Assembly (NCBI RefSeq): GCF_028898945.1
Contig: NZ_CP118607.1
Span: 5,256,001 to 5,320,000, forward strand
Reading direction: 5' to 3'
Length of the DNA stretch: 64,000 nt
DNA from: Pseudomonas sp. PSKL.D1
GTDB taxonomy: Bacteria; Pseudomonadota; Gammaproteobacteria; Pseudomonadales; Pseudomonadaceae
The notes beneath the pieces were generated by a model. That model was not told the origin of the DNA. It searched no databases and saw only the letters and a list, made by a program, of their open reading frames with translations. The number at the start of each line of letters is the position of its first letter. The stretch's first letter is position 1. This document shows, in pieces, positions 1 through 64,000 of this stretch. Position numbers and translations under genes: made by a program.

Positions 1-252
1 GCCACGGCCTTCACGGGCGATGGCCTGCAGGGCAGCCTCCAGCTGCGAACCGCAGTCGCAACGCTGGCTGAACAGGGCATCGCCGGTCAGGCACTCGGAG
101 TGCAGGCGCCCCAGCACCGGCTCACCATCAGCGATATCACCCAGGCTGAGCACCACGTGCTCACGGCCGGTGGCTTCGTCAAGAAAGCCATGCATGGTGA
201 ACGTCGCGAAAGGCGTTGGGAGTTTAGAGGCGGCAACAAAGACGACGGGCAC
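1..252 (-). CDS. ribA: GTP cyclohydrolase II, N-terminal part (runs off window)
   Basis: This gene converts GTP to 2,5-diamino-6-ribosylamino-pyrimidinone phosphate, formate and pyrophosphate, the first step of the riboflavin pyrimidine branch. Only the first 84 codons are present. The zinc-binding motif [18 protein letters not shown] is intact, with Cys54, Cys65 and Cys67 at the positions used by the E. coli enzyme. The start is a GTG preceded by AGGAGC. It is the last gene of the minus-strand riboflavin block. It matters because the GTP cyclohydrolase II domain of the upstream RibBA lacks these cysteines, so this separate copy is probably the active one. Confidence 0.93.
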
Positions 253-386
253 GTTGTGCTCCTGGAAAGTAGGAAATTTCTCGTTGGCCGATTGTATCAG
301 CAGGTCGGCGGCTGTGCGCTGACGGAATACCGTGGGGTAAGATCGAAAAGTTCGATGCTTACGCCTGGGATAGCGTTGGCAAGCCC

Positions 387-1130
387 TTACTGGGGCTTGC
401 TGTCCTGGGTAAACGGATAGGGCTGCTTCCAGCGCTCGAAAATCGGCTTCAACTCCCCACTGCGCACCAGCTCGGCCATGCGTTTGTCGAACAACGCCAC
501 CAGCGCCTTGGCATCAACGCTGCGGTTGAATGCCAGGTACAACGGCAACTCGGCCACATGGGTACGGCGGAAGCGCTCAGGTTGGGAGGCCTGCCCCAGC
601 ACGTAGTCGACTTCGGTCAGCGCATCGATGTAGAAATCCACGCGGTCATGTTCCAGCATCGGCAAGATGCCTTCGCGACGCTGAATTTCACGGAAGTTTT
701 TCACGTTCGGCAGGTAGCTGCCGTAATCGTAGCCCCGCACCCAGGCCAGGCGATATTGGCCAACGTTTTCAGGGGTGGGCACCGGCTTGGTAGCAAGGCC
801 CAACGCGTAGATATGGTCCATGTCGAAGTGCCAGCGTGGGTAGAGGTTGTCTTCGTCCTCTTCCTTGTAGGAACCCACCCAGGCATCGGCTTCGCCGCGC
901 TTTACCAGCCCTACCGCACGGCTGTACGGCGCGCTCTGGGTCACGACCTTGACCCCTGCAGGCTCGAACACCTTGCGCAACACATCCCAGGCCACGCCGG
1001 TGCCATCGGCATTGGTGTAGTCGAGCCATTCCTCGCTGACCAGATGCACCTGCCTGGGCACGCCATCGGCCGCTGCCACCCATGGGGCAAGGCTTATCAA
1101 CATTGCCAGCAGCGCAGTCCTTATGGCCAT
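387..1130 (-). CDS. Periplasmic solute-binding protein, family 3-like
   Basis: A 247-residue predicted periplasmic protein of the extracellular solute-binding (amino-acid-binding) class. Residues 1 to about 21 form a Sec signal peptide ending at WVAA/ADG. The rest shows the usual family layout: an early [11 protein letters not shown] segment, a central [19 protein letters not shown] segment that resembles the ligand-binding core, and a C-terminal helix ending in [12 protein letters not shown] chose the ATG at 1130 because it follows GGGAG and begins the signal peptide; a longer frame upstream would run into pgpA. It starts 16 bases after pgpA ends, so it may be co-transcribed. There is no permease or ATPase nearby, so ligand and transporter partner are unknown. 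Confidence 0.8.
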
Positions 1131-1146
1131 CGAATCACTCCCTGTT

Positions 1147-1650
1147 TCAGCCCACCACCCACACCAGAAGCTGCATGCCCAGCCAGGCGAACACGCCTGC
1201 CAGGATATCGTCGAGCATGATGCCAACACCGCCATGCACATGGCGGTCGATCCAACGAATCGGCCACGGCTTGAGGATGTCGAAGAAGCGGAACATCAGG
1301 AAGCCCGCCAAAATCCACTGCCACCCTTCCGGCACCAGCCACAGGGTGATCCACATGCCAACCATCTCGTCCCAGACAATGCCTTCATGGTCGTGCACAC
1401 GCAAGTCGTTTGCCACTTTGCCGCACAACCAGAAGCCGAACAGCATGGTGATGCCCAGCAACAGCCAGTACCCCCAGTCTGGCAACATCTGCCACAGCGG
1501 GATGAACGGGATGGCCACCATCGAGCCCCAGGTGCCGGGGGCCTTGGGGATGGTGCCGGAGCCGAAGCCAAAGGCGATGAAGTGCCACGGGTTGCGCCAG
1601 ACCGATGGCGGAACGAACTCCGCGGGCACCTGGTTGGGGTGGTCGGTCAC
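1147..1650 (-). CDS. pgpA: Phosphatidylglycerophosphatase A
   Basis: This membrane enzyme dephosphorylates phosphatidylglycerol phosphate to phosphatidylglycerol. The 167-residue protein has the family signature near the N terminus (HFIAFGFGSGTIPKAPGTWG), the acidic DEMVGMWITLW segment after residue 90, and hydrophobic helices around residues 50-70, 100-120 and at the C terminus. Its start overlaps the thiL stop by four bases (ATGA), which indicates translational coupling. The thiL-pgpA order is common in gammaproteobacteria. Confidence 0.93.
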   Translation of the reverse strand: MTDHPNQVPAEFVPPSVWRNPWHFIAFGFGSGTIPKAPGTWGSMVAIPFIPLWQMLPDWGYWLLLGITMLFGFWLCGKVANDLRVHDHEGIVWDEMVGMWITLWLVPEGWQWILAGFLMFRFFDILKPWPIRWIDRHVHGGVGIMLDDILAGVFAWLGMQLLVWVVG

Positions 1651-2615
1651 GGTGTCTCCCTAAAGTGTTGATAGCCCCGTTGAACGGGGGTGATGTCGTG
1701 GCCTTGCGGGTCACGCAGGGCCACACCCTGGCCTGCAAGCACGCGGCCCACAACATGAACATCGGCCAAGCCAGTAGCTTGAACCGCAGCCAGCGCCTCT
1801 GGCGGCAAGGTAAACGCCAGCACATAGTCATCACCGCCTGTGAGTGCTGCCATTTGCGCGGCCTCCAGGCCAAGAAAGGCCTCCAGAGCAGGAGACACTG
1901 GCACCTGCGCCAGGTTCACCTCAAGTGCCACCCCGGATGCCTTGGCTATATGGCCGCAATCCGCGAGCAGGCCATCGGAGATATCCAACGCGGCAGTAGC
2001 CCGACCACGCAGCAACTGGCCCAGGTTGAGCTGCGGCATTGGCGACCAGTAATGCGCCAACAGCGGCTCGGCCAACTCGGCAGGCGCTTCACGCTCACCC
2101 AGCACCAGCGGCAATGCGCCTGCTGCTTTACCCAGTGAACCGCCTACACACAGAAGATCCCCCGGGCGGGCACCACTGCGGCGCAAGGCCTCGCCAGCCG
2201 GTACACGACCGAACACGGTAACGGTAATGCTGAGGGGGCCGCGGGTGGTGTCGCCGCCAATCAGGCTCATGCGGCAGCGGTGGGCCATGCGGCTCAGGCC
2301 GTCTGCGTAGGCTTGCAGCCAGTCGGGGCCGACGTCCGGCAAGGTGATGGCAAGGGTAAAGCCAATAGCGTGCGCTCCCATGGCCGCCAGATCACTGGCC
2401 GCCACGGCCAGTGATCGCTGGCCCAACAGGCAGGGGTCACAGACCGCAGGGAAGTGCACCCCTGCCACCAGGGTGTCGGTAGACACCGCCAGTTGCTCAC
2501 CAGGGGGAAGGCTCAGCAGGGCACAGTCGTCGCCGATACCCAAGGCCACACCTTCGCCGCCCTGCGCACAGGGCGCGGCGGCAAAGTAATGGTTGATCAG
2601 CTCGAACTCACCCAT
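1647..2615 (-). CDS. thiL: Thiamine-monophosphate kinase
   Basis: ThiL phosphorylates thiamine monophosphate to the active cofactor thiamine pyrophosphate using ATP. The 322-residue protein has the PurM/ThiL-type N-terminal fold with GIGDDCALL near residue 27 and STDTLVAGVHF near residue 44, the metal-binding SLIGGDTTRGP segment, and ALDISDGLLADCGHIA in the C-terminal domain. Length and motif order fit the family. It lies 18 bases after nusB and overlaps pgpA by four bases, placing it inside the riboflavin operon. Confidence 0.95.
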   Translation of the reverse strand: MGEFELINHYFAAAPCAQGGEGVALGIGDDCALLSLPPGEQLAVSTDTLVAGVHFPAVCDPCLLGQRSLAVAASDLAAMGAHAIGFTLAITLPDVGPDWLQAYADGLSRMAHRCRMSLIGGDTTRGPLSITVTVFGRVPAGEALRRSGARPGDLLCVGGSLGKAAGALPLVLGEREAPAELAEPLLAHYWSPMPQLNLGQLLRGRATAALDISDGLLADCGHIAKASGVALEVNLAQVPVSPALEAFLGLEAAQMAALTGGDDYVLAFTLPPEALAAVQATGLADVHVVGRVLAGQGVALRDPQGHDITPVQRGYQHFRETP

Positions 2616-2633
2616 GGCCAGGCTGCGCCAGGA

Positions 2634-3134
2634 TCAGCGCTTGTTTGCCTTTACTTCTGCTTCACGCAGGGCCGGTGCAAGCTTGTCCAGCACGCCGTTG
2701 ACGAACTTGTGGCCGTCGGTGGCGCCGAAGACTTTGGCCAGTTCCACGCCTTCGTTGATCACTACGCGGTACGGGACGTCGACGCGCTTGATGAACTCCC
2801 AGGTGGACAGACGCAGCACAGCCAGTTCGACCGGGTCGAGCTCTTCGAGCGCGATGGTCATGCAAGGCACCAGCGCCTTGTCGATTTCGCCTTTGATCGC
2901 CGGAACCCCATGCAGGATTTCGCGGAAATAGGCGCCATCGACATCGGTAAAATCGTTATCGACCCGGAACTGCGCTTCGATCTCGTTCAGCGAATGCTGA
3001 GCCATGTGCCACTGGTACAGGGCCTGGGTGGCCAGCTTGCGAGCCTCGCGGCGCTTGGCGCTCTTCGATGGCTTGCCGGCATCCGCAGGTTTTGGATCGC
3101 GCGGGTTGAAACGATCGCTTTCGTCGCTAATCAC
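2634..3134 (-). CDS. nusB: Transcription antitermination factor NusB
   Basis: NusB is an all-helical RNA-binding protein that joins NusE (S10) on boxA RNA in rRNA antitermination complexes. The 166 residues include a basic N-terminal extension (residues 1-30, rich in Lys, Arg and Asp) and then the typical [17 protein letters not shown] helix and the C-terminal [20 protein letters not shown] segment. The ATG overlaps the ribH stop by four bases. The ribH-nusB coupling is widely conserved. Confidence 0.95.
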
Positions 3135-3607
3135 TTGGCCTCCAACTGCGCCAGCAGGCTGACCATTTCCAGAGCGGACAAGGCAGCTTCAGCACCTTTG
3201 TTACCGGCTTTGGTGCCGGAGCGCTCGATGGCTTGCTCGATGGAGTCGACGGTCAGTACGCCGAAGGCCACCGGAACACCGAACTCCATGGACACCTGGG
3301 CCAGGCCCTTGGTGCATTCGCCCGCCACGTATTCAAAGTGCGGGGTACCGCCACGGATCACGGCGCCCAGTGCGATGATCGCGTCGTATTCACCTTGCTG
3401 GGCGACTTTTTGCGCAACCAGCGGGATTTCGAACGCGCCCGGGGCACGGATGATGGTGATGTCGCTTTCGCTGACACCGTGGCGTACCAGGGCATCAACG
3501 GCACCGCTTACCAGGCTTTCGACGACGAAGCTGTTGAAGCGGCCAACCACCAAAGCATAGCGACCTTTGGGGGCGATGAAGGTACCTTCGATGGTCTTCA
3601 GGGTCAT
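3131..3607 (-). CDS. ribH: 6,7-dimethyl-8-ribityllumazine synthase
   Basis: RibH condenses the ribitylaminouracil intermediate with 3,4-dihydroxy-2-butanone 4-phosphate to give lumazine, the penultimate riboflavin step. The 158-residue protein shows VVGRFNSFV near the N terminus, the phosphate-binding region [26 protein letters not shown] with its catalytic His, and [13 protein letters not shown] took the internal ATG at 3607 ([10 protein letters not shown]) because the upstream extension is Arg/Pro-rich and not family-like. A 91-base GC-rich gap with possible hairpins separates it from ribBA; I see no FMN riboswitch consensus there. Confidence 0.95.
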
Positions 3608-3698
3608 TCCGATGTTCTCATCTTCAAGAGCGAGGCCGCTCGCGGGCGGCCTCGGGAGGGTTTGGACTCGAGCGTGAGGGCGCAGGCGCCGCCTCAAG

Positions 3699-4790
3699 TC
3701 ACTCGGAGGGCACGTATTCTACAACTTCCAGATCGAATCCGGATATCGCATTGAACTTCATCGGCGAACTCATCAGGCGCATCTTGCGCACACCGAGGTC
3801 GCGCAGGATCTGCGAACCGGCACCGACGGTGCTGTAGGTGGTCGGCGCCTTGGTCGGTGCATCACCCGCGCTTTCGCGGATATGTGCCAACAGCACGTCA
3901 CCGTCCAGCGGGTGGCCCAGCAGCAGCACTACGCCGCTGCCAGCGTCTGCCACGGCGCTCATGGCGGCGCGCAGGCTCCAGCGGCCGGGCTGTTTGACCA
4001 TCAGCAGGTCACGCAGCGGGTCCATGTTGTGCACACGCACCAGGGTCGGCTCTTCGGCGCAGATCTTGCCCAGGGTAAGGGCCATGTGCACGTCGCCTTC
4101 CACCGCGTCGCGGTAGGTCACCAGGTTGAACTGGCCCAGTTCGCTTTCGATCGGCTGTTCGGAAACCCGCTGAACGGTACGCTCGTGGATCATGCGGTAG
4201 TGGATCAGGTCGGCGATGGTGCCGATCTTCAGGCCATGCTCGGCCGCGAATACTTCCAGTTCTGCGCGGCGCGACATGGTGCCGTCGTCGTTCATCACTT
4301 CGCAGATCACGCCGCTCGGCTCAAAGCCTGCCATGCGCGCCAGGTCGCAGGCTGCTTCGGTATGGCCGGCGCGGGCCAGAGTGCCGCCGGGCTGGGCCAT
4401 CAACGGGAAGATGTGGCCAGGGCTGACGATGTCATCTGCCTTGGCGTCCTTGGCGGCGGCAGCCTGCACGGTGCGGGCGCGGTCTGCAGCGGAAATGCCG
4501 GTGGTGACGCCTTCGGCGGCTTCGATCGACACGGTGAACTTGGTGCCGAAGCCCGAGCCGTTGCGCGGGGCCATCAGCGGCAGTTTCAGCGTTTCGCAGC
4601 GCTCGCGGGTCATCGGCATGCAAATCAGGCCACGGGCGTGCTTGGCCATGAAATTGATGTGCTCAGGCAGGCAGCATTCGGCTGCCATGATGATGTCGCC
4701 TTCGTTTTCGCGGTCTTCGTCATCCATGAGGATGACCATTTTGCCCTGGCGGATGTCTTCAACCAGTTCTTCGATGCTGTTGAGCGCCAC
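3699..4790 (-). CDS. ribBA: 3,4-dihydroxy-2-butanone 4-phosphate synthase with degenerate GTP cyclohydrolase II domain
   Basis: The N-terminal domain (about residues 1-200) makes dihydroxybutanone phosphate from ribulose 5-phosphate; it carries the acidic [11 protein letters not shown] loop and the later [11 protein letters not shown] segment expected for RibB. The C-terminal domain (about 205-363) is related to GTP cyclohydrolase II, but the zinc site is gone: where HSEC...RCDCG is expected the sequence reads [15 protein letters not shown] with no cysteine. The GTG at 4790 follows AAGGGGG at good spacing and begins MALNSIEEL. It sits 18 bases after ribE. The RibB activity is well supported; the second activity is probably absent. 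Confidence 0.93.
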
Positions 4791-4808
4791 GCGGCACCCC
4801 CTTCTCAA

Positions 4809-5474
4809 TCAGGATTTCAAGAAGCCGTTGGCGGCCAGGAAGCTTTCGGTGATGCCACTGCCCTTGCTCGGCTCTGCAGCCTTGTCACCCAGCAGCAAAC
4901 GCTCCAGATAACGGGCCAGCAGGTCGACCTCAAGGTTTACCCGACGCCCTGCTCGGTAGTCGGCCATGATGGTTTCGGACAGGGTGTGCGGGACGATGGT
5001 CAGCTCGAATTCGGCGCCATTGACCTCGTTTACCGTCAGGCTGGTGCCGTCGACGGTGATCGAACCCTTGTGGGCGATGTACTTGGCCAGCTCCTTGGGC
5101 GCACGCACGCGGAACTGGATGGCGCGGGCGTTATCGCTGCGCGAGATGATTTCGCCGACACCGTCGACGTGGCCGCTGACCAGGTGGCCGCCCAGGCGGG
5201 TGGTGGGGGTCAGGGCTTTCTCAAGGTTGACCTTGCTGCCGCTCTTGAGGTCGATGAAAGCGGTGCGCTTGAGGGTTTCGACACTGACGTCGGCCCAGAA
5301 GCCATCGCCCGGCAACTCGACGGCGGTCAGGCACACGCCATTGACGGCGATGCTATCGCCGAGCTTGACGTCGCCCAGGTCGAGCTTTCCGGTTTCGACA
5401 TACACGCGCACGTCACCGCCTTTGGGGGTGAGGCTGCGGATGGTGCCGATGGATTCGATGATGCCGGTGAACAT
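4809..5474 (-). CDS. ribE: Riboflavin synthase alpha chain
   Basis: Riboflavin synthase dismutates two lumazine molecules to riboflavin and the ribitylaminouracil substrate. The 221-residue protein consists of two similar barrel repeats: the first opens with MFTGIIESIGTI, and the second begins around residue 98 after GGHLVSGHVDGVGEI. Each repeat has a typical Ser/Thr-rich lumazine-binding stretch (DSIAVNGVCLT and GSITVDGTSLTVNEV). It lies 42 bases after ribD in the operon. Some databases call this gene ribC. Confidence 0.95.
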   Translation of the reverse strand: MFTGIIESIGTIRSLTPKGGDVRVYVETGKLDLGDVKLGDSIAVNGVCLTAVELPGDGFWADVSVETLKRTAFIDLKSGSKVNLEKALTPTTRLGGHLVSGHVDGVGEIISRSDNARAIQFRVRAPKELAKYIAHKGSITVDGTSLTVNEVNGAEFELTIVPHTLSETIMADYRAGRRVNLEVDLLARYLERLLLGDKAAEPSKGSGITESFLAANGFLKS

Positions 5475-5516
5475 GGGGTCTTCCTCAAAAACGGTTTGCG
5501 CGGGGCAAGCCCGGCA

Positions 5517-6647
5517 TTATACGCCGGGTGCTGGCAGAGGGATGGCCGTGACCCGCCAGTCATCGCCCACTGCGCGCATTTCGGTGATTTTCAGGCGTGG
5601 TGCCTGGCCCATCGCGCTCATCGGCCAGTCCAGCAGCGGGCGAGCCTGAGAGCCGAGGAAGGTACCGGCGACAAACAACTGATACTCGTCGATCAGCCCC
5701 TGTTGAGCGAACGCGCCCACCAGGCCGGCACCGGCTTCCAGCAAAATTTCGTTAACGCCACGGGCCGCCAGGGCTTGCAGCAAGGCAGGCAGGTCGACGC
5801 GGCCATCACTGCCCGGCAAGCTCAGCAGTTCGTGGCCTGCAGCGGTGTAACGCGGGTCTACTCCCATGGCGGTCACCACCAATGCCGGGCCGGCCTGGAA
5901 GAATGGCGCCTCCAGCGGCAGGCGCAGACGGCCATCGATCAGCACGCGCAGAGGCGTGCGTGTCAGAGCCAAGGCGGTTGTCTCTGGGTCCAGGCCAAGC
6001 TCGTCGCCGCGCACGGTCATGCGGGCATTGTCCATCAGCACGCTGGCAGCGCTGGTCAGCACCACGCTGGCGCGGGCGCGCAGGCGCTGCACCGCCGAGC
6101 GGGCGGCGGGGCCGGTAATCCATTGGCTTTCGCCACTGGCCATGGCGGTACGGCCATCCAGGCTCATGGCCAGTTTGGCGCGGACGAATGGCAGGCCATG
6201 TTCCATGCGTTTGAGAAAACCGGGGTTGAGTGCGCGGGCTTCGGCTTCGAGCACGCCGCTGGCCACCTCGATGCCGGCCTCGGCCAGGCGCCGCAGGCCA
6301 TTGCCGGCGACTTGCGGGTTGGGGTCCTGCATGGCTGCCACCACACGCGCCACGCCCGCCTTTACCAGCGCTTCGGCACACGGTGGCGTACGGCCGTGGT
6401 GGCTGCAGGGCTCGAGCGTTACGTAGGCACAGGCGCCACGCGCACGCTCACCTGCCTGGCGCAGGGCATGCACTTCGGCATGCGGCTCACCAGCGCGCAC
6501 GTGCCAGCCCTCACCGACCACTTCGCCATCACGAACAATCACACACCCTACACGCGGGTTGGGATGGGTGGTGTAGGCGCCTTTGCGCGCCAGTTCCAGG
6601 GCACGGGCCATGTAATGGGCGTCGAGAATCGCGGCTTGGCTGGGCAT
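5517..6647 (-). CDS. ribD: Bifunctional riboflavin deaminase/reductase
   Basis: RibD deaminates the pyrimidine intermediate and then reduces its ribosyl side chain with NADPH. The 376-residue protein has a zinc deaminase domain at the N terminus (HAEVHALRQAG with His and catalytic Glu, then PCSHHGRTPPC with the two zinc Cys) and a reductase domain from about residue 150 (AMSLDGRTAMASGESQWIT). I prefer the ATG at 6647 (MPSQAAIL), which has AAAGAG five bases upstream; a GTG at 6653 overlapping the nrdR stop is an alternative that would add two residues. Confidence 0.95.
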   Translation of the reverse strand: MPSQAAILDAHYMARALELARKGAYTTHPNPRVGCVIVRDGEVVGEGWHVRAGEPHAEVHALRQAGERARGACAYVTLEPCSHHGRTPPCAEALVKAGVARVVAAMQDPNPQVAGNGLRRLAEAGIEVASGVLEAEARALNPGFLKRMEHGLPFVRAKLAMSLDGRTAMASGESQWITGPAARSAVQRLRARASVVLTSAASVLMDNARMTVRGDELGLDPETTALALTRTPLRVLIDGRLRLPLEAPFFQAGPALVVTAMGVDPRYTAAGHELLSLPGSDGRVDLPALLQALAARGVNEILLEAGAGLVGAFAQQGLIDEYQLFVAGTFLGSQARPLLDWPMSAMGQAPRLKITEMRAVGDDWRVTAIPLPAPGV

Positions 6648-6649
6648 GC

Positions 6650-7114
6650 TCACTCTTTAGCCGGCTCGCGGGCCAGGCGTTCGATTTCTTCGCGGAACTC
6701 GTCGAGGTCCTGGAAGCGTCGGTACACGGAAGCGAAGCGAATGTAGGCGACTTCATCGAGCTTGCGCAGCTCGGCCATCACCAACTCGCCAACCACCAGC
6801 GACTTGACCTCTCGCTCGCCCGTGGCGCGCAATCGGCTTTTGATATGCGCCAGCGCAGCTTCCAGGCGTTCGACGCTGACCGGGCGCTTTTCCAGCGCGC
6901 GCTGCATGCCGGCACGCAGTTTGTCTTCGTCGAAAGGTTGGCGGGTGCCGTCCTGCTTTATCAACCGGGGCAAAACCAGTTCAGCGGTTTCAAAGGTGGT
7001 GAAACGCTCGCCGCAGGCGACGCACTCGCGGCGGCGGCGCACCTGTTCGCCCTCGGCGACCAGTCGCGAGTCGATGACCTTGGTGTCGTTGGCACCGCAA
7101 AAGGGACAGTGCAT
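6650..7114 (-). CDS. nrdR: Transcriptional repressor NrdR
   Basis: NrdR represses ribonucleotide reductase genes by sensing ATP/dATP. The 154-residue protein starts [13 protein letters not shown] and has the four-Cys zinc ribbon (CPFC, then [12 protein letters not shown]), followed by an ATP-cone domain with [14 protein letters not shown]. The start at 7114 is the ATG that begins exactly at the zinc ribbon; the longer frame upstream has no family similarity. It is the first gene of the riboflavin operon and is divergent from the lipoprotein gene at 7220. Confidence 0.96.
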
Positions 7115-7219
7115 GGTGGCAGGCAACAAAAAAAGGGAGGGCCATGGTAGCGCATTGCACTGGCAAGACAAGCCAAAGGGGTTAACATCCATGCAATTCT
7201 GCCCGTGAAGGACGTCCCC

Positions 7220-7672
7220 ATGCATCTACGAGCGCTCGTCGTGCTGTGCTGCGCCACCCTGCTTGCCGCCTGTGGCAGCGACCAGCCAAAGCCTCAGCAG
7301 GCCCCTGCCCCCGCCCCCGCCAAAGTGGCGAAAAGGGCCGAGCCACTGGGCCCGTTACCCGCCTACCAGCGAGAGTTGAGCGGCACTTTGGTCAACATTC
7401 CAGCCGGTGCCGACGTTGAGCTGGCCCTGCTGGTGATTGATGAGCGCGATCGCCCGCAACAATTACTGGCCAGCAGTGCCCTGACTGGCACCGGCCAGGA
7501 TCTCCCTTACCAACTGCGTTTCAACCCCGAAGCCTTCCCGGCCGGCGCCCGCGTCGAACTGCGTGGCCGCGCCAGCAACTCGGGGCAACTGATCATGCAC
7601 CTGCCCCCCGTGCGCATCGTGCAGGCCCAGACCCAGGCTACCGGGCCGCTGCGGTTCGAGAAGGCGCCGTAA
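7220..7672 (+). CDS. YbaY-type lipoprotein
   Basis: A 150-residue predicted lipoprotein. The signal sequence ends in a clear lipobox (LLAAC, Cys about residue 17), followed by a Pro/Ala-rich linker and a beta-rich domain. The segment [23 protein letters not shown] resembles the YbaY/YscW-like domain of small outer-membrane lipoproteins, and the C-terminal half reads like a beta-sandwich. The ATG at 7220 has AAGGA eight bases upstream. It is followed immediately by a methyltransferase gene. Function is not established. Confidence 0.8.
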
Positions 7673-8332
7673 GTGGCGCCGCTTGCCTTGCAACAGGCCC
7701 TCAGTGGCCTGATCGGCGAAGCACGGCTTGTGGTGAGCGAGCTGCCAGAGTGTGAGCTCAAGCTGTGGCTGATTGATGACCAGAACATGGACCGTGCCTT
7801 CAGCAGTGAAGAAACGCGGCGCATCCTCGAAGAGCCGCCGTACTGGAGCTTCTGCTGGGCCAGCGGCCTGGCCATGGCGCGCTACCTGGCCAAGCATCCT
7901 GAGTGGGTGGCGGGCAAGCGGGTACTCGACTTTGGCGCGGGCTCAGGTATTGCAGGCATTGCCGCAGCCCGCGCCGGGGCTGTAGAAGTGGTGGCATGCG
8001 ACCTTGACCCGCTGGCATTGCAGGCCTGCCGGGCCAACGCCCTGCTGAATGACGTAACGCTAGGTTACAGCGAAGATTTTTTTGCCGAGGCCGACCGCTT
8101 TGACCTGATCCTGGTTGCGGATGTGCTGTACGACCGCGCCAACCTCCCCTTGCTGGATGCCTTCCTCAGCCGTGGCCGGCAGGCCTTGGTGGCCGATTCG
8201 CGGGTGCGTGATTTCAGCCACCCACAGTACCGGCAACTGGGCGTGCTCGACGCCTTGACCCTGCCAGACCTCGCCGAGCCGCACGAATTCCGCCGGGTCA
8301 GCCTGTACCACGCCAGCCGCGAGCCTTTATAG
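7673..8332 (+). CDS. Class I SAM-dependent methyltransferase, METTL20-like
   Basis: A 219-residue methyltransferase. The SAM-binding motif I is VLDFGAGSGIAGIAAARAGA (about residues 85-104), followed by VVACDLDPLAL (acidic end of strand 2) and DLILVADVLYDR, where a D-V-L-Y motif matches the family-16/ETF-beta lysine methyltransferase group. The start is a GTG directly after the preceding stop codon, so translation is probably coupled to the lipoprotein gene. A protein Lys substrate such as electron transfer flavoprotein is plausible from the family but is inference. Confidence 0.82.
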   Translation: MAPLALQQALSGLIGEARLVVSELPECELKLWLIDDQNMDRAFSSEETRRILEEPPYWSFCWASGLAMARYLAKHPEWVAGKRVLDFGAGSGIAGIAAARAGAVEVVACDLDPLALQACRANALLNDVTLGYSEDFFAEADRFDLILVADVLYDRANLPLLDAFLSRGRQALVADSRVRDFSHPQYRQLGVLDALTLPDLAEPHEFRRVSLYHASREPL

Positions 8333-8363
8333 TGGTGCCATCCACGGATTTGCGAGAGTCGCG

Positions 8364-9236
8364 ATGAGTCAAGAGACGCCCTACATTTTCGACGCCACCG
8401 ATGCCACCTTCCAGCAACTGGTGATCGAGAACTCTTTCCACAAGCCGGTGCTGGTCGACTTCTGGGCTGAATGGTGCGCGCCGTGCAAGGCGTTGATGCC
8501 GCTGCTGGCCAAAATTGCCGAGGGTTATCAGGGCGAGTTGCTGCTGGCAAAAATCAACTGCGACGTGGAACAGCAAGTGGTTGCCCAGTTCGGCATCCGC
8601 AGCCTGCCGACCGTGGTGCTGTTCAAGGACGGCCAGCCGGTGGACGGTTTTGCCGGTGCCCAACCCGAGTCGGCCATCCGCGCCATGCTCGAACCGCACG
8701 TGCAAATGCCCGCTGCCCCTGCAGCTTCGCCGCTGGAACAGGCCAAGGCGCTGTTCGCCGAAAGCCGTTTTGCTGAAGCCGAAGCGCTGCTCAAGGCACT
8801 GCTGGCAGAAGACAACAGCAACCCGGAAGCACTGATTTACTACGCACGCTGCCTGGCAGAGCGTGGTGAGTTGGGTGAGGCTCAAGTAGTGCTTGATGCG
8901 GTGAAGACCGATGAGCACAAAGCCGCGCTGGCTGGCGCGAAGGCTCAGCTTACCTTCCTGCGCCAGGCGGCCAGCCTGCCGGAAGTTGCCGACCTGAAAA
9001 GCCGGTTGGCGCAAAACCCCCAGGATGATGAAGCGGCTTATCAGTTGAGCATTCAACAATTGGCGCGTCAGCAGTATGAAGCGGCGCTGGATGGACTGTT
9101 GAAGCTGTTCCAGCGCAACCGTGCCTATGAGAACGGGCTGCCGCAGAAGGCCATGCTGCAGGTGTTCGAGTTACTGGGTAGTGATCATCCGTTGGTTAGC
9201 GTGTATCGCCGGCGGTTGTCTTCAGCGATGTTTTGA
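8364..9236 (+). CDS. ybbN: Thioredoxin-domain co-chaperone YbbN/CnoX
   Basis: A 290-residue protein with an N-terminal thioredoxin fold (active site WCAPC, Cys38 and Cys41) and a C-terminal TPR region from about residue 120 (ESRFAEAEALLKALL and later helical repeats). This is the layout of CnoX, which protects proteins from overoxidation and passes them to GroEL/DnaK. E. coli CnoX lacks the full CxxC, whereas this one keeps it and could be redox active. It ends just before a strong hairpin at 9243. Confidence 0.9.
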   Translation: MSQETPYIFDATDATFQQLVIENSFHKPVLVDFWAEWCAPCKALMPLLAKIAEGYQGELLLAKINCDVEQQVVAQFGIRSLPTVVLFKDGQPVDGFAGAQPESAIRAMLEPHVQMPAAPAASPLEQAKALFAESRFAEAEALLKALLAEDNSNPEALIYYARCLAERGELGEAQVVLDAVKTDEHKAALAGAKAQLTFLRQAASLPEVADLKSRLAQNPQDDEAAYQLSIQQLARQQYEAALDGLLKLFQRNRAYENGLPQKAMLQVFELLGSDHPLVSVYRRRLSSAMF

Positions 9237-9242
9237 AAATGT

Positions 9243-9265
9243 CTGGGGCTGCTTTGCAGCCCCAG
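9243..9265 (+). terminator. Hairpin after ybbN
   Basis: A perfect 10-base-pair inverted repeat (CTGGGGCTGC / GCAGCCCCAG) with a TTT loop lies six bases after the ybbN stop and just before the convergent gene at 9268. It has no clear T-tract, so it may be a weak or bidirectional terminator. Confidence 0.6.
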
Positions 9266-9267
9266 CG

Positions 9268-9612
9268 TCATCCAAGCCAGTGATAAACCGGCGCATCCAC
9301 GCCGCTTTCCACCTTCACATCACTGCTGTGCCGCAACCGCACCAGCAACCGCTTGCCCGCCGCCGTACTGCCCGCCAGCCCTTCCAGGCGCTCCAGCAAC
9401 TCAGGCCCGCTCATCTGCCCCGCCTGGCGCAGCAGCTCCCGCGCCGCCGTCCACTGCCCATCATCCTGACGTGGTGATACTGCCGCTGGCGCGGACGCAA
9501 CCTGCGCTGCTGCAGGCAACTCGACCTGCCGGCCAAGCTGCGCCCACTCTGCCGGCTCCAACTCGATGGTCAAGTCCACCGGCCAGTCACCTATCGTTCC
9601 GCGAATTCTCAT
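9268..9612 (-). CDS. Conserved hypothetical protein
   Basis: A 114-residue protein I do not recognise by function. It begins MRIRGTIGDWPVDLTIEL with alternating hydrophobic residues (likely beta strands), has an Ala/Pro/Gln linker around residues 35-50 and a helical C-terminal half rich in Leu, Arg and Glu. There is no signal peptide or membrane segment. It is alone on the minus strand, convergent with ybbN and divergent from the zinc-type operon starting at 9746. Codon use matches its neighbours, so I regard it as a real core-type gene. Confidence 0.65.
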   Translation of the reverse strand: MRIRGTIGDWPVDLTIELEPAEWAQLGRQVELPAAAQVASAPAAVSPRQDDGQWTAARELLRQAGQMSGPELLERLEGLAGSTAAGKRLLVRLRHSSDVKVESGVDAPVYHWLG

Positions 9613-9694
9613 GATGTGCTCCTGGCACTCAGGTCAATGGCGCCATGCTACCGCAACATGAAACCTGAGCTACACAGGCTGGCGACCCTCCAAA

Positions 9695-9712
9695 AACTTG
9701 TTATAACATTAC
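9695..9712. promoter_or_regulatory. Zur-like palindrome
   Basis: The palindrome TGTTATAACA lies at 9699-9708 with further matching flank (CATTAC) on one side. This resembles the AT-rich Zur operators of gammaproteobacteria built on GTTATAAC. It lies 38 bases upstream of the ZrgA-like start at 9746, so it could overlap that promoter. The match to Zur is from memory of the consensus. Confidence 0.6.
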
Positions 9713-9745
9713 CAAATATTTGAAGCCCACCTCCGGAGTCGTCAC

Positions 9746-10312
9746 ATGCGCCGCTTGTTGCTCGCCTTGCCCTTTGCCCTGCTGCCCCTGGCTGCGGCCC
9801 ATGCCCACGATGATCACGACCATGACCATGCCCACGGCACGCTCGGCGCCCATGAGCACGGCGTAGCCAAGCTCAATGCCGTGCTGGACGGCAACACCCT
9901 GGAGCTTGAGCTGGACAGCCCGGCGATGAACCTGGTCGGTTTCGAGCACGCAGCCAGCACCGATGCTGACAAAGCCAAAGTTGCAGCCGTGCGCCAGCAG
10001 TTGGAACAACCGCTGAATCTGTTTGGCCTGGCGGCGGCTGCAGGTTGCAAGGAAGACGCCCAGGAGCTGGAAAGCCCGCTGTTCGGTGATGCTGCAAAAG
10101 ATGATGACGGCGACAAACATGAGCATCAGCACAGTGATATCAACGCCCACTACCAGCTGAACTGCTCCGCCCCGGAAAAACTGGCCCAGATCGACCTGGC
10201 CCCGCTGTTCAAAGCCTTCCCGGCCACCCAGAAAATCAACGTGCAACTGATCGGCCCGAACGGCCAGAAAGGCGTGGAAACATCCCCAGCCAAGGCCGTG
10301 GTCGCGTTCTGA
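9746..10312 (+). CDS. zrgA: ZrgA-like (DUF2796) periplasmic protein
   Basis: A 188-residue periplasmic protein of the DUF2796 family, which includes the zinc-uptake helper ZrgA. The signal peptide (residues 1 to about 19) is followed by a His/Asp-rich stretch HAHDDHDHDHAHG, then GAHEHGVAKLNAVLDGNTLEL, typical of the family, and a second His cluster near residue 128 (DKHEHQHSD). The His clusters suggest zinc binding. It is the first gene of a tight four-gene plus-strand operon behind a Zur-like palindrome, supporting a zinc-limitation role. A specific transport partner is not proven. Confidence 0.82.
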   Translation: MRRLLLALPFALLPLAAAHAHDDHDHDHAHGTLGAHEHGVAKLNAVLDGNTLELELDSPAMNLVGFEHAASTDADKAKVAAVRQQLEQPLNLFGLAAAAGCKEDAQELESPLFGDAAKDDDGDKHEHQHSDINAHYQLNCSAPEKLAQIDLAPLFKAFPATQKINVQLIGPNGQKGVETSPAKAVVAF

Positions 10313-11023
10313 ATGAACCAGCCGCTGATTGAACTGCAGAACCTGGTGTTTGCCTGGCCAGGCCAGCCGCCACTGTTGGACATCCCCGCCTTCCGCCTGG
10401 AAAGCGGGGAAGCCTTGTTCCTCAAGGGCCCGAGCGGCAGTGGCAAAACCACGCTGCTGGGCTTGCTCGGCGGCGTCAACCTGCCTGGCCAAGGCACCAT
10501 CCGCCTGCTTGACCAGGAGCTGGGCGCGCTGGGGCAAGGCGCACGCGACCGCTTCAGGGTCGACCACACGGGCTACATCTTCCAGCAGTTCAACCTGCTG
10601 CCGTTTCTTTCGGTACGTGAAAACGTCGAGCTACCCTGCCGCTTCTCACGCAGCCGAGCCGAACGCGCGATGCGGCGCCATGGCAGTGTCGACCGGGCAG
10701 CCAGCGAACTGCTGGCCCACTTGGGCCTGAACGACACTGCCTTGCTGGCACGCCGCGCCGACAGCCTGTCGATCGGCCAGCAGCAACGTGTAGCTGCCGC
10801 CCGAGCCCTGATCGGCCAGCCAGAACTGGTAATCGCCGACGAGCCGACCTCGGCGTTGGATGCCGATACCCGTGAAGCCTTCATTCAGCTGCTCTTCGCC
10901 GAATGCCGGGCAGCCGGCTCCAGCCTGCTGTTCGTCAGCCATGACCAGAGCCTGGCACCGCTGTTCGACCGCCACGTGTCCCTTGCCGAGCTCAACCGCG
11001 CTGCCAAGCCCCGGGAGGCCTGA
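10313..11023 (+). CDS. ABC transporter ATP-binding protein (LolD/MacB type)
   Basis: A 236-residue ATPase. Walker A is GPSGSGKTT (about residues 39-47), the signature region is SLSIGQQQR with Gln in place of the usual Gly of LSGGQ, and Walker B is LVIADEPTSALD. A Q-loop is present (FQQFNLLPF). The start codon directly follows the zrgA stop. It partners with the FtsX-type permease that overlaps its stop codon. The MacB/LolD class usually couples ATP hydrolysis to mechanical work on envelope proteins or lipoproteins; the cargo here is unknown but is probably linked to zinc limitation by context. Confidence 0.88.
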   Translation: MNQPLIELQNLVFAWPGQPPLLDIPAFRLESGEALFLKGPSGSGKTTLLGLLGGVNLPGQGTIRLLDQELGALGQGARDRFRVDHTGYIFQQFNLLPFLSVRENVELPCRFSRSRAERAMRRHGSVDRAASELLAHLGLNDTALLARRADSLSIGQQQRVAAARALIGQPELVIADEPTSALDADTREAFIQLLFAECRAAGSSLLFVSHDQSLAPLFDRHVSLAELNRAAKPREA

Positions 11024-12288
11024 TGTACCTGCTTCGCCTTGCCCTGGCCAGCCTGGCCAACCGCCGCTTTACTGCTTTTTTAACGGCCTTTGCCATTGCC
11101 TTGTCGGTGTGCCTGCTGCTGGCCGTCGAACGCGTGCGCACCGAAGCCCGCGCCAGTTTCGCCAGCACCATCAGCGGCACCGACCTGATCGTCGGCGCCC
11201 GCTCGGGCTCGGTCAACCTGCTGCTCTATTCGGTGTTTCGCATCGGCAACGCCACCAACAACATCCGCTGGGACAGCTATCAACACTATGCTCAGGACCC
11301 CCGGGTGAAATGGGCGATTCCCATTTCGCTGGGCGACTCCCACCGCGGCTACCGGGTAATGGGCACCACGGGCGACTATTTCAGCCATTACCAGTACGGG
11401 CGCAGGCAAAATCTTGAAGTGAGCCAAGGGCGAGCCTTTGCCGACGACCCGTTTGAGGTAGTACTGGGCGCCGAAGTGGCTGAAGCCTTGCATTACAAGC
11501 TTGGCGACAAGCTGGTATTGGCCCACGGCGTAGCAGCCATCAGCCTGGTCAAGCACGACGACAAACCCTTCACCGTGGTCGGCGTGCTCAAGCGCACCGG
11601 TACGCCCGTGGACCGCACGCTGCACATCAGCCTTGCAGGCATGGAAGCCATTCACGTCGACTGGCACAACGGGGTACCGGCGCGCGGTGCAGGGCGCATC
11701 AGCGCCGAACAGGCACGCACAATGGACCTGCAGCCCACCGCCATTACCGCTTTCATGCTCGGCCTGAACAACAAGATCGCCACCTTCAGCCTGCAGCGCG
11801 AGATCAATGAGTACCGTAACGAACCACTGCTGGCGATTCTGCCGGGGGTGGCGCTGCAGGAGCTGTGGAGCCTGATGGGCACCGCCGAGCAGGCATTGTT
11901 CGTGGTATCGCTGTTCGTGGTGCTGACCGGGCTGATCGGCATGCTCACGGCCATCCTCACCAGCCTGAACGAGCGACGCCGGGAAATGGCGATTCTGCGC
12001 TCGGTCGGCGCACGCCCCTGGCACATCGCGGGGCTGCTGGTGCTTGAGGCGCTGGCATTGGCCACGGCGGGCATCGTGGCCGGGCTCGGCCTGCTGTATG
12101 GCGGTATCGCGTTGGCGCAAGGCTATGTGCAAGCCAACTACGGCCTGTACCTGCCGCTGGCCATGCCAAGCGCGCACGAATGGACGTTGCTGGCTATCAT
12201 CCTCGGCGCGGCGCTGCTGATGGGCAGCGTGCCGGCCTGGCGTGCCTATCGGCAGTCGCTGGCCGATGGCCTGTCGATTCACCTTTGA
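11023..12288 (+). CDS. ABC transporter permease, FtsX/MacB type
   Basis: A 421-residue inner-membrane permease. Transmembrane helix 1 lies at about residues 15-35, followed by a large periplasmic domain (MacB-PCD-like, about 40-275), then three C-terminal helices starting with TAEQALFVVSLFVVLTGLIG. The cytoplasmic loop LTSLNERRREMAILRSVGAR is the classical FtsX-domain coupling segment. The ATG overlaps the ATPase stop codon as TGATG. It belongs to the likely zinc-regulated operon; family members are mechanotransmitters, so an envelope-remodelling role is more likely than zinc translocation. Confidence 0.88.
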   Translation: MYLLRLALASLANRRFTAFLTAFAIALSVCLLLAVERVRTEARASFASTISGTDLIVGARSGSVNLLLYSVFRIGNATNNIRWDSYQHYAQDPRVKWAIPISLGDSHRGYRVMGTTGDYFSHYQYGRRQNLEVSQGRAFADDPFEVVLGAEVAEALHYKLGDKLVLAHGVAAISLVKHDDKPFTVVGVLKRTGTPVDRTLHISLAGMEAIHVDWHNGVPARGAGRISAEQARTMDLQPTAITAFMLGLNNKIATFSLQREINEYRNEPLLAILPGVALQELWSLMGTAEQALFVVSLFVVLTGLIGMLTAILTSLNERRREMAILRSVGARPWHIAGLLVLEALALATAGIVAGLGLLYGGIALAQGYVQANYGLYLPLAMPSAHEWTLLAIILGAALLMGSVPAWRAYRQSLADGLSIHL

Positions 12289-12297
12289 GAGAACACA

Positions 12298-12813
12298 ATG
12301 CTGCGCGCGCTTTTGGTACTTATGTTTGTAATCGCCGCCCCTGCCTGGGCGGCTGAACCCCGCGAACTCGACTGGCCAGCGTTGATCCCCGAGGGCGCGC
12401 CGGTCATCCCGCCGCAACTGGCGCCACTGCACGACATGTCGCAACTGAGCAACGCACTGTCCGCGGAGTCGGCGCCGCCCGCCCGCCAGCAGGCCCCCGA
12501 CGCGCCCGTGGTCAAAGGCCTGGACGGCCAGCAGATCAAGCTGCCCGGCTACATCGTGCCGCTGGAGGTGAGCGAAGAAGGCCGCACCACCGAGTTTCTG
12601 CTGGTGCCCTACTACGGCGCCTGCATCCACGTGCCGCCACCACCTTCGAACCAGATCGTGCACATCTTCAGCGAAATGGGCGTGCGCGTCGAAGACCTGT
12701 ACCAGCCTTACTGGATCGAAGGAAAGATGCAGGTTAGAGCCTCCAGCAGCGAGCTGGCCGATGCCGGTTACCAGATGGAAGCCGAGAAAATATACGCTTA
12801 TGAGCTGAAGTGA
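12298..12813 (+). CDS. DUF3299 domain-containing secreted protein
   Basis: A 171-residue exported protein. A signal peptide covers about residues 1-18 (FVIAAPAWA), and the core contains LPGYIVPLEVSEEG and LLVPYYGACIHVPPPP, which I associate with DUF3299. A single Cys lies in YYGACIHVP. It is nine bases after the permease gene and is the last gene of the operon. The same set (ZrgA-like, ATPase, permease, DUF3299) suggests the four products act together in the periplasm under zinc limitation; its own activity is unknown. Confidence 0.78.
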   Translation: MLRALLVLMFVIAAPAWAAEPRELDWPALIPEGAPVIPPQLAPLHDMSQLSNALSAESAPPARQQAPDAPVVKGLDGQQIKLPGYIVPLEVSEEGRTTEFLLVPYYGACIHVPPPPSNQIVHIFSEMGVRVEDLYQPYWIEGKMQVRASSSELADAGYQMEAEKIYAYELK

Positions 12814-12922
12814 GAACTGTTTCTAATTTGTTCTGACGCTTCTTTGAGCTGGGTCAAACATTCTGTTTAAGCGGCTTCGTACCATTGGACTACTCAGTTA
12901 CTCACGTCCTTTGGGAGCTTCC

Positions 12923-13606
12923 ATGAACAAGTCCTTGCTCGGTGCCTCACTCGTGGCCCTTGCGCTCGCCGCCCCTGCCGCTCACGCCTACCAGGCGGGA
13001 GACATGATTTTGCGCGCAGGCGCCATCACCACCGCCCCGAACGAAAGCAGTGGCGATTTGAAGTTCGACGGCAACAAGGTGTCGGGCACCAAGGCAACCC
13101 TGGACAGCGATACCCAACTGGGCCTGACGTTCGCCTACATGCTCACCGACCACATCGGCCTTGAGCTGCTGGCGGCCACGCCGTTCAAGCACACTGTGGG
13201 CGTCAAGGGCCTGGGTGGCGGCCTGGATGGCAAGTTGGCAGACATCAAGCAACTGCCGCCGACCCTGTCGCTGCAGTACTACCCGATGGAGCCGAACTCG
13301 CGCTTCCAGCCTTATGCGGGCGTGGGCATCAACTACACCCTGTTCTTTGACGAAGACCTGAGCAGCGCGCGCAAAGAGCAAGGCTTCAGCAACCTGAAGT
13401 TACAGGACTCGGTCGGCATCGCCGGGCAATTGGGTATGGACTACATGCTCACCGACAACCTGCTGATCAACGCCTCGGTCTGGTACATGGACATCGACAC
13501 CAAGGCCAGCGTCAACGGCCCGACTGCGCTGGGCTACAGCAAGACCAAGGTCGACGTGGAAGTCGACCCATGGGTATACATGGTAGGGCTTGGTTACAAG
13601 TTCTGA
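12923..13606 (+). CDS. ompW: Outer membrane protein OmpW
   Basis: A 227-residue small beta-barrel outer-membrane porin. It has a signal peptide (residues 1 to about 23, ending AAHA), then AGDMILRAGAITTAPNES, which matches OmpW N termini, and a C-terminal strand ending in Phe (MVGLGYKF). The family forms an eight-stranded barrel with a hydrophobic channel that takes up small hydrophobic compounds and is linked to stress responses. The ATG at 12923 follows GGGAG. It is preceded by a 109-base gap with no obvious operator and followed by a REPIN. Confidence 0.9.
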   Translation: MNKSLLGASLVALALAAPAAHAYQAGDMILRAGAITTAPNESSGDLKFDGNKVSGTKATLDSDTQLGLTFAYMLTDHIGLELLAATPFKHTVGVKGLGGGLDGKLADIKQLPPTLSLQYYPMEPNSRFQPYAGVGINYTLFFDEDLSSARKEQGFSNLKLQDSVGIAGQLGMDYMLTDNLLINASVWYMDIDTKASVNGPTALGYSKTKVDVEVDPWVYMVGLGYKF

Positions 13607-13618
13607 TGATGTAACCCA

Positions 13619-13739
13619 GGGGCCGCTTTGCGGCCCTTTCGCGACACAAGGCCGCTCCCACAGCTTCAGTGCTTACCTCAGGCATGCGCAATCCCTGTGG
13701 GAGCGGCCTTGCGTCGCGAAAGGGCTGCGCAGCAGCCCC
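13619..13739. repeat. REPIN (paired REP elements), family A
   Basis: Two opposed REP sequences (outer arms beginning GGGGCCGC and ending GCAGCCCC, inner arms containing TTTCGCGACACAAGGCCGCT and its inverse) surround a 30-base spacer. The first inner hairpin, GGGCCGC TTT GCGGCCC followed by TTTC, probably also terminates ompW. The same family and a near-identical spacer occur at about 36376-36528. Confidence 0.85.
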
Positions 13740-13785
13740 GGCATTCTTAAGTGAACAGCATCAGGCTAAGGCCGCCCTCGGTTTT

Positions 13786-14715
13786 TCAGATGCCCAGCAG
13801 CTTGGCCAAGCCATCGACCATGGAGGTCGGCTGGGGGAACTCGAACCGCGCCAGCAGGCGCTGGTTATCCGCCCGCGAATGGCGAATGTCGCCCGAACGC
13901 GCTTCGCCGTAGCTCACGGCAGGCAAACTGCCGACCACCTGTTCCAACGCTTTGAGCAACTGGTTCAGCGAAGTGGCCTGGTTCAAGCCAATGTTCACAG
14001 CCCCTTCTTCCACCTGCGCCAGCTCAAGCGCCTGCACCATCACCCGCACCAGATCGCCCACATACAGGAAGTCCCGCGTCTGCTCGCCGTCACCAAATAC
14101 GGTGATCGGCAGGCCTTGGGTGGCGCGCTCGGCAAAAATGCTGATCACACCGGAGTATGGCGACGAGGGGTCCTGGCGCGGGCCAAAGATATTGAAGAAG
14201 CGGAACACCACCGGCTCGAGGCCGTGCTGGCGGCGGTAGAAGTCCAGGTATTGCTCGCTGGCCAGCTTGTCCACCGCGTAGGGCGTCAATGGCGCCTTGG
14301 GTGTGTCTTCGGCAATTGACTGGCCTTCGCCATTGTTGCCGTAAACCGCCGCGCTCGAAGCAAACAACACACGGCGCACGCCGTGCACACGCATGGCTTC
14401 ACACACGTTAAGCGTGCCGATGAAATTGCTCTGGTGAGTCTTCACCGGGTCATCGACCGAAGCCTGCACCGAAGCGACCGCCGCCAGATGCACCACCGCA
14501 CCGCAACCTTCAGCCGCGCGCAGGACCAGGCCAGCATCGGCCACATCACCCTCAATCAGCTCCAGCCGCGGGTGACCAAGCTGCAAATTGACCCGTTTGC
14601 CTGTGGAAAGGTCGTCAAGCACACGCACCGCGTAGCCTTTTTCAAGCAACGCATCGCACAGGTGGGAGCCGATAAAGCCGGCACCGCCGGTGATCAGGAT
14701 GGGGGCGTCAGCCAT
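13786..14715 (-). CDS. NAD-dependent epimerase/dehydratase (UDP-sugar 4-epimerase-like)
   Basis: A 309-residue extended short-chain dehydrogenase. The dinucleotide motif GGAGFIGSHLCDALL lies at residues 9-23, followed by VLDDLSTGKR, typical of UDP-glucose/UDP-GlcNAc 4-epimerases, then the catalytic Tyr/Lys in TPYAVDKLASEQY. The NIFGPRQDPSSPYSGVI segment matches WbpP/GalE-type epimerases. The ATG at 14715 begins just before the Rossmann strand. It overlaps the upstream RmlD-like gene by eight bases, so the two are one transcription unit, probably for cell-surface polysaccharide sugars. Confidence 0.88.
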   Translation of the reverse strand: MADAPILITGGAGFIGSHLCDALLEKGYAVRVLDDLSTGKRVNLQLGHPRLELIEGDVADAGLVLRAAEGCGAVVHLAAVASVQASVDDPVKTHQSNFIGTLNVCEAMRVHGVRRVLFASSAAVYGNNGEGQSIAEDTPKAPLTPYAVDKLASEQYLDFYRRQHGLEPVVFRFFNIFGPRQDPSSPYSGVISIFAERATQGLPITVFGDGEQTRDFLYVGDLVRVMVQALELAQVEEGAVNIGLNQATSLNQLLKALEQVVGSLPAVSYGEARSGDIRHSRADNQRLLARFEFPQPTSMVDGLAKLLGI

Positions 14716-15592
14716 GGCGGTAGAAACGGTCCAATAGAGGCGGCAAACCGGCGCGCCAGGCACGCGGCTTGATGCCGAAAGTGTGAAGAATTTTCTTGCA
14801 GGCCAGCACCGCGTGTTGCGGCTCGTCGCTGGCATCGGGCCTTGCGGCATGCGCCTGGGCGGTGGGGGCCTGTACGGCAAGCTGGCGATACTGCCCGGCC
14901 TCGGCAAGAATCACCTGCCCCAGCGCCAGGGGCGTTGTGGCCTCGTTACCGGCGTAATGGTAGGTGCCCCACAGCGGCGCACTGCAGTCCAGCTGCTTGA
15001 GCACCGACAGGATTACCCGGGCCGCGTCATCGACCGGCGTCGGGTTGCCGCGACGGTCATCGGCCAGCAGCAATTCCTGGGGCTGTTCGGCACGGGTCAG
15101 GAATCGGCCCAGTGCACCGTCAATGCTCTCGTCCAGCAACCAGCCAAAACGCAGCAACACATGCTGCGGGCAGGTAGCACGCACGCGCTGTTCGATACGC
15201 CACAACGCCTGGCCACGCACACCCAGCGGCACGGGCTCGTCCTTCTCGCTGTAGGCAGTAGCCCGCGAACCGTCGAACACCCGGTAGCTGGAAGGCTGCA
15301 CCAGGGTGATCTGATGGTGCTGGCACAACTCCGCCAGCCGCTCCACTGCCCGCTCCTGTTGAGCCAGGCGCTGCTCGCTTACCGATTCGGCCTGGAACCA
15401 GTCGAAGTAATAGGCCAGGTTGACCAAGGCATCAGGGCGATGATCGTCAAGCAACTGAGTGAGGCTGGCCGGCGCCCAGCCATCTTCGGGCGGGCGTGGT
15501 GCCAGAAACGCGATGTCCTCCTCGGCCCCGAGACGAATCAGCGCTTGCCCGAGGGCATTGCCACCACCCAACAGCATCAGGCGCATACGCAT
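14708..15592 (-). CDS. RmlD-like sugar-nucleotide-binding protein
   Basis: A 294-residue protein related to dTDP-4-dehydrorhamnose reductase. The Rossmann motif near the N terminus is LMLLGGGNALGQALIRLG and the mid-region PSSYRVFDGSRATAYSEKDE matches the RmlD STDYVFDG stretch. However, where RmlD has the catalytic YxxxK (PLNVYGRTK) this protein reads PLGVRGQAL, so Tyr and Lys are absent. It may be non-catalytic or have shifted chemistry. Two start codons (15592 and 15586) are possible; neither has a strong ribosome-binding site. It overlaps the epimerase gene downstream. Confidence 0.78.
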   Translation of the reverse strand: MRMRLMLLGGGNALGQALIRLGAEEDIAFLAPRPPEDGWAPASLTQLLDDHRPDALVNLAYYFDWFQAESVSEQRLAQQERAVERLAELCQHHQITLVQPSSYRVFDGSRATAYSEKDEPVPLGVRGQALWRIEQRVRATCPQHVLLRFGWLLDESIDGALGRFLTRAEQPQELLLADDRRGNPTPVDDAARVILSVLKQLDCSAPLWGTYHYAGNEATTPLALGQVILAEAGQYRQLAVQAPTAQAHAARPDASDEPQHAVLACKKILHTFGIKPRAWRAGLPPLLDRFYRHG

Positions 15593-15702
15593 AGAGTCAG
15601 CAGATCCGAACAGGTTGATTGAAGGAAAGGGCCATTTTGCGGTTTCCGGGCGGGGAAGTCCAACCCCGCCCCTGTTAGGTGCAGCCGACAATACCCTACC
15701 GC

Positions 15703-16167
15703 TTAGGCGCTGCCGTGCCCCCGCAGTCGCCTCGCCAAAGCCGCCAACGTCTGGTGCTCGGCCCTCGGACCATCATGTGAAGAGACAAAGCCAGAGTATT
15801 GATCGATGTAAGTCCCCACATCCGATGCGATTCGTTGGAAGTCGCTACGTTCACCCGTGCCATGCATCGGATACAACTTGGCATGAAGATGATCGACTCC
15901 ATACCCTTCAAACACCATGGCAGTTCGAGCGACGCCGGTCAGCACGTCATCCAAAAGCCGAGCGACCTTTTTGGTAGCAATCAGCAATGCTGTAATCACT
16001 GCATCATCCTGATCAAACACATAACTCGAGTAGTGTTCTTTCGGGACAACCACCGTCACACCATAGGTATTTGGGTAAATTGAAAGAAAGGCCAAGTGAT
16101 CCGGATCTTCCCACACGATATGGCTTTCAGCATGGCCGCTTACAATGTCGCAGAACACACACACCAT
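15703..16167 (-). CDS. HIT-domain nucleotide hydrolase
   Basis: A 154-residue histidine-triad protein. It begins with a Hint-like zinc pair (Cys3, Cys6 in CVFCDIV), has the usual strand LAFLSIYPNTYGVTVVVPKEHY, and a triad region VDHLHAKLYPMHG. The expected triad HxHxH reads H93-x-H95-x-Lys97: the nucleophile (middle His) is kept but the third His is Lys. HIT proteins cleave nucleoside phosphoramidates or dinucleotides, and a HIT hydrolase is known to give immunity to microcin C-type peptidyl nucleotides. The start lies one base after the adenylyltransferase stop, behind AGGAG, so the two are tightly coupled. The immunity role here is inferred from context. Confidence 0.85.
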   Translation of the reverse strand: MVCVFCDIVSGHAESHIVWEDPDHLAFLSIYPNTYGVTVVVPKEHYSSYVFDQDDAVITALLIATKKVARLLDDVLTGVARTAMVFEGYGVDHLHAKLYPMHGTGERSDFQRIASDVGTYIDQYSGFVSSHDGPRAEHQTLAALARRLRGHGSA

Positions 16168-16168
16168 T

Positions 16169-17119
16169 TCATCTCCTGTCCATCAGATGCGTCACACCCG
16201 TAGAGTCCCAGCGTAGGACGGTGGTTTTCTGTACACCTAATGAGTGTTTGGCCAGAGACGAGATCAGATTTCCACTCAGCACGGAAGCTAATGAAAAGTT
16301 CATGGGGCCGTAACTTGGCATGATCGCACTTGGAAGCGGAAACCAACGCTCATCTTCAAGCAAACTTGATGCATTTTCGATATCTTGCCAGTCGCCAGGC
16401 ACTACATGGATTGAACAGCACAAATGATGCAAGTACCCACCTGACACCACAGGGATATTGTGTGCTTTCGCCAATCGCCAGCACTCGCGAGCCAGGGTGG
16501 GCGGATTGTCAGCTGTTATCGCAGCAGCGTCCACGCCACTGGCCGCAACCTTACAAAGTTCGTCAATACTGACGCTGGACGCCAGACAGTCCACGGAAAC
16601 ATCCTTGAACCTCGATTCAAGTTCTCGTTTGAGCACGTCGACTTTCTTATCACCAATATCGCCAAGCGTCCAGAAAAGCTGACGATTTAAATTACTCTCC
16701 TCAACGACATCCGCGTCAACCAGCAGGAAATTTTGCACCCCTGCTCCAGCCAATAGCATACATAGAGCACTTCCAATGCCTCCGCACCCAACGACCATGA
16801 CCGTGGCACGTCGGAGAGTTTCCATATCCTCGATAACTTCCGTGCATTGTTGCGCACTGCACAGCAGATAACTGACTGTCCGACTACTGCGAGGATCACT
16901 CAGAAGATCAATGATCGCGGCGGCCTCCTCAGTTTGGCCATGAACCAACGACCCCGCATCAATCAACGCCTGACGAAAACTGGCGTCATCATTTAGCGTT
17001 GCGTCAAAAACACCCGATGGCCCATTCACAAAAACGCGATTATCAAGATAGGAAAATACAGTCGATGGGACAACCACACCCGCCACTTCGCCTTCGACAT
17101 AATATACCAGGTCTTCCAT
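16169..17119 (-). CDS. ThiF/E1-family adenylyltransferase, MccB-like
   Basis: A 316-residue E1-like enzyme. Residues 1 to about 100 form an N-terminal domain in the place of the peptide-binding domain of MccB. The adenylation domain follows: GCGGIG at 111-116, Asp135/Asp137, and ESNLNRQ at 141-147, then GDIGDKKVDVLKRELESR. These, together with TADNPPTL, VSGGYLHH and the C-terminal MPSYGPMNFSLAS, align by eye with E. coli MccB, which adenylates the C-terminal Asn of microcin C precursor. Unlike MccB and MoeB it lacks the zinc CxxC pairs (VPGDWQD where MccB has VPGKTGCYEC). A strong TAAGGAGGG precedes the ATG. It lies 56 bases after a peptide gene ending in Asn-Asn. Confidence 0.85.
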   Translation of the reverse strand: MEDLVYYVEGEVAGVVVPSTVFSYLDNRVFVNGPSGVFDATLNDDASFRQALIDAGSLVHGQTEEAAAIIDLLSDPRSSRTVSYLLCSAQQCTEVIEDMETLRRATVMVVGCGGIGSALCMLLAGAGVQNFLLVDADVVEESNLNRQLFWTLGDIGDKKVDVLKRELESRFKDVSVDCLASSVSIDELCKVAASGVDAAAITADNPPTLARECWRLAKAHNIPVVSGGYLHHLCCSIHVVPGDWQDIENASSLLEDERWFPLPSAIMPSYGPMNFSLASVLSGNLISSLAKHSLGVQKTTVLRWDSTGVTHLMDRR

Positions 17120-17175
17120 TTACCCTCCTTATCATAGCCTCTTGAGCCAGGAAGTTCCCTTCCCGGCCTCGCCAC

Positions 17176-17376
17176 TTAGTTATTGCACTGCGGCAGCATT
17201 CGTGCGTGCATACCACCGCATTTCGACCTATCAAAGCTTGCAAGAGTTAACACATGCTGACCAACTCGGCTTTCCCTGGTGGTCATCTCCTTAGGCTCGG
17301 CTTCCTTCAGCGCCGAGGCATTAACTACTGGTGCACTCAAAAGCACAACAGCTGCTACTCCAAGTACTTTCTTCAT
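17176..17376 (-). CDS. Small signal-peptide protein ending in Asn-Asn (candidate precursor peptide)
   Basis: A 66-residue protein first in the operon with the MccB-like and HIT genes. Residues 1 to about 21 look like a Sec signal peptide ([20 protein letters not shown], then SA). A charged middle (KEAEPKEMTTRESRVG) leads to the C-terminal SKCGGMHARMLPQCNN, which has two Cys, a Gly-Gly and a terminal Asn. In microcin C systems the modified residue is a C-terminal Asn, so the last residues fit a substrate of the next gene. The signal peptide is unusual for such precursors, whose modification is cytoplasmic. A weak AGGG lies before the ATG. The alternative is a small secreted protein unrelated to the enzyme. 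Confidence 0.7.
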   Translation of the reverse strand: MKKVLGVAAVVLLSAPVVNASALKEAEPKEMTTRESRVGQHVLTLASFDRSKCGGMHARMLPQCNN

Positions 17377-17687
17377 AAAACCCTCACGTTATTGAGAACG
17401 AAAATCGTTCGAGCACATTATTCGCTAGCAAATTTCCGATAGTCAATGTGAATTTATATAGGAAATTCCCTGCATTCTTGTAGGAAAAATCACCAACAAC
17501 GCGACCAATATAACGACCCACACAAACGCAATAGCCCAACCCTCACATAAAAAACCAACACCAGCTTAACAAAACCTAAGAACAAGAAATTTCCTACATA
17601 AATAGAAGAATTGCCTGACTTTTACGCACAAGACAAACTCCATTGAATAGTTGACTTGCCCACTTGCGCCATCAAAAGGAGGCTGAA
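17377..17687. promoter_or_regulatory. AT-rich divergent intergenic region with repeated GGAAATTTC motif
   Basis: This 311-base gap separates the peptide operon (minus) from the oxygenase-like gene (plus) and is far more AT-rich than its surroundings. It contains related motifs: GCAAATTTCCGATAG (17428-17442, i.e. GGAAATTTGC on the minus strand), ATAGGAAATTCCC (17458-17470), TGTAGGAAAAATC (17479-17491) and GAAATTTCCTACA (17586-17598). The shared core is TGTAGGAAATTTC in both orientations. I see no coding sequence in it. Confidence 0.6.
17417..17446 (-). promoter_or_regulatory. Sigma-70-like promoter of the peptide/MccB-like/HIT operon
   Basis: On the minus strand TTGACT (17441-17446) and AATAAT (17417-17422) are separated by 18 bases, about 40 bases upstream of the start at 17376. 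One copy of the GGAAATTT motif lies within the spacer, so a protein bound there would directly affect this promoter. Confidence 0.55.
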
Positions 17688-18176
17688 ATGCCGAGTTCGG
17701 AAGTCATGTACCTGAGATTCAATTCACAACAGCGCCGTGCTATATCCCAAGCCAACCAAGCCCTCGCTAAAGCCGGCGGGCCAGAGATAAGGGGGGTGGC
17801 GATTCAAGCCAGCACGTTGGCTGAAAAAATCATTGGTATTCTGAGTGTCGATCAGCAATCAACACTGCAGCGATTTGGCAAAGGTCAGCATGGTGGCTTT
17901 TCACTGCGCTACAACAGCTACCGATTTTCGCTCAACCCCCAAGCCAGCAGTGCCGCTGTGCGAGCATTCAAAAACTTTGAGCACGCCTTGAACGATGCCC
18001 AGCCACTGGCATTCGTGCTGCAGCCTGACAGCGCAGTGCTTATCAACAACAGCCGAGCCTTGCATGGCCGGGATATCGTGCAGGACAACAGGCGCCTGTT
18101 GGTCCGCCAGTTCGGATATTCGCCCTTCGCGGTACCACTGGTACTTGCTGAAGACCCTTTACTGGTGCGCGGCTAA
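17688..18176 (+). CDS. Half-length Fe(II)/2-oxoglutarate oxygenase-like protein (TauD/clavaminate synthase C-terminal half)
   Basis: A 162-residue protein that matches only the C-terminal half of the TauD/clavaminate-synthase-like oxygenases. NSRALHGRDIVQDNRRLLVR (distal His126 and the following Arg cluster) aligns with KNQRVLHARD...RWLLRLF of the full-length gene at 33473-34498. The metal HxD motif of the N-terminal half is missing, so on its own it should not bind iron normally. The start at 17688 follows AAAAGGAGG at ideal spacing, arguing for real expression rather than a decayed fragment. It is followed 13 bases later by a TSUP transporter gene. Function unknown; it may be a truncated remnant or a repurposed fold. 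Confidence 0.7.
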   Translation: MPSSEVMYLRFNSQQRRAISQANQALAKAGGPEIRGVAIQASTLAEKIIGILSVDQQSTLQRFGKGQHGGFSLRYNSYRFSLNPQASSAAVRAFKNFEHALNDAQPLAFVLQPDSAVLINNSRALHGRDIVQDNRRLLVRQFGYSPFAVPLVLAEDPLLVRG

Positions 18177-18189
18177 CAGGACATCACCC

Positions 18190-18993
18190 ATGATCGAACT
18201 CGACTTGACGCTGATCCTCACGCTCGCGCTGGTTGCCTTGGCAGCGGGTTGTTTTGACGCAATTGCCGGTGGTGGAGGTTTGATTACATTGCCGGTGCTG
18301 TTTATTTCCGGCATCGAGCCATTGGCAGCCATTGCCACCAACAAGTTCCAGGCCGCCTCGGCCACCGTTTCCGCTACTGCTGCCTTTGCGCGCAAGGGGA
18401 TGATCAACTGGAAACAAGGCATGCCGATGGCTGTGCTGTCTTTCATGGGCGGGGCGGCGGGCGCGCTCTCTGTCAGTTTTGTGCCCAAAACCGTGCTTCA
18501 AGCCTGCATACCGGTCCTGCTGATACTGGTGGCGCTTTACTTTGCCTTTAGCCCCAAGCCGAACGAGAAAGTACGCAAAGCAAGAATATCGCTTAGCCTT
18601 TTTTGTGTAGCAGTGGCCCCGGTAATAGGCTTCTACGATGGTATTTTCGGCCCGGGTGTCGGCTCGTTCTTCCTGCTCGCGTGCATGCTGCTATTGGGCC
18701 AGCACCTGTTGCAGGCAGTGTGCACCAGCAAACTCTTGAATGCTGCATGTAATCTGGGTGCGCTGTCGGTGTTCGCACTGAGTGGGGCGATCATCTGGCC
18801 ATTGGCACTGGCGATGGCCTTGGCCGCCTTCACGGGTGCGCAACTGGGCGCGCGCTGTGCAGTACGGTTCGGCCCACGGCTGATCAAGCCATTGCTGGTT
18901 TGCGTCTGTTGCATCATGGCCATCAAATTGCTGGCAGACCCGGCCAACCCGCTGGGCCAATGGCTAGGCGACCAGTTATTCGATTTCGAATAA
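18190..18993 (+). CDS. TSUP (TauE/SafE/YfcA) family membrane transporter
   Basis: A 267-residue integral membrane protein with about eight hydrophobic helices in two homologous halves. The first repeat carries GCFDAIAGGGGLITLPVLF (about residues 19-37) and the second IGFYDGIFGPGVGSFFLL, the hallmark TSUP motifs. Family members export sulfite or sulfonates or organic acids; the substrate cannot be told here. The ATG at 18190 gives the normal family length, while the long upstream frame overlaps the preceding gene. It ends 18 bases inside the convergent regulator gene. Confidence 0.87.
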   Translation: MIELDLTLILTLALVALAAGCFDAIAGGGGLITLPVLFISGIEPLAAIATNKFQAASATVSATAAFARKGMINWKQGMPMAVLSFMGGAAGALSVSFVPKTVLQACIPVLLILVALYFAFSPKPNEKVRKARISLSLFCVAVAPVIGFYDGIFGPGVGSFFLLACMLLLGQHLLQAVCTSKLLNAACNLGALSVFALSGAIIWPLALAMALAAFTGAQLGARCAVRFGPRLIKPLLVCVCCIMAIKLLADPANPLGQWLGDQLFDFE

Positions 18994-19785
18994 CCCGTTA
19001 CTCAACGGCCCCACACTCAACCGCTCACGCACATCGTCATCGATACGCGGATCTTCCGGGCGATACAACTTCACCTGGCGGTAGGCGTTGATGCGGTTGA
19101 TCTCTTCGCCCAAGAATTCCCACACCACCCGGGTACATGCCGGGTTGCGTCGATCACCGCTGGAAACGCCAGTCTTCAGGCCGTTCAGGCGAGTGATGCG
19201 GCTTTTGAAGCTGGGGATAAGGATCGTCTGGCTCATTTCATTGAGGGTCAGCGATTCGTAGTCGATCAGGAACACGCGGTCCTGCAACTGGAATGCCGCG
19301 CCCAAGTAGCGGCAACGCACTTCGGCATGCTGGTCCGTAGCGCTGGAACGCTCTTGCCGCTCCTGGCGCTCGAACAAAAACCGCCCCTGCTCTTCCCACA
19401 GATGAATCAGCGACACCAGGATAGTGCCAGGCACCGACATGCAGTTGGAGTACTCGAAGTAGTACCCACAGTAGCGCGACAGGTTGCCCGCGTGCTCATG
19501 CAACGGGCGGAACAATTCGCTGATGGGGTCGCTGGGCTGGTCGGCCACGGCAGACACGCGCGCGCCAATCAAGCGGGCAAATTGCTCGGGCGGCATGTTC
19601 AGCTCGTAATCCTCCACGCCGAAGAAATCGCCGATGCGCTTGAGGTTGAAAGCCGTTGGGCGGCTCTGGCCGCTCAGGTACTTGTTGAATTGCGCGCGAT
19701 TGATGGAGAGCTGGCGGCAAACTTCGGAGATAGAGCGGTAGTGGCTGCAGGCCAGTTTCAGGTTGCTAGCGAAATGATCGCTCAT
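18976..19785 (-). CDS. XRE-family helix-turn-helix regulator
   Basis: A 269-residue DNA-binding protein. Residues about 7-62 form a Cro/C1-type HTH (SEVCRQLSINRAQFNKYLSG, the recognition segment, then RPTAFNLKRIGDFFGVEDYEL). The remaining 200 residues are an unassigned ligand or dimer domain with RVFLIDYESLTL and VVWEFLGEEINRI. It is convergent with the TSUP gene and overlaps its 3' end by 18 bases, and is divergent from the symporter gene at 19964. It could regulate the symporter or the accessory block to its left. Confidence 0.85.
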   Translation of the reverse strand: MSDHFASNLKLACSHYRSISEVCRQLSINRAQFNKYLSGQSRPTAFNLKRIGDFFGVEDYELNMPPEQFARLIGARVSAVADQPSDPISELFRPLHEHAGNLSRYCGYYFEYSNCMSVPGTILVSLIHLWEEQGRFLFERQERQERSSATDQHAEVRCRYLGAAFQLQDRVFLIDYESLTLNEMSQTILIPSFKSRITRLNGLKTGVSSGDRRNPACTRVVWEFLGEEINRINAYRQVKLYRPEDPRIDDDVRERLSVGPLSNGLFEIE

Positions 19786-19963
19786 GAACGTGTTCCAGGT
19801 GACGCGAATGGCGCAAGTCTAGCATCAACTCGCACCAAAACGGAGCAATCCGCGAAATTGTAACCACTCTTGTCATGGCCAACCATGCGCCCCAATACAT
19901 TGCGGTGCGCCTGCCGCCCGCTTGTCCTTCCACACGAAGAATAAGAATCGAGGTCATTTTCCA

Positions 19964-21406
19964 ATGCTCGAAGCACTCAACGATTTCCTTTCGGGGAAGC
20001 TCCTCATCGTGCTGATCGTCGGTCTCGGCAGCTACTTCACGATCCGCTCGCGGTTCGTCCAGTTCCGCCATTTCGGCCACATGTTCAGCGTCTTCAAGGA
20101 ATCCTTGCGTGGCCAGGCAGGCCAACTGAGCTCGTTCCAGGCCCTGATGCTGAGCCTTGCCGGCCGCGTTGGTGCCGGTAACATCGCAGGCGTCGGTATC
20201 GCTGTGACCCTGGGCGGCCCGGGTGCGGTGTTCTGGATGTGGGTCACCGCGCTGGTGGGCATGTCCAGCAGCTTCTTCGAATGTACCCTGGCTCAGGTGT
20301 ACAAGCGCGCCGACGGCGACGGCTTGTACCGTGGCGGCCCGGCCTACTACATTCAGCACGGCCTGAAGCGTAAAAGCATGGCAATCGTGTTCTCGATCCT
20401 GCTGCTGGTCACCTACGGCTTTGCCTTCATCGGCCTGCAGTCGTATACCGTGACTCACTCGCTGCAAAACGCCTTCGCCTTCGACCCAAGCCACACCGGC
20501 ATTGTGCTGGCGGTGCTGCTGGCCATCACCTTCATCGGCGGCATCAAGCGTATTGCCGCGGTGTCCGACCTGCTGGTACCGGTCAAGACCCTGGCCTACA
20601 TCGGCGTAACCCTGTACGTGATCGGCACCCAGATCGAGCACGTGCCTGCCATGCTGGAAACCATCTTCAAAAGCGCCTTCGGCCTCGACCCGGCCTTCGC
20701 TGGCCTGCTGGGCAGCGCCATCGTCATGGGCGTGAAGCGTGGCGTGTTCGCCAACGAAGCGGGCCTGGGCAGTGCGCCGAACGTAGCCGCCGTGGCCGCC
20801 GTGAAACACCCGGGGGCACAGGGCGTGGTTCAGGCGTTCAGCGTGTTCCTCGACACCTTCGTGATTTGCACCTGCACCGCGCTGCTGATTCTGCTGTCGG
20901 GCTTCTACACCCCGGGCTTCGAAGGTGATGGCATCGTCCTGACCCAGAACTCGCTGGCTGCTGTCGTGGGTGACTGGGGCCGCGTGTTCGTCAGCTTGGC
21001 ACTGTCGCTGTTCGTGTTCACCTGCATCCTCTACAACTACTACCTGGGCGAAAACAGCCTGCAGTTCCTGACCCGTAACCGCGTGGTGCTGATGGCATTC
21101 CGTGCCCTGGTGCTGGCGCTGGTGGTGTGGGGTTCGATGCAGGACTTGTCCACCGTGTTCGCCTTTGCCGACATCACCATGACCTGCCTGGCCTTCGTCA
21201 ACCTGGTGGCCCTGGCCCTGCTGTTCAAGATCGGCCTGCGCGTGATGCGCGACTACGACGAGCAGCGCAAGGCCGGCATCAAGCAGCCTGTGTTCGATTC
21301 GTCGAAGTTCGCCGACCTGGACCTGGACCGCAATGCCTGGCCTGCCAATCCTCAGGCCGAAACAGCCGCTGACAATGCTGTAGGCCACGTTCAGACTCAG
21401 CGCTGA
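19964..21406 (+). CDS. Alanine/glycine:cation symporter (AGCS family)
   Basis: A 480-residue sodium-coupled amino-acid importer. It begins MLEALNDFLSGKLLIVLIVGLG and has the family signature LSLAGRVGAGNIAGVGIAVT near residue 66, then GLYRGGPAYYIQHGL and VMGVKRGVFANEAGLGSAPN. About ten to eleven hydrophobic segments are visible. The ATG at 19964 gives the usual AGCS N terminus; an upstream TTG would add an uncharacteristic basic tail. It is upstream of an asparaginase gene, separated by a terminator, so shared amino-acid metabolism is possible but not co-transcription. Confidence 0.93.
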   Translation: MLEALNDFLSGKLLIVLIVGLGSYFTIRSRFVQFRHFGHMFSVFKESLRGQAGQLSSFQALMLSLAGRVGAGNIAGVGIAVTLGGPGAVFWMWVTALVGMSSSFFECTLAQVYKRADGDGLYRGGPAYYIQHGLKRKSMAIVFSILLLVTYGFAFIGLQSYTVTHSLQNAFAFDPSHTGIVLAVLLAITFIGGIKRIAAVSDLLVPVKTLAYIGVTLYVIGTQIEHVPAMLETIFKSAFGLDPAFAGLLGSAIVMGVKRGVFANEAGLGSAPNVAAVAAVKHPGAQGVVQAFSVFLDTFVICTCTALLILLSGFYTPGFEGDGIVLTQNSLAAVVGDWGRVFVSLALSLFVFTCILYNYYLGENSLQFLTRNRVVLMAFRALVLALVVWGSMQDLSTVFAFADITMTCLAFVNLVALALLFKIGLRVMRDYDEQRKAGIKQPVFDSSKFADLDLDRNAWPANPQAETAADNAVGHVQTQR

Positions 21407-21420
21407 TATCCTGCCCTGCC

Positions 21421-21450
21421 CAGCCGCCCCGTCCGTGGGCGGCTGTTCTT
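21421..21450 (+). terminator. Rho-independent terminator after the symporter gene
   Basis: A 9-base-pair stem (CAGCCGCCC / GGGCGGCTG) with a 7-base loop is followed by TTCTTT. It lies 15 bases after the symporter stop and before the asparaginase start. Confidence 0.8.
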
Positions 21451-21478
21451 TCCCCGCTCGTCGCTACGGATGCATCCC

Positions 21479-22465
21479 ATGCGTGCAGTCAAGAATCTCT
21501 TCGTCCTCTACACCGGGGGCACCATCGGCATGCTCGAAACGGCCGAAGGCCTGGCGCCGGCCGGTGGCTTCGATGCGCGCATGCGCGAACACCTGGGCCA
21601 GCTTGCCAATGCACCGCAGGTGCCGTGGACACTGCAGGAAATGAACCCGCTGCTCGACAGCGCCAACATGCAGCAGCACAACTGGCTGGCCATGCGCGAT
21701 GCCATCGTCGCGGCGGTGGATGCTGGCCATGATGGCGTGCTGGTACTGCATGGCACCGACAGCCTGGCATACAGTGCCGCGGCGCTGTCGTTCCTGCTGC
21801 TGGGCTTGCCGGTGCCGGTGCTGCTGACCGGTTCGATGTTGCCGGCCGGAGCACCGGGCAGCGATGCCTGGGACAACCTGTGCGGGGCGTTGCGCCAGTT
21901 CGAGCAAGGCCTTGAGGACGGCGTGCAGCTTTACTTCCATGGTCAGTTGCTGCACGGCTGCCGTGTGTCGAAACTGCGCAGCGAAGCGTTCGACGCCTTT
22001 GCCGCACTGCCACGCCATCGTGAAGGTGAGCGGGCCAGTGAGCTGCCTGCGGTTTTGAACTATCGCCAGCAGCGCCAGCCGGTGAATCTTGCGGTGATGC
22101 CGGTGTTCCCGGGCCTGAAGGCCGAACACCTGGGCGCCGTGCTCGACAGCGGCGTGCAAGGCTTGCTGCTGGAATGCTACGGCAGCGGTACCGGGCCGTC
22201 GGACGACCAGGCGCTGCTGGATGTGCTGCGTGCGGCACGTCAGCGTGGGGTGATGCTGGTTGCCATCAGCCAGTGCCCGGAGGGTTCGGTGGTGTTCGAT
22301 ACCTATGCGGCGGGTAACCGTTTGCGAGCTGCCGGGCTGGTGAGCGGTGGCGGCATGACGCGTGAGGCGGCGCTGGGCAAGATGTTTGCGCTGTTGGGTG
22401 CAGGCCTGGATGCTGAGATGACAGAGCAGTGGTTTGCCCTGGATCTGTGTGGAGAGCGGGCCTAG
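21479..22465 (+). CDS. ansA: Type I L-asparaginase
   Basis: A 328-residue asparaginase. The first catalytic Thr lies in LFVLYTGGTIGML near the N terminus, and the second triad segment is VLVLHGTDSLAYSAAALSF (Ser in place of the usual second Thr of HGTDT). The C-terminal domain has LLECYGSGTGPSDDQ. The absence of a signal peptide indicates the cytoplasmic type I enzyme. I chose the ATG at 21479 (MRAVKNLF) because CGGA lies upstream at good spacing; an ATG at 21470 in the same frame is possible. It would hydrolyse Asn to Asp plus ammonia. Confidence 0.9.
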   Translation: MRAVKNLFVLYTGGTIGMLETAEGLAPAGGFDARMREHLGQLANAPQVPWTLQEMNPLLDSANMQQHNWLAMRDAIVAAVDAGHDGVLVLHGTDSLAYSAAALSFLLLGLPVPVLLTGSMLPAGAPGSDAWDNLCGALRQFEQGLEDGVQLYFHGQLLHGCRVSKLRSEAFDAFAALPRHREGERASELPAVLNYRQQRQPVNLAVMPVFPGLKAEHLGAVLDSGVQGLLLECYGSGTGPSDDQALLDVLRAARQRGVMLVAISQCPEGSVVFDTYAAGNRLRAAGLVSGGGMTREAALGKMFALLGAGLDAEMTEQWFALDLCGERA

Positions 22466-22517
22466 AAGCGAATGCGATCACCGGCACAACCGGTGCCTGC
22501 CACCGCGTCGCCTGCAT

Positions 22518-22540
22518 CGCGGCTGAAGCCGCTCCTACAG
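22518..22540. repeat. Single REP element, family B
   Basis: One copy of the REP arm CGCGGCTGAAGCCGCTCCTA plus CAG, the same family as the pair at 26054-26113. It lies between ansA and selC and is unpaired here. Confidence 0.75.
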
Positions 22541-22562
22541 GATTTTTGCAAGCACATGGAAA

Positions 22563-22658
22563 TGGCGGAAGGCAGCGGGAGTCGAACCTGCCCGGGAACG
22601 GCTGCCGTCCCCAACCGGGTTTGAAGCCCGGCCGCGCCACCGGGCGCGATTGCCTTCC
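22563..22658 (-). tRNA. selC: tRNA-Sec (anticodon UCA)
   Basis: The minus-strand sequence folds as a selenocysteine tRNA: an 8-base-pair acceptor stem (GGAAGGCA / TGCCTTCC), discriminator G and encoded CCA (22563-22565), a long GC-rich extra arm, and anticodon TCA in the loop GCTTCAAAC. The T-loop is GGTTCGACTCC. Its length of 96 bases with CCA is as expected. It sits directly upstream of the selB 3' end and decodes the in-frame UGA of the nearby fdoG. Confidence 0.95.
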
Positions 22659-22664
22659 TTGAAC

Positions 22665-26017
<3,353 letters not shown>

Positions 26018-26053
26018 CTACCTTGGACTTTTCCGGTGTCTGTACTGACGCTT

Positions 26054-26113
26054 CGCGGATAAATCCGCTCCTACAGAGAGTGTGCATCCCCTGTAGGAGC
26101 GGATTTATCCGCG
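26054..26113. repeat. REPIN, family B
   Basis: A 23-base arm starting CGCGGATAAATCCGCTC and its perfect inverse (starting CTGTAGGAGCGGATTTATC) flank a 14-base spacer between selA and fdhE. This is the typical P. putida-group REP pair, distinct from family A. Confidence 0.88.
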
Positions 26114-26144
26114 ATGCAGGCGACTCGGTATTGCAGTGTAGTCA

Positions 26145-27065
26145 CTATCCCGGCGCCAACATCAGGTTCGGGGCCAAGCGATGAAAACCCTCCTCGTCCA
26201 GCCGAATATCCAGTGCCAGGCTCGCCAGGTCGTCAGCCAAGGCCTCGGCTGCGGCATCGTTCTCCAGGTAGTGCTGCTTGAGGTAGGTGTTGCACCCTGG
26301 GCAGCACTCTGCGCGCAACGGCGCCTTGCCCGGCGCATGGCGGTCATCTTCAAGGCTGGTGTAGCGCAAGTCCTTGCTCGACTCGCAATACACGCACTTC
26401 ACCCGCACCACATGCCATTCACACGCACACAGCGAACAGGCCAGGTAGCGCAAGCCATTGTGCTTGCCGCGGTTGCGTACGATGCCCGCCATGGCCGGTG
26501 AACCACAGGCGGGGCACTGGGCCAGGCTGTCGGCGGGTTTGAGCTCAGGCTTGGGCAGCGCCAATAGCCAACTGGACCAGGCTGCTTGCAAGGCAGCGCC
26601 AATGAACGGTACCAAGGCTGCAGGCACTGCATCGTACTGACCGGCAAGCAATGCGATACCCCAACCTTTGTGCTGGTGCTCGTCACTCGCGCGTAGCAAC
26701 TGCAAGGCATCATTCAACGGGCCGCTGGCCTCGTTATCAAACTGCGCGATCAACGCCTGCAACCACACCAGCCACGGCCCTTCGCGCACCAGACTATCGG
26801 CAGCCAACGGCGGCAAGCCATGACTTATACACAGGCGCTGGCGCTCTTCGGCCACCGGTAAAGCACTGGGCGGGTTATCCACAAGCTGCTGCTGAATACG
26901 GCACAGGCGGGCAACCAGATGCAGGTAATCGCCCAAGGCATTTCCGTCGGCCAACTGCTCAAGGCGCGCGGCGCGCAGTGCGAACAAATTACCGGGCGGC
27001 AGGTGCAAAAACGGCGGCATCACCGCCGAGGCTTCAATCTGCCCGGGTTCGAGTATCGTGCTCAA
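26145..27065 (-). CDS. fdhE: Formate dehydrogenase accessory protein FdhE
   Basis: FdhE helps assemble respiratory formate dehydrogenase and binds its catalytic subunit. The 306-residue protein has a helical N-terminal part and rubredoxin-like Cys pairs in the C-terminal half: CPACGSPAMAG, CSLCACEWHVVRVKCVYC and AECCPGCNTYL, as expected for this iron-binding family. It is four bases after the fdoI stop and clearly in the same transcription unit as fdoGHI. Confidence 0.94.
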   Translation of the reverse strand: MSTILEPGQIEASAVMPPFLHLPPGNLFALRAARLEQLADGNALGDYLHLVARLCRIQQQLVDNPPSALPVAEERQRLCISHGLPPLAADSLVREGPWLVWLQALIAQFDNEASGPLNDALQLLRASDEHQHKGWGIALLAGQYDAVPAALVPFIGAALQAAWSSWLLALPKPELKPADSLAQCPACGSPAMAGIVRNRGKHNGLRYLACSLCACEWHVVRVKCVYCESSKDLRYTSLEDDRHAPGKAPLRAECCPGCNTYLKQHYLENDAAAEALADDLASLALDIRLDEEGFHRLAPNLMLAPG

Positions 27066-27069
27066 GCGC

Positions 27070-27726
27070 TCACCCTTCCTTACGTCCCTGATTGTGTGGC
27101 GGCTTGTCGCCGGTCACTTCGCGATACCACAGTTCATGGTGCTTGCGCGCCCAGGCACGGCTGACCCAGCCATGCAACATGGCGCCGACCGAGCCTTTGA
27201 TCCAGATGCCCGCGTAGATGTGCACAATGATGCTGAGGATCAGCACGAATGCAGCGAAGGCGTGCAGCAATGTGGCCAGGCGTATGGCACCAATATCGAA
27301 ATAATGGCTGAAATACGCACGCCAGATCACGACGCCACTCACCAACAGCACCAGCATGCACGCCAGCAAGGTCCAGAACAGTAGCTTTTGCCCGGCGTTG
27401 TATTTGCCGATCGGTGGCACGCCCTCCTCCTTGTTGAGCATCACCCGGTCGACCCGGCGCAACCACAAGCGGTCGTTGGCGGTGATGAAGTTGGCGCGCC
27501 AAAAGCGCACCACCAGGCCAACGAAGAACACGAACATTGCCACACCCAGAAACGGATGCAGAATGCGCGTCCACGGGCCGCCGCCGAACAAGTGGCTGAG
27601 CCAGAACAGCGCCGGGTGAAACAGCGCCAGCCCACTCAACCCTGCCGTTACGAACAGAATGGCGACGATCCAGTGGTTGGTGCGCTCGTTGGCGTTGTAA
27701 CGCAGGATAGGCTTGTCATCTTTCAT
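27070..27726 (-). CDS. fdoI: Formate dehydrogenase cytochrome b556 (gamma) subunit
   Basis: The gamma subunit anchors formate dehydrogenase in the inner membrane and passes electrons to quinone through two b hemes. The 218-residue protein has four hydrophobic helices, with likely heme His residues in [19 protein letters not shown] (helix 1), [16 protein letters not shown] and the C-terminal [23 protein letters not shown]. It overlaps the fdoH stop by four bases. Confidence 0.94.
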
Positions 27727-28673
27727 GGCCGCTGCTCCCCTTGCCCACCGGGCCGGTTCGGGTCATACACATGCACCGCAGGGTCTACCTGGTGCACGCT
27801 GTCGTCGGGTGCCGCGGGGTGTTCATCTTCTTCAACCCGCTGCGGGCCAACCCGCACGTAATGGAAGAACCCGGCCAGCACCGCCGCGCCCATGGCCAGC
27901 AGCGCCAGCGGTTTGGTGAAGCCCTTCCACAGCCCAACCAACGGGCTGATCACCGGCTGGTCCGGCAGGCCTGCATACAACCGGGGCGTGTCGGCGTGGT
28001 GCAGCACATACATCACATGGGTACCGCCAACGCCGTCCGGGTCGTACAGGCCGGCATTGTCGTAACCGCGGGACTTGAGGTCGACGATGCGCTCGGCGGC
28101 ATGCACCTTCATCTCGTCCTTGCTACCAAACACGATTGCCCCGGTCGGGCAGGTTTTCACGCAGGCCGGCTCCAGGCCCACCGTCACGCGGTCGGAACAC
28201 AAGGTGCACTTGTAGGCCTTGTGGTCTTTTTGCGAGATGCGCGGGATATTGAACGGGCAACCGGTGATGCAGTAGCCGCAGCCGATGCAATGGTCCTGGT
28301 TGAAGTCGACGATACCGTTGGCGTGCTTGATGATCGCCCCCGGGCTCGGGCAGGCCTTCAGGCAGCCCGGGTCTGCACAATGCATGCAGCCGTCCTTGCG
28401 GATCAGCCACTCCAGGTTGCCATCGTCGCGCTCGTGCTCGGTAAAGCGCATCAAGGTCCAGGTTTCTGCCGACAGGTCCTGGGGGTTGTCGTAGGTGCCA
28501 TGGTTGTGGCCAACCTCGTCACGCAGTTCGTTCCACTCCGAGCACGCCACCTGGCAAGCCTTGCAGCCGATGCACTTGGTGGTGTCGATCAGCTTGGCGA
28601 CTTCCTGCTGCTGGCGTACCGAAGGCGGTACGGTGGTGGTGGCCGAGCGGGCAATGATGTCTTGGCTGGCCAT
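27723..28673 (-). CDS. fdoH: Formate dehydrogenase iron-sulfur (beta) subunit
   Basis: The beta subunit carries electrons from the catalytic subunit to the b-type subunit. The 316-residue protein shows four ferredoxin-type Cys clusters in order: [41 protein letters not shown] and [21 protein letters not shown], plus a C-terminal membrane helix ([17 protein letters not shown]) that tethers it facing the periplasm. It overlaps the fdoG stop by one base (TGATG). Confidence 0.95.
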
Positions 28674-31600
28674 CAGATTTTCTCCACTTTGACGAGGAAC
28701 GACTTGGACTCCGGCGTCTGCGTATTGCCATCACCCAGGAACGGCACCAGCGTGTTGGTCAGGTAGCCGTGCCGGGTGGCCCCGGTGAAGCCCCAGTGCA
28801 ACGGGATACCGATCTGGTGCACGGTCTGGTTGTTGACCTGCAGCGGGCGAATACGCTTCGTCACCACCGCCACCGCGTCGATGAACCCGCGCTTGCTCGA
28901 CACCCGCACCCGGTCCCCCGCCTTGATGCCTTTCTCGTTGGCCAACACTTCGCCGATCTCGACAAACTGCTCGGGCTGCACGATGGCATTGAGCGGGCAA
29001 TGTTTGCTCCAGAAGTGGAAATGCTCGGTTAGCCGGTAGGTGGTCGCGGCGTGGGGGAACTCGTCATGCGTGCCGAGGGTTGCCCACACCGAGTCGAACA
29101 CACGGCCCGCCGGGTTACTGACCACTTTCTTGTTCTGCGGGTGCAGCGGGTTGATGCCGATGGGCGTTTCGAACGGCTCGTAATGCTCAGGGAACGGGCC
29201 CTCGGCCATCTTGTCGATGGCGAAGAACCGCGCCACGCCCTCGGGGTTCATGATGAACGGGTTCATGCCCGCTTCCGGTGGCGAATCAGCCTTGAAGTCG
29301 GGCACATCGGTGCCGGTCCAGGCCTTGCCGTTCCACCACACCAGGCGCTTCTTCTCCGGGTCCCACGGCTTGCCCTGCGGGTCGCTGGAGGCGCGGTTGT
29401 AGAGGATGCGGCGGTTGGCCGGCCACGCCCAGGCCCAGTTCTGAACCTGGTGCATGCCGTACGGGTCGCTGTTATCGCGCCGGGCCATCTGGTTGCCCTG
29501 CTCGGTCCAGCAGCCGGCGAATATCCAGCAGCCGGACGCGGTGCTGCCATCGTCCTTGAGCTGGGCAAAGCCTGCCAATTGCTGCCCCGCCTTGAGCGTT
29601 GCGCCGGTGGCGTCGGTGACGTCGGCGACCGCCCAGCCGTTCATCTCCTTGGCCAGTTCCTCGGGGGACGGCTCCTCGGGCACCTTGTAGGGCCAGTTGA
29701 TGTTCATGATGGCATCTGGGTACGCACCGCCCTCGGCCTGGTAACGATGACGCAGGCGCAAGAACAGCTCGCTCATGATGTGCACGTCGGTGCGGGTTTC
29801 CCCCGGGCCGTCGGCACCTTTCCAGTGCCATTGCAACCAACGGCTGCTGTTCACCAGCGAGCCATCCTCTTCCGCGAAGCAAGTGGTGGGCAGGCGGATG
29901 ACCTCGGTCTGGATGTTGGCCGTGTCGACGTCGTTGAATGGCCCGGCATTGCGCCAGAACTCGGAGGTTTCGGTGGCCAGCGGGTCCATGATCACCAGCC
30001 ACTTCAGCTTGCCAAGCGCTGCGGTGACACGGTTTTTGTCCGGCAGCGCGGCGATGGGGTTGAAGCCTTGGCAGAGGTAACCGTTGACCTTGCCCTGGCC
30101 CATCATTTCGAACATGCGCAGCACGTCGTATGCCGGTACATCGAGCTTGGGCAACCAGTCGTAGCCCCAGTTGTTTTCAGCAGTGGCATTGGCGCCGTAC
30201 CAAGCTTTCATCAGGCTGACGTGGAACTTGCCGTAGTTTTGCCAGTACGAGAGCTGGCCCGGGCGCAGCGGCTTGGAGGCACGCTTGTCAATGTACGCGG
30301 CGTAGTCCTGCTCGGCATCGCCGGCCAATGTCAGGTAGCCCGGCAACGAGTTGGAAAGCAGGCCCAGGTCCGTCAGCCCCTGGATATTGGAGTGCCCGCG
30401 CAAGGCATTGACTCCGCCACCCGGCATGCCGACGTTGCCCAGCAGCAGCTGCACCATTGCCGCACTGCGGATGATCTGCGCGCCAATGGAATGCTGCGTC
30501 CAGCCAAGCGCGTACAGGATCGTCATGGTCTTGCCCGGCACCGAGCAAGTGGCGATCTCTTCCCACACCTTCATCATGGCGTCCTGCGGCATACCGCACG
30601 TCATGCTGGCGATTTCCGGGGTGTAGCGGCTGTAGTGCTGCTTCATCAACTGATACACGCAACGTGGGTGCTGCAGCGTCGGGTCGACCTTGGCAAACCC
30701 GTCCTCGCCCAGTTCGTACCCCCAACCGGACTTGTCGGCGTACACCCGCTTGGCCTCGTCGTAGCCGCTGAACAGCCCATCCTCGAAGCCATAGCTTTCT
30801 TTGACGATGAACGACACGTCGGTGTAGTTGCGCACGTACTCGTGCTGGATCTTGTCGTTGCTCAGCAGGTAGTTGATCAACCCGCCCATGAACGCGATGT
30901 CGGTACCGGTACGGATCGGTGCGTAGTAGTCCGCCACCGAGGCGGTACGGGTAAACCGCGGGTCGACCACGATCAGCCGCGCCTGGTTGTGCGCCTTGGC
31001 CTCGGTCACCCATTTGAAGCCGCACGGATGCGCTTCTGCTGCGTTGCCACCCATCACCAGGACCAGATTCGCGTTGGCGATATCGGACCAGTGGTTGGTC
31101 ATGGCGCCACGGCCGTACGTCGGGGCAAGACTTGCCACCGTCGGGCCGTGTCAGACACGTGCCTGGTTATCGAACCCCAGCATGCCAGTTGCGCGGATGA
31201 CCTTGTGAGTCAGGTAGCCGGCCTCGCTGGAGGCGGCGGATGCAGCCAGAAAACCGGTGGTGAGCCAACGATTGACGGTTTGCCCTTGAGCGTTCTTCTC
31301 GATGAAGTTGGCGTCCCGGTCCTGTTTCATCAAGTCGGCAACGCGATCGAGCGCCTCGTCCCAGCCCACTTGCACCCACTCCTTGCTGCCCGGCTTGCGC
31401 ACTTCAGGGTATTTGAGGCGGCTAGGGCTGTGGATAAAGTCGAGCAGGCCCGCGCCTTTCGGGCACAGCGTGCCGCGGTTGACCGGGTGATCGGCGTCGC
31501 CTTCGATGTGGATGATGTTCTGTTTGACGTTTTTGCCCGCATCGCCCTGGCTGTACAGGATCAGGCCACAGCCGACCGAACAGTAGGGGCAAGTGTTACG

Positions 31601-31741
31601 GGCTTCTTTGGTGTGCGCCAGCTTGAAATGACGCACCTGCTCGGCGAACGCCGGCGTCGGGGCCATGCCCAACGCCGCCAGGCTCGAGCCTCCAAGGCCG
31701 ACAGCGGCGACCTTGAAGAACTGCCGACGGTTGAGGTCCAT
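28673..31741 (-). CDS. fdoG: Formate dehydrogenase alpha subunit, selenocysteine-containing, Tat-exported
   Basis: The catalytic molybdopterin subunit oxidises formate to CO2. The frame is interrupted by a TGA at 31151-31153 that I read as selenocysteine at residue 197: upstream it reads LGFDNQARV and downstream [15 protein letters not shown], the classic active-site context, and the whole protein is 1,022 residues, the normal family length. The N terminus has a Tat signal ([15 protein letters not shown]) and the [4Fe-4S] motif [10 protein letters not shown]. The start is the ATG at 31741. Adjacent selC, selB and selA support the Sec reading. An annotation that stops at the TGA would split it in two. 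Confidence 0.96.
31114..31153 (-). promoter_or_regulatory. Bacterial SECIS element within fdoG
   Basis: Directly after the UGA the mRNA can fold a stem-loop whose apical stem GGCAA / UUGCC encloses GUC, at the distance expected for a bacterial SECIS recognised by SelB. It resembles the E. coli fdnG/fdoG element (…GCAAGUCUUGC…). Confidence 0.8.
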
Positions 31742-31869
31742 CGTGCACTCCTGATCAGGTTTCGGGCGCGCGGGACATTGCCGGCGCCTCGGGTCATCAC
31801 GGTGGCGGCAAAGTGATGCCGCCAACTGTTAAGACTAGTCAAGAATGGGGAAAGTGCGATTGACCCCGA

Positions 31870-32631
31870 TCAGCACGCAGGCAGGTCGCGCACCACATTC
31901 AATGCCGCGCTAGTCTGCGCAACAGGCATGATCTCGATGGTATTGATGTTCACGTGGGCCGGCTGCTCCGCAATCCAGGCAACGGTGGCCGCGATGTCTT
32001 CGGGCAGGATCGCCTGTACGTCACGGTACAGTGCATCGACTGCAGCCATGTCGCCGTTCAGGCGCACTACGGAAAAGTCCGTGCCGGAGCACAAACCCGG
32101 CTCAATGTTGCTAACACGCACGCGGGTGCCGGCCAGGTCGGCGCGCAGGTTCAGGCTGAATTGGCGCACGAAGGCCTTGCTGGCGCCGTACACGTTGCCA
32201 CCGGGATAAGGGTAAGTCCCGGCGATGGAGCCGATGTTTATGATCATGCCGCTGTCGGCCTTTACCATCTGCGGCAGCACCGCATGGGTGACCATGGCCA
32301 GGCCAGTGATGTTGGTGTCGATCATGCGCTGCCAGTTTTCAGCGCTGCTGACCTGAGCCCGCTCCACACCCAGTGCCAACCCTGCGTTGTTCACCAGCAG
32401 GTCGATACCCGGAGCAGCTTCAGTGATTTGCGCCACTGCGGCATTGATCGAATTAACATCGGTTACGTCCAGCGCCAGCGGGATGAAGTTGTCACCCAGT
32501 TCACGCTCAAGCGCCTGCAATTTTTCCATGCGTCGGGCGCCGCCGATCACACGGTAGCCATTGGCGACCAGGCGTTGGCAAATGGCGCGCCCAAAGCCGG
32601 AAGAGGCGCCGGTTACGAATGCAGTTTTCAT
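31870..32631 (-). CDS. ydfG: NADP-dependent 3-hydroxy acid dehydrogenase, YdfG-like
   Basis: A 253-residue classical short-chain dehydrogenase. It starts MKTAFVTGASSGFGRAI (cofactor motif TGxxxGxG), with NNAGLALG, IINIGSIAGTYPYPGGNVYG and the catalytic YGASK. The PGGNVYGASKAFVRQFSLNL and HVNINTIEIMPV stretches are close to E. coli YdfG, which acts on serine, allothreonine and malonic semialdehyde. The 128-base gap to fdoG and the lack of overlap suggest a separate transcript. Confidence 0.9.
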   Translation of the reverse strand: MKTAFVTGASSGFGRAICQRLVANGYRVIGGARRMEKLQALERELGDNFIPLALDVTDVNSINAAVAQITEAAPGIDLLVNNAGLALGVERAQVSSAENWQRMIDTNITGLAMVTHAVLPQMVKADSGMIINIGSIAGTYPYPGGNVYGASKAFVRQFSLNLRADLAGTRVRVSNIEPGLCSGTDFSVVRLNGDMAAVDALYRDVQAILPEDIAATVAWIAEQPAHVNINTIEIMPVAQTSAALNVVRDLPAC

Positions 32632-32655
32632 CAGGTTGTCTCCCTTGTGGAAATG

Positions 32656-33441
32656 TCAGGCCAGGTACTTCACGCCCAGGCTGGTGAACAGGCACAGCAT
32701 CGAGAACACCAAGGCCTTGCGAACCACCTCGTTGCCCTTGCGCAGTGCCAGGGCGCTGCCCATGTGGTTACCGAGGATGTTGCAAGCCACCAGCGGCAAG
32801 GCCAGCAGGTACAAAACCTTGCCGGCCATGATGAAGGCCACCAGCGCACCGATGTTCGAGGCGAAGTTGAAGGTTTTGGAGTTGGCCGAGCTGGAGACCA
32901 GGTCCATGCGCAGCAGGTAATGGAACGCGATGATGAACATGCTGCCCGTACCGGGGCCAAAGAAGCCGTCATAAAAGCCGATGGCCAGGCAGGTCAGCGG
33001 TACCACGGTGTAAAGCATGCGTGGAGACAGTTCGCGCTCTTCCACGGGGCGGTCTTTGGGGGTGAGGAAGATCAGGATGCCGAACGGGATCAGCGCGAGA
33101 ATTATCTTGCCCACTGTCTCCTGCGAGATAGACACGATCAGGTGTGCGCCCAGATAGGCGCCGAGCAGCGAAAACGGGACGCCCATCAAAGCCACTTTCC
33201 AGACCATCTTGCTGTTGGCCAGGAAGTTGCGGATGGCGGCCAGCGTACCCAGCGTGCTGACCAGTTTTTCTTGCCCAAGGGCTACCTGTGGCGGCATGCC
33301 CACCACCAGGAAGCCGGGCACCAGGAACAAACCCCCGCCGCCGGCAATGCTGTCCACAAAGCCTGCGATGAAGGCGATGGCACCCAGCAACAGGATGGCC
33401 AGCAACCAGTGTTCCGCCCAAAAAGCGCCTAACAATTCCAT
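32656..33441 (-). CDS. TSUP (TauE/SafE/YfcA) family membrane transporter, second copy
   Basis: A 261-residue membrane protein with the duplicated TSUP motifs GFVDSIAGGGGLFLVPGFL (first half) and IGFYDGFFGPGTGSMFI (second half). It resembles YfcA more than the copy at 18190, with which it shares the GGGG and FGPG motifs. It is 31 bases after the full-length oxygenase gene, so the two are probably co-transcribed. Substrate (sulfite, sulfonate or organic acid) is unknown. Confidence 0.88.
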   Translation of the reverse strand: MELLGAFWAEHWLLAILLLGAIAFIAGFVDSIAGGGGLFLVPGFLVVGMPPQVALGQEKLVSTLGTLAAIRNFLANSKMVWKVALMGVPFSLLGAYLGAHLIVSISQETVGKIILALIPFGILIFLTPKDRPVEERELSPRMLYTVVPLTCLAIGFYDGFFGPGTGSMFIIAFHYLLRMDLVSSSANSKTFNFASNIGALVAFIMAGKVLYLLALPLVACNILGNHMGSALALRKGNEVVRKALVFSMLCLFTSLGVKYLA

Positions 33442-33472
33442 AGCAATGATTCCATTGAGTCTTTCAAAGAGG

Positions 33473-34498
33473 TCAGGAGAGAACTTCGTAAAGGTGGTCC
33501 GCCCGGGCGAAATGCACGCGGCTCAGGTCGTTGACCGAGAACAGGCGTAGCAGCCACCGGTCGGCGCCGTCGTTCTGGGGTTCGAAACCATCGCGGGCAT
33601 GCAGCACGCGCTGGTTCTTGAAGACCATGAAATCGCCCGGCAGCAGCAGGTGCGGCTCGTCGAAGCGGCGGGTTTCCAGCAGGCTGCGCAAGGTCGCCAG
33701 CGCCTGCTCGGCGCGCAGGTTCAGCCCGTGGGTGTTCTCGCTGTCGAAACGGCACAGCCACTCACCGGCGCGGCCACGAACCAGCACCGGCAACTCGGCG
33801 GTGCAACGTCGGTTACCGGTGAAAGAGTCGGGGCGGCGAATCCCGAACTGAGGCAGGTACAGCTCACGAACGGTCGCCATCGGCAATGCCGCCACGACCG
33901 CGTCCAGGTTGACCAGCGTGGTACTGATACGGGGGTCGCAGCGCATGCCGAAGAACGAGAGGTATTCTGGGCAGCACGACATCGCGCCAACGGGTTCGCT
34001 CGACAACGGCAAGTCCGGGTTGTCTACGTGGTAGGAAAACCGCAGCCGCGAACCGTGGGAGCTCTTGTGGCTGGACGAGGTACGGGCGGGGATGACATGA
34101 CGGAACAAGCGCCCATCGTTCTCACCCTCGTACACCACCGGGTGTATGCCCATAAGGCTCTGCATGGTGAGGCTGACGAGGCAGGCTATCGGTGTGCTGC
34201 GCGGGCTGAGTACACCTGAATAGGGCGTTGGCGGTATCTCGCGATCCCGGGGGCAGTTGCGCACGATCATGCTGGCCAGTTGCGGGTTCTCGACGAAGCC
34301 GTGGATCTGCTGGCACAGCGTTTTGCCCAGAACCTCCTGCGCTTGCTCCTTGAGTTGCGGATACAACTCCTTGCTGGTTTCGAAATCGAGAGGGGTGTTG
34401 TTCAGCAAGGTTTGCCAGGCACTGGATACAACCCAGGGCAGGCGGATTTCCAGTGAAGTCTGAGGCTCGGCTGCGTGTTGCAGGTGTGCGCTTTCCAT
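33473..34498 (-). CDS. Fe(II)/2-oxoglutarate-dependent oxygenase, clavaminate synthase/TauD type
   Basis: A 341-residue non-heme iron oxygenase. The facial triad is visible: His157-x-Asp159 in RFSYHVDNPDLPL and distal His300 in KNQRVLHARDGF, followed by Arg318 in WLLRLF for 2-oxoglutarate. The CPEYLSFFGMRCDPRISTT segment resembles amino-acid hydroxylases such as VioC. I chose the ATG at 34498 because the longer frame starts with low-complexity sequence. It is divergent from a MocR regulator and followed by a TSUP gene, suggesting regulated conversion of an amino acid or sulfonate. Substrate is inferred, not shown. Confidence 0.87.
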   Translation of the reverse strand: MESAHLQHAAEPQTSLEIRLPWVVSSAWQTLLNNTPLDFETSKELYPQLKEQAQEVLGKTLCQQIHGFVENPQLASMIVRNCPRDREIPPTPYSGVLSPRSTPIACLVSLTMQSLMGIHPVVYEGENDGRLFRHVIPARTSSSHKSSHGSRLRFSYHVDNPDLPLSSEPVGAMSCCPEYLSFFGMRCDPRISTTLVNLDAVVAALPMATVRELYLPQFGIRRPDSFTGNRRCTAELPVLVRGRAGEWLCRFDSENTHGLNLRAEQALATLRSLLETRRFDEPHLLLPGDFMVFKNQRVLHARDGFEPQNDGADRWLLRLFSVNDLSRVHFARADHLYEVLS

Positions 34499-34923
34499 TT
34501 CGGGTGCTATTCCATTGAACGAGCTTGGGGCTGTGCAGTGTCGTGCTGGGCCGGGCAGAGGCGGCAGACGTTGTATTTGTATGAAACCGTTCACAGCTGG
34601 GCGATGGGCAGTGCTTGCGCATTGCATCGACGCAATCATTGTAATTACACCGATAACGTCGATTCAATCTATTTTTGTGGCCAATTACCATCAACATTGA
34701 ATCGACTCAATCAACTCATTGATTTCAAATGATTTCTCAGTCGAACAATTTCTTTGCTCAGATAACGAGCACCCTCAGCGCCTGTACAAGGCCAGCCGTC
34801 ATCATCACGCAACAACCCGAAAACGTATCAATCGATGTAATTTGACCGTAGGAAAACTCAATTACCTCTATCAGACCTTTCGTGTTAGGCTTCCGCGCTC
34901 TTGCAGAATCTGGTGCCATTTCC
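34499..34923. promoter_or_regulatory. Divergent intergenic region with TCGANNCAAT repeats
   Basis: A 425-base AT-rich gap between the oxygenase (minus) and MocR (plus) genes. It has direct repeats TCGACGCAAT (34627-34636), TCGATTCAAT (34659-34668) and TCGACTCAAT (34702-34711), and an inverted copy ATTGAATCGA (34696-34705). GTCGATTCAAT at 34658-34668 and ATTGAATCGAC at 34696-34706 are a perfect inverted repeat. These are good candidates for MocR binding sites. I see no coding sequence in it. Confidence 0.6.
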
Positions 34924-36318
34924 ATGTGGGTTCCTCACTACAGCGACCTGGCGCAGCCGGTCTACCTGATGATTGCCGATGCGCTTGAACAGGACATCGG
35001 CGGCGGCCGACTGACGGCGGGCGACCGTCTGCCAACCCTCAAGGACCTGGCCGAGGCGTTGAACGTAACGCCCGGCACCATTGGCCGCGCCTATGACGAA
35101 GCAGCTAAAAGAGGCCTGGTGGTCGGCGAGGTAGGCCGTGGAACCTTCGTGCGGCAACAGCGCCAGTCGCCGCCCCCTGCCCCTGCAGCCCCGCTCGTAT
35201 CCACATCGGCCAAAAGTGAAAGCAGCCAGATCGACCTTTCGATCATCAAGCCGAATGACGCCCACATGACCGAGTGGTTGCGCGGTGCAATCAATGAGCT
35301 TGCCGCATCGCCGGACCTGGCACAGGTGCTCGACTATGTGACCGAGGGTGGGCACGCAACCCACAAGCAAGCGGGTGCTGCCTGGATCCAGCGCTGGTTG
35401 CCCGAGGCCCGTTGGCAGCAAGTGGTGCTGACTTCAGGTGCGCAACATGGCTTGCTGGTGGCCATTAGCAGCCTGTCGAAAAGCGATGACGTGGTGTTGT
35501 GCGAATCGTTCTGCTACCCCGGCATCATTTCGCTGGCCCACAGCATGGGGCGCCGTTTGCGCGGCGTGGCCATGGACGAATACGGTCTGATTCCCGAAGC
35601 ACTGCGCGCGGCCTGCCTGGAACACCGCCCTTCCCTGCTGGTATGTGTGACCACGCACCAGAACCCGACCAACTCGATCATGCCCCACGCGCGCCGCGAG
35701 GCAATCGCTGAAATCGCTCGGGAATTCGACCTGTTCATCGTTGATGACGATATCTACGGCTTCCTGGAGCCCGCGCCGGGCTACAAACCGCTGGCGGCTT
35801 ACGCGCCGGAGCGTTCGGTTTACCTGACCAGCTTGTCCAAGAGCGTGCTGCCAGCGCTGCGCATCGGTTACCTGTACGCCCCACCGCAAACCCTGTCACG
35901 GTTGTCGTCGATGGTGCGCAGCAGCGTATGGATGCCGTCGCCATTGATGGCACAGTTGGCCAGCAACCTGATCAACAGCGGGATGGCCGATCAACTGGTC
36001 AAAGTGCAACAGGACGAAGCGGCTGTGCGCCAGCAGATGGCGCGGGAAATTCTGGGCAAGTACCAGATCCGCAGCCAGCCCAACAGCTTTCATATCTGGC
36101 TGGAGTTGCCCGAGCCATGGACCAGTGACGAGTTCGCCAACCTGGCGCGCAACAATGGCGTTACGGTGGTGAGTGGCAGCCAGTTCCTGCCCGAGCGCAG
36201 CACTGCCAGTTGTGGGGTGCGGATTGCACTGATGTCGCCGAGTCGGGCGGAGTTGGGGTTTGCGTTGACCAAGTTGGCGAGTTTGCTGGACTCGCCGGAG
36301 CCTCGGCTTTTTTACTGA
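34924..36318 (+). CDS. MocR-family regulator (GntR-type HTH fused to aminotransferase fold)
   Basis: A 464-residue transcription factor. Residues 1 to about 75 form a GntR winged helix (VYLMIADALEQDIGGGRL, then DRLPTLKDLAEALNVTPGT), and the rest is a type I aminotransferase fold with PLP lysine 306 in YLTSLSKSVLPALRIGY and the binding region TTHQNPTNSIMP. MocR proteins sense PLP or PLP-amino-acid adducts. It is divergent from the oxygenase/TSUP operon and probably controls it through the repeats between them. The ATG at 34924 lies directly before the HTH. Confidence 0.9.
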   Translation: MWVPHYSDLAQPVYLMIADALEQDIGGGRLTAGDRLPTLKDLAEALNVTPGTIGRAYDEAAKRGLVVGEVGRGTFVRQQRQSPPPAPAAPLVSTSAKSESSQIDLSIIKPNDAHMTEWLRGAINELAASPDLAQVLDYVTEGGHATHKQAGAAWIQRWLPEARWQQVVLTSGAQHGLLVAISSLSKSDDVVLCESFCYPGIISLAHSMGRRLRGVAMDEYGLIPEALRAACLEHRPSLLVCVTTHQNPTNSIMPHARREAIAEIAREFDLFIVDDDIYGFLEPAPGYKPLAAYAPERSVYLTSLSKSVLPALRIGYLYAPPQTLSRLSSMVRSSVWMPSPLMAQLASNLINSGMADQLVKVQQDEAAVRQQMAREILGKYQIRSQPNSFHIWLELPEPWTSDEFANLARNNGVTVVSGSQFLPERSTASCGVRIALMSPSRAELGFALTKLASLLDSPEPRLFY

Positions 36319-36375
36319 TCCAGATAGCCCAGGCAATACAGAACCGGGTGGGAACAACTGTCTTGTGCTGCCCCA

Positions 36376-36528
36376 CAGGTTCAGTGCTCACCTCAAGGCA
36401 TGCGCAATCCCTGTGGGAGCGGCCTTGTGTCGCGAAAGGGCTGCGTAGCAGCCCCAGCAATATTGGCTGCAAAGCTGAAATTCTGGGGCTGCTACGCAGC
36501 CCTTTCGCGACACAAGGCCGCTCCCACA
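36376..36528. repeat. REPIN cluster, family A
   Basis: Two copies of a 46-base REP arm in perfect inverted orientation (36412-36457, ending GTAGCAGCCCCAG, and 36483-36528, starting CTGGGGCTGCTACGCAGCCC) with a 25-base spacer. A partial extra copy with the spacer TTCAGTGCTCACCTCA precedes it at 36376, sharing its spacer with the REPIN at 13619. It lies after the MocR gene. The region from 36319 to 36375 shows nothing else. Confidence 0.85.
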
Positions 36529-36663
36529 CCTACGCGTCTGTCGTCTGCGGACGTAGGATTAATCCGAACTTGAAACCAAATACTTCAGAAAAAGTGCTGT
36601 TAGGAATTATCCTACGCGCGCTGCTGAAGTATCGCTGTTGTCGGGAAAATGCCTCAGGGATAA

Positions 36664-36871
36664 GGTTCTCGGGTCGTTTCGGCGACCGGGTGTGAGAACC
36701 CGCATGAGACTTTACGCAGCTCCTTCATGGTGGCCCTACGTGGGCAGGCTTCGGCCTGGCCGAGTCTTTGGCGTAATTCTCCTCGGTTTCTCACCCCACG
36801 TACGGCCGCCACCCTAAATCCGTGAGAAAGATTCAGGTGGCTGCTCCTTCTATTGAGAACGGAATTACGCC
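36664..36871 (+). ncRNA. Structured leader of the DUF6124/DUF3077-type gene pair (possible cis-regulatory RNA)
   Basis: The 208 bases before the ATG at 36872 hold several exact pairings. Hairpin 1 is GGTTCTC (36664-36670) with GAGAACC (36694-36700) over GGTCG/CGACC. Hairpin 2 is CAGGC-TTCG-GCCTG (36745-36758). TTTCTCAC (36787-36794) pairs with GTGAGAAA (36822-36829). GGTGGCCCTACGTGGG (36729-36744) pairs with CCCACGTA...GCCACC (36795-36813). GGCGTAATTC (36770-36779) pairs exactly with GAATTACGCC (36862-36871), the bases touching the start codon. Some pairs are mutually exclusive or pseudoknotted. I do not recognise a named RNA family. Confidence 0.55.
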
Positions 36872-37138
36872 ATGAAAAAGCTCGTACCCGACCCACCCCG
36901 CCACAAACTGCTCAACACCCCTTTCTTCTCCATCCACAGCGATATCCCCCCAGCCGACGCCTTGGCCCACGCCTGCGAACTAATCCGCGGCGTCTCCGAG
37001 ACCATCGATGAGCACTGCCGCATCCATGCCGGAGAACCTGGCCTGAACATGCTGACCAATGCCGCCCATGCGGCAGATTCAGCGCGGGCATTGGCTGAGC
37101 ACGCGCTGGCCCGGCTGAACACGGAGGCCAGGCCATGA
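36872..37138 (+). CDS. DUF6124-type small protein
   Basis: An 88-residue small protein of a type common in Pseudomonas. It is mostly helical, with HKLLNTPFFSIHSDIPPADA near the N terminus and a C-terminal AADSARALAEHALARL helix. There is no signal peptide. The start codon is immediately preceded by the base-paired end of the structured leader, and there is no good Shine-Dalgarno sequence apart from GAGAACGGA. It overlaps the next gene by four bases. Function unknown. Confidence 0.78.
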   Translation: MKKLVPDPPRHKLLNTPFFSIHSDIPPADALAHACELIRGVSETIDEHCRIHAGEPGLNMLTNAAHAADSARALAEHALARLNTEARP

Positions 37139-37407
37139 ACAACGAACGCACGGTCATCGTCACCGCAGGCGTAGAAACGTTTGTAGAGGTGGGCAGCCCA
37201 GCTGTGGGCCTGTTCCGCGTTCAGCCAGGCATCCCAGTGGATGACGCCTATGAGCAGGTTTCAGTGCTACTTGGCTACATCAAACATCTTGTCCGGGAGG
37301 GCGATATGGAGGATGACCATAAGCTGCTGGGCGCAGCAGACTACCTGAGTGCGCTGGCCAAAGCCTTGATGAACGATATCGAAATGGCGAAGAACAGGCT
37401 GCACTGA
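37135..37407 (+). CDS. DUF3077-type small protein
   Basis: A 90-residue protein. It has a beta-like N terminus (TVIVTAGVETFVEVGSP, LFRVQPGIPV) and a helical C-terminal part with DDAYEQVSVLLGYIKHLV. Its ATG overlaps the stop of the preceding gene (ATGA), so the pair is translationally coupled. I recall such pairs as recurring in Pseudomonas, but no function is established. It ends before a shared terminator with ssb. Confidence 0.75.
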   Translation: MNNERTVIVTAGVETFVEVGSPAVGLFRVQPGIPVDDAYEQVSVLLGYIKHLVREGDMEDDHKLLGAADYLSALAKALMNDIEMAKNRLH

Positions 37408-37429
37408 CCTGCCGCGGTGTCACCCACAA

Positions 37430-37458
37430 AAAAGCCCAGGTCATGGACCTGGGCTTTT
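37430..37458. terminator. Bidirectional terminator between DUF3077-type gene and ssb
   Basis: A 13-base-pair stem AAAAGCCCAGGTC / GACCTGGGCTTTT with an ATG loop, with A/T runs on both sides, lies between convergent genes and probably stops both. Confidence 0.88.
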
Positions 37459-37486
37459 GCTTTAGCACAACGCCGAACCGCTCTTA

Positions 37487-38038
37487 TCAGAACGGAATAT
37501 CGTCATCAAAGCTGTCAAAGTCAGCCGCCGGCTGCGGTGCAGGCTGCTGTGGCGCCGGGCGCTGCGGGGCCTGTTGCGGGCGCTGGGCCTGCTGGCGTGG
37601 CGGAGCCTGGTTGTACTGCTGCTGGCCACCACCACCTTGGTTGTAGTTGCCACCACCCTGATTGTACGGATCACCGCCCTGCTGCTGACCCTGCGGACGG
37701 CCGCCGAGCAGTTGCATGGTGCCGTTGATGTCGACAATGATTTCAGTGGTGTAGCGCTTGATGCCGTCTTTTTCCCACTCGCGGGTCTGCAGCTTGCCTT
37801 CGATGTAGCACTGCGAACCTTTGCGCAGGTACTCGCCGGCAATTTCGGCAACCTTGCCGAACAGCGACACACGGTGCCACTCGGTACGCTCGACCTTCTG
37901 GCCAGACTGCTTGTCGGTCCACTGCTCGCTGGTTGCCAGGCTCAGGTTGGTCACGGCGTTACCGTTGGGCAGGTAGCGGACTTCGGGATCCTGGCCGCAG
38001 GTGCCGACCAGAATGACTTTGTTAACCCCACGGGCCAT
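37487..38038 (-). CDS. ssb: Single-stranded DNA-binding protein
   Basis: Ssb coats single-stranded DNA and recruits repair and replication proteins. The 183-residue protein starts [22 protein letters not shown] (OB-fold), continues to about residue 110, then has a long Gln/Gly/Pro-rich linker and ends in the acidic tip [11 protein letters not shown] that binds partner proteins. It is nine bases downstream of the MFS gene on the same strand and near uvrA, a common arrangement. Confidence 0.97.
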
Positions 38039-38047
38039 AACGTTCTC

Positions 38048-39442
38048 CTAGGCTTCGCACGCCGAAGAGGCTGGGTTTACCAGTCGCTCGAGGGTCGCAC
38101 GGTCCAAAATTTTCGTATCCAGTTTGATATAGATGGCGGCCTCTTCTGCCACCACCACAGCGTCGGTCACACCCGGCACAGCCATCAGGCGTTCGGTCAG
38201 GCCGGCTTCCCGGACTGCCTCAGGCGTCAGCGGCATGCGCAAGCTGGTCACATACGGCGGCTCGTTCATGCGCAAGGCCACAACCAGCCAGATGGCACAC
38301 AGCACCGCGCAACCGAGAAACACCGTGTTCAGCCCGCCATGCTGGAACAACCAGCCGCCGAGGATGCCACCCAATGCAGCGCCAAGGAACTGGCTGGTGG
38401 AATACACCCCCATCGCCGTCCCTTTGCCACCTGCAGGTGACACCTTGCTCACCAGCGAAGGCAGCGAGGCCTCCAACAGGTTGAATGCGGTAAAGAATAC
38501 CACGGTGCCAATCACGAGTCCGCGCAAACCGTCAGCCCACTCCCAGAAGTATATCTCTGTGAGCAGCAACACACTGACTGCGCCAGCCAGCACGCGTTTC
38601 ATCTTGCGCTTTTTTTCGCCGTAGATGATGAACGGGACCATTGCAAAAAATGAGATGAACAGCGCGGTCAGGTATACCCACCAGTGCTGCTCCTTCGGCA
38701 GGCCGCCACGCTCGACAAAGGCCAGCGGCAAGGCCACGAAGCTGGCCATGAGGATGGCGTGAAGCACAAATATGCCTACGTCCAGGCGCAGAAGGTCCGG
38801 ATGGCGCAGGGTCGGGCCGAGGGCCTGGCGCGCCACACCCGACTCGCGGTGCTGCAGCGTCGTGTGAGTGTTGGGCACCACGAAGGCGATCAGCAGGATA
38901 CCAACCAGGGCAAGGCCTGCAGTGGCGAGGAACAATCCTGACAAACCAAAGGCACTTGTGAGTAGCGGGCCGACGACCATTGCCACGGCAAACGACAGGC
39001 CGATGCTCATGCCGATCATGGCCATGGCCTTGGTGCGGTGCTGCTCGCGGGTAAGGTCGGACAACAAGGCCATGACCGCAGCGGAAATCGCCCCGGCGCC
39101 CTGCAGAATTCGCCCGGCGATCACGCCCCAGATGGAGTCGGCCTGCGCCGCCAGGATGCTGCCCAAGGCAAAGACGATCAGCCCCAGGTAAATCACCGGG
39201 CGGCGCCCGATGCGGTCGGAAACCATCCCGAACGGGATCTGCAACACGGCCTGGGTCAGGCCATAGGCGCCAATGGCGAGGCCAATCAGCGCAGGGGTGG
39301 CACCGGCCAGGTCCATGCCGTAAGTGGCCAGCACCGGCAACACCATGAACATGCCCAGCATACGAAAGGCAAAGACCAGGGCCAGGCCGCCTGCGGCGCG
39401 GGTTTCGCTGCCACTCATGCGTTCGTTGTGGGTGTCGTGCAT
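38048..39442 (-). CDS. MFS transporter with C-terminal soluble domain
   Basis: A 464-residue major facilitator superfamily protein with 12 predicted helices. The A-like motif [20 protein letters not shown] lies between helices 2 and 3, and [15 protein letters not shown] opens the second half. The last 70 residues form a soluble domain ([26 protein letters not shown]) resembling a small metal- or nucleotide-binding fold. It is divergent from uvrA and upstream of ssb. The substrate is unknown. Confidence 0.9.
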
Positions 39443-39571
39443 GGATTAACCTCGTGTGAACCGGCGGCGATTCTATCAGTCCCACGGCGTGACGGCATAT
39501 ACGTGACGCTTTGCCGCGTACTGGCGGGGCGCCGTATACTCCCTTGTTTATGCCCGCCGAGCGAGGCCGCA

Positions 39572-42406
39572 GTGGACAAGATCCTGATTCGTGGGGCACG
39601 TACCCACAACCTGAAGAACATCGACCTGACCCTGCCGCGCGACAAGCTGATCGTGATCACCGGCCTGTCCGGGTCCGGCAAGTCATCCCTGGCATTCGAC
39701 ACGCTGTACGCCGAAGGCCAGCGGCGCTACGTGGAATCGCTGTCGGCCTATGCCCGGCAGTTTTTGTCGATGATGGAAAAGCCCGACGTCGACACCATCG
39801 AGGGTTTGTCGCCGGCCATCTCCATCGAACAGAAGTCGACTTCGCATAACCCACGCTCGACCGTCGGCACGATCACCGAGATCTACGACTACCTGCGTTT
39901 GCTGTATGCCCGCGTAGGCACGCCACGCTGCCCGGACCACGACATTCCGCTGGAAGCGCAAACGATCAGCCAGATGGTCGACCTTGTGCTGGAGCGCCCC
40001 GAAGGCAGCAAGCTGATGCTGCTGGCCCCGGTGGTGCGCGAGCGCAAGGGTGAACACCTGGCCGTGTTCGACGAGTTGCGGGCTCAAGGCTTCGTGCGCG
40101 CCCGGGTCAACGGCAAGCTGTATGAGCTGGATGAACTGCCCAAGCTGGACAAGCAGAAGAAACACAGCATCGATGTGGTGGTAGACCGCTTCAAGGTGCG
40201 TGCCGACCTGCAGCAACGCTTGGCTGAATCATTTGAGACAGCGTTGAAACTGGCTGACGGTATTGCCTTGGTGGCACCGATGGACGACGAAGAAGGCGAA
40301 GAGATGATTTTCTCCGCGCGCTTCGCCTGCCCGGTGTGCGGCCACGCCATCAGCGAGCTGGAGCCCAAGCTGTTCTCCTTCAACAACCCGGCCGGCGCCT
40401 GCCCGACCTGCGATGGCCTGGGGGTGAAGCAGTTCTTCGACACCAAGCGCCTGGTCAACAGTGAGCTGACACTGGCGGAAGGTGCGATACGCGGCTGGGA
40501 CCGGCGCAACGTTTATTACTTCCAGATGCTTGGCTCACTGGCCGCGCATTACGGTTTCAGCCTTGAGGAGCCCTTCGGTGAACTGTCGCCGGAGCATCAG
40601 AAGGTCATTCTGCAAGGCAGTGGCAAACAAAGCGTCGACTTTAAATACCTCAACGACCGGGGCGACATCGTCAAGCGTTCGCACCCCTTCGAAGGGATTG
40701 TGCCGAACCTTGAGCGGCGCTACCGCGAGACCGAATCGGCCACCGTACGCGAAGAGCTGGCCAAGTTCCTGGGCACGCAGCCATGCCCCGACTGCCGTGG
40801 CACCCGCCTGCGTCGTGAAGCGCGCCACGTATGGGTGGGCGAAAAGACCCTGCCAGCGGTAACCAACCTGCCAATCGGCGAAGCCAGCGACTACTTTGGC
40901 GGGCTGACGCTGACTGGCCGCCGGGGTGAGATCGCGGCGAAGATCCTGAAGGAAATCTGCGAGCGTTTGCAGTTTTTGGTCAACGTTGGCCTCGACTACC
41001 TGACCCTCGACCGCAGTGCCGACACGTTGTCGGGCGGTGAAGCACAGCGTATACGCCTGGCCAGCCAGATCGGTGCCGGCCTGGTGGGTGTGATGTACAT
41101 TCTCGATGAGCCGTCCATCGGTCTTCATCAACGCGACAACGACCGCCTGCTGGCCACCCTCAATCACTTGCGTGACCTGGGCAATACGGTAATCGTGGTC
41201 GAACATGATGAAGACGCTATCCGCCTGGCCGATTACGTCGTCGACATCGGCCCGGGCGCGGGTGTACATGGCGGGCAGATTGTTGCCGAAGGTTCGCCGC
41301 AGGAGGTCATGAGCCACCCTGACTCGCTCACGGGTAAATACTTGTCCGGGCGCAAGAAAATCGTGGTGCCTGCCAAACGCACGCCGCGCGACAAGAAGCT
41401 ACAGCTCAAGTTGAAGGGTGCACGCGGCAACAACCTGCAGAATGTAGACCTCGAAATCCCGGTCGGGTTGATGACTTGCGTGACGGGTGTATCCGGCTCG
41501 GGCAAGTCGACCCTGATCAACAACACCCTGTTCCCCCTCGCAGCAACTGCCCTCAATGGCGCAAGCAGCCTGGAAGCGGCACCACACAGCAGCATGGACG
41601 GCCTGCAGCACCTTGATAAGGTGGTGGATATCGATCAGAGCCCGATTGGCCGTACTCCGCGGTCAAACCCTGCGACCTATACCGGCATCTTCACGCCAAT
41701 CCGTGAGCTGTTCTCTGGCGTGCCGGAGTCACGTTCACGCGGCTATGGCCCAGGGCGTTTTTCGTTCAACGTCAAAGGTGGCCGATGTGAAGCATGCCAG
41801 GGCGATGGCCTGATCAAAGTGGAGATGCACTTTTTGCCGGACATCTACGTGCCGTGCGATGTGTGCAAGAGCAAGCGTTACAACCGCGAAACCCTGGAGA
41901 TCAAGTACAAGGGCAAGAACATCCACGAGGTGCTGGAAATGACCATCGAGGATGCCCGCGAGTTCTTCGACGCGGTACCGGCCTTGGCGCGCAAGCTGCA
42001 GACGTTGATGGATGTGGGTTTGTCCTACATCAAGCTGGGGCAGTCGGCGACCACGTTGTCGGGCGGCGAGGCGCAACGGGTCAAGCTGTCGCGCGAACTG
42101 TCCAAGCGGGATACCGGCAAGACGCTATACATTCTTGACGAACCGACCACGGGCCTGCACTTTGCGGACATCCAGCAGCTGCTGGATGTATTGCATCGCC
42201 TGCGTGACCATGGCAACACCGTTGTGGTGATCGAGCACAATCTGGATGTCATCAAGACAGCGGACTGGCTGGTGGACCTGGGGCCGGAAGGCGGCTCCAA
42301 GGGCGGCCAGATCATCGCTTGTGGTACTCCGGAAGAGTTGAGTGAGATGAAACAGTCGTACACAGGGCATTACCTGAAGCCACTGCTGGAACGTGACCGG
42401 GCCTGA
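39572..42406 (+). CDS. uvrA: Excinuclease ABC subunit A
   Basis: UvrA is the damage-recognition ATPase of nucleotide excision repair. The 944-residue protein has two ABC domains: Walker [18 protein letters not shown] near residue 30 and a second [15 protein letters not shown] near residue 643. Zinc-finger Cys pairs ([13 protein letters not shown] with CPTC, and CEACQGDG with CDVC) and two signature sequences ([25 protein letters not shown]) are present. The GTG at 39572 follows GAGG and begins the canonical [15 protein letters not shown]; the longer frame upstream overlaps the divergent MFS gene and is spurious. Confidence 0.97.
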
Positions 42407-42420
42407 TCGGCCTGAGCACG

Positions 42421-42459
42421 AAAAAAGCCCCTGATACCAAAGGCACCAGGGGCTTTTTT
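42421..42459. terminator. Terminator between uvrA and ftnA
   Basis: AAAAAAGCCCCTG / CAGGGGCTTTTTT form a 13-base-pair stem with a 13-base loop between convergent uvrA and ftnA; A/T runs on both sides allow it to work in either direction. Confidence 0.88.
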
Positions 42460-42474
42460 TCGCCTGTGGATAAC

Positions 42475-42939
42475 TTACATCTGCGATTGCAGGTAGTTTT
42501 CCAGGCCGATGGCTTTGATCAGGCCTTGCTGCTTCTCCAGCCAGTAGGTGTGATCTTCTTCGGTATCGGCCAACTGAGCCCTTAGCACGTCGCGGCTAAT
42601 GTAGTCTTTGTGCTTTTCGCACAACTCAATGCCTGTGCACAGGGCGGCGCGCACCTTGTACTCGAGCTTGAGATCGGCCGCGATCATTTCCGGCACTGTC
42701 GTGCCTACTTCCAGGTCATCCGCGCGCATGTCGGGGGTGCCTTCGAGCATAAGGATACGACGCATCAGGGCATCAGCGTGTTGGGTCTCTTCTTCCATCT
42801 CGTGGTTGATACGCTCATAGAGCTTGGTCAAGCCCCAGTCTTCGTACATGCGCGAGTGGATGAAATACTGGTCGCGTGCTGCCAGTTCGCCCTTCAGCAA
42901 CGTGACGAGGTAGTTGATTACGTCCGGGTGACCTTGCAT
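42475..42939 (-). CDS. ftnA: Ferritin-like iron storage protein (FtnA; often annotated bacterioferritin)
   Basis: A 154-residue iron-storage protein that oxidises and stores iron. Di-iron ligands are recognisable: Glu18, Glu51 and His54 (EEETQHAD) and Glu/His in TEEDHTYW. The residue that binds heme in bacterioferritins (Met52) is Thr here, so heme binding is unlikely, as in P. aeruginosa FtnA, formerly called bfrA. The ATG at 42939 begins [12 protein letters not shown]; the 22-residue upstream extension is not family-like. Next to catalase, fitting an oxidative-stress role. Confidence 0.9.
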
Positions 42940-43060
42940 CGCCCTGCTTCTCCGTGTGAACTCATTCAATGCACATAGTGTGAACCAGCTTTTACTCGCG
43001 GTCACGGGAAAACGCGCAATTAGAAGTAAAAAATCGGTTAAACAGTAGTGATATTCATTG

Positions 43061-43087
43061 AAAAACCGCCCTAATGAGGGCGGTTCT
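43061..43087 (-). terminator. Terminator after katA
   Basis: On the minus strand AACCGCCCTCATTAGGGCGGTTTTT forms an 8-9 base-pair stem followed by a T-run, 16 bases after the katA stop. Confidence 0.85.
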
Positions 43088-43102
43088 ACTTCTCATTTCG
43101 AC

Positions 43103-44542
43103 TCAGCAGAGATTTATGCCCAATGCCTCGGCAATACCCTCACCGTAGGCTGGGTCGGCTTTGAAGAAGTACTGCAGTTGACGCTGAACTACGTCTTCGC
43201 TCACACCCACCATGGTGCCGGCAATGTTGTTGATCAGCAGTGCCTTCTGTTCATCACTCATCAAACGGAACAGCGCACCGGCGTGGCTGTAGTAATCGTT
43301 GTCTTCTCGGTGATCGTAGCGGTCAGCCGAGCCACTGAGGGCCAACGCCGGCTCTGCGTGCTGTGGCGACTGCTTGGGCGCGTTTGCGTAGCTATTGGGC
43401 TCGTAGTTAGGCGCGCTACCGTAAGCACCAGTGGCCATTGCGCCATCGCGTTGGTAGCTGTTCACAGGGCTGCGTGGAGCGTTGACTGGCAGTTGCTGAT
43501 GGTTGGTGCCAACGCGATAGCGGTGCGCATCAGCGTAAGCGAACACACGGCCTTGCAGCATGCGGTCAGGTGACAGGCCAACCCCCGGGACCATATTGCT
43601 TGGGCCGAAGGTGGCTTGTTCAACTTCTGCGAAGTAATTGAGCGGGTTACGGTTGAGTTCCAATACACCCACTTCAATCAATGGGAAGTCCTTCTGCGAC
43701 CAGGTTTTGGTGACGTCGAAGGGATTTTCGTCCCTGTTAGCAGCTTGAGCCTCGCTCATAACCTGAATGCAAACGGTCCAGCGCGGGAAGTCTTGGCGCT
43801 CAATGGCTTCAAACAGATCGCGTTGTGCGTAATCCGGGTCGGTGCCAGCAATACGGGCTGCATCGGCTGGAGCCAGGTTCTTGATGCCTTGCTGGGTTTT
43901 GAAATGCCACTTGACCCACGTACGTTCACCACTGGCACTGATCAGGCTGTAGGTGTGGCTACCAAAGCCATGCATGTGGCGGTAACCATCCGGAATGCCA
44001 CGGTCAGAGAACAGGATGGTGATCTGGTGCAACGCCTCAGGCGAGTGCGACCAGAAATCCCACATCATCTGGGCGTTTTTCAGGTTGGTTTGCGGGTGGC
44101 GCTTCTGGGTGTGGATAAAGTCCGGGAATTTCAGCGGGTCGCGAATGAAGAACACAGGCGTGTTGTTACCCACAATGTCCCAGTTGCCTTCCTCGGTGTA
44201 GAACTTGAGTGCGAAGCCACGTGGGTCGCGCTCTGTATCAGCTGAGCCGCGCTCGCCACCCACCGTGGAGAAACGCAGGAAGGTCTCGGTCTGCTTGCCA
44301 ACCTCTTCGAACAGCTTGGCCTTTGTATAACCAGTGATATCGCGGGTAACGGTGAAAGTGCCAAACGCGCCGGAGCCCTTGGCGTGAACACGACGTTCCG
44401 GGATATTTTCACGATTGAAGTGAGCCAGCTTTTCGATCAGGTGGAAGTCATCGAGCAACAGCGGGCCACGCGGGCCGGCGGAGCGGGAATTCTGGTTGTC
44501 GGCTACAGGTGCACCGCTGGCGGTGGTAAGAATTTTGCTCAT
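43103..44542 (-). CDS. katA: Monofunctional heme catalase
   Basis: Catalase disproportionates hydrogen peroxide. The 479-residue protein is a small-subunit, clade 3-like enzyme: catalytic His in [15 protein letters not shown], Asn in [16 protein letters not shown]-region residues after [12 protein letters not shown], and proximal Tyr in [15 protein letters not shown]. It ends LGINLC. The 172-base gap to rplQ includes that gene's terminator; I could not support an OxyR site in it. Confidence 0.95.
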
Positions 44543-44668
44543 GGGCTCTCCTTATCGGTCTTGAATTGCCGGCTAAACGGCTTGAGAAGGAGTATTGCGG
44601 AGCGCCTGCCTCATAACAAATTCATTACATGACTTATATCAATAGAAATTAACAATACATGAAGACAC

Positions 44669-44696
44669 AAAAAACCGGGCACTAGGCCCGGTTCTT
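44669..44696 (-). terminator. Terminator of the alpha operon after rplQ
   Basis: AACCGGGC / GCCCGGTT with loop CTAGT is followed on the minus strand by TTTT, 19 bases after the rplQ stop. Confidence 0.88.
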
Positions 44697-44714
44697 TGTA
44701 GCAGACAGAACGTC

Positions 44715-45101
44715 TTACTCAGCAGCTTCTACAGCACCGACGACCGGACGATCAACCAGCTCGACGTACGCCATAGGCGCGTTGTCGCCAGCGCGGAAAC
44801 CGCACTTCAGGATGCGCAGGTAGCCGCCCTGACGGGTGGCGTAACGCTTGCCCAGGTCGTTGAACAGTTTGCCAACAGCGGACTTCGAACGGGTACGGTC
44901 GAAGGCCAGACGACGGTTAGCAACGCTGTCTTCCTTGGCCAGGGTGATCAGCGGCTCGGCAACGCGGCGCAGTTCCTTGGCTTTCGGCAGGGTGGTTTTG
45001 ATCAGCTCGTGCTCGATCAACGACACTGCCATGTTCTGGAACATAGCCTTGCGGTGAGAGCTGGTACGGCTCAGGTGACGTCCACTTTTACGATGACGCA
45101 T
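44715..45101 (-). CDS. rplQ: Ribosomal protein L17
   Basis: A 50S subunit protein of 128 residues that lies near the peptide exit tunnel. It starts [20 protein letters not shown] with the basic family N terminus and has [16 protein letters not shown] and [19 protein letters not shown]. It is the last gene of the alpha operon, 42 bases after rpoA, and has a terminator downstream. It has a short acidic tail (VGAVEAAE). Confidence 0.97.
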
Positions 45102-45143
45102 GATTCATTCCTTACCAAACACTACGTTCGGTGATTACGACGA

Positions 45144-46145
45144 TCAGGCGGTCGCCTTGTCGTCTTTCTTAAGACTTGCAGGCGGCCAGTTGTCGAGGCG
45201 CATGCCGAGAGACAGACCACGAGAGGCCAGGACGTCCTTGATTTCAGTCAGGGACTTCTTGCCCAGGTTAGGAGTCTTCAACAACTCTACTTCGGTACGC
45301 TGAATCAGGTCGCCGATGTAGTAGATGTTCTCCGCCTTGAGGCAGTTGGCCGAACGTACAGTCAGTTCCAGGTCGTCAACCGGGCGCAGCAGGATCGGAT
45401 CGATCTCGTCTTCCTGCTCGACTACGACAGGCTCGCTGTCACCTTTGAGGTCGACGAACGCGGCCAGCTGCTGTTGCAGGATGGTCGCAGCGCGGCGGAT
45501 AGCCTCTTCAGGATCCAGGGTGCCGTTGGTTTCCAGATCAATGACCAGCTTGTCCAGGTTGGTACGCTGTTCAACACGGGCGTTCTCGACCACATAGGCG
45601 ATACGACGCACCGGGCTGAACGAAGCGTCCAGCTGCAGACGGCCAATGCTACGGCTTTCGTCTTCGTCGGTTTGACGGGAGTCGGCCGGCTCGTAACCGC
45701 GACCACGAGCTACGGTGAGCTTCATGTTCAGGGCGCCGTTGGACGCCAGGTTCGCGATTACGTGATCGGGGTTGACGATCTCGACATCGTGATCCAGCTG
45801 AATATCGGCAGCGGTAACCACCCCCGAACCCTTCTTCGACAAGGTCAGCGTAACTTCGTCACGACCGTGCAGCTTGATAGCCAGGCCTTTCAGGTTCAAC
45901 AGGATTTCAATTACGTCTTCCTGTACACCTTCGATCGCGGAGTACTCATGGAGTACGCCATCGATCTCGGCCTCGACTACTGCACAGCCAGGCATGGAGG
46001 ACAACAGGATGCGGCGCAGCGCGTTGCCCAGGGTATGGCCGAAACCACGCTCGAGAGGCTCGAGCGTGATTTTAGCGCGGGTTGGACTGACTACTTGCAC
46101 GTCGATGTGACGAGGAGTCAGGAACTCATTTACCGAAATCTGCAT
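45144..46145 (-). CDS. rpoA: RNA polymerase alpha subunit
   Basis: The 333-residue alpha subunit dimerises to nucleate RNA polymerase and contacts UP elements and activators. The N-terminal domain (about 1-235) has [20 protein letters not shown], and the C-terminal domain (about 250-320) has [20 protein letters not shown] and [21 protein letters not shown] linker rich in Glu/Asp joins them. Encoded in the alpha operon between rpsD and rplQ. Confidence 0.97.
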
Positions 46146-46167
46146 GGATGCACCTATTTTCTAGCCC

Positions 46168-46788
46168 TTACTTGGAGTAGAGCTCGACAATCAGGTTTTC
46201 GTTGATGTCGGCAGACAGGTCGCCGCGAGCAGGAACGTTCTTGAAAACGCCCGACTTTTTAGCAGCATCTACGTCTACCCACTCAACGCGGCCACGCTGG
46301 GCGCACAGTTCAAGGGCTTGAACAATGCGCAGCTGGTTCAGCGACTTCTCGCGAACCGAGACCACGTCACCCGGACGAACTTGGTAGGATGGAATGTTTA
46401 CAGTCTTACCGTTGACGCTGATCGCTTTGTGCGAAACCAGCTGACGGGACTCGGAACGAGTCGAGCCGAAGCCCATACGGTAAACGACGTTATCCAGACG
46501 GCACTCGAGCAGTTGCAGCAGGTTTTCACCAGTTGCGCCTTTTTTCGAGGCAGCAGCTTGGTAGTAACCGCGGAACTGACGCTCCAGAACACCGTAGATA
46601 CGACGGACTTTTTGTTTCTCGCGCAGCTGGGTACCGTAGTCGGACTGACGGCCACGGCGCTGGCCGTGGATACCTGGGGCTGCTTCGATGTTGCACTTCG
46701 ATTCCAGAGCGCGAACGCCGCTCTTCAGGAACAGGTCAGTGCCTTCACGACGAGACAGTTTGCATTTTGGACCAATGTAACGTGCCAT
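46168..46788 (-). CDS. rpsD: Ribosomal protein S4
   Basis: A 206-residue 30S assembly protein. It starts [20 protein letters not shown] and has the S4 RNA-binding domain with [20 protein letters not shown]. Only one Cys near the N terminus lies at KCKL, so this is the zinc-free (C-) form. In enterobacteria S4 is the autoregulator of the alpha operon; whether the same holds here is not shown by the sequence. Confidence 0.97.
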
Positions 46789-46803
46789 TCTTCTGTCTCC
46801 TGA

Positions 46804-47193
46804 TTACACGCGGCGCTTCTTCGGCGGACGGCACCCGTTGTGCGGGATTGGCGTCACGTCGGTGATGCTGGCGATCTTGTAGCCACAGCTGTTCAATGCA
46901 CGAACGGCGGACTCACGACCTGGACCTGGACCCTTGACGTTAACGTCGAGGTTTTTCAGACCGTATTCCAGCGCAGCTTGACCAGCACGCTCAGCAGCGA
47001 TCTGAGCTGCGAACGGGGTGGATTTGCGCGAACCACGGAAACCCGAACCACCGGAGGTCGCCCAGGACAAAGCATTGCCCTGACGGTCGGTGATGGTCAC
47101 GATGGTGTTGTTGAAAGACGCATGGATGTGGGCGATGCCATCAACCACTGTCTTTTTGACTTTCTTACGAGGACGAGCAGCAGGTTTTGCCAT
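46804..47193 (-). CDS. rpsK: Ribosomal protein S11
   Basis: A 129-residue protein of the 30S platform that contacts the Shine-Dalgarno region. It shows [40 protein letters not shown] and the basic C terminus [12 protein letters not shown], all expected. Located 15 bases before rpsD and 18 bases after rpsM in the alpha operon. Confidence 0.97.
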
Positions 47194-47211
47194 GTCTATA
47201 TTCCTGGGCGA

Positions 47212-47568
47212 TTACTTGCGGATCGGCTTACGCGGGCCCTTACGGGTGCGTGCGTTGGTCTTGGTGCGCTGACCGCGAACCGGCAGACCTTTACGATGAC
47301 GCAGGCCGCGGTAGCAACCCAGGTCCATCAAGCGTTTGATCTTCATGTTGATGTCACGACGCAGGTCACCTTCGGTGGTGAACTTCGCAACTTCGCCACG
47401 CAGGGTTTCGATTTGCTCGTCGCTCAGATCCTTGATCTTAGCGGCTGGGTTTACACCAGCGTCTGCACAGATCTTCTGTGCAGTTGTGCGACCGACACCA
47501 TAGATGTAGGTCAGCGAGATAACAGTATGCTTGTTATCTGGAATGTTGACGCCTGCAATACGGGCCAT
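47212..47568 (-). CDS. rpsM: Ribosomal protein S13
   Basis: A 118-residue 30S head protein that contacts the 50S subunit and P-site tRNA. It starts [20 protein letters not shown], has the helix-hairpin-helix region [20 protein letters not shown], and ends with a basic tail GPRKPIRK. It is the first gene of the alpha operon, downstream of the promoter at 47628-47656. Confidence 0.97.
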
Positions 47569-47627
47569 TCAGTGGGACTCCAATTGACAGCTACCTACGC
47601 CCCGGAAGCCAAGAAATAGGGCGCGAG

Positions 47628-47656
47628 ATAATATCGCTGTAGAAACGAATAATCAA
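47628..47656 (-). promoter_or_regulatory. Sigma-70-type promoter of the alpha operon (rpsM)
   Basis: TTGATT (47651-47656) and TATTAT (47628-47633) with a 17-base spacer, 60 bases upstream of rpsM. It lies directly beyond the hairpin at 47655-47682, so the alpha operon can be transcribed independently of spc. Confidence 0.72.
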
Positions 47657-47682
47657 CCCAGCAGCACACTAGCTGCTGGGTT
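47655..47682 (-). terminator. Hairpin between rpmJ and rpsM
   Basis: An 11-base-pair perfect stem AACCCAGCAGC / GCTGCTGGGTT with a 6-base loop lies 18 bases after the rpmJ stop. It is followed by GATTATTCGTTT, so it may act as a weak terminator or attenuator of the spc operon. The stem touches the -35 box of the next promoter. Confidence 0.62.
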
Positions 47683-47699
47683 TGAAGCGCAGATCACAC

Positions 47700-47816
47700 T
47701 CAGCCTTGGCGCTGTTTGTGACGCGGTTCCGCGCTGCAGATCACTCGTACGACGCCTTCGCGACGGATGATCTTGCAGTTACGGCACAGCTTTTTCACCG
47801 ATGCACGAACTTTCAT
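47700..47816 (-). CDS. rpmJ: Ribosomal protein L36
   Basis: A 38-residue protein that completes the 50S subunit. It reads [17 protein letters not shown] near its start, and zinc ligands Cys11, Cys14, Cys27 and His33 are present, so this is the zinc-containing (C+) form. It is too short for many gene finders. It follows secY by 28 bases and ends the spc operon. Confidence 0.95.
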
Positions 47817-47844
47817 TACCGACTCCTCGAACCTTAGGGGCGTA

Positions 47845-49176
47845 TCAGCGCAGCAGACCGCTGCCACCGTAGCCTTTCAGGTTGGCTTTCTTCATCAGGG
47901 ATTCGTACTGGTGCGAAACGAGGTGCGATTGTACTTGGGACATGAAGTCCATCACAACCACTACCACAATCAGCAACGAGGTCCCGCCAAGGTAGAACGG
48001 CACATTTGCTGCCACCACCAGGAACTGGGGCAGAAGGCAGACGGCCATCATGTAAAGAGCACCGAACATGGTCAAACGGGTCAGAACGCCATCAATGTAG
48101 CGCGCCGACTGCTCACCAGGACGGATACCCGGAATAAAGGCACCGGACTTCTTCAGGTTTTCCGCTACGTCTTTCGGGTTGAACATCAACGCTGTGTAGA
48201 AGAAGCAGAAGAAAATGATCCCTGCACTAAACAGCAGAATGTTCAACGGCTGACCAGGAGCGATCGACTGCGAGATGTCCTGCAGCCAGCCCATACCTTC
48301 AGACTGACCGAACCAGGCACCCAGCGAAGCCGGGAACAGCAGAATGCTGCTCGCGAAAATGGCCGGGATTACGCCCGCCATGTTCACTTTCAACGGCAAG
48401 TGGCTGGTCTGCGCGGCGAAGACCTTGCGGCCTTGCTGACGCTTGGCGTAATGAACAGCGATACGACGCTGACCACGCTCAATGAACACCACGAAACCGA
48501 TAATCGCTACTGCCAGCAAACCGATTGCGACCAGGGCGAAAATGTTGATATCGCCTGTGCGTGCAGACTCGAAAGACTGCCCGATTGCTCTCGGAAGACC
48601 GGCAACGATACCTGCGAAGATCAACATCGAGATACCGTTGCCCACACCGCGCTCGGTGATCTGTTCGCCCAGCCACATCATGAACATCGCGCCAGCCACA
48701 AAGGTGGAGACGGCGACGACATGGAAGCCCAGACCTACAGAAAACGCCACGCCCTGGTTGGCCAGGCCAATGGACATGCCAATGGCTTGAACCAGCGCCA
48801 GGATAACGGTGCCGTAGCGGGTGTACTGGCTGATCTTGCGACGGCCAGCTTCACCTTCCTTCTTCAACTGCTCCAGCTGTGGGCTGACAGCGGTCATGAG
48901 CTGCATGATGATCGACGCCGAAATGTACGGCATGATCCCCAGTGCAAAAATACTCATGCGCTCCAGCGCACCGCCGGAAAACATGTTGAACAAGCTAAGA
49001 ATGGTCCCCTCATTCTGCCGGAACAGATCCGCGAGACGGTCAGGGTTGATGCCTGGTACCGGGATGTGCGCGCCAATCCGATAGACGATGATCGCCATGA
49101 ACAGAAAGCGCAGACGAGCCCAGAGTTCCGACATCCCGCCCTTACCGAGCGAAGAGAGAGCACCTTGCTTAGCCAT
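47845..49176 (-). CDS. secY: Preprotein translocase subunit SecY
   Basis: SecY is the protein-conducting channel of the inner membrane. The 443-residue protein has ten hydrophobic helices; [20 protein letters not shown] begins helix 1, [20 protein letters not shown] is the conserved region before helix 2, and helices 7-10 contain [18 protein letters not shown]. It starts immediately after the rplO stop and is the penultimate gene of the spc operon. Confidence 0.97.
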
Positions 49177-49611
49177 TTATTCCTCGAACTTGCCGCCAGC
49201 TGCTTCGATAGCCGCACGCGCACCCTTGGTGGCTGCGATGCCCTTGATGGTGACTGCGCGAGTAACTTCGCCAGACAGCATGATTTTCACACGCTGAATG
49301 TGCTGGTTGATCACGTTGGCATCCTTCAGGGACTGCACGGAGATCACGTCGCCTTCCACTTTAGCCAGCTCGGACAGACGCACTTCAGCGCGGTCCATGG
49401 CCTTCAGGGAAACGAAGCCGAACTTCGGCAGACGACGGTGCAGCGGCTGTTGACCGCCTTCGAAGCCTGGAGCGATCGAACCGCCCGAACGGGAGGTCTG
49501 ACCTTTGTGGCCACGGCCGCCAGTCTTACCCAGACCGCTACCGATACCACGACCTGGACGATGCTTCTCGCGACGGGAACCCGGCGCTGGACTCAGATCA
49601 TTGAGTTTCAT
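49177..49611 (-). CDS. rplO: Ribosomal protein L15
   Basis: A 144-residue 50S core protein. It starts [20 protein letters not shown] with a Gly-rich basic loop ([17 protein letters not shown]) and the conserved [20 protein letters not shown]. It is three bases after rpmD and abuts secY with no gap. Confidence 0.97.
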
Positions 49612-49614
49612 CGA

Positions 49615-49791
49615 TTAACCCTCGACCTTCAGCATGTAGTAAGCCTTGTTGATCATCCCGCGGTTCTCGGGAGTATCCTGGACTTCTACAGTGTGACCGA
49701 TACGACGCAGACCCAAGCCTTTAACGCACAGTTTGTGGTTAGGCAGACGGCCCGAGACGCTCTTGATCAGCGTTACTTTTACGGTTGCCAT
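49615..49791 (-). CDS. rpmD: Ribosomal protein L30
   Basis: A 58-residue 50S protein, too short for many gene finders. It reads [20 protein letters not shown] at its start and ends [13 protein letters not shown], with [20 protein letters not shown] between. It is two bases after rpsE and three before rplO. Confidence 0.95.
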
Positions 49792-49793
49792 GA

Positions 49794-50294
49794 TCAGAAG
49801 ATCTCCTCAACGCTCTTGCCGCGCTTGGCAGCAATGGACTCAGGAGATTGCATGGCTTTCAGACCCTTGAAGGTGGCGTAAACCACGTTCACTGGGTTGG
49901 TCGAACCGTAGCACTTGGCCAGGACGTTCTGAACACCAGCAACTTCCAGGACAGCACGCATGGCGCCGCCGGCAATGATACCGGTACCTTCCGAAGCAGG
50001 CTGCATGTAAACCTTCGAGGCGCCGTGGGCAGCCTTGGTGGCGTACTGCAGGGTGGTGCCCTTCAGGTCAACCTGGATCATGTTGCGACGAGCAGCTTCC
50101 ATGGCTTTCTGGATCGCGGCAGGTACTTCGCGCGATTTGCCACGGCCGAAACCAACGCGACCCTTGCCATCACCCACCACGGTCAGCGCGGTGAAGGTGA
50201 AGATACGGCCGCCTTTAACGGTTTTGGCTACGCGGTTAACCTGAACCAGCTTCTCGATGTAGCCTTCGTCGCGCTTTTGATCGTTATTTGCCAT
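49794..50294 (-). CDS. rpsE: Ribosomal protein S5
   Basis: A 166-residue 30S fidelity protein. It has the N-terminal double-stranded-RNA-binding-like domain ([20 protein letters not shown], then [19 protein letters not shown]) and the C-terminal [20 protein letters not shown]. The spectinomycin-site loop (VKGGR) reads as wild type. Positioned two bases before rpmD and three bases after rplR. Confidence 0.97.
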
Positions 50295-50297
50295 AAC

Positions 50298-50648
50298 TTA
50301 GAACTCCAGCCCGCCTTCACGAGCAGCATCAGCCAGCGCTTTGACGCGGCCATGGTACTTGAAGCCGGAACGGTCAAAGGCAACTTGAGATACACCGGCG
50401 GCTTTCGCACGCTCAGCTACCAGCTTGCCAACCTTAGTGGCCGCGTCGATGTTGCCAGTGGCGCCATCACGCAGGTCTTTGTCCAAGGTCGAGGCGCTTG
50501 CCAGAACCTTGCTGCCGTCGGCCGAAATGACCTGGGCGTAGATGTGCTGCGAGGAGCGGAACACGCACAGGCGCACGACTTCGAGTTCGTGCATCTTGAG
50601 ACGTGCTTTGCGAGCGCGACGCAGTCGAGTAACTTTTTTGTCGGTCAT
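50298..50648 (-). CDS. rplR: Ribosomal protein L18
   Basis: A 116-residue protein that binds 5S rRNA. It has a basic N terminus ([20 protein letters not shown]) and the conserved [20 protein letters not shown] and [20 protein letters not shown]. It lies ten bases after rplF. Confidence 0.97.
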
Positions 50649-50658
50649 TTGCTAGGCC

Positions 50659-51192
50659 CTACTTCTTCTTGGCTTCTTTACGACGGACTACTTCGTCCGC
50701 GTAACGCACACCCTTGCCTTTGTAAGGCTCTGGCGGACGGAAATCGCGGATTTCAGCGGCCACCTGACCTACCAGCTGCTTATCGATACCCTTGATCAGG
50801 ATGTCGGTTTGGCTAGGAGTTTCAGCGGTGATACCGGCTGGCAGTTCGTAGTCCACTGGGTGCGAGAAGCCCAGAGCCAGGTTCAGGACGGTGCCTTTAG
50901 CCTGTGCCTTGTAACCAACACCGACCAGCTGGAGCTTACGCTCGAAGCCTTGGCTTACGCCTTGGACCATGTTGTTCACCAGAGCGCGGGTGGTACCGGC
51001 CATGGCGCGAGCTTGCTGGTCACCGTTGCGAGCGACAAAGCGCAGCTCGCCAGACTCTTCGGTAACTTCAACAGACGAGTGAACGTTCAGTTCGAGAGTG
51101 CCTTTGGCACCCTTAACCGAAAGCTGTTGGCCGGCGAATTTAACTTCGACGCCAGCTGGCAGCTTAACGGGGTTCTTAGCGACGCGAGACAT
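50659..51192 (-). CDS. rplF: Ribosomal protein L6
   Basis: A 177-residue protein near the GTPase-associated centre of the 50S subunit, made of two similar domains. It starts [20 protein letters not shown] and contains [20 protein letters not shown] and the C-terminal [19 protein letters not shown]. It follows rpsH by 12 bases. Confidence 0.97.
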
Positions 51193-51204
51193 GCCTATCT
51201 CCCC

Positions 51205-51597
51205 TTAGAACACTGTGCACAGAACTTCGCCGCCGACACCGGCAGCGCGCGCAGCGCGGTCAGTCATCACACCTTTGTTGGTGGAGACGATAGACACGCC
51301 CAGGCCGCCACGTACTTTCGGCAGATCTGTGACGGACTTGTACTGGCGCAGGCCTGGACGGCTGGAGCGCTTCAGTTCCTCGATGACCGGACGGCCTTCG
51401 AAGTACTTCAGTTCAATCGACAGAGAAGGCTTGGCCTCACCAGTTACCTGGTAGCCAGCGATGTAACCTTCGTCTTTCAGAACTTTGGCAACCGCGACCT
51501 TCAGGGTGGAGGAAGGCATGCTTACGACGGACTTTTCAGCCATCTGGGCATTACGGATGCGAGTTAGCATGTCCGCTAACGGGTCCTGCATACTCAT
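51205..51597 (-). CDS. rpsH: Ribosomal protein S8
   Basis: A 130-residue 30S central-domain protein. It starts [20 protein letters not shown] and ends [10 protein letters not shown], with [20 protein letters not shown]. In E. coli S8 represses the spc operon; here it is preceded by an unusual 209-base gap after rpsN that contains a hairpin. Confidence 0.97.
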
Positions 51598-51715
51598 GGG
51601 CTAGATGCTCCTGATACAAGAATTATTAGCCTTGCGGCTATCACAACCACCCGAACGAGCAGGGCAAAAAACCCAGGCTCGGGTGAGCCGGTCATTCTAG
51701 ACACAAGCCAGAAAC

Positions 51716-51744
51716 GAAACAAGCCCCACGAGGGGGCTTGTTTC
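51716..51744 (-). terminator. Strong hairpin in the gap between rpsN and rpsH
   Basis: A perfect 12-base-pair stem GAAACAAGCCCC / GGGGCTTGTTTC with a 5-base loop sits in the 209-base space inside the spc operon. The downstream side on the minus strand is GTTTCGTTTCTGG, only moderately T-rich. It could be an attenuator, a processing signal, or a partial terminator. A second small hairpin GGCTC-GGGT-GAGCC lies at 51676-51689. Confidence 0.6.
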
Positions 51745-51806
51745 TTGGCGAGGTCACCGACGGTCGGAAGATTGCTCCCCTTCCGCCGGGATCACACCTG
51801 CAGCGA

Positions 51807-52112
51807 TTACCAGGAGGCTTTGACCAGACCTGGTACGTCACCGCGCATTGCAGCTTGACGCAGCATGTTACGGCCCAGGCCGAACTTACGGTATACACCG
51901 TGAGGACGACCGGTCAGGCGGCAACGGTTGCGCAGGCGAGCAGCGCTGGCATCACGTGGCTGCTTCTGCAGAGCGACAACGGCAGCGAAACGCTCTTCTG
52001 GAGAGGCGTTCAGGTTGACGATGGTCGCTTTCAGCTCAGCACGCTTTTTGGCGAACTTGGCTACCGTGAGCTGACGCTTCAGCTCGCGGTTTTTCATGCT
52101 CTTCTTGGCCAT
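51807..52112 (-). CDS. rpsN: Ribosomal protein S14
   Basis: A 101-residue 30S head protein. It starts [20 protein letters not shown] and ends [20 protein letters not shown] plus SW. It has no CxxC pairs, so this is the long zinc-independent (C-) form. The start at 52112 is used because the 22-residue upstream frame is not family-like. It follows rplE by 13 bases. Confidence 0.97.
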
Positions 52113-52125
52113 TTTCCTACTCCAA

Positions 52126-52665
52126 TCAGTTGCGGAACGGGAATTTGAATGCACGCAGCAGAGCGCGGCCTTCGTCATCCGAACGAGCAGTGGTGGTCAG
52201 GGTGATGTCCAAACCGCGCAGAGCATCGATCTTGTCGTAATCGATTTCCGGGAAGATGATCTGCTCTTTCACGCCCATGCTGTAGTTGCCACGGCCATCG
52301 AAGGACTTGGCATTCAGGCCGCGGAAGTCGCGAACCCGAGGCAGGGAGATCGCCAGCAGGCGGTCCAGGAATTCGTACATTTTTTCGCGACGCAGGGTCA
52401 CCTTGACACCGATCGGCCATCCTTCACGGACTTTGAAGCCCGCAATGGATTTACGAGCGAAAGTCACAACCGGCTTTTGACCGGTGATCTTTTCCAGGTC
52501 GGCAACAGCGTGCTCGATGACTTTCTTGTCGCCGATCGCTTCGCCCAGACCCATGTTCAGGGTGATCTTGGTAACGCGCGGAACTTCCATCACGTTCGAC
52601 AGCTTAAGTTCTTCCTTAAGCTTAGGAGCGATTTCGTTCCGGTAAATCTCTTTCAGTCGTGCCAT
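52126..52665 (-). CDS. rplE: Ribosomal protein L5
   Basis: A 179-residue 5S rRNA-binding protein of the 50S central protuberance. It starts [20 protein letters not shown] and contains [40 protein letters not shown] and the [20 protein letters not shown] region. It lies 20 bases after rplX. Confidence 0.97.
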
Positions 52666-52685
52666 GGTCTTCTACCTAGCAGTGT

Positions 52686-53000
52686 TCAAGCATCAACCGC
52701 TTTTTGGGTCGACTTGAAGACACGAATTTTCTTACCGTCTTCTACTTTGAAACCAACGCGGTCAGCCTTGTTGGTTTCGCCGTTGAAGATGGCAACGTTG
52801 GAAGCGTGCAGAGGCGCTTCTTTTTCGACGATACCGCCCTGAACGCCCGCCATCGGGTTAGGCTTGGTATGACGCTTGACCAGGTTCACACCACCGATGA
52901 CCAGACGGTCATCAGCCAGAACCTTCAGCACCTTACCGCGCTTACCTTTGTCTTTGCCGGCGATCACGATGATCTCGTCGTCACGACGAATCTTTTGCAT
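52686..53000 (-). CDS. rplX: Ribosomal protein L24
   Basis: A 104-residue early 50S assembly protein. It has a KOW motif near the start ([20 protein letters not shown]) and [20 protein letters not shown]. It lies 11 bases after rplN. Confidence 0.97.
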
Positions 53001-53011
53001 GTCGGATCTCC

Positions 53012-53380
53012 TTACAGCACTTCAGGGGCGAGCGAGACGATCTTCATGAACTTCTCAGTACGAAGTTCACGGGTCACTGGCCCGAAGATGCGAGTGCCGA
53101 TCGGCTCTTGCTTGGTGTTCAGCAGAACAGCAGCGTTGCCGTCGAAACGAATGATGGAACCGTCAGCGCGACGTACACCGTGACGGGTACGGACGACAAC
53201 AGCGGTCATCACCTGGCCTTTTTTGACCTTACCGCGCGGAATTGCTTCCTTTACGGTTACTTTGATGATGTCACCGATGCCGGCGTAACGGCGGTGCGAA
53301 CCGCCGAGCACCTTGATGCACATGACGCGACGAGCGCCGCTGTTATCGGCCACATCGAGCATGGATTGAGTCTGAATCAT
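53012..53380 (-). CDS. rplN: Ribosomal protein L14
   Basis: A 122-residue 50S protein at the subunit interface. It starts [20 protein letters not shown] and contains [20 protein letters not shown] and [20 protein letters not shown]. It lies 23 bases after rpsQ and opens the spc-type gene block. Confidence 0.97.
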
Positions 53381-53403
53381 AAAATTTCTCCGACCCCTAG
53401 CCC

Positions 53404-53670
53404 TTAGACTTCAACAGCGCGTTCGAGGACTTCAACCAGTGCCCAGGACTTGGTCTTGGCCAGCGGACGGGTTTCACGAATGGAAACCTTGTCGCCGATT
53501 TTGCACTGGTTGGATTCGTCGTGCGCGTGCAGCTTAGTCGAACGCTTAACGTATTTACCGTAGATCGGGTGCTTAACGCGACGCTCGATCAGAACGGTGA
53601 TGGTCTTGTCCATTTTGTCGCTGACGACACGGCCAGTCAGCGTACGGACGGTTTTTTCAGCTTCAGCCAT
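53404..53670 (-). CDS. rpsQ: Ribosomal protein S17
   Basis: An 88-residue 30S assembly protein with an OB fold. It starts [20 protein letters not shown] and contains [21 protein letters not shown] used the ATG at 53670, which begins the family N terminus; an ATG two codons upstream is possible. It lies two bases after rpmC. Confidence 0.96.
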
Positions 53671-53672
53671 GA

Positions 53673-53864
53673 TCACTTACCTGCCTGCTGGTTGAGCACA
53701 GTTTTCACGCGAGCGATGTCGCGCTTAACTTGCGAGAGCAGGTGCGACTGACCCAACTGGCCAGTTGCTTTCTGCATACGCAGATTGAACTGGTCGCGCA
53801 GCAAGCCGAGCAGTTGCTCATTCAGTTGCTGTGCAGATTTTTCACGAAGTTCATTCGCTTTCAT
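53673..53864 (-). CDS. rpmC: Ribosomal protein L29
   Basis: A 63-residue 50S protein at the tunnel exit. It starts [20 protein letters not shown] and contains [16 protein letters not shown]. The start overlaps the rplP stop as TGATG (one base); a GTG one codon upstream is less likely. Confidence 0.96.
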
Positions 53865-54277
53865 CACATCACCGTCCGCTTAACAAAGGAGGTGGCGAGA
53901 GGCAGCTTTGCAGCAGCCAGGGCGAAAGCTTCGCGCGCCAGCTCTTCAGAAACACCCTCGATCTCGTACAGGACTTTGCCTGGCTGGATCTGGGCAACCC
54001 AGTACTCCACGGAACCCTTACCTTTACCCATACGAACCTCGAGAGGCTTCTTGGAGATCGGCTTGTCCGGGAACACACGGATCCAGATCTTACCGCCACG
54101 TTTAACGTGACGGGTCAGCGCACGACGTGCGGACTCGATCTGGCGAGCGGTGAGGCGACCGCGAGCAACAGCCTTCAGGGCGAATTCGCCGAAGCTGACT
54201 TTGCTACCGCGCAGTGCCAGACCACGGTTGTGGCCGGTCATCTGCTTGCGGAATTTTGTACGCTTTGGTTGCAACAT
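53864..54277 (-). CDS. rplP: Ribosomal protein L16
   Basis: A 137-residue 50S protein at the A-site tRNA region. It starts [20 protein letters not shown] and contains [20 protein letters not shown] and [20 protein letters not shown]. It follows rpsC by 12 bases and overlaps rpmC by one base. Confidence 0.97.
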
Positions 54278-54289
54278 TTGGCGTACCCC

Positions 54290-54976
54290 TTACTTAGCAG
54301 CTTTTTTACGAGGCGCTGGTGCTTGTGGTTTCAGTTCTTCTTGGCGACCACCAATAACTTCGCCTTTGAAGATCCAAACCTTCACACCGATCACACCGTA
54401 AGTGGTGTGAGCTTCGTAGGTGTTGTAGTCGATATCGGCACGCAGGGTGTGCAGAGGCACACGACCTTCGCGATACCACTCGGTACGAGCAATCTCAGCA
54501 CCGCCGAGACGACCGCTCACCTGGATCTTGATGCCCTTGGCACCAATACGCATGGCGTTCTGTACGGCGCGTTTCATGGCGCGACGGAACATTACGCGGC
54601 GCTCCAGCTGCTGAGCTACGCTCTGCGCAACCAGCATAGCGTCGAGTTCCGGCTTGCGGATCTCTTCGATGTTGATGTGCACAGGCACACCCATCTGCTT
54701 GGTCAGGTCCTGACGCAGCTTCTCGACATCTTCACCTTTCTTACCGATAACGATACCGGGACGAGCGGTGTGGATGGTGATGCGTGCAGTTTGAGCCGGA
54801 CGATGAATATCGATACGGCTTACGGACGCGCTTTTTAGTTTGTCTTGGAGGTACTCACGCGTTTTCAGATCCTTCAACAGGTAATCTGCGTAAGTAGCAC
54901 CGTCTGCATACCAGACGGAGGTGTGCTCCTTGACGATTCCCAGGCGAATGCCAGTGGGATGTACTTTCTGACCCAT
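54290..54976 (-). CDS. rpsC: Ribosomal protein S3
   Basis: A 228-residue 30S head protein with helicase-like activity at the mRNA entry. It starts [20 protein letters not shown], has a KH domain with [20 protein letters not shown], and ends in a basic Ala/Pro/Lys tail. I rejected the 28-residue upstream extension because the canonical start is MGQKVHP. It lies 13 bases after rplV. Confidence 0.97.
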
Positions 54977-54989
54977 CTGATCGACTCCG

Positions 54990-55322
54990 TTACTTGTCCG
55001 CAACCTTGACAGTGATATGGCAAGACCGCTTGACGATGCGATCAGCACGGCCTTTGGCACGTGGCATGATGCGCTTCAGCGAACGCCCTTCGTTGACGAA
55101 AACGGTGGAGACCTTCAGGTCATCAACGTCTGCGCCTTCGTTGTGTTCGGCGTTGGCTACGGCCGACTCGAGGACTTTCTTCATGATTTCAGCGGCTTTT
55201 TTGCTGCTGAAGGCCAACAGGTTGAGCGCTTCGCCCACCTTCTTCCCGCGGATCTGGTCGGCGACCAAGCGGGCTTTCTGGGCGGAGATGCGAGCGCCCG
55301 ACAACTTAGCGGCTACTTCCAT
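54990..55322 (-). CDS. rplV: Ribosomal protein L22
   Basis: A 110-residue 50S protein whose beta hairpin lines the exit tunnel. It has [40 protein letters not shown] and [20 protein letters not shown]. The tunnel hairpin reads as wild type by eye. It lies 11 bases after rpsS. Confidence 0.97.
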
Positions 55323-55333
55323 TTCCTTACCCC

Positions 55334-55609
55334 TTAACGCTTGGCTTTCTTGTCAGCCACGTGCCCGCGGTAGGTGCGGGTACCGGCGAACTCGCCCAGT
55401 TTGTGGCCGACCATGTCTTCGTTCACGAGAACTGGGACGTGTTGGCGACCGTTGTGTACCGCGATGGTCAGACCGACCATTTGTGGCAGGATCATCGAAC
55501 GGCGCGACCAGGTTTTAACTGGCTTGCGATCGTTCTTCTCCACCGCCACTTCGACCTTCTTCAGCAGGTGAAGATCGATAAAAGGACCTTTTTTCAGAGA
55601 ACGTGGCAC
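55334..55609 (-). CDS. rpsS: Ribosomal protein S19
   Basis: A 91-residue 30S head protein. It starts [20 protein letters not shown] and contains [20 protein letters not shown] and [20 protein letters not shown]. It lies 16 bases after rplB. Confidence 0.97.
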
Positions 55610-55625
55610 TGTCGTATCCCTCTAG

Positions 55626-56450
55626 TTACTTGCGACGACGGACGATCATGTTGTCGGTACGCTTATTACCACGGGTTTTAGCACCCTTGGTTGGGAAGCC
55701 CCATGGCGATACCGGATGACGACCACCGGAGGTACGACCTTCACCACCACCGTGTGGGTGGTCAACCGGGTTCATGGCAACACCACGAACGGTTGGGCGA
55801 ACGCCGCGCCAGCGTTTGGCACCAGCTTTACCCAGCGAACGCAGGCTGTGCTCGGAGTTCGAGACTTCGCCCAGGGTCGCACGGCACTCAGCCAGGACTT
55901 TACGCATTTCACCAGAGCGCAGACGCAGGGTCACGTAGACACCTTCGCGAGCGATCAGCTGAGCCGAAGCACCAGCGGAACGAGCGATCTGTGCACCTTT
56001 ACCCGGCTTCAGTTCGATGCCGTGAATGGTGCTACCCACTGGAATGTTGCGCAGCTGCAGGGAGTTACCGGCCTTGATTGGGGCCAGTGCACCTGCGATC
56101 AGCTGGTCGCCAGCGCTCACGCCTTTAGGGGCGATGATGTAGCGACGCTCACCGTCTGCGTAGCACAGCAGGGCGATGTGAGCAGTACGGTTTGGATCGT
56201 ATTCGATACGCTCGACAGTGGCTGGGATGCCATCTTTGTCGTTGCGACGGAAGTCGACCAGACGGTAATGCTGCTTGTGACCACCACCAACGTGACGAGT
56301 GGTAATACGGCCATTGTTGTTACGACCACCAGACTTCGATTTTTTCTCGATCAGCGGTGCGTGAGGAGCGCCTTTGTGCAGCTCCTGGTTGACCACCTTG
56401 ACCACGAAACGGCGGCCAGGGGAAGTCGGTTTGCATTTAACGATTGCCAT
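55626..56450 (-). CDS. rplB: Ribosomal protein L2
   Basis: A 274-residue protein near the peptidyl transferase centre. It starts [20 protein letters not shown] and contains [20 protein letters not shown] and the catalytic-region [20 protein letters not shown], with the conserved His. It lies 14 bases after rplW. Confidence 0.97.
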
Positions 56451-56464
56451 GATGCACCCCTTCC

Positions 56465-56764
56465 TTACTCAGCACTGCTGCTGAAATCGAGATCTTGGCC
56501 TGGCTGAAGGGAGACGATCGCCTTCTTCCAGTCATTACGCTTGCCCAGACCACGTGCGGTACGCTTGGTTTTACCCAGAACGTTAACAGTCGACACGTTT
56601 TCAACTTTTACGTTGAACAGGCCTTCGACAGCTTTCTTGATTTCCAGCTTGGTTGCATCGGTAGCAACCTTGAATACGAACTGGCCTTTTTTCTCAGCCA
56701 GAACGGTAGCCTTCTCGGAAACGTGCGGGCCAAGGAGGACTTTAAATACGCGTTCCTGGTTCAT
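56465..56764 (-). CDS. rplW: Ribosomal protein L23
   Basis: A 99-residue 50S protein that docks trigger factor and SRP at the exit tunnel. It starts [20 protein letters not shown] and contains [20 protein letters not shown]. Its ATG overlaps the rplD stop by four bases. Confidence 0.97.
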
Positions 56765-57363
56765 CCCAGCAGCTCCTCGAATTTCTTCACGGCCGAGACA
56801 GTGATCAACACTTTCTCGTATGCGATCAGACTGACCGGGTCGGAACCCTGGACGTCACGTACATCGACGTGCGGCAGGTTGCGAGCAGCCAGGTACAGGT
56901 TCTGATCAACAGCGTCCGAAACGATCAGTACGTCGCTCAGACCCATGCCGTTCAGCTTGTTCAGCAGGTCTTTGGTTTTCGGAGCTTCAACAGCGAAGTC
57001 CTGAACCACGACCAGACGGTCGCTACGCACCAGCTCAGCGAGGATGGAGCGCAGGGCTGCGCGATACATCTTCTTGTTGAGCTTCTGCGAGTGATCTTGA
57101 GGACGAGCTGCGAAGGTTACACCACCGCCACGCCAGATCGGACCACGAGTGGTACCAGCACGAGCACGGCCAGTACCCTTCTGACGCCATGGGCGCTTAC
57201 CGCCACCAGCCACGTCGGAACGGGTCTTCTGCTGCTTGGTGCCCTGACGGCCGCCGGCCATGTAGGCCACGACTGCTTGGTGTACCAGCGTCTCGTTGAA
57301 TTCGCCACCGAAGGTCAGTTCGGAAACTTCGATCGCCTGAGCGTCATTTACATTAAGTTGCAT
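56761..57363 (-). CDS. rplD: Ribosomal protein L4
   Basis: A 200-residue 50S protein that lines the tunnel. It starts [20 protein letters not shown] and has the long basic loop [20 protein letters not shown] with [20 protein letters not shown]. In enterobacteria L4 autoregulates the S10 operon; no equivalent leader was recognised here. It overlaps rplW by four bases. Confidence 0.97.
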
Positions 57364-57375
57364 GTCAGTTTCCCC

Positions 57376-58011
57376 TTAACCGCGAGCCTTGACAGCTGGA
57401 CGTACAACCACGTCGCCGCCAGTAGCGCCAGGAACGGCACCCTTGACCAGCAGCAGGTTGCGTTCAGCGTCCACGCGAACTACTTCCAGGGACTGAACAG
57501 TCACGCGCTCGGCGCCCATGTGACCGGACATTTTCTTGCCCTTGAACACACGACCAGGAGTCTGGCACTGGCCGATGGAACCTGGGACACGGTGCGACAC
57601 GGAGTTACCGTGAGTGTTGTCCTGGCCACGGAAGTTCCAGCGCTTGATGGTACCGGCGAAGCCTTTACCTTTGGACTGACCAGTAACGTCTACCAGCTGG
57701 CCTGCAGTGAAGAGTTCAGCTTTGATCAGATCGCCAGCCTGGAAATCGCCTTCTTCAAGACGGAACTCCCAAACACCGCGACCAGCGGCAACGTTAGCCT
57801 TGGCGAAGTGACCTGCCTGAGCGGCAGTCACACGCGAAGCACGACGCTCGCCGACAGTGACTTGCACTGCACGGTAGCCATCGGTTTCTTCAGTTTTGAA
57901 CTGGGTGACACGATTCGGCTCGATCTCGATGACCGTGACCGGAATGGAGACACCTTCTTCGGTGAAAATGCGGGTCATACCGCACTTGCGACCGATTACA
58001 CCAATAGTCAT
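57376..58011 (-). CDS. rplC: Ribosomal protein L3
   Basis: A 211-residue 50S assembly initiator. It starts [20 protein letters not shown], and the conserved loop reads [20 protein letters not shown] with [21 protein letters not shown] used the ATG at 58011 because the 11-residue upstream extension is not family-like. An 80-base gap separates it from rpsJ. Confidence 0.97.
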
Positions 58012-58091
58012 GTTGTAAACCTCATGAGTGTACGGGGCTTTCACCCGCTATGGCCGCCCATTTCAGAGCGTTACACGACCAGACCGAAGTC

Positions 58092-58403
58092 TTAGCCGAG
58101 GCTGATCTGTACTTCCACACCTGCCGCCAGATCAAGCTTCATCAGCGCATCAACGGTTTTATCCGTTGGCTGGACGATGTCCAGAACACGCTTATGAGTG
58201 CGAATCTCGTACTGGTCACGCGCGTCTTTGTTGACGTGCGGAGAGACCAGAACGGTGAAACGCTCTTTGCGGGTAGGCAGTGGAATTGGACCACGCACTT
58301 GTGCACCAGTACGTTTCGCGGTTTCCACGATTTCCTGGGTGGATTGGTCGATCAGGCGATGGTCGAAAGCCTTCAACCTGATACGGATTTGCTGATTTTG
58401 CAT
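58092..58403 (-). CDS. rpsJ: Ribosomal protein S10 (NusE)
   Basis: A 103-residue 30S head protein that also acts as NusE with NusB in antitermination. It starts [20 protein letters not shown] and contains [20 protein letters not shown]. It is the first gene of the S10 operon, behind the promoter at 58464-58492. Confidence 0.97.
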
Positions 58404-58463
58404 TGGATTTCAGACTCCAGGCTGTTCCCAACGGACGCACTACGCCCGCTAAAAGGAGGCGTG

Positions 58464-58492
58464 ATTCTATAGACGCCCCCATTTAGTGTCAA
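58464..58492 (-). promoter_or_regulatory. Strong sigma-70 promoter of the S10 operon
   Basis: A perfect TTGACA (58487-58492) and TAGAAT (58464-58469) separated by 17 bases lie 61 bases upstream of rpsJ. With the terminator just beyond tuf, this makes the S10 operon independent of the str operon. Confidence 0.85.
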
Positions 58493-58500
58493 CCCAATAA

Positions 58501-58529
58501 AAAAAACCCCCGCTGAGCGGGGGTTTTTT
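58501..58529 (-). terminator. Rho-independent terminator after tuf
   Basis: A GC-rich stem CCCCCGC / GCGGGGG with a TGA loop flanked by AAAAAA and TTTTTT lies 15 bases after the tuf stop. Confidence 0.93.
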
Positions 58530-58544
58530 CAATCGGTCGAGTGA

Positions 58545-59738
58545 TTACTCGATGATTTTGGCCACAACGCCGGCGCCGACGGTACGACCGCCTTCACGGA
58601 TAGCGAAGCGCAGACCGTCTTCCATTGCGATGGTCTTGATCAGGGTAACAGTCATCTGAATGTTGTCACCTGGCATTACCATTTCAACGCCTTCCGGCAG
58701 TTCGCAGTTACCGGTCACGTCAGTGGTACGGAAGTAGAACTGAGGACGGTAGCCTTTGAAGAACGGAGTGTGACGACCGCCTTCTTCTTTCGACAGAACG
58801 TAAACTTCTGCGGTGAACTTGGTGTGCGGCTTGACCGAACCTGGCTTGACCAGAACCTGACCACGCTCAACGTCGTCACGCTTGGTACCACGCAGCAGAA
58901 CGCCGCAGTTCTCGCCAGCACGACCTTCGTCCAGCAGCTTGCGGAACATCTCAACACCGGTGCAGGTGGTGGTGGTGGTGTCACGCAGACCAACGATTTC
59001 CAGCGGGTCTTGTACGCGAACGATACCACGCTCGATACGACCGGTAACAACGGTACCACGACCCGAGATCGAGAATACGTCTTCGATCGGCATCAGGAAT
59101 GGCTGGTCGATAGCACGAACTGGCTCAGGGATGTAGGCATCCAGAGTTTCTACCAGCTTCTTAACAGCGGTAGTACCCATTTCGTTGTCGTCTTTGCCTT
59201 CCAGCGCCATACGAGCCGAACCGATGATGATCGGGGTGTCGTCGCCTGGGAAGTCGTAGGTGGACAGCAGGTCGCGAACTTCCATCTCGACCAGTTCCAG
59301 CAGCTCAGCGTCGTCTACCAGGTCAGCCTTGTTCAGGAAGACCACGATGTACGGAACGCCAACCTGACGGGACAGCAGGATGTGCTCACGGGTTTGTGGC
59401 ATCGGACCATCGGCGGCCGAGCAAACCAGGATCGCGCCGTCCATCTGGGCAGCACCGGTGATCATGTTCTTCACGTAGTCAGCGTGACCTGGGCAGTCAA
59501 CGTGAGCGTAGTGACGAATGTTCGAGTTGTACTCGACGTGAGCGGTGTTGATGGTGATACCGCGCGCTTTTTCTTCCGGAGCCGAGTCGATCTTGTCGAA
59601 CTCAACGACTGCCGAACCGAAAACTTCGGAGCAGACGCGAGTCAGAGCTGCGGTCAGAGTGGTCTTACCGTGGTCAACGTGGCCGATAGTGCCGACGTTA
59701 ACGTGGGGAAGGGAACGATCAAATTTTTCTTTAGCCAC
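58545..59738 (-). CDS. tuf: Elongation factor Tu
   Basis: EF-Tu delivers aminoacyl-tRNA to the ribosome. The 397-residue protein has G1 [10 protein letters not shown], the switch region [24 protein letters not shown] and NKAD motifs, and the domain-2 segment [15 protein letters not shown]. It lies 27 bases after fusA as the last gene of the str operon. Whether a second tuf copy exists lies outside the window. Confidence 0.97.
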
Positions 59739-59765
59739 GACAGTGAACCTCTTGCCTAAAGGGGA

Positions 59766-61913
59766 TTAGCCTTGTTTTTTAACGAGTGCTTCGACGATGT
59801 TCGACGGAGCTTCGGCGTATTTGGAGAATTCCATGGAGTAGCTTGCGCGACCCTGAGACATGGAACGAACGTCGGTCGCGTAACCGAACATCTCTCCGAG
59901 CGGTACCTCAGCAGTGATTACCTTGCCGGACACCGAGTCTTCATTACCCTGGATCATCCCGCGACGACGGCTCAGGTCACCCATCACGTCACCCAGGTAG
60001 TCTTCCGGGGTTACAACTTCGACCTTCATGATCGGCTCAAGCACCACGCCACCGCCCTTCTGGGCCAGTTGCTTGGTCGCCATCGAAGCAGCGATTTTGA
60101 ACGCCATTTCGTTGGAGTCGACGTCGTGGTACGAACCGTCGAATACCGTAGCCTTCAGGCCGAGCAGCGGATAACCGGCAACAACGCCGTTTTTCATCTG
60201 CTCTTCGATACCCTTCTGGATCGGGGCGATGAATTCCTTAGGAATCACACCACCAACGACTTCGTTGGTGAACACCAGACCTTCGGTGATGTTGCCTTTC
60301 TCGTCCACGTCCGGTTCCGAGAAACGGATCCAGCAGTGACCGAACTGACCACGACCACCCGACTGACGAACGAACTTGCCTTCGATCTCGACGTTGGACT
60401 TGGTGATCTTCTCGCGGTACGAAACCTGCGGCTTGCCGACGTTGCACTCGACGTTGAACTCGCGCTTCATGCGGTCAACGAGGATGTCCAGGTGCAGCTC
60501 ACCCATACCGGAGATGATGGTCTGACCGGTTTCTTCGTCGGTCTTGACGCGGAACGACGGGTCTTCCTGAGCCAGCTTGCCCAGTGCGATACCCATCTTC
60601 TCCTGGTCAGCCTTGGTTTTCGGCTCGACGGAGAGCGAGATTACAGGCTCCGGGAAGTCCATACGCTCAAGGATGATCGGCTTGTCGGCGTTGCACAGGG
60701 TGTCACCAGTGGTGACGTCCTTCATGCCGATCAAAGCAGCGATGTCACCAGCGCGTACTTCTTTGATCTCTTCACGCTGGTTAGCGTGCATCTGCACCAT
60801 ACGACCAACGCGCTCTTTCTTGCCCTTGACCGAGTTGATGACGGAGTCACCGGAGGTCAGGAAGCCCGAGTAAACGCGAACGAAGGTCAGAGTACCCACG
60901 AACGGGTCAGTGGCAATCTTGAACGCCAGCGCCGAGAACGGCTCGTTGTCGTCAGCAGGACGCTCGTCGTACTGTTCCGGCTGGACTTCATCCTTCGGCA
61001 CGTCGATCAGATCAGGGTGAATACCCTTGATCGCAGGGATCTCGGTTGGCGCAGGCAGGAAATCAATGACGGCATCGAGAACCAGGGGAACGCCCTTGTT
61101 CTTGAACGAGGAACCGCAGACAGCAGGAACGATCTCGCTCGCCAGGGTACGGGCGCGCAGACCAGCCTTGATGTCTTCGACGGACAGGTCACCTTCTTCA
61201 AGGTACTTGTTCATCAGCTCTTCGTTGGCTTCGGCAGCAGCTTCCACCATGTTCGAGCGCCACTCTTCGGCCAGCTCAAGCATGTCCGCAGGAATTTCTT
61301 CCTCGCGGTAGGTGGTGCCTTTGTCGTCGTCGTTCCAGTAGATGGCTTTCATCTTGATCAGGTCAACCTGACCCTGGAAGTCATCCTCTGCACCGATGGC
61401 CAGCTGGACCGGAACCGGGGTGTGACCCAGACGGTTCTTGATCTGACCAACAACGCGCAGGAAGTTGGCACCGGCACGGTCCATCTTGTTCACGTAAACA
61501 ACACGTGGAACGCCGTACTTGTTGGCCTGACGCCATACGGTTTCGGACTGCGGCTCAACGCCGGAGGTACCGCAGAACACAACGACCGCGCCGTCGAGTA
61601 CACGCAGCGAACGCTCTACTTCAATGGTGAAGTCAACGTGGCCGGGGGTATCGATAACGTTTACGCGGTAGTTGTCGTACTGACCACGGGAACCCTTCCA
61701 GAAGGTAGTAACGGCAGCGGAGGTAATGGTGATACCCCGCTCCTGCTCCTGCACCATCCAGTCGGTGGTCGCGGCGCCATCATGCACCTCGCCCATCTTG
61801 TGGCTCAGACCTGTGTAGAACAGGATCCGCTCGGTAGTGGTGGTCTTGCCCGCGTCAACGTGGGCACAGATACCAATGTTACGGTAGCGGTTAATTGCTG
61901 TAGTACGAGCCAT
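59766..61913 (-). CDS. fusA: Elongation factor G
   Basis: EF-G translocates tRNAs and mRNA with GTP hydrolysis. The 715-residue protein starts [20 protein letters not shown] and has [15 protein letters not shown] (G1), [34 protein letters not shown] and [12 protein letters not shown], then domains II-V with [16 protein letters not shown]. It lies 30 bases after rpsG. Such genomes can carry a second EF-G; only one is visible here. Confidence 0.97.
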
Positions 61914-61943
61914 AAAGCCCTCGCAAAATGATTGATGCTTGAA

Positions 61944-62414
61944 TTAGAAGCGGTAGTGCGAGAACGCTTTGTTGGCTTCAGCCATACGGTGAACGTCTTC
62001 ACGCTTCTTGACTGCAGCACCTTTGCCTTCGGCAGCATCCAGCAGTTCACCGGCCAGGCGCAGGGCCATCGACTTCTCGCCGCGCTTGCGGGCGTAGTCT
62101 ACGAGCCAGCGCATTGCCAGAGCGTTACGACGGGATGGACGAACTTCAACCGGAACCTGGTAAGTGGCACCGCCGACACGACGGGACTTTACTTCGACCA
62201 GCGGAGCGATGGCGTCGAGAGCTTTCTCGAAGATTTCCAGGGGGTCGCTGTTCTTGCGTGCTTTGACAGTATCCAGGGCACCGTAAACGATGCGCTCGGC
62301 TACGGCCTTCTTGCCGCTTTCCATCACGTGGTTCATGAACTTGGCGAGGATTTGGGATCCGTATTTAGGATCGTCCAGAATCTCACGTTTTGCTGCTACA
62401 CGACGTCTTGGCAT
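61944..62414 (-). CDS. rpsG: Ribosomal protein S7
   Basis: A 156-residue 30S head assembly protein. It starts [20 protein letters not shown] and contains [20 protein letters not shown] and [21 protein letters not shown] 106-base gap to rpsL contains the rpsG leader; in E. coli S7 regulates the str operon from that gap. Confidence 0.97.
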
Positions 62415-62520
62415 GATAAGCCCTCAAACGGTCTTCAGGTTAGCCCGGGACGTGGGTCTTCGACCCCTGCCCGACCTTACTCTTATCGACTCAAAAAAAT
62501 GGATGTCTGCAAACGGCCGA

Positions 62521-62892
62521 TTACTTCGGACGCTTGGTACCGTATTTCGAACGACCCTGGTTACGGCCTTTAACGCCCGAAGTATCCAGAGAGCCGCGAA
62601 CGGTGTGGTAACGAACACCTGGCAAGTCTTTTACACGGCCGCCACGGATCAGGACGACGCTGTGCTCCTGCAGGTTGTGGCCTTCACCACCGATGTACGA
62701 GGAAACCTCGAAACCGTTGGTCAGACGCACACGGCATACTTTACGCAGTGCCGAGTTAGGTTTTTTCGGCGTGGTGGTGTACACACGGGTGCACACGCCA
62801 CGACGTTGCGGGCAGTTCTGCAGCGCAGGAACGTCGGACTTCTCGACCGAACGCTTACGCGGCTGACGTACCAGCTGGTTGATAGTTGCCAT
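62521..62892 (-). CDS. rpsL: Ribosomal protein S12
   Basis: A 123-residue decoding-centre protein. It starts [20 protein letters not shown] and has [13 protein letters not shown] and [14 protein letters not shown]. Lys43 and Lys88, whose changes cause streptomycin resistance, are wild type. It is the first gene of the str operon, with its own promoter about 95 bases upstream. Confidence 0.97.
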
Positions 62893-62985
62893 CTACTAGC
62901 TCCACTGATTGTCTTGCGACTCTATTGTCTTGCAAGAAAGCCAAAAATTGGCGAGACGGAGCCTCACCAAATTTAAGGGTACAAA

Positions 62986-63014
62986 AGTCTAAAGAGGATC
63001 TTGCACCCAGTCAA
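62986..63014 (-). promoter_or_regulatory. Sigma-70-type promoter of the str operon (rpsL)
   Basis: TTGACT (63009-63014) and TAGACT (62986-62991) with a 17-base spacer lie about 95 bases upstream of rpsL, between the hairpin after rpoC and the gene. Confidence 0.72.
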
Positions 63015-63019
63015 GACAA

Positions 63020-63092
63020 GGCCCCGGCCCTCCTCGCCCGATCATCGGCAACATTTTATGTCGCCGATGCCCGTTCGAGGCTAGCCGGGGCC
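63020..63092. terminator. Large nested hairpin between rpoC and rpsL
   Basis: An outer 9-base-pair stem GGCCCCGGC / GCCGGGGCC (63020-63028 with 63084-63092) encloses an inner near-perfect 12-base-pair hairpin CATCGGCAACAT / ATGTCGCCGATG (63043-63069). There is no T-run, so it may be a processing or transcription-pausing structure after rpoC rather than a classic terminator. Confidence 0.6.
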
Positions 63093-63103
63093 CTGCCCTG
63101 TAC

Positions 63104-64000
63104 TTAGTTACCGCTGGAATTCAGCGCTTCGGTCAGTGCGGCTTCCACCTCACTGGCACTCACGCGCAGCGGTTTGTCGGCATCACGGCGACGCTTGCGC
63201 TCGCTGTGGTAAGCCAGACCAGTACCAGCCGGGATCAGACGACCCACGACCACGTTCTCTTTCAGGCCGCGCAGGTAATCGCGCTTGCCGGTTACGGCCG
63301 CTTCGGTCAGTACGCGGGTAGTTTCCTGGAAGGAAGCCGCGGAGATGAACGACTCGGTCGACAGCGAAGCCTTGGTGATACCCAGCAGCACACGGGTGAA
63401 CTTGGAGATGAACTTGTCTTCGCCGGCGAGACGCTCGTTCTCAACCAGTACCTGAGTCAGTTCCATCTGGTCGCCCTTGATGAAGCTGGAATCGCCCGAC
63501 TCGGAGATCTCGACCTTACGCAGCATCTGACGCAGGATGGTCTCGATGTGCTTGTCGTTGATCTTCACGCCTTGCAGACGGTAAACGTCCTGGATTTCGT
63601 TGACGATGTACTTCGCCAGCGCACTCACACCCAGCAGACGCAGGATGTCGTGCGGATCGCTCGGGCCGTCGGAGATAACTTCGCCGCGGTTTACCTGCTC
63701 ACCTTCGAAGACGTTCAGGTGACGCCACTTCGGAATCAGCTCTTCGTACGGATCGCTACCGTCGGTCGGGGTGATTACCAGGCGACGTTTGCCCTTGGTC
63801 TCTTTACCGAATGCGATGGTGCCGCTGACTTCAGCCAGAATCGAGGCTTCTTTCGGGCGACGCGCTTCGAACAGGTCGGCAACGCGTGGCAGACCACCGG
63901 TGATGTCACGGGTCTTCGACGTTTCTTGCGGGATACGCGCGATAACGTCACCAACACCGATCTGAGCGCCGTCAGCCACACCGACGAGGGCGTTAGCCGG
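63104..64000 (-). CDS. rpoC: RNA polymerase beta' subunit, C-terminal part (runs off window)
   Basis: The last 298 codons of rpoC. The C-terminal region shows [60 protein letters not shown], the jaw/secondary channel [19 protein letters not shown] segment ([17 protein letters not shown]) and [20 protein letters not shown]. The frame is open to the window edge; seven further codons precede the first apparent start, which is not a real one. It precedes the str operon on the same strand. Confidence 0.96.

Follow-up and report, generated by a model that had tools for sequence, protein, structure and literature searches.

A microcin C-like operon of Pseudomonas with a Sec-type signal predicted on its precursor peptide

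Introduction

Three minus-strand genes, read as open frames head to tail in the order mccA-like, mccB-like and mccH-like (HIT), raise the question of what product they specify and by which route it would leave the cell. They lie in a window of 64,000 nucleotides (bases 5256001–5320000 of a 5.88-Mb Pseudomonas genome), which is the whole stretch of DNA analysed here. The initial annotation, made from the letters alone, saw in them an undescribed operon that makes, and protects against, a microcin C-like peptidyl-nucleotide. We propose that the operon probably encodes such a peptidyl-nucleotide and that the precursor is at the same time a Sec substrate. The directly observed basis for this proposal consists of gene content, motifs, signal-peptide-like N-termini, the pattern of cysteines, the swapping of immunity-type genes and the lack of a common exporter; the signal peptide, the Cys pair and a stem-loop after mccA go beyond what had been noted before.

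Results

Operon layout and genomic setting

The coordinates agree with the earlier description of three tightly packed genes, with a 66-residue peptide ending Cys-Asn-Asn and a single base between the stop of the mccB-like gene and the start of the HIT gene (Table 1). The G+C content of the three genes is 50–52%, compared with 59.7% over the whole window and 64.5% in the adjoining rmlD-like gene. The latter is present in 25 genomes of a set of 38 relatives, and a HIT gene at most 1.5 kb from it was found in the window's own genome only; in one of the 25 (L076) the regulator gene that occupies 18976–19785 in the window abuts rmlD directly, which represents an empty site. Two further genomes (L013 and L059) hold the cassette at the same place as in the window. 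The three-gene operon is an accessory cassette.

Promoter and terminator scans of the region performed no better than on shuffled sequences, and a repeat search around the operon returned no inverted pairs, though folding shows a stem-loop. Beside the cassette, a plus-strand open reading frame (17664–18176) resembles TauD-type dioxygenases in their C-terminal part alone (profile positions 191–265 of 267, below the cut-off) and is probably a gene remnant.

Table 1. Features of the operon, with positions counted from the first base of the window.
Feature	Position	Strand	Basis or remark
mccA-like precursor gene, 66 aa	17176..17376	-	counterpart in 17/17 distinct intact loci
predicted Sec signal peptide, residues 1–20, cut after Ala20	17317..17376	-	simple core and cut-site filter
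predicted mature peptide, 46 aa, C-terminal Asn66 the expected modification site	17179..17316	-	residue inferred from MccA
Cys53 codon, first Cys of the proposed disulfide	17218..17220	-	two Cys in 16/17 mature parts
Cys64 codon, second Cys, two residues before the C-terminal Asn	17185..17187	-	C-N or C-x-N ends
ribosome-binding-like GAGGG upstream of mccA	17381..17385	-	sequence
promoter-like TTGACT-18-AATAAT upstream of mccA	17417..17446	-	weak: 2 sites in region against 2.1 expected
stem-loop between mccA and mccB, possible partial terminator/attenuator	17145..17168	-	fold z -3.4
ribosome-binding-like AAGGAGGG upstream of mccB	17123..17130	-	sequence
mccB-like ThiF adenylyltransferase with N-terminal domain, 316 aa	16169..17119	-	ThiF match, tree, structure comparison
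mccH-like HIT protein, 154 aa	15703..16167	-	PF01230 and motif
MccH-clade active-site motif EGYGVDHLHAK (ExxxxxHxHxK)	15877..15909	-	13/13 HITs

Occurrence of the operon

The enzyme was found at E ≤ 1e-40 in at least 10 of 398 genomes of the genus, the window's own included, and in at least nine loci in a scan of named species genomes. At the family level, at least 12 of 398 genomes pass 1e-25, six of them strongly (E ≤ 1e-90, counting the window's own genome and the broken L041) and six weakly. The class level (369 genomes) gave 16 matches besides the own genome, all of them partial, with alignments that start no earlier than profile position 96; the nine that were placed in the tree form one clade with L002 of the own genome, which is taken for MoeB. 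The genus, named-species, family and class sets overlap, and the surveys scored the best few candidates per genome, so that the counts are lower bounds.

After removal of duplicates, at least 17 distinct loci hold an intact enzyme, the window included. A further locus (L041, the same as L062, 6040–10038) has an in-frame stop in mccB, beside MccD-, decarboxylase- and GNAT-type genes; with no A found near the broken B and no HIT in its genome, it was counted as degenerate and stands outside the 17. The duplicates that were dropped are each 100% identical over the locus (L004=L013, L006=L016, L007=L018, L010=L019, L039=L014, L040=L005 and L022=L001), and further records cover sites already included at greater length (L055=L011, L056=L012, L057=L042, L058=L043, L059=L005, L060=L009, L061=L008 and L062=L041). 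The title of L018, Pantoea sp. Cy-639, may be wrong: over 3.9 kb this record shows no difference from L007 of G346, a genome listed in the window's genus. Where relatives of the operon carry a name, it is mostly Pseudomonas; one member (L021) is from Variovorax.

The plasmid scan gave 30 records, all below 60% identity and 28 of them from Escherichia or Salmonella at about 28%, of which H6 (the microcin C7 plasmid), H1 and H30 had their genes inspected. The viral scan returned distant ThiF matches only, at seven loci; the most extended of them has 31% identity across residues 77–294, and short segments reach 52%. On the strength of these distances, we rejected a viral or plasmid origin of the operon.

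The MccB-like enzyme

The window enzyme belongs to the ThiF family (PF00899, 4.6e-31) and matched no further domain model. Its closest solved relative in a search of the PDB is E. coli MccB (8e-20), ahead of ThiF (3e-11), in agreement with the MccB-like E1 enzyme of the initial annotation; a better alignment with MoeB/ThiF, which would have spoken against that assignment, did not appear. Identity to E. coli MccB is 27.5% over 62% of the length, and 29–30% for two relatives. The ThiF and MoeB models score 75.2 and 64.2 against cut-offs of 159 and 266, respectively, as is not expected of a sulfur-carrier enzyme. When structures are compared, MoeB and ThiF match the model of the enzyme as well as MccB does (Z 25.2, over ∼230 residues), and the ThiF domain is accompanied by an N-terminal peptide-binding domain, the arrangement of MccB-type enzymes. 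In the tree, the 17 enzymes form one clade (100/99) on a long stem, which is left unjoined to MccB, a placement made unsure by the long branches. In the Variovorax locus (L021, 7983–9497) the MccB-like enzyme is fused to an MccE2/RimL-type GNAT, placing the modifying and the likely immunity enzyme in one chain.

Immunity-type genes

The product of the third gene in the window is a HIT protein (PF01230, 1e-6). Assigned by family, every one of the 17 loci carries a gene of a McC-immunity family, namely HIT/MccH in 13, an S51 peptidase in one and an MccE2-type GNAT in three. The motif ExxxxxHxHxK, in which Lys replaces the third His and which marks the MccH clade (PMC7157772), is present in all 13 HITs (11 aligned, together with L042 and L043). 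At the early His position (alignment to 1y23) His never occurs, the residue being Phe in 6 of 11, Val in 3 (the window included) and Ala in 2; for the MccH clade, replacement of the conserved N-terminal His by Phe (F44 in Hyalangium) is described (PMC7157772). The Hyalangium enzyme hydrolyses the aspartamide-adenylate released from McC, and a standalone P. fluorescens homologue is among the homologues tested there (PMC7157772). Twelve of the 17 loci have the HIT gene immediately downstream, and one (L043/L058) has it upstream in divergent orientation.

The remaining loci place other enzymes in this position or nearby. An S51 peptidase immediately follows B in L055, the place of L011 (PF03575, 3.2e-42; assigned at the family level), and S51 is the family of the immunity enzyme MccG (PMC9239234). 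The GNAT that is fused to B in L021 shares 37% identity with the C-terminus of MccE, while L017 and L020 have both MccD (53% and 50% identity to E. coli) and full-length MccE (40% and 42%), its GNAT part included. The pattern of immunity-type genes across the 17 loci is the strongest evidence for the predicted product class. That the operon would make, and protect against, a peptidyl-nucleotide, as initially proposed, is strongly supported by this gene context, in which MccH-type HIT, S51, MccE2-type GNAT and MccD/MccE are found beside the same A–B pair.

Away from its mcc operon, the genome of L020 contains a standalone HIT gene that bears the motif (L050, equal to L098, 3850–4353) and lies, by eye, beside an SDR gene and an HxlR-like regulator. 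In L017, the stretch between B and MccD (9515–11266) encodes a cytochrome c (PF00034, 1.5e-4; PdsA-like, below the model cut-off) and an FCSD-type flavoprotein of the flavocytochrome c kind (PF21706, 2.9e-40), and similar genes are seen by eye between mccB and mccD in L020. Both flavoproteins, as read from the sequence, start with a twin-arginine stretch, and a preceding small gene looks intact in L020 and frameshifted in L017. Judged by their context, the cytochrome c and the flavoprotein are possible periplasmic tailoring enzymes, which would fit maturation after export.

The precursor peptide

The window precursor matched no Pfam or NCBIfam model. A peptide of 61–78 aa (with chosen starts) lies upstream of the enzyme in all 17 distinct intact loci and ends in C-N in 12 and in C-x-N in five, whereas 10 of 2036 stretches of 340 bases drawn at random from these neighbourhoods contain an open frame of at least 40 codons with either ending. 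BLAST links the A gene in four loci only, and the others were assigned by position and pattern. The short Asn-ended precursor gene adjoining a ThiF-like enzyme that is typical of microcin C clusters is seen throughout, and relatives of the enzyme without an upstream Asn-ended peptide, named beforehand as grounds for giving up the idea, did not turn up among the 17 loci. A ribosome-binding-like stretch precedes each of the 17 starts, by a lax pattern run without a control.

The mature part that would follow cleavage comprises 41–58 aa across the 17 precursors (46 aa in the window) and contains exactly two Cys in 16 of them, one beside the C-terminal Asn, with no Cys in the signal part. The two are spaced by 8–16 residues in 15 of 17. 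A disulfide would not be universal, as L020 has a single Cys and the pair of L017 is 40 residues apart. Mean pairwise identity is 14% for the mature parts (last four residues excluded) compared with 28% for the signal parts.

The stretch after mccA folds with a z below -1 in 17 of 17 and below -2 in 14 of 17, although those of L055–L058 contain some mccB coding sequence owing to the later start used there. Some of these stem-loops look like terminators and would favour the precursor over the enzyme. On folding, the E. coli mccA–mccB gap gave no strong hairpin, and we do not claim the stem-loop to be common with E. coli. In L013 the gap is 235 nt long (7766–8000) and includes an extended near-palindrome with a fold z of -8.0, which may be a small mobile element that inserted there.

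The Sec-like signal and the search for an exporter

All 17 precursors satisfy a simple filter for Sec substrates (hydrophobic core and small-x-small cut site), compared with 15 of 511 further ORFs in the 60–90 aa range, the precursors excluded, and 675 of 8500 shuffles; the filter is not a trained predictor and its limits were chosen after viewing the peptides. The cut sites that follow the core include VNA, VQA, AHA, AQA, AEA, SFA and similar triplets, and the site given by the filter differs from the hand-set one in 6 of 17. The net charge of the n-region is positive in 15 precursors and 0 in two. The h-region is partly conserved, with G-[VILF]-[ATVMSI] within the first 18 residues of 15 of 17, counted without a control.

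The initial annotation saw neither an MccC exporter nor an MccF-type peptidase, and BLASTP with E. coli MccC and MccF likewise gave no match (E ≤ 0.01) among ORFs of at least 60 aa in 18 neighbourhoods, the window's included. No exporter common to these neighbourhoods was found; A, B and H alone recur across the family. L015 and L016 have a gene for an ABC-transporter ATPase upstream of mccA, and in the window and L013 such a gene is found ∼6 kb from mccB on the opposite strand. A family-wide exporter was rejected, since the ABC ATPase cluster of these four loci sits at unrelated places. By shared neighbours and the E. coli MccC search, the dedicated exporter of a microcin C cluster is missing beside the operon, where PMC9239234 names an exporter among the three minimal mcc genes. 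A Sec signal on the precursor would be a simple answer, and it makes specific the earlier remark that export differs from that of the classical system.

Discussion

Our results suggest a variant of a known theme. In the E. coli microcin C7 operon mccABCDEF (NC_010257) the order mccA–mccB is the same, but the precursor is a heptapeptide without leader, and the window operon lacks the MFS exporter MccC together with MccD, MccE and MccF. The mcc cluster of Hyalangium minutum (mccA1, mccB1, mccH; PMC7157772) is closer, as it combines an MccA-type precursor and MccB with a downstream ExxxxxHxHxK HIT; its precursors are of 36 and 46 aa and three genes encode an ABC/HlyD/C39-peptidase transporter, whereas in the window a Sec-like signal is found on the precursor and no exporter gene alongside. 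Longer MccA peptides are also seen in the long-precursor MccB clade (PMC6495379) and in Yersinia and Nocardia clusters (PMC9239234), some of them with MccD/MccE or MccG-type immunity. The precursors of that clade measure 17–56 aa against 61–78 aa here. In the Yersinia and Nocardia clusters, MccB includes a carboxymethyltransferase domain, while the window enzyme is ThiF only. Bufferins, the MNIO-modified RiPPs (PMC12452194), resemble the operon in that a Cys-bearing precursor with a Sec signal peptide is modified; they differ in the enzyme, the Cys modification chemistry and the copper-binding role.

"Undescribed" is too strong a word for the operon as such, since a paper of 2020 already mentions mcc-like clusters of Pseudomonas that are linked to a HIT gene (PMC7157772). 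We found no report of McC precursors with a Sec signal in the open-access literature searched. The term "signal" or "signal peptide" has zero occurrences in PMC7157772, PMC9239234, PMC12250964 and the main text of PMC6495379, and "Pseudomonas" has none in the main text of PMC6495379. What can hold as new, on present sequence comparisons, is the type of precursor and the predicted export route, the mcc kind and the HIT-bearing Pseudomonas clusters being known already.

We envisage that MccA is made with its signal peptide and that MccB, by homology, would use ATP to attach a nucleotide to the C-terminal Asn through a phosphoramidate bond, in the cytoplasm and before export. Neither B nor HIT shows a visible signal, and the cytoplasm would be where both act. 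The modified precursor would leave by the general Sec route, signal peptidase would remove residues 1–20 after Ala20, and in most members the two Cys may form a periplasmic disulfide, giving a looped peptide of ∼46 residues that ends in an isoAsn-nucleotide. In a susceptible neighbour, proteolysis would free a toxic aspartyl-adenylate mimic, while in the producer the cytosolic HIT (MccH) would cleave any toxic product; in relatives an S51 peptidase or GNAT acetyltransferase may provide immunity instead, and decoration of the phosphate may fall to MccD/MccE. Among the points against this scheme are that Sec export could outrun modification, that the enzyme is distant from E. coli MccB and tied with MoeB and ThiF in Z, that two of the 17 precursors depart from the Cys pattern, that an exporter is named in the minimal mcc set and that an ABC ATPase gene lies upstream of mccA in two loci. 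Few bacterial RiPPs have Sec signal peptides, bufferins are the only ones for which use of Sec in the natural host is shown, and export must be kept from occurring too early; preliminary results there favour the signal peptide as a portion of the sequence that the bufferin enzyme complex recognises (PMC12452194). By analogy, the partly conserved h-region of the precursors fits a double role as signal and recognition element.

It is unlikely that the hydrophobic N-terminus is an enzyme-bound leader only, removed in the cytoplasm (e.g. by TldD/E), with a product that leaves by a housekeeping pump encoded elsewhere. Such leader removal by TldD/E is described for Yersinia McC (PMC10885120), and the h-region keeps some of its sequence (the motif in 15 of 17; 28% identity in the signal against 14% in the rest) as a recognition element might. 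However, signal-peptidase-type cut sites follow the hydrophobic stretch in 17 of 17 and would be needless for enzyme binding, and no pump recurs beside the operon, though none is needed there by this account. The proposal that the ThiF-like enzyme makes a macrocycle (e.g. a thiolactone that joins the internal Cys to the activated carboxylate of the C-terminal Asn) in place of a nucleotide adduct has little probability. The ThiF-like RiPP enzymes GrcB and IndF do such cyclisations, and an internal Cys lies 8–16 residues before the terminal one in 15 of 17, but L020 has no internal Cys, the C-terminal Asn that MccB chemistry requires is present in all 17, and a phosphoramidase-type HIT, S51, MccE2-type GNAT and MccD/MccE are hard to explain unless a peptidyl-nucleotide is made.

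Action of the peptidyl-nucleotide on the producer itself, in the style of abortive infection or a toxin–antitoxin pair with the HIT as antidote, appears highly improbable. The patchy, accessory distribution (at least 10 of 398 genus genomes), the tight coupling of an immunity-type gene to B and the missing exporter alongside would suit it; against this stand the secretion signal predicted on the precursor and a viral scan that gave distant ThiF matches only (seven loci). The remaining view, of an ordinary MoeB/ThiF sulfur-carrier enzyme beside a generic HinT and an unrelated small secreted peptide, draws on the shared superfamily folds and the tie in structural Z with MccB. We consider its likelihood negligible and reject it on missed cut-offs, motifs and context, as the ThiF and MoeB scores fall far under their cut-offs, MccB is the best PDB match, the HIT has the triad change of MccH and the peptide is found in 17 of 17 loci.

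A microcin C-like product exported through Sec may point to something broader, a class of peptidyl-nucleotide antibiotics that uses Sec in place of a dedicated pump, and we put the chances of this at about even. In such a class the leader would be a signal peptide, the nucleotide would be added before translocation and maturation would proceed outside the cytoplasm (through the disulfide and, in two relatives, possibly a periplasmic flavocytochrome c of the same operon), with HIT, S51 and GNAT interchangeable around a constant A–B core. If true, the pathway would be cut to a precursor, a modifying enzyme and an immunity gene, a peptide with a C-terminal nucleotide would be able to pass SecYEG, and pseudomonads would make a disulfide-looped peptidyl-nucleotide. 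Three known types of immunity enzyme swapped around one A–B core amount to a natural experiment on self-protection, and the shortness of the genes makes direct testing in laboratory strains possible.

Another ThiF-type peptide cluster may be present on the Acinetobacter plasmid pXBB1-8 (L065, 2271–6866), where two ThiF-family genes and an ABC transporter gene lie near the BREX gene brxL.
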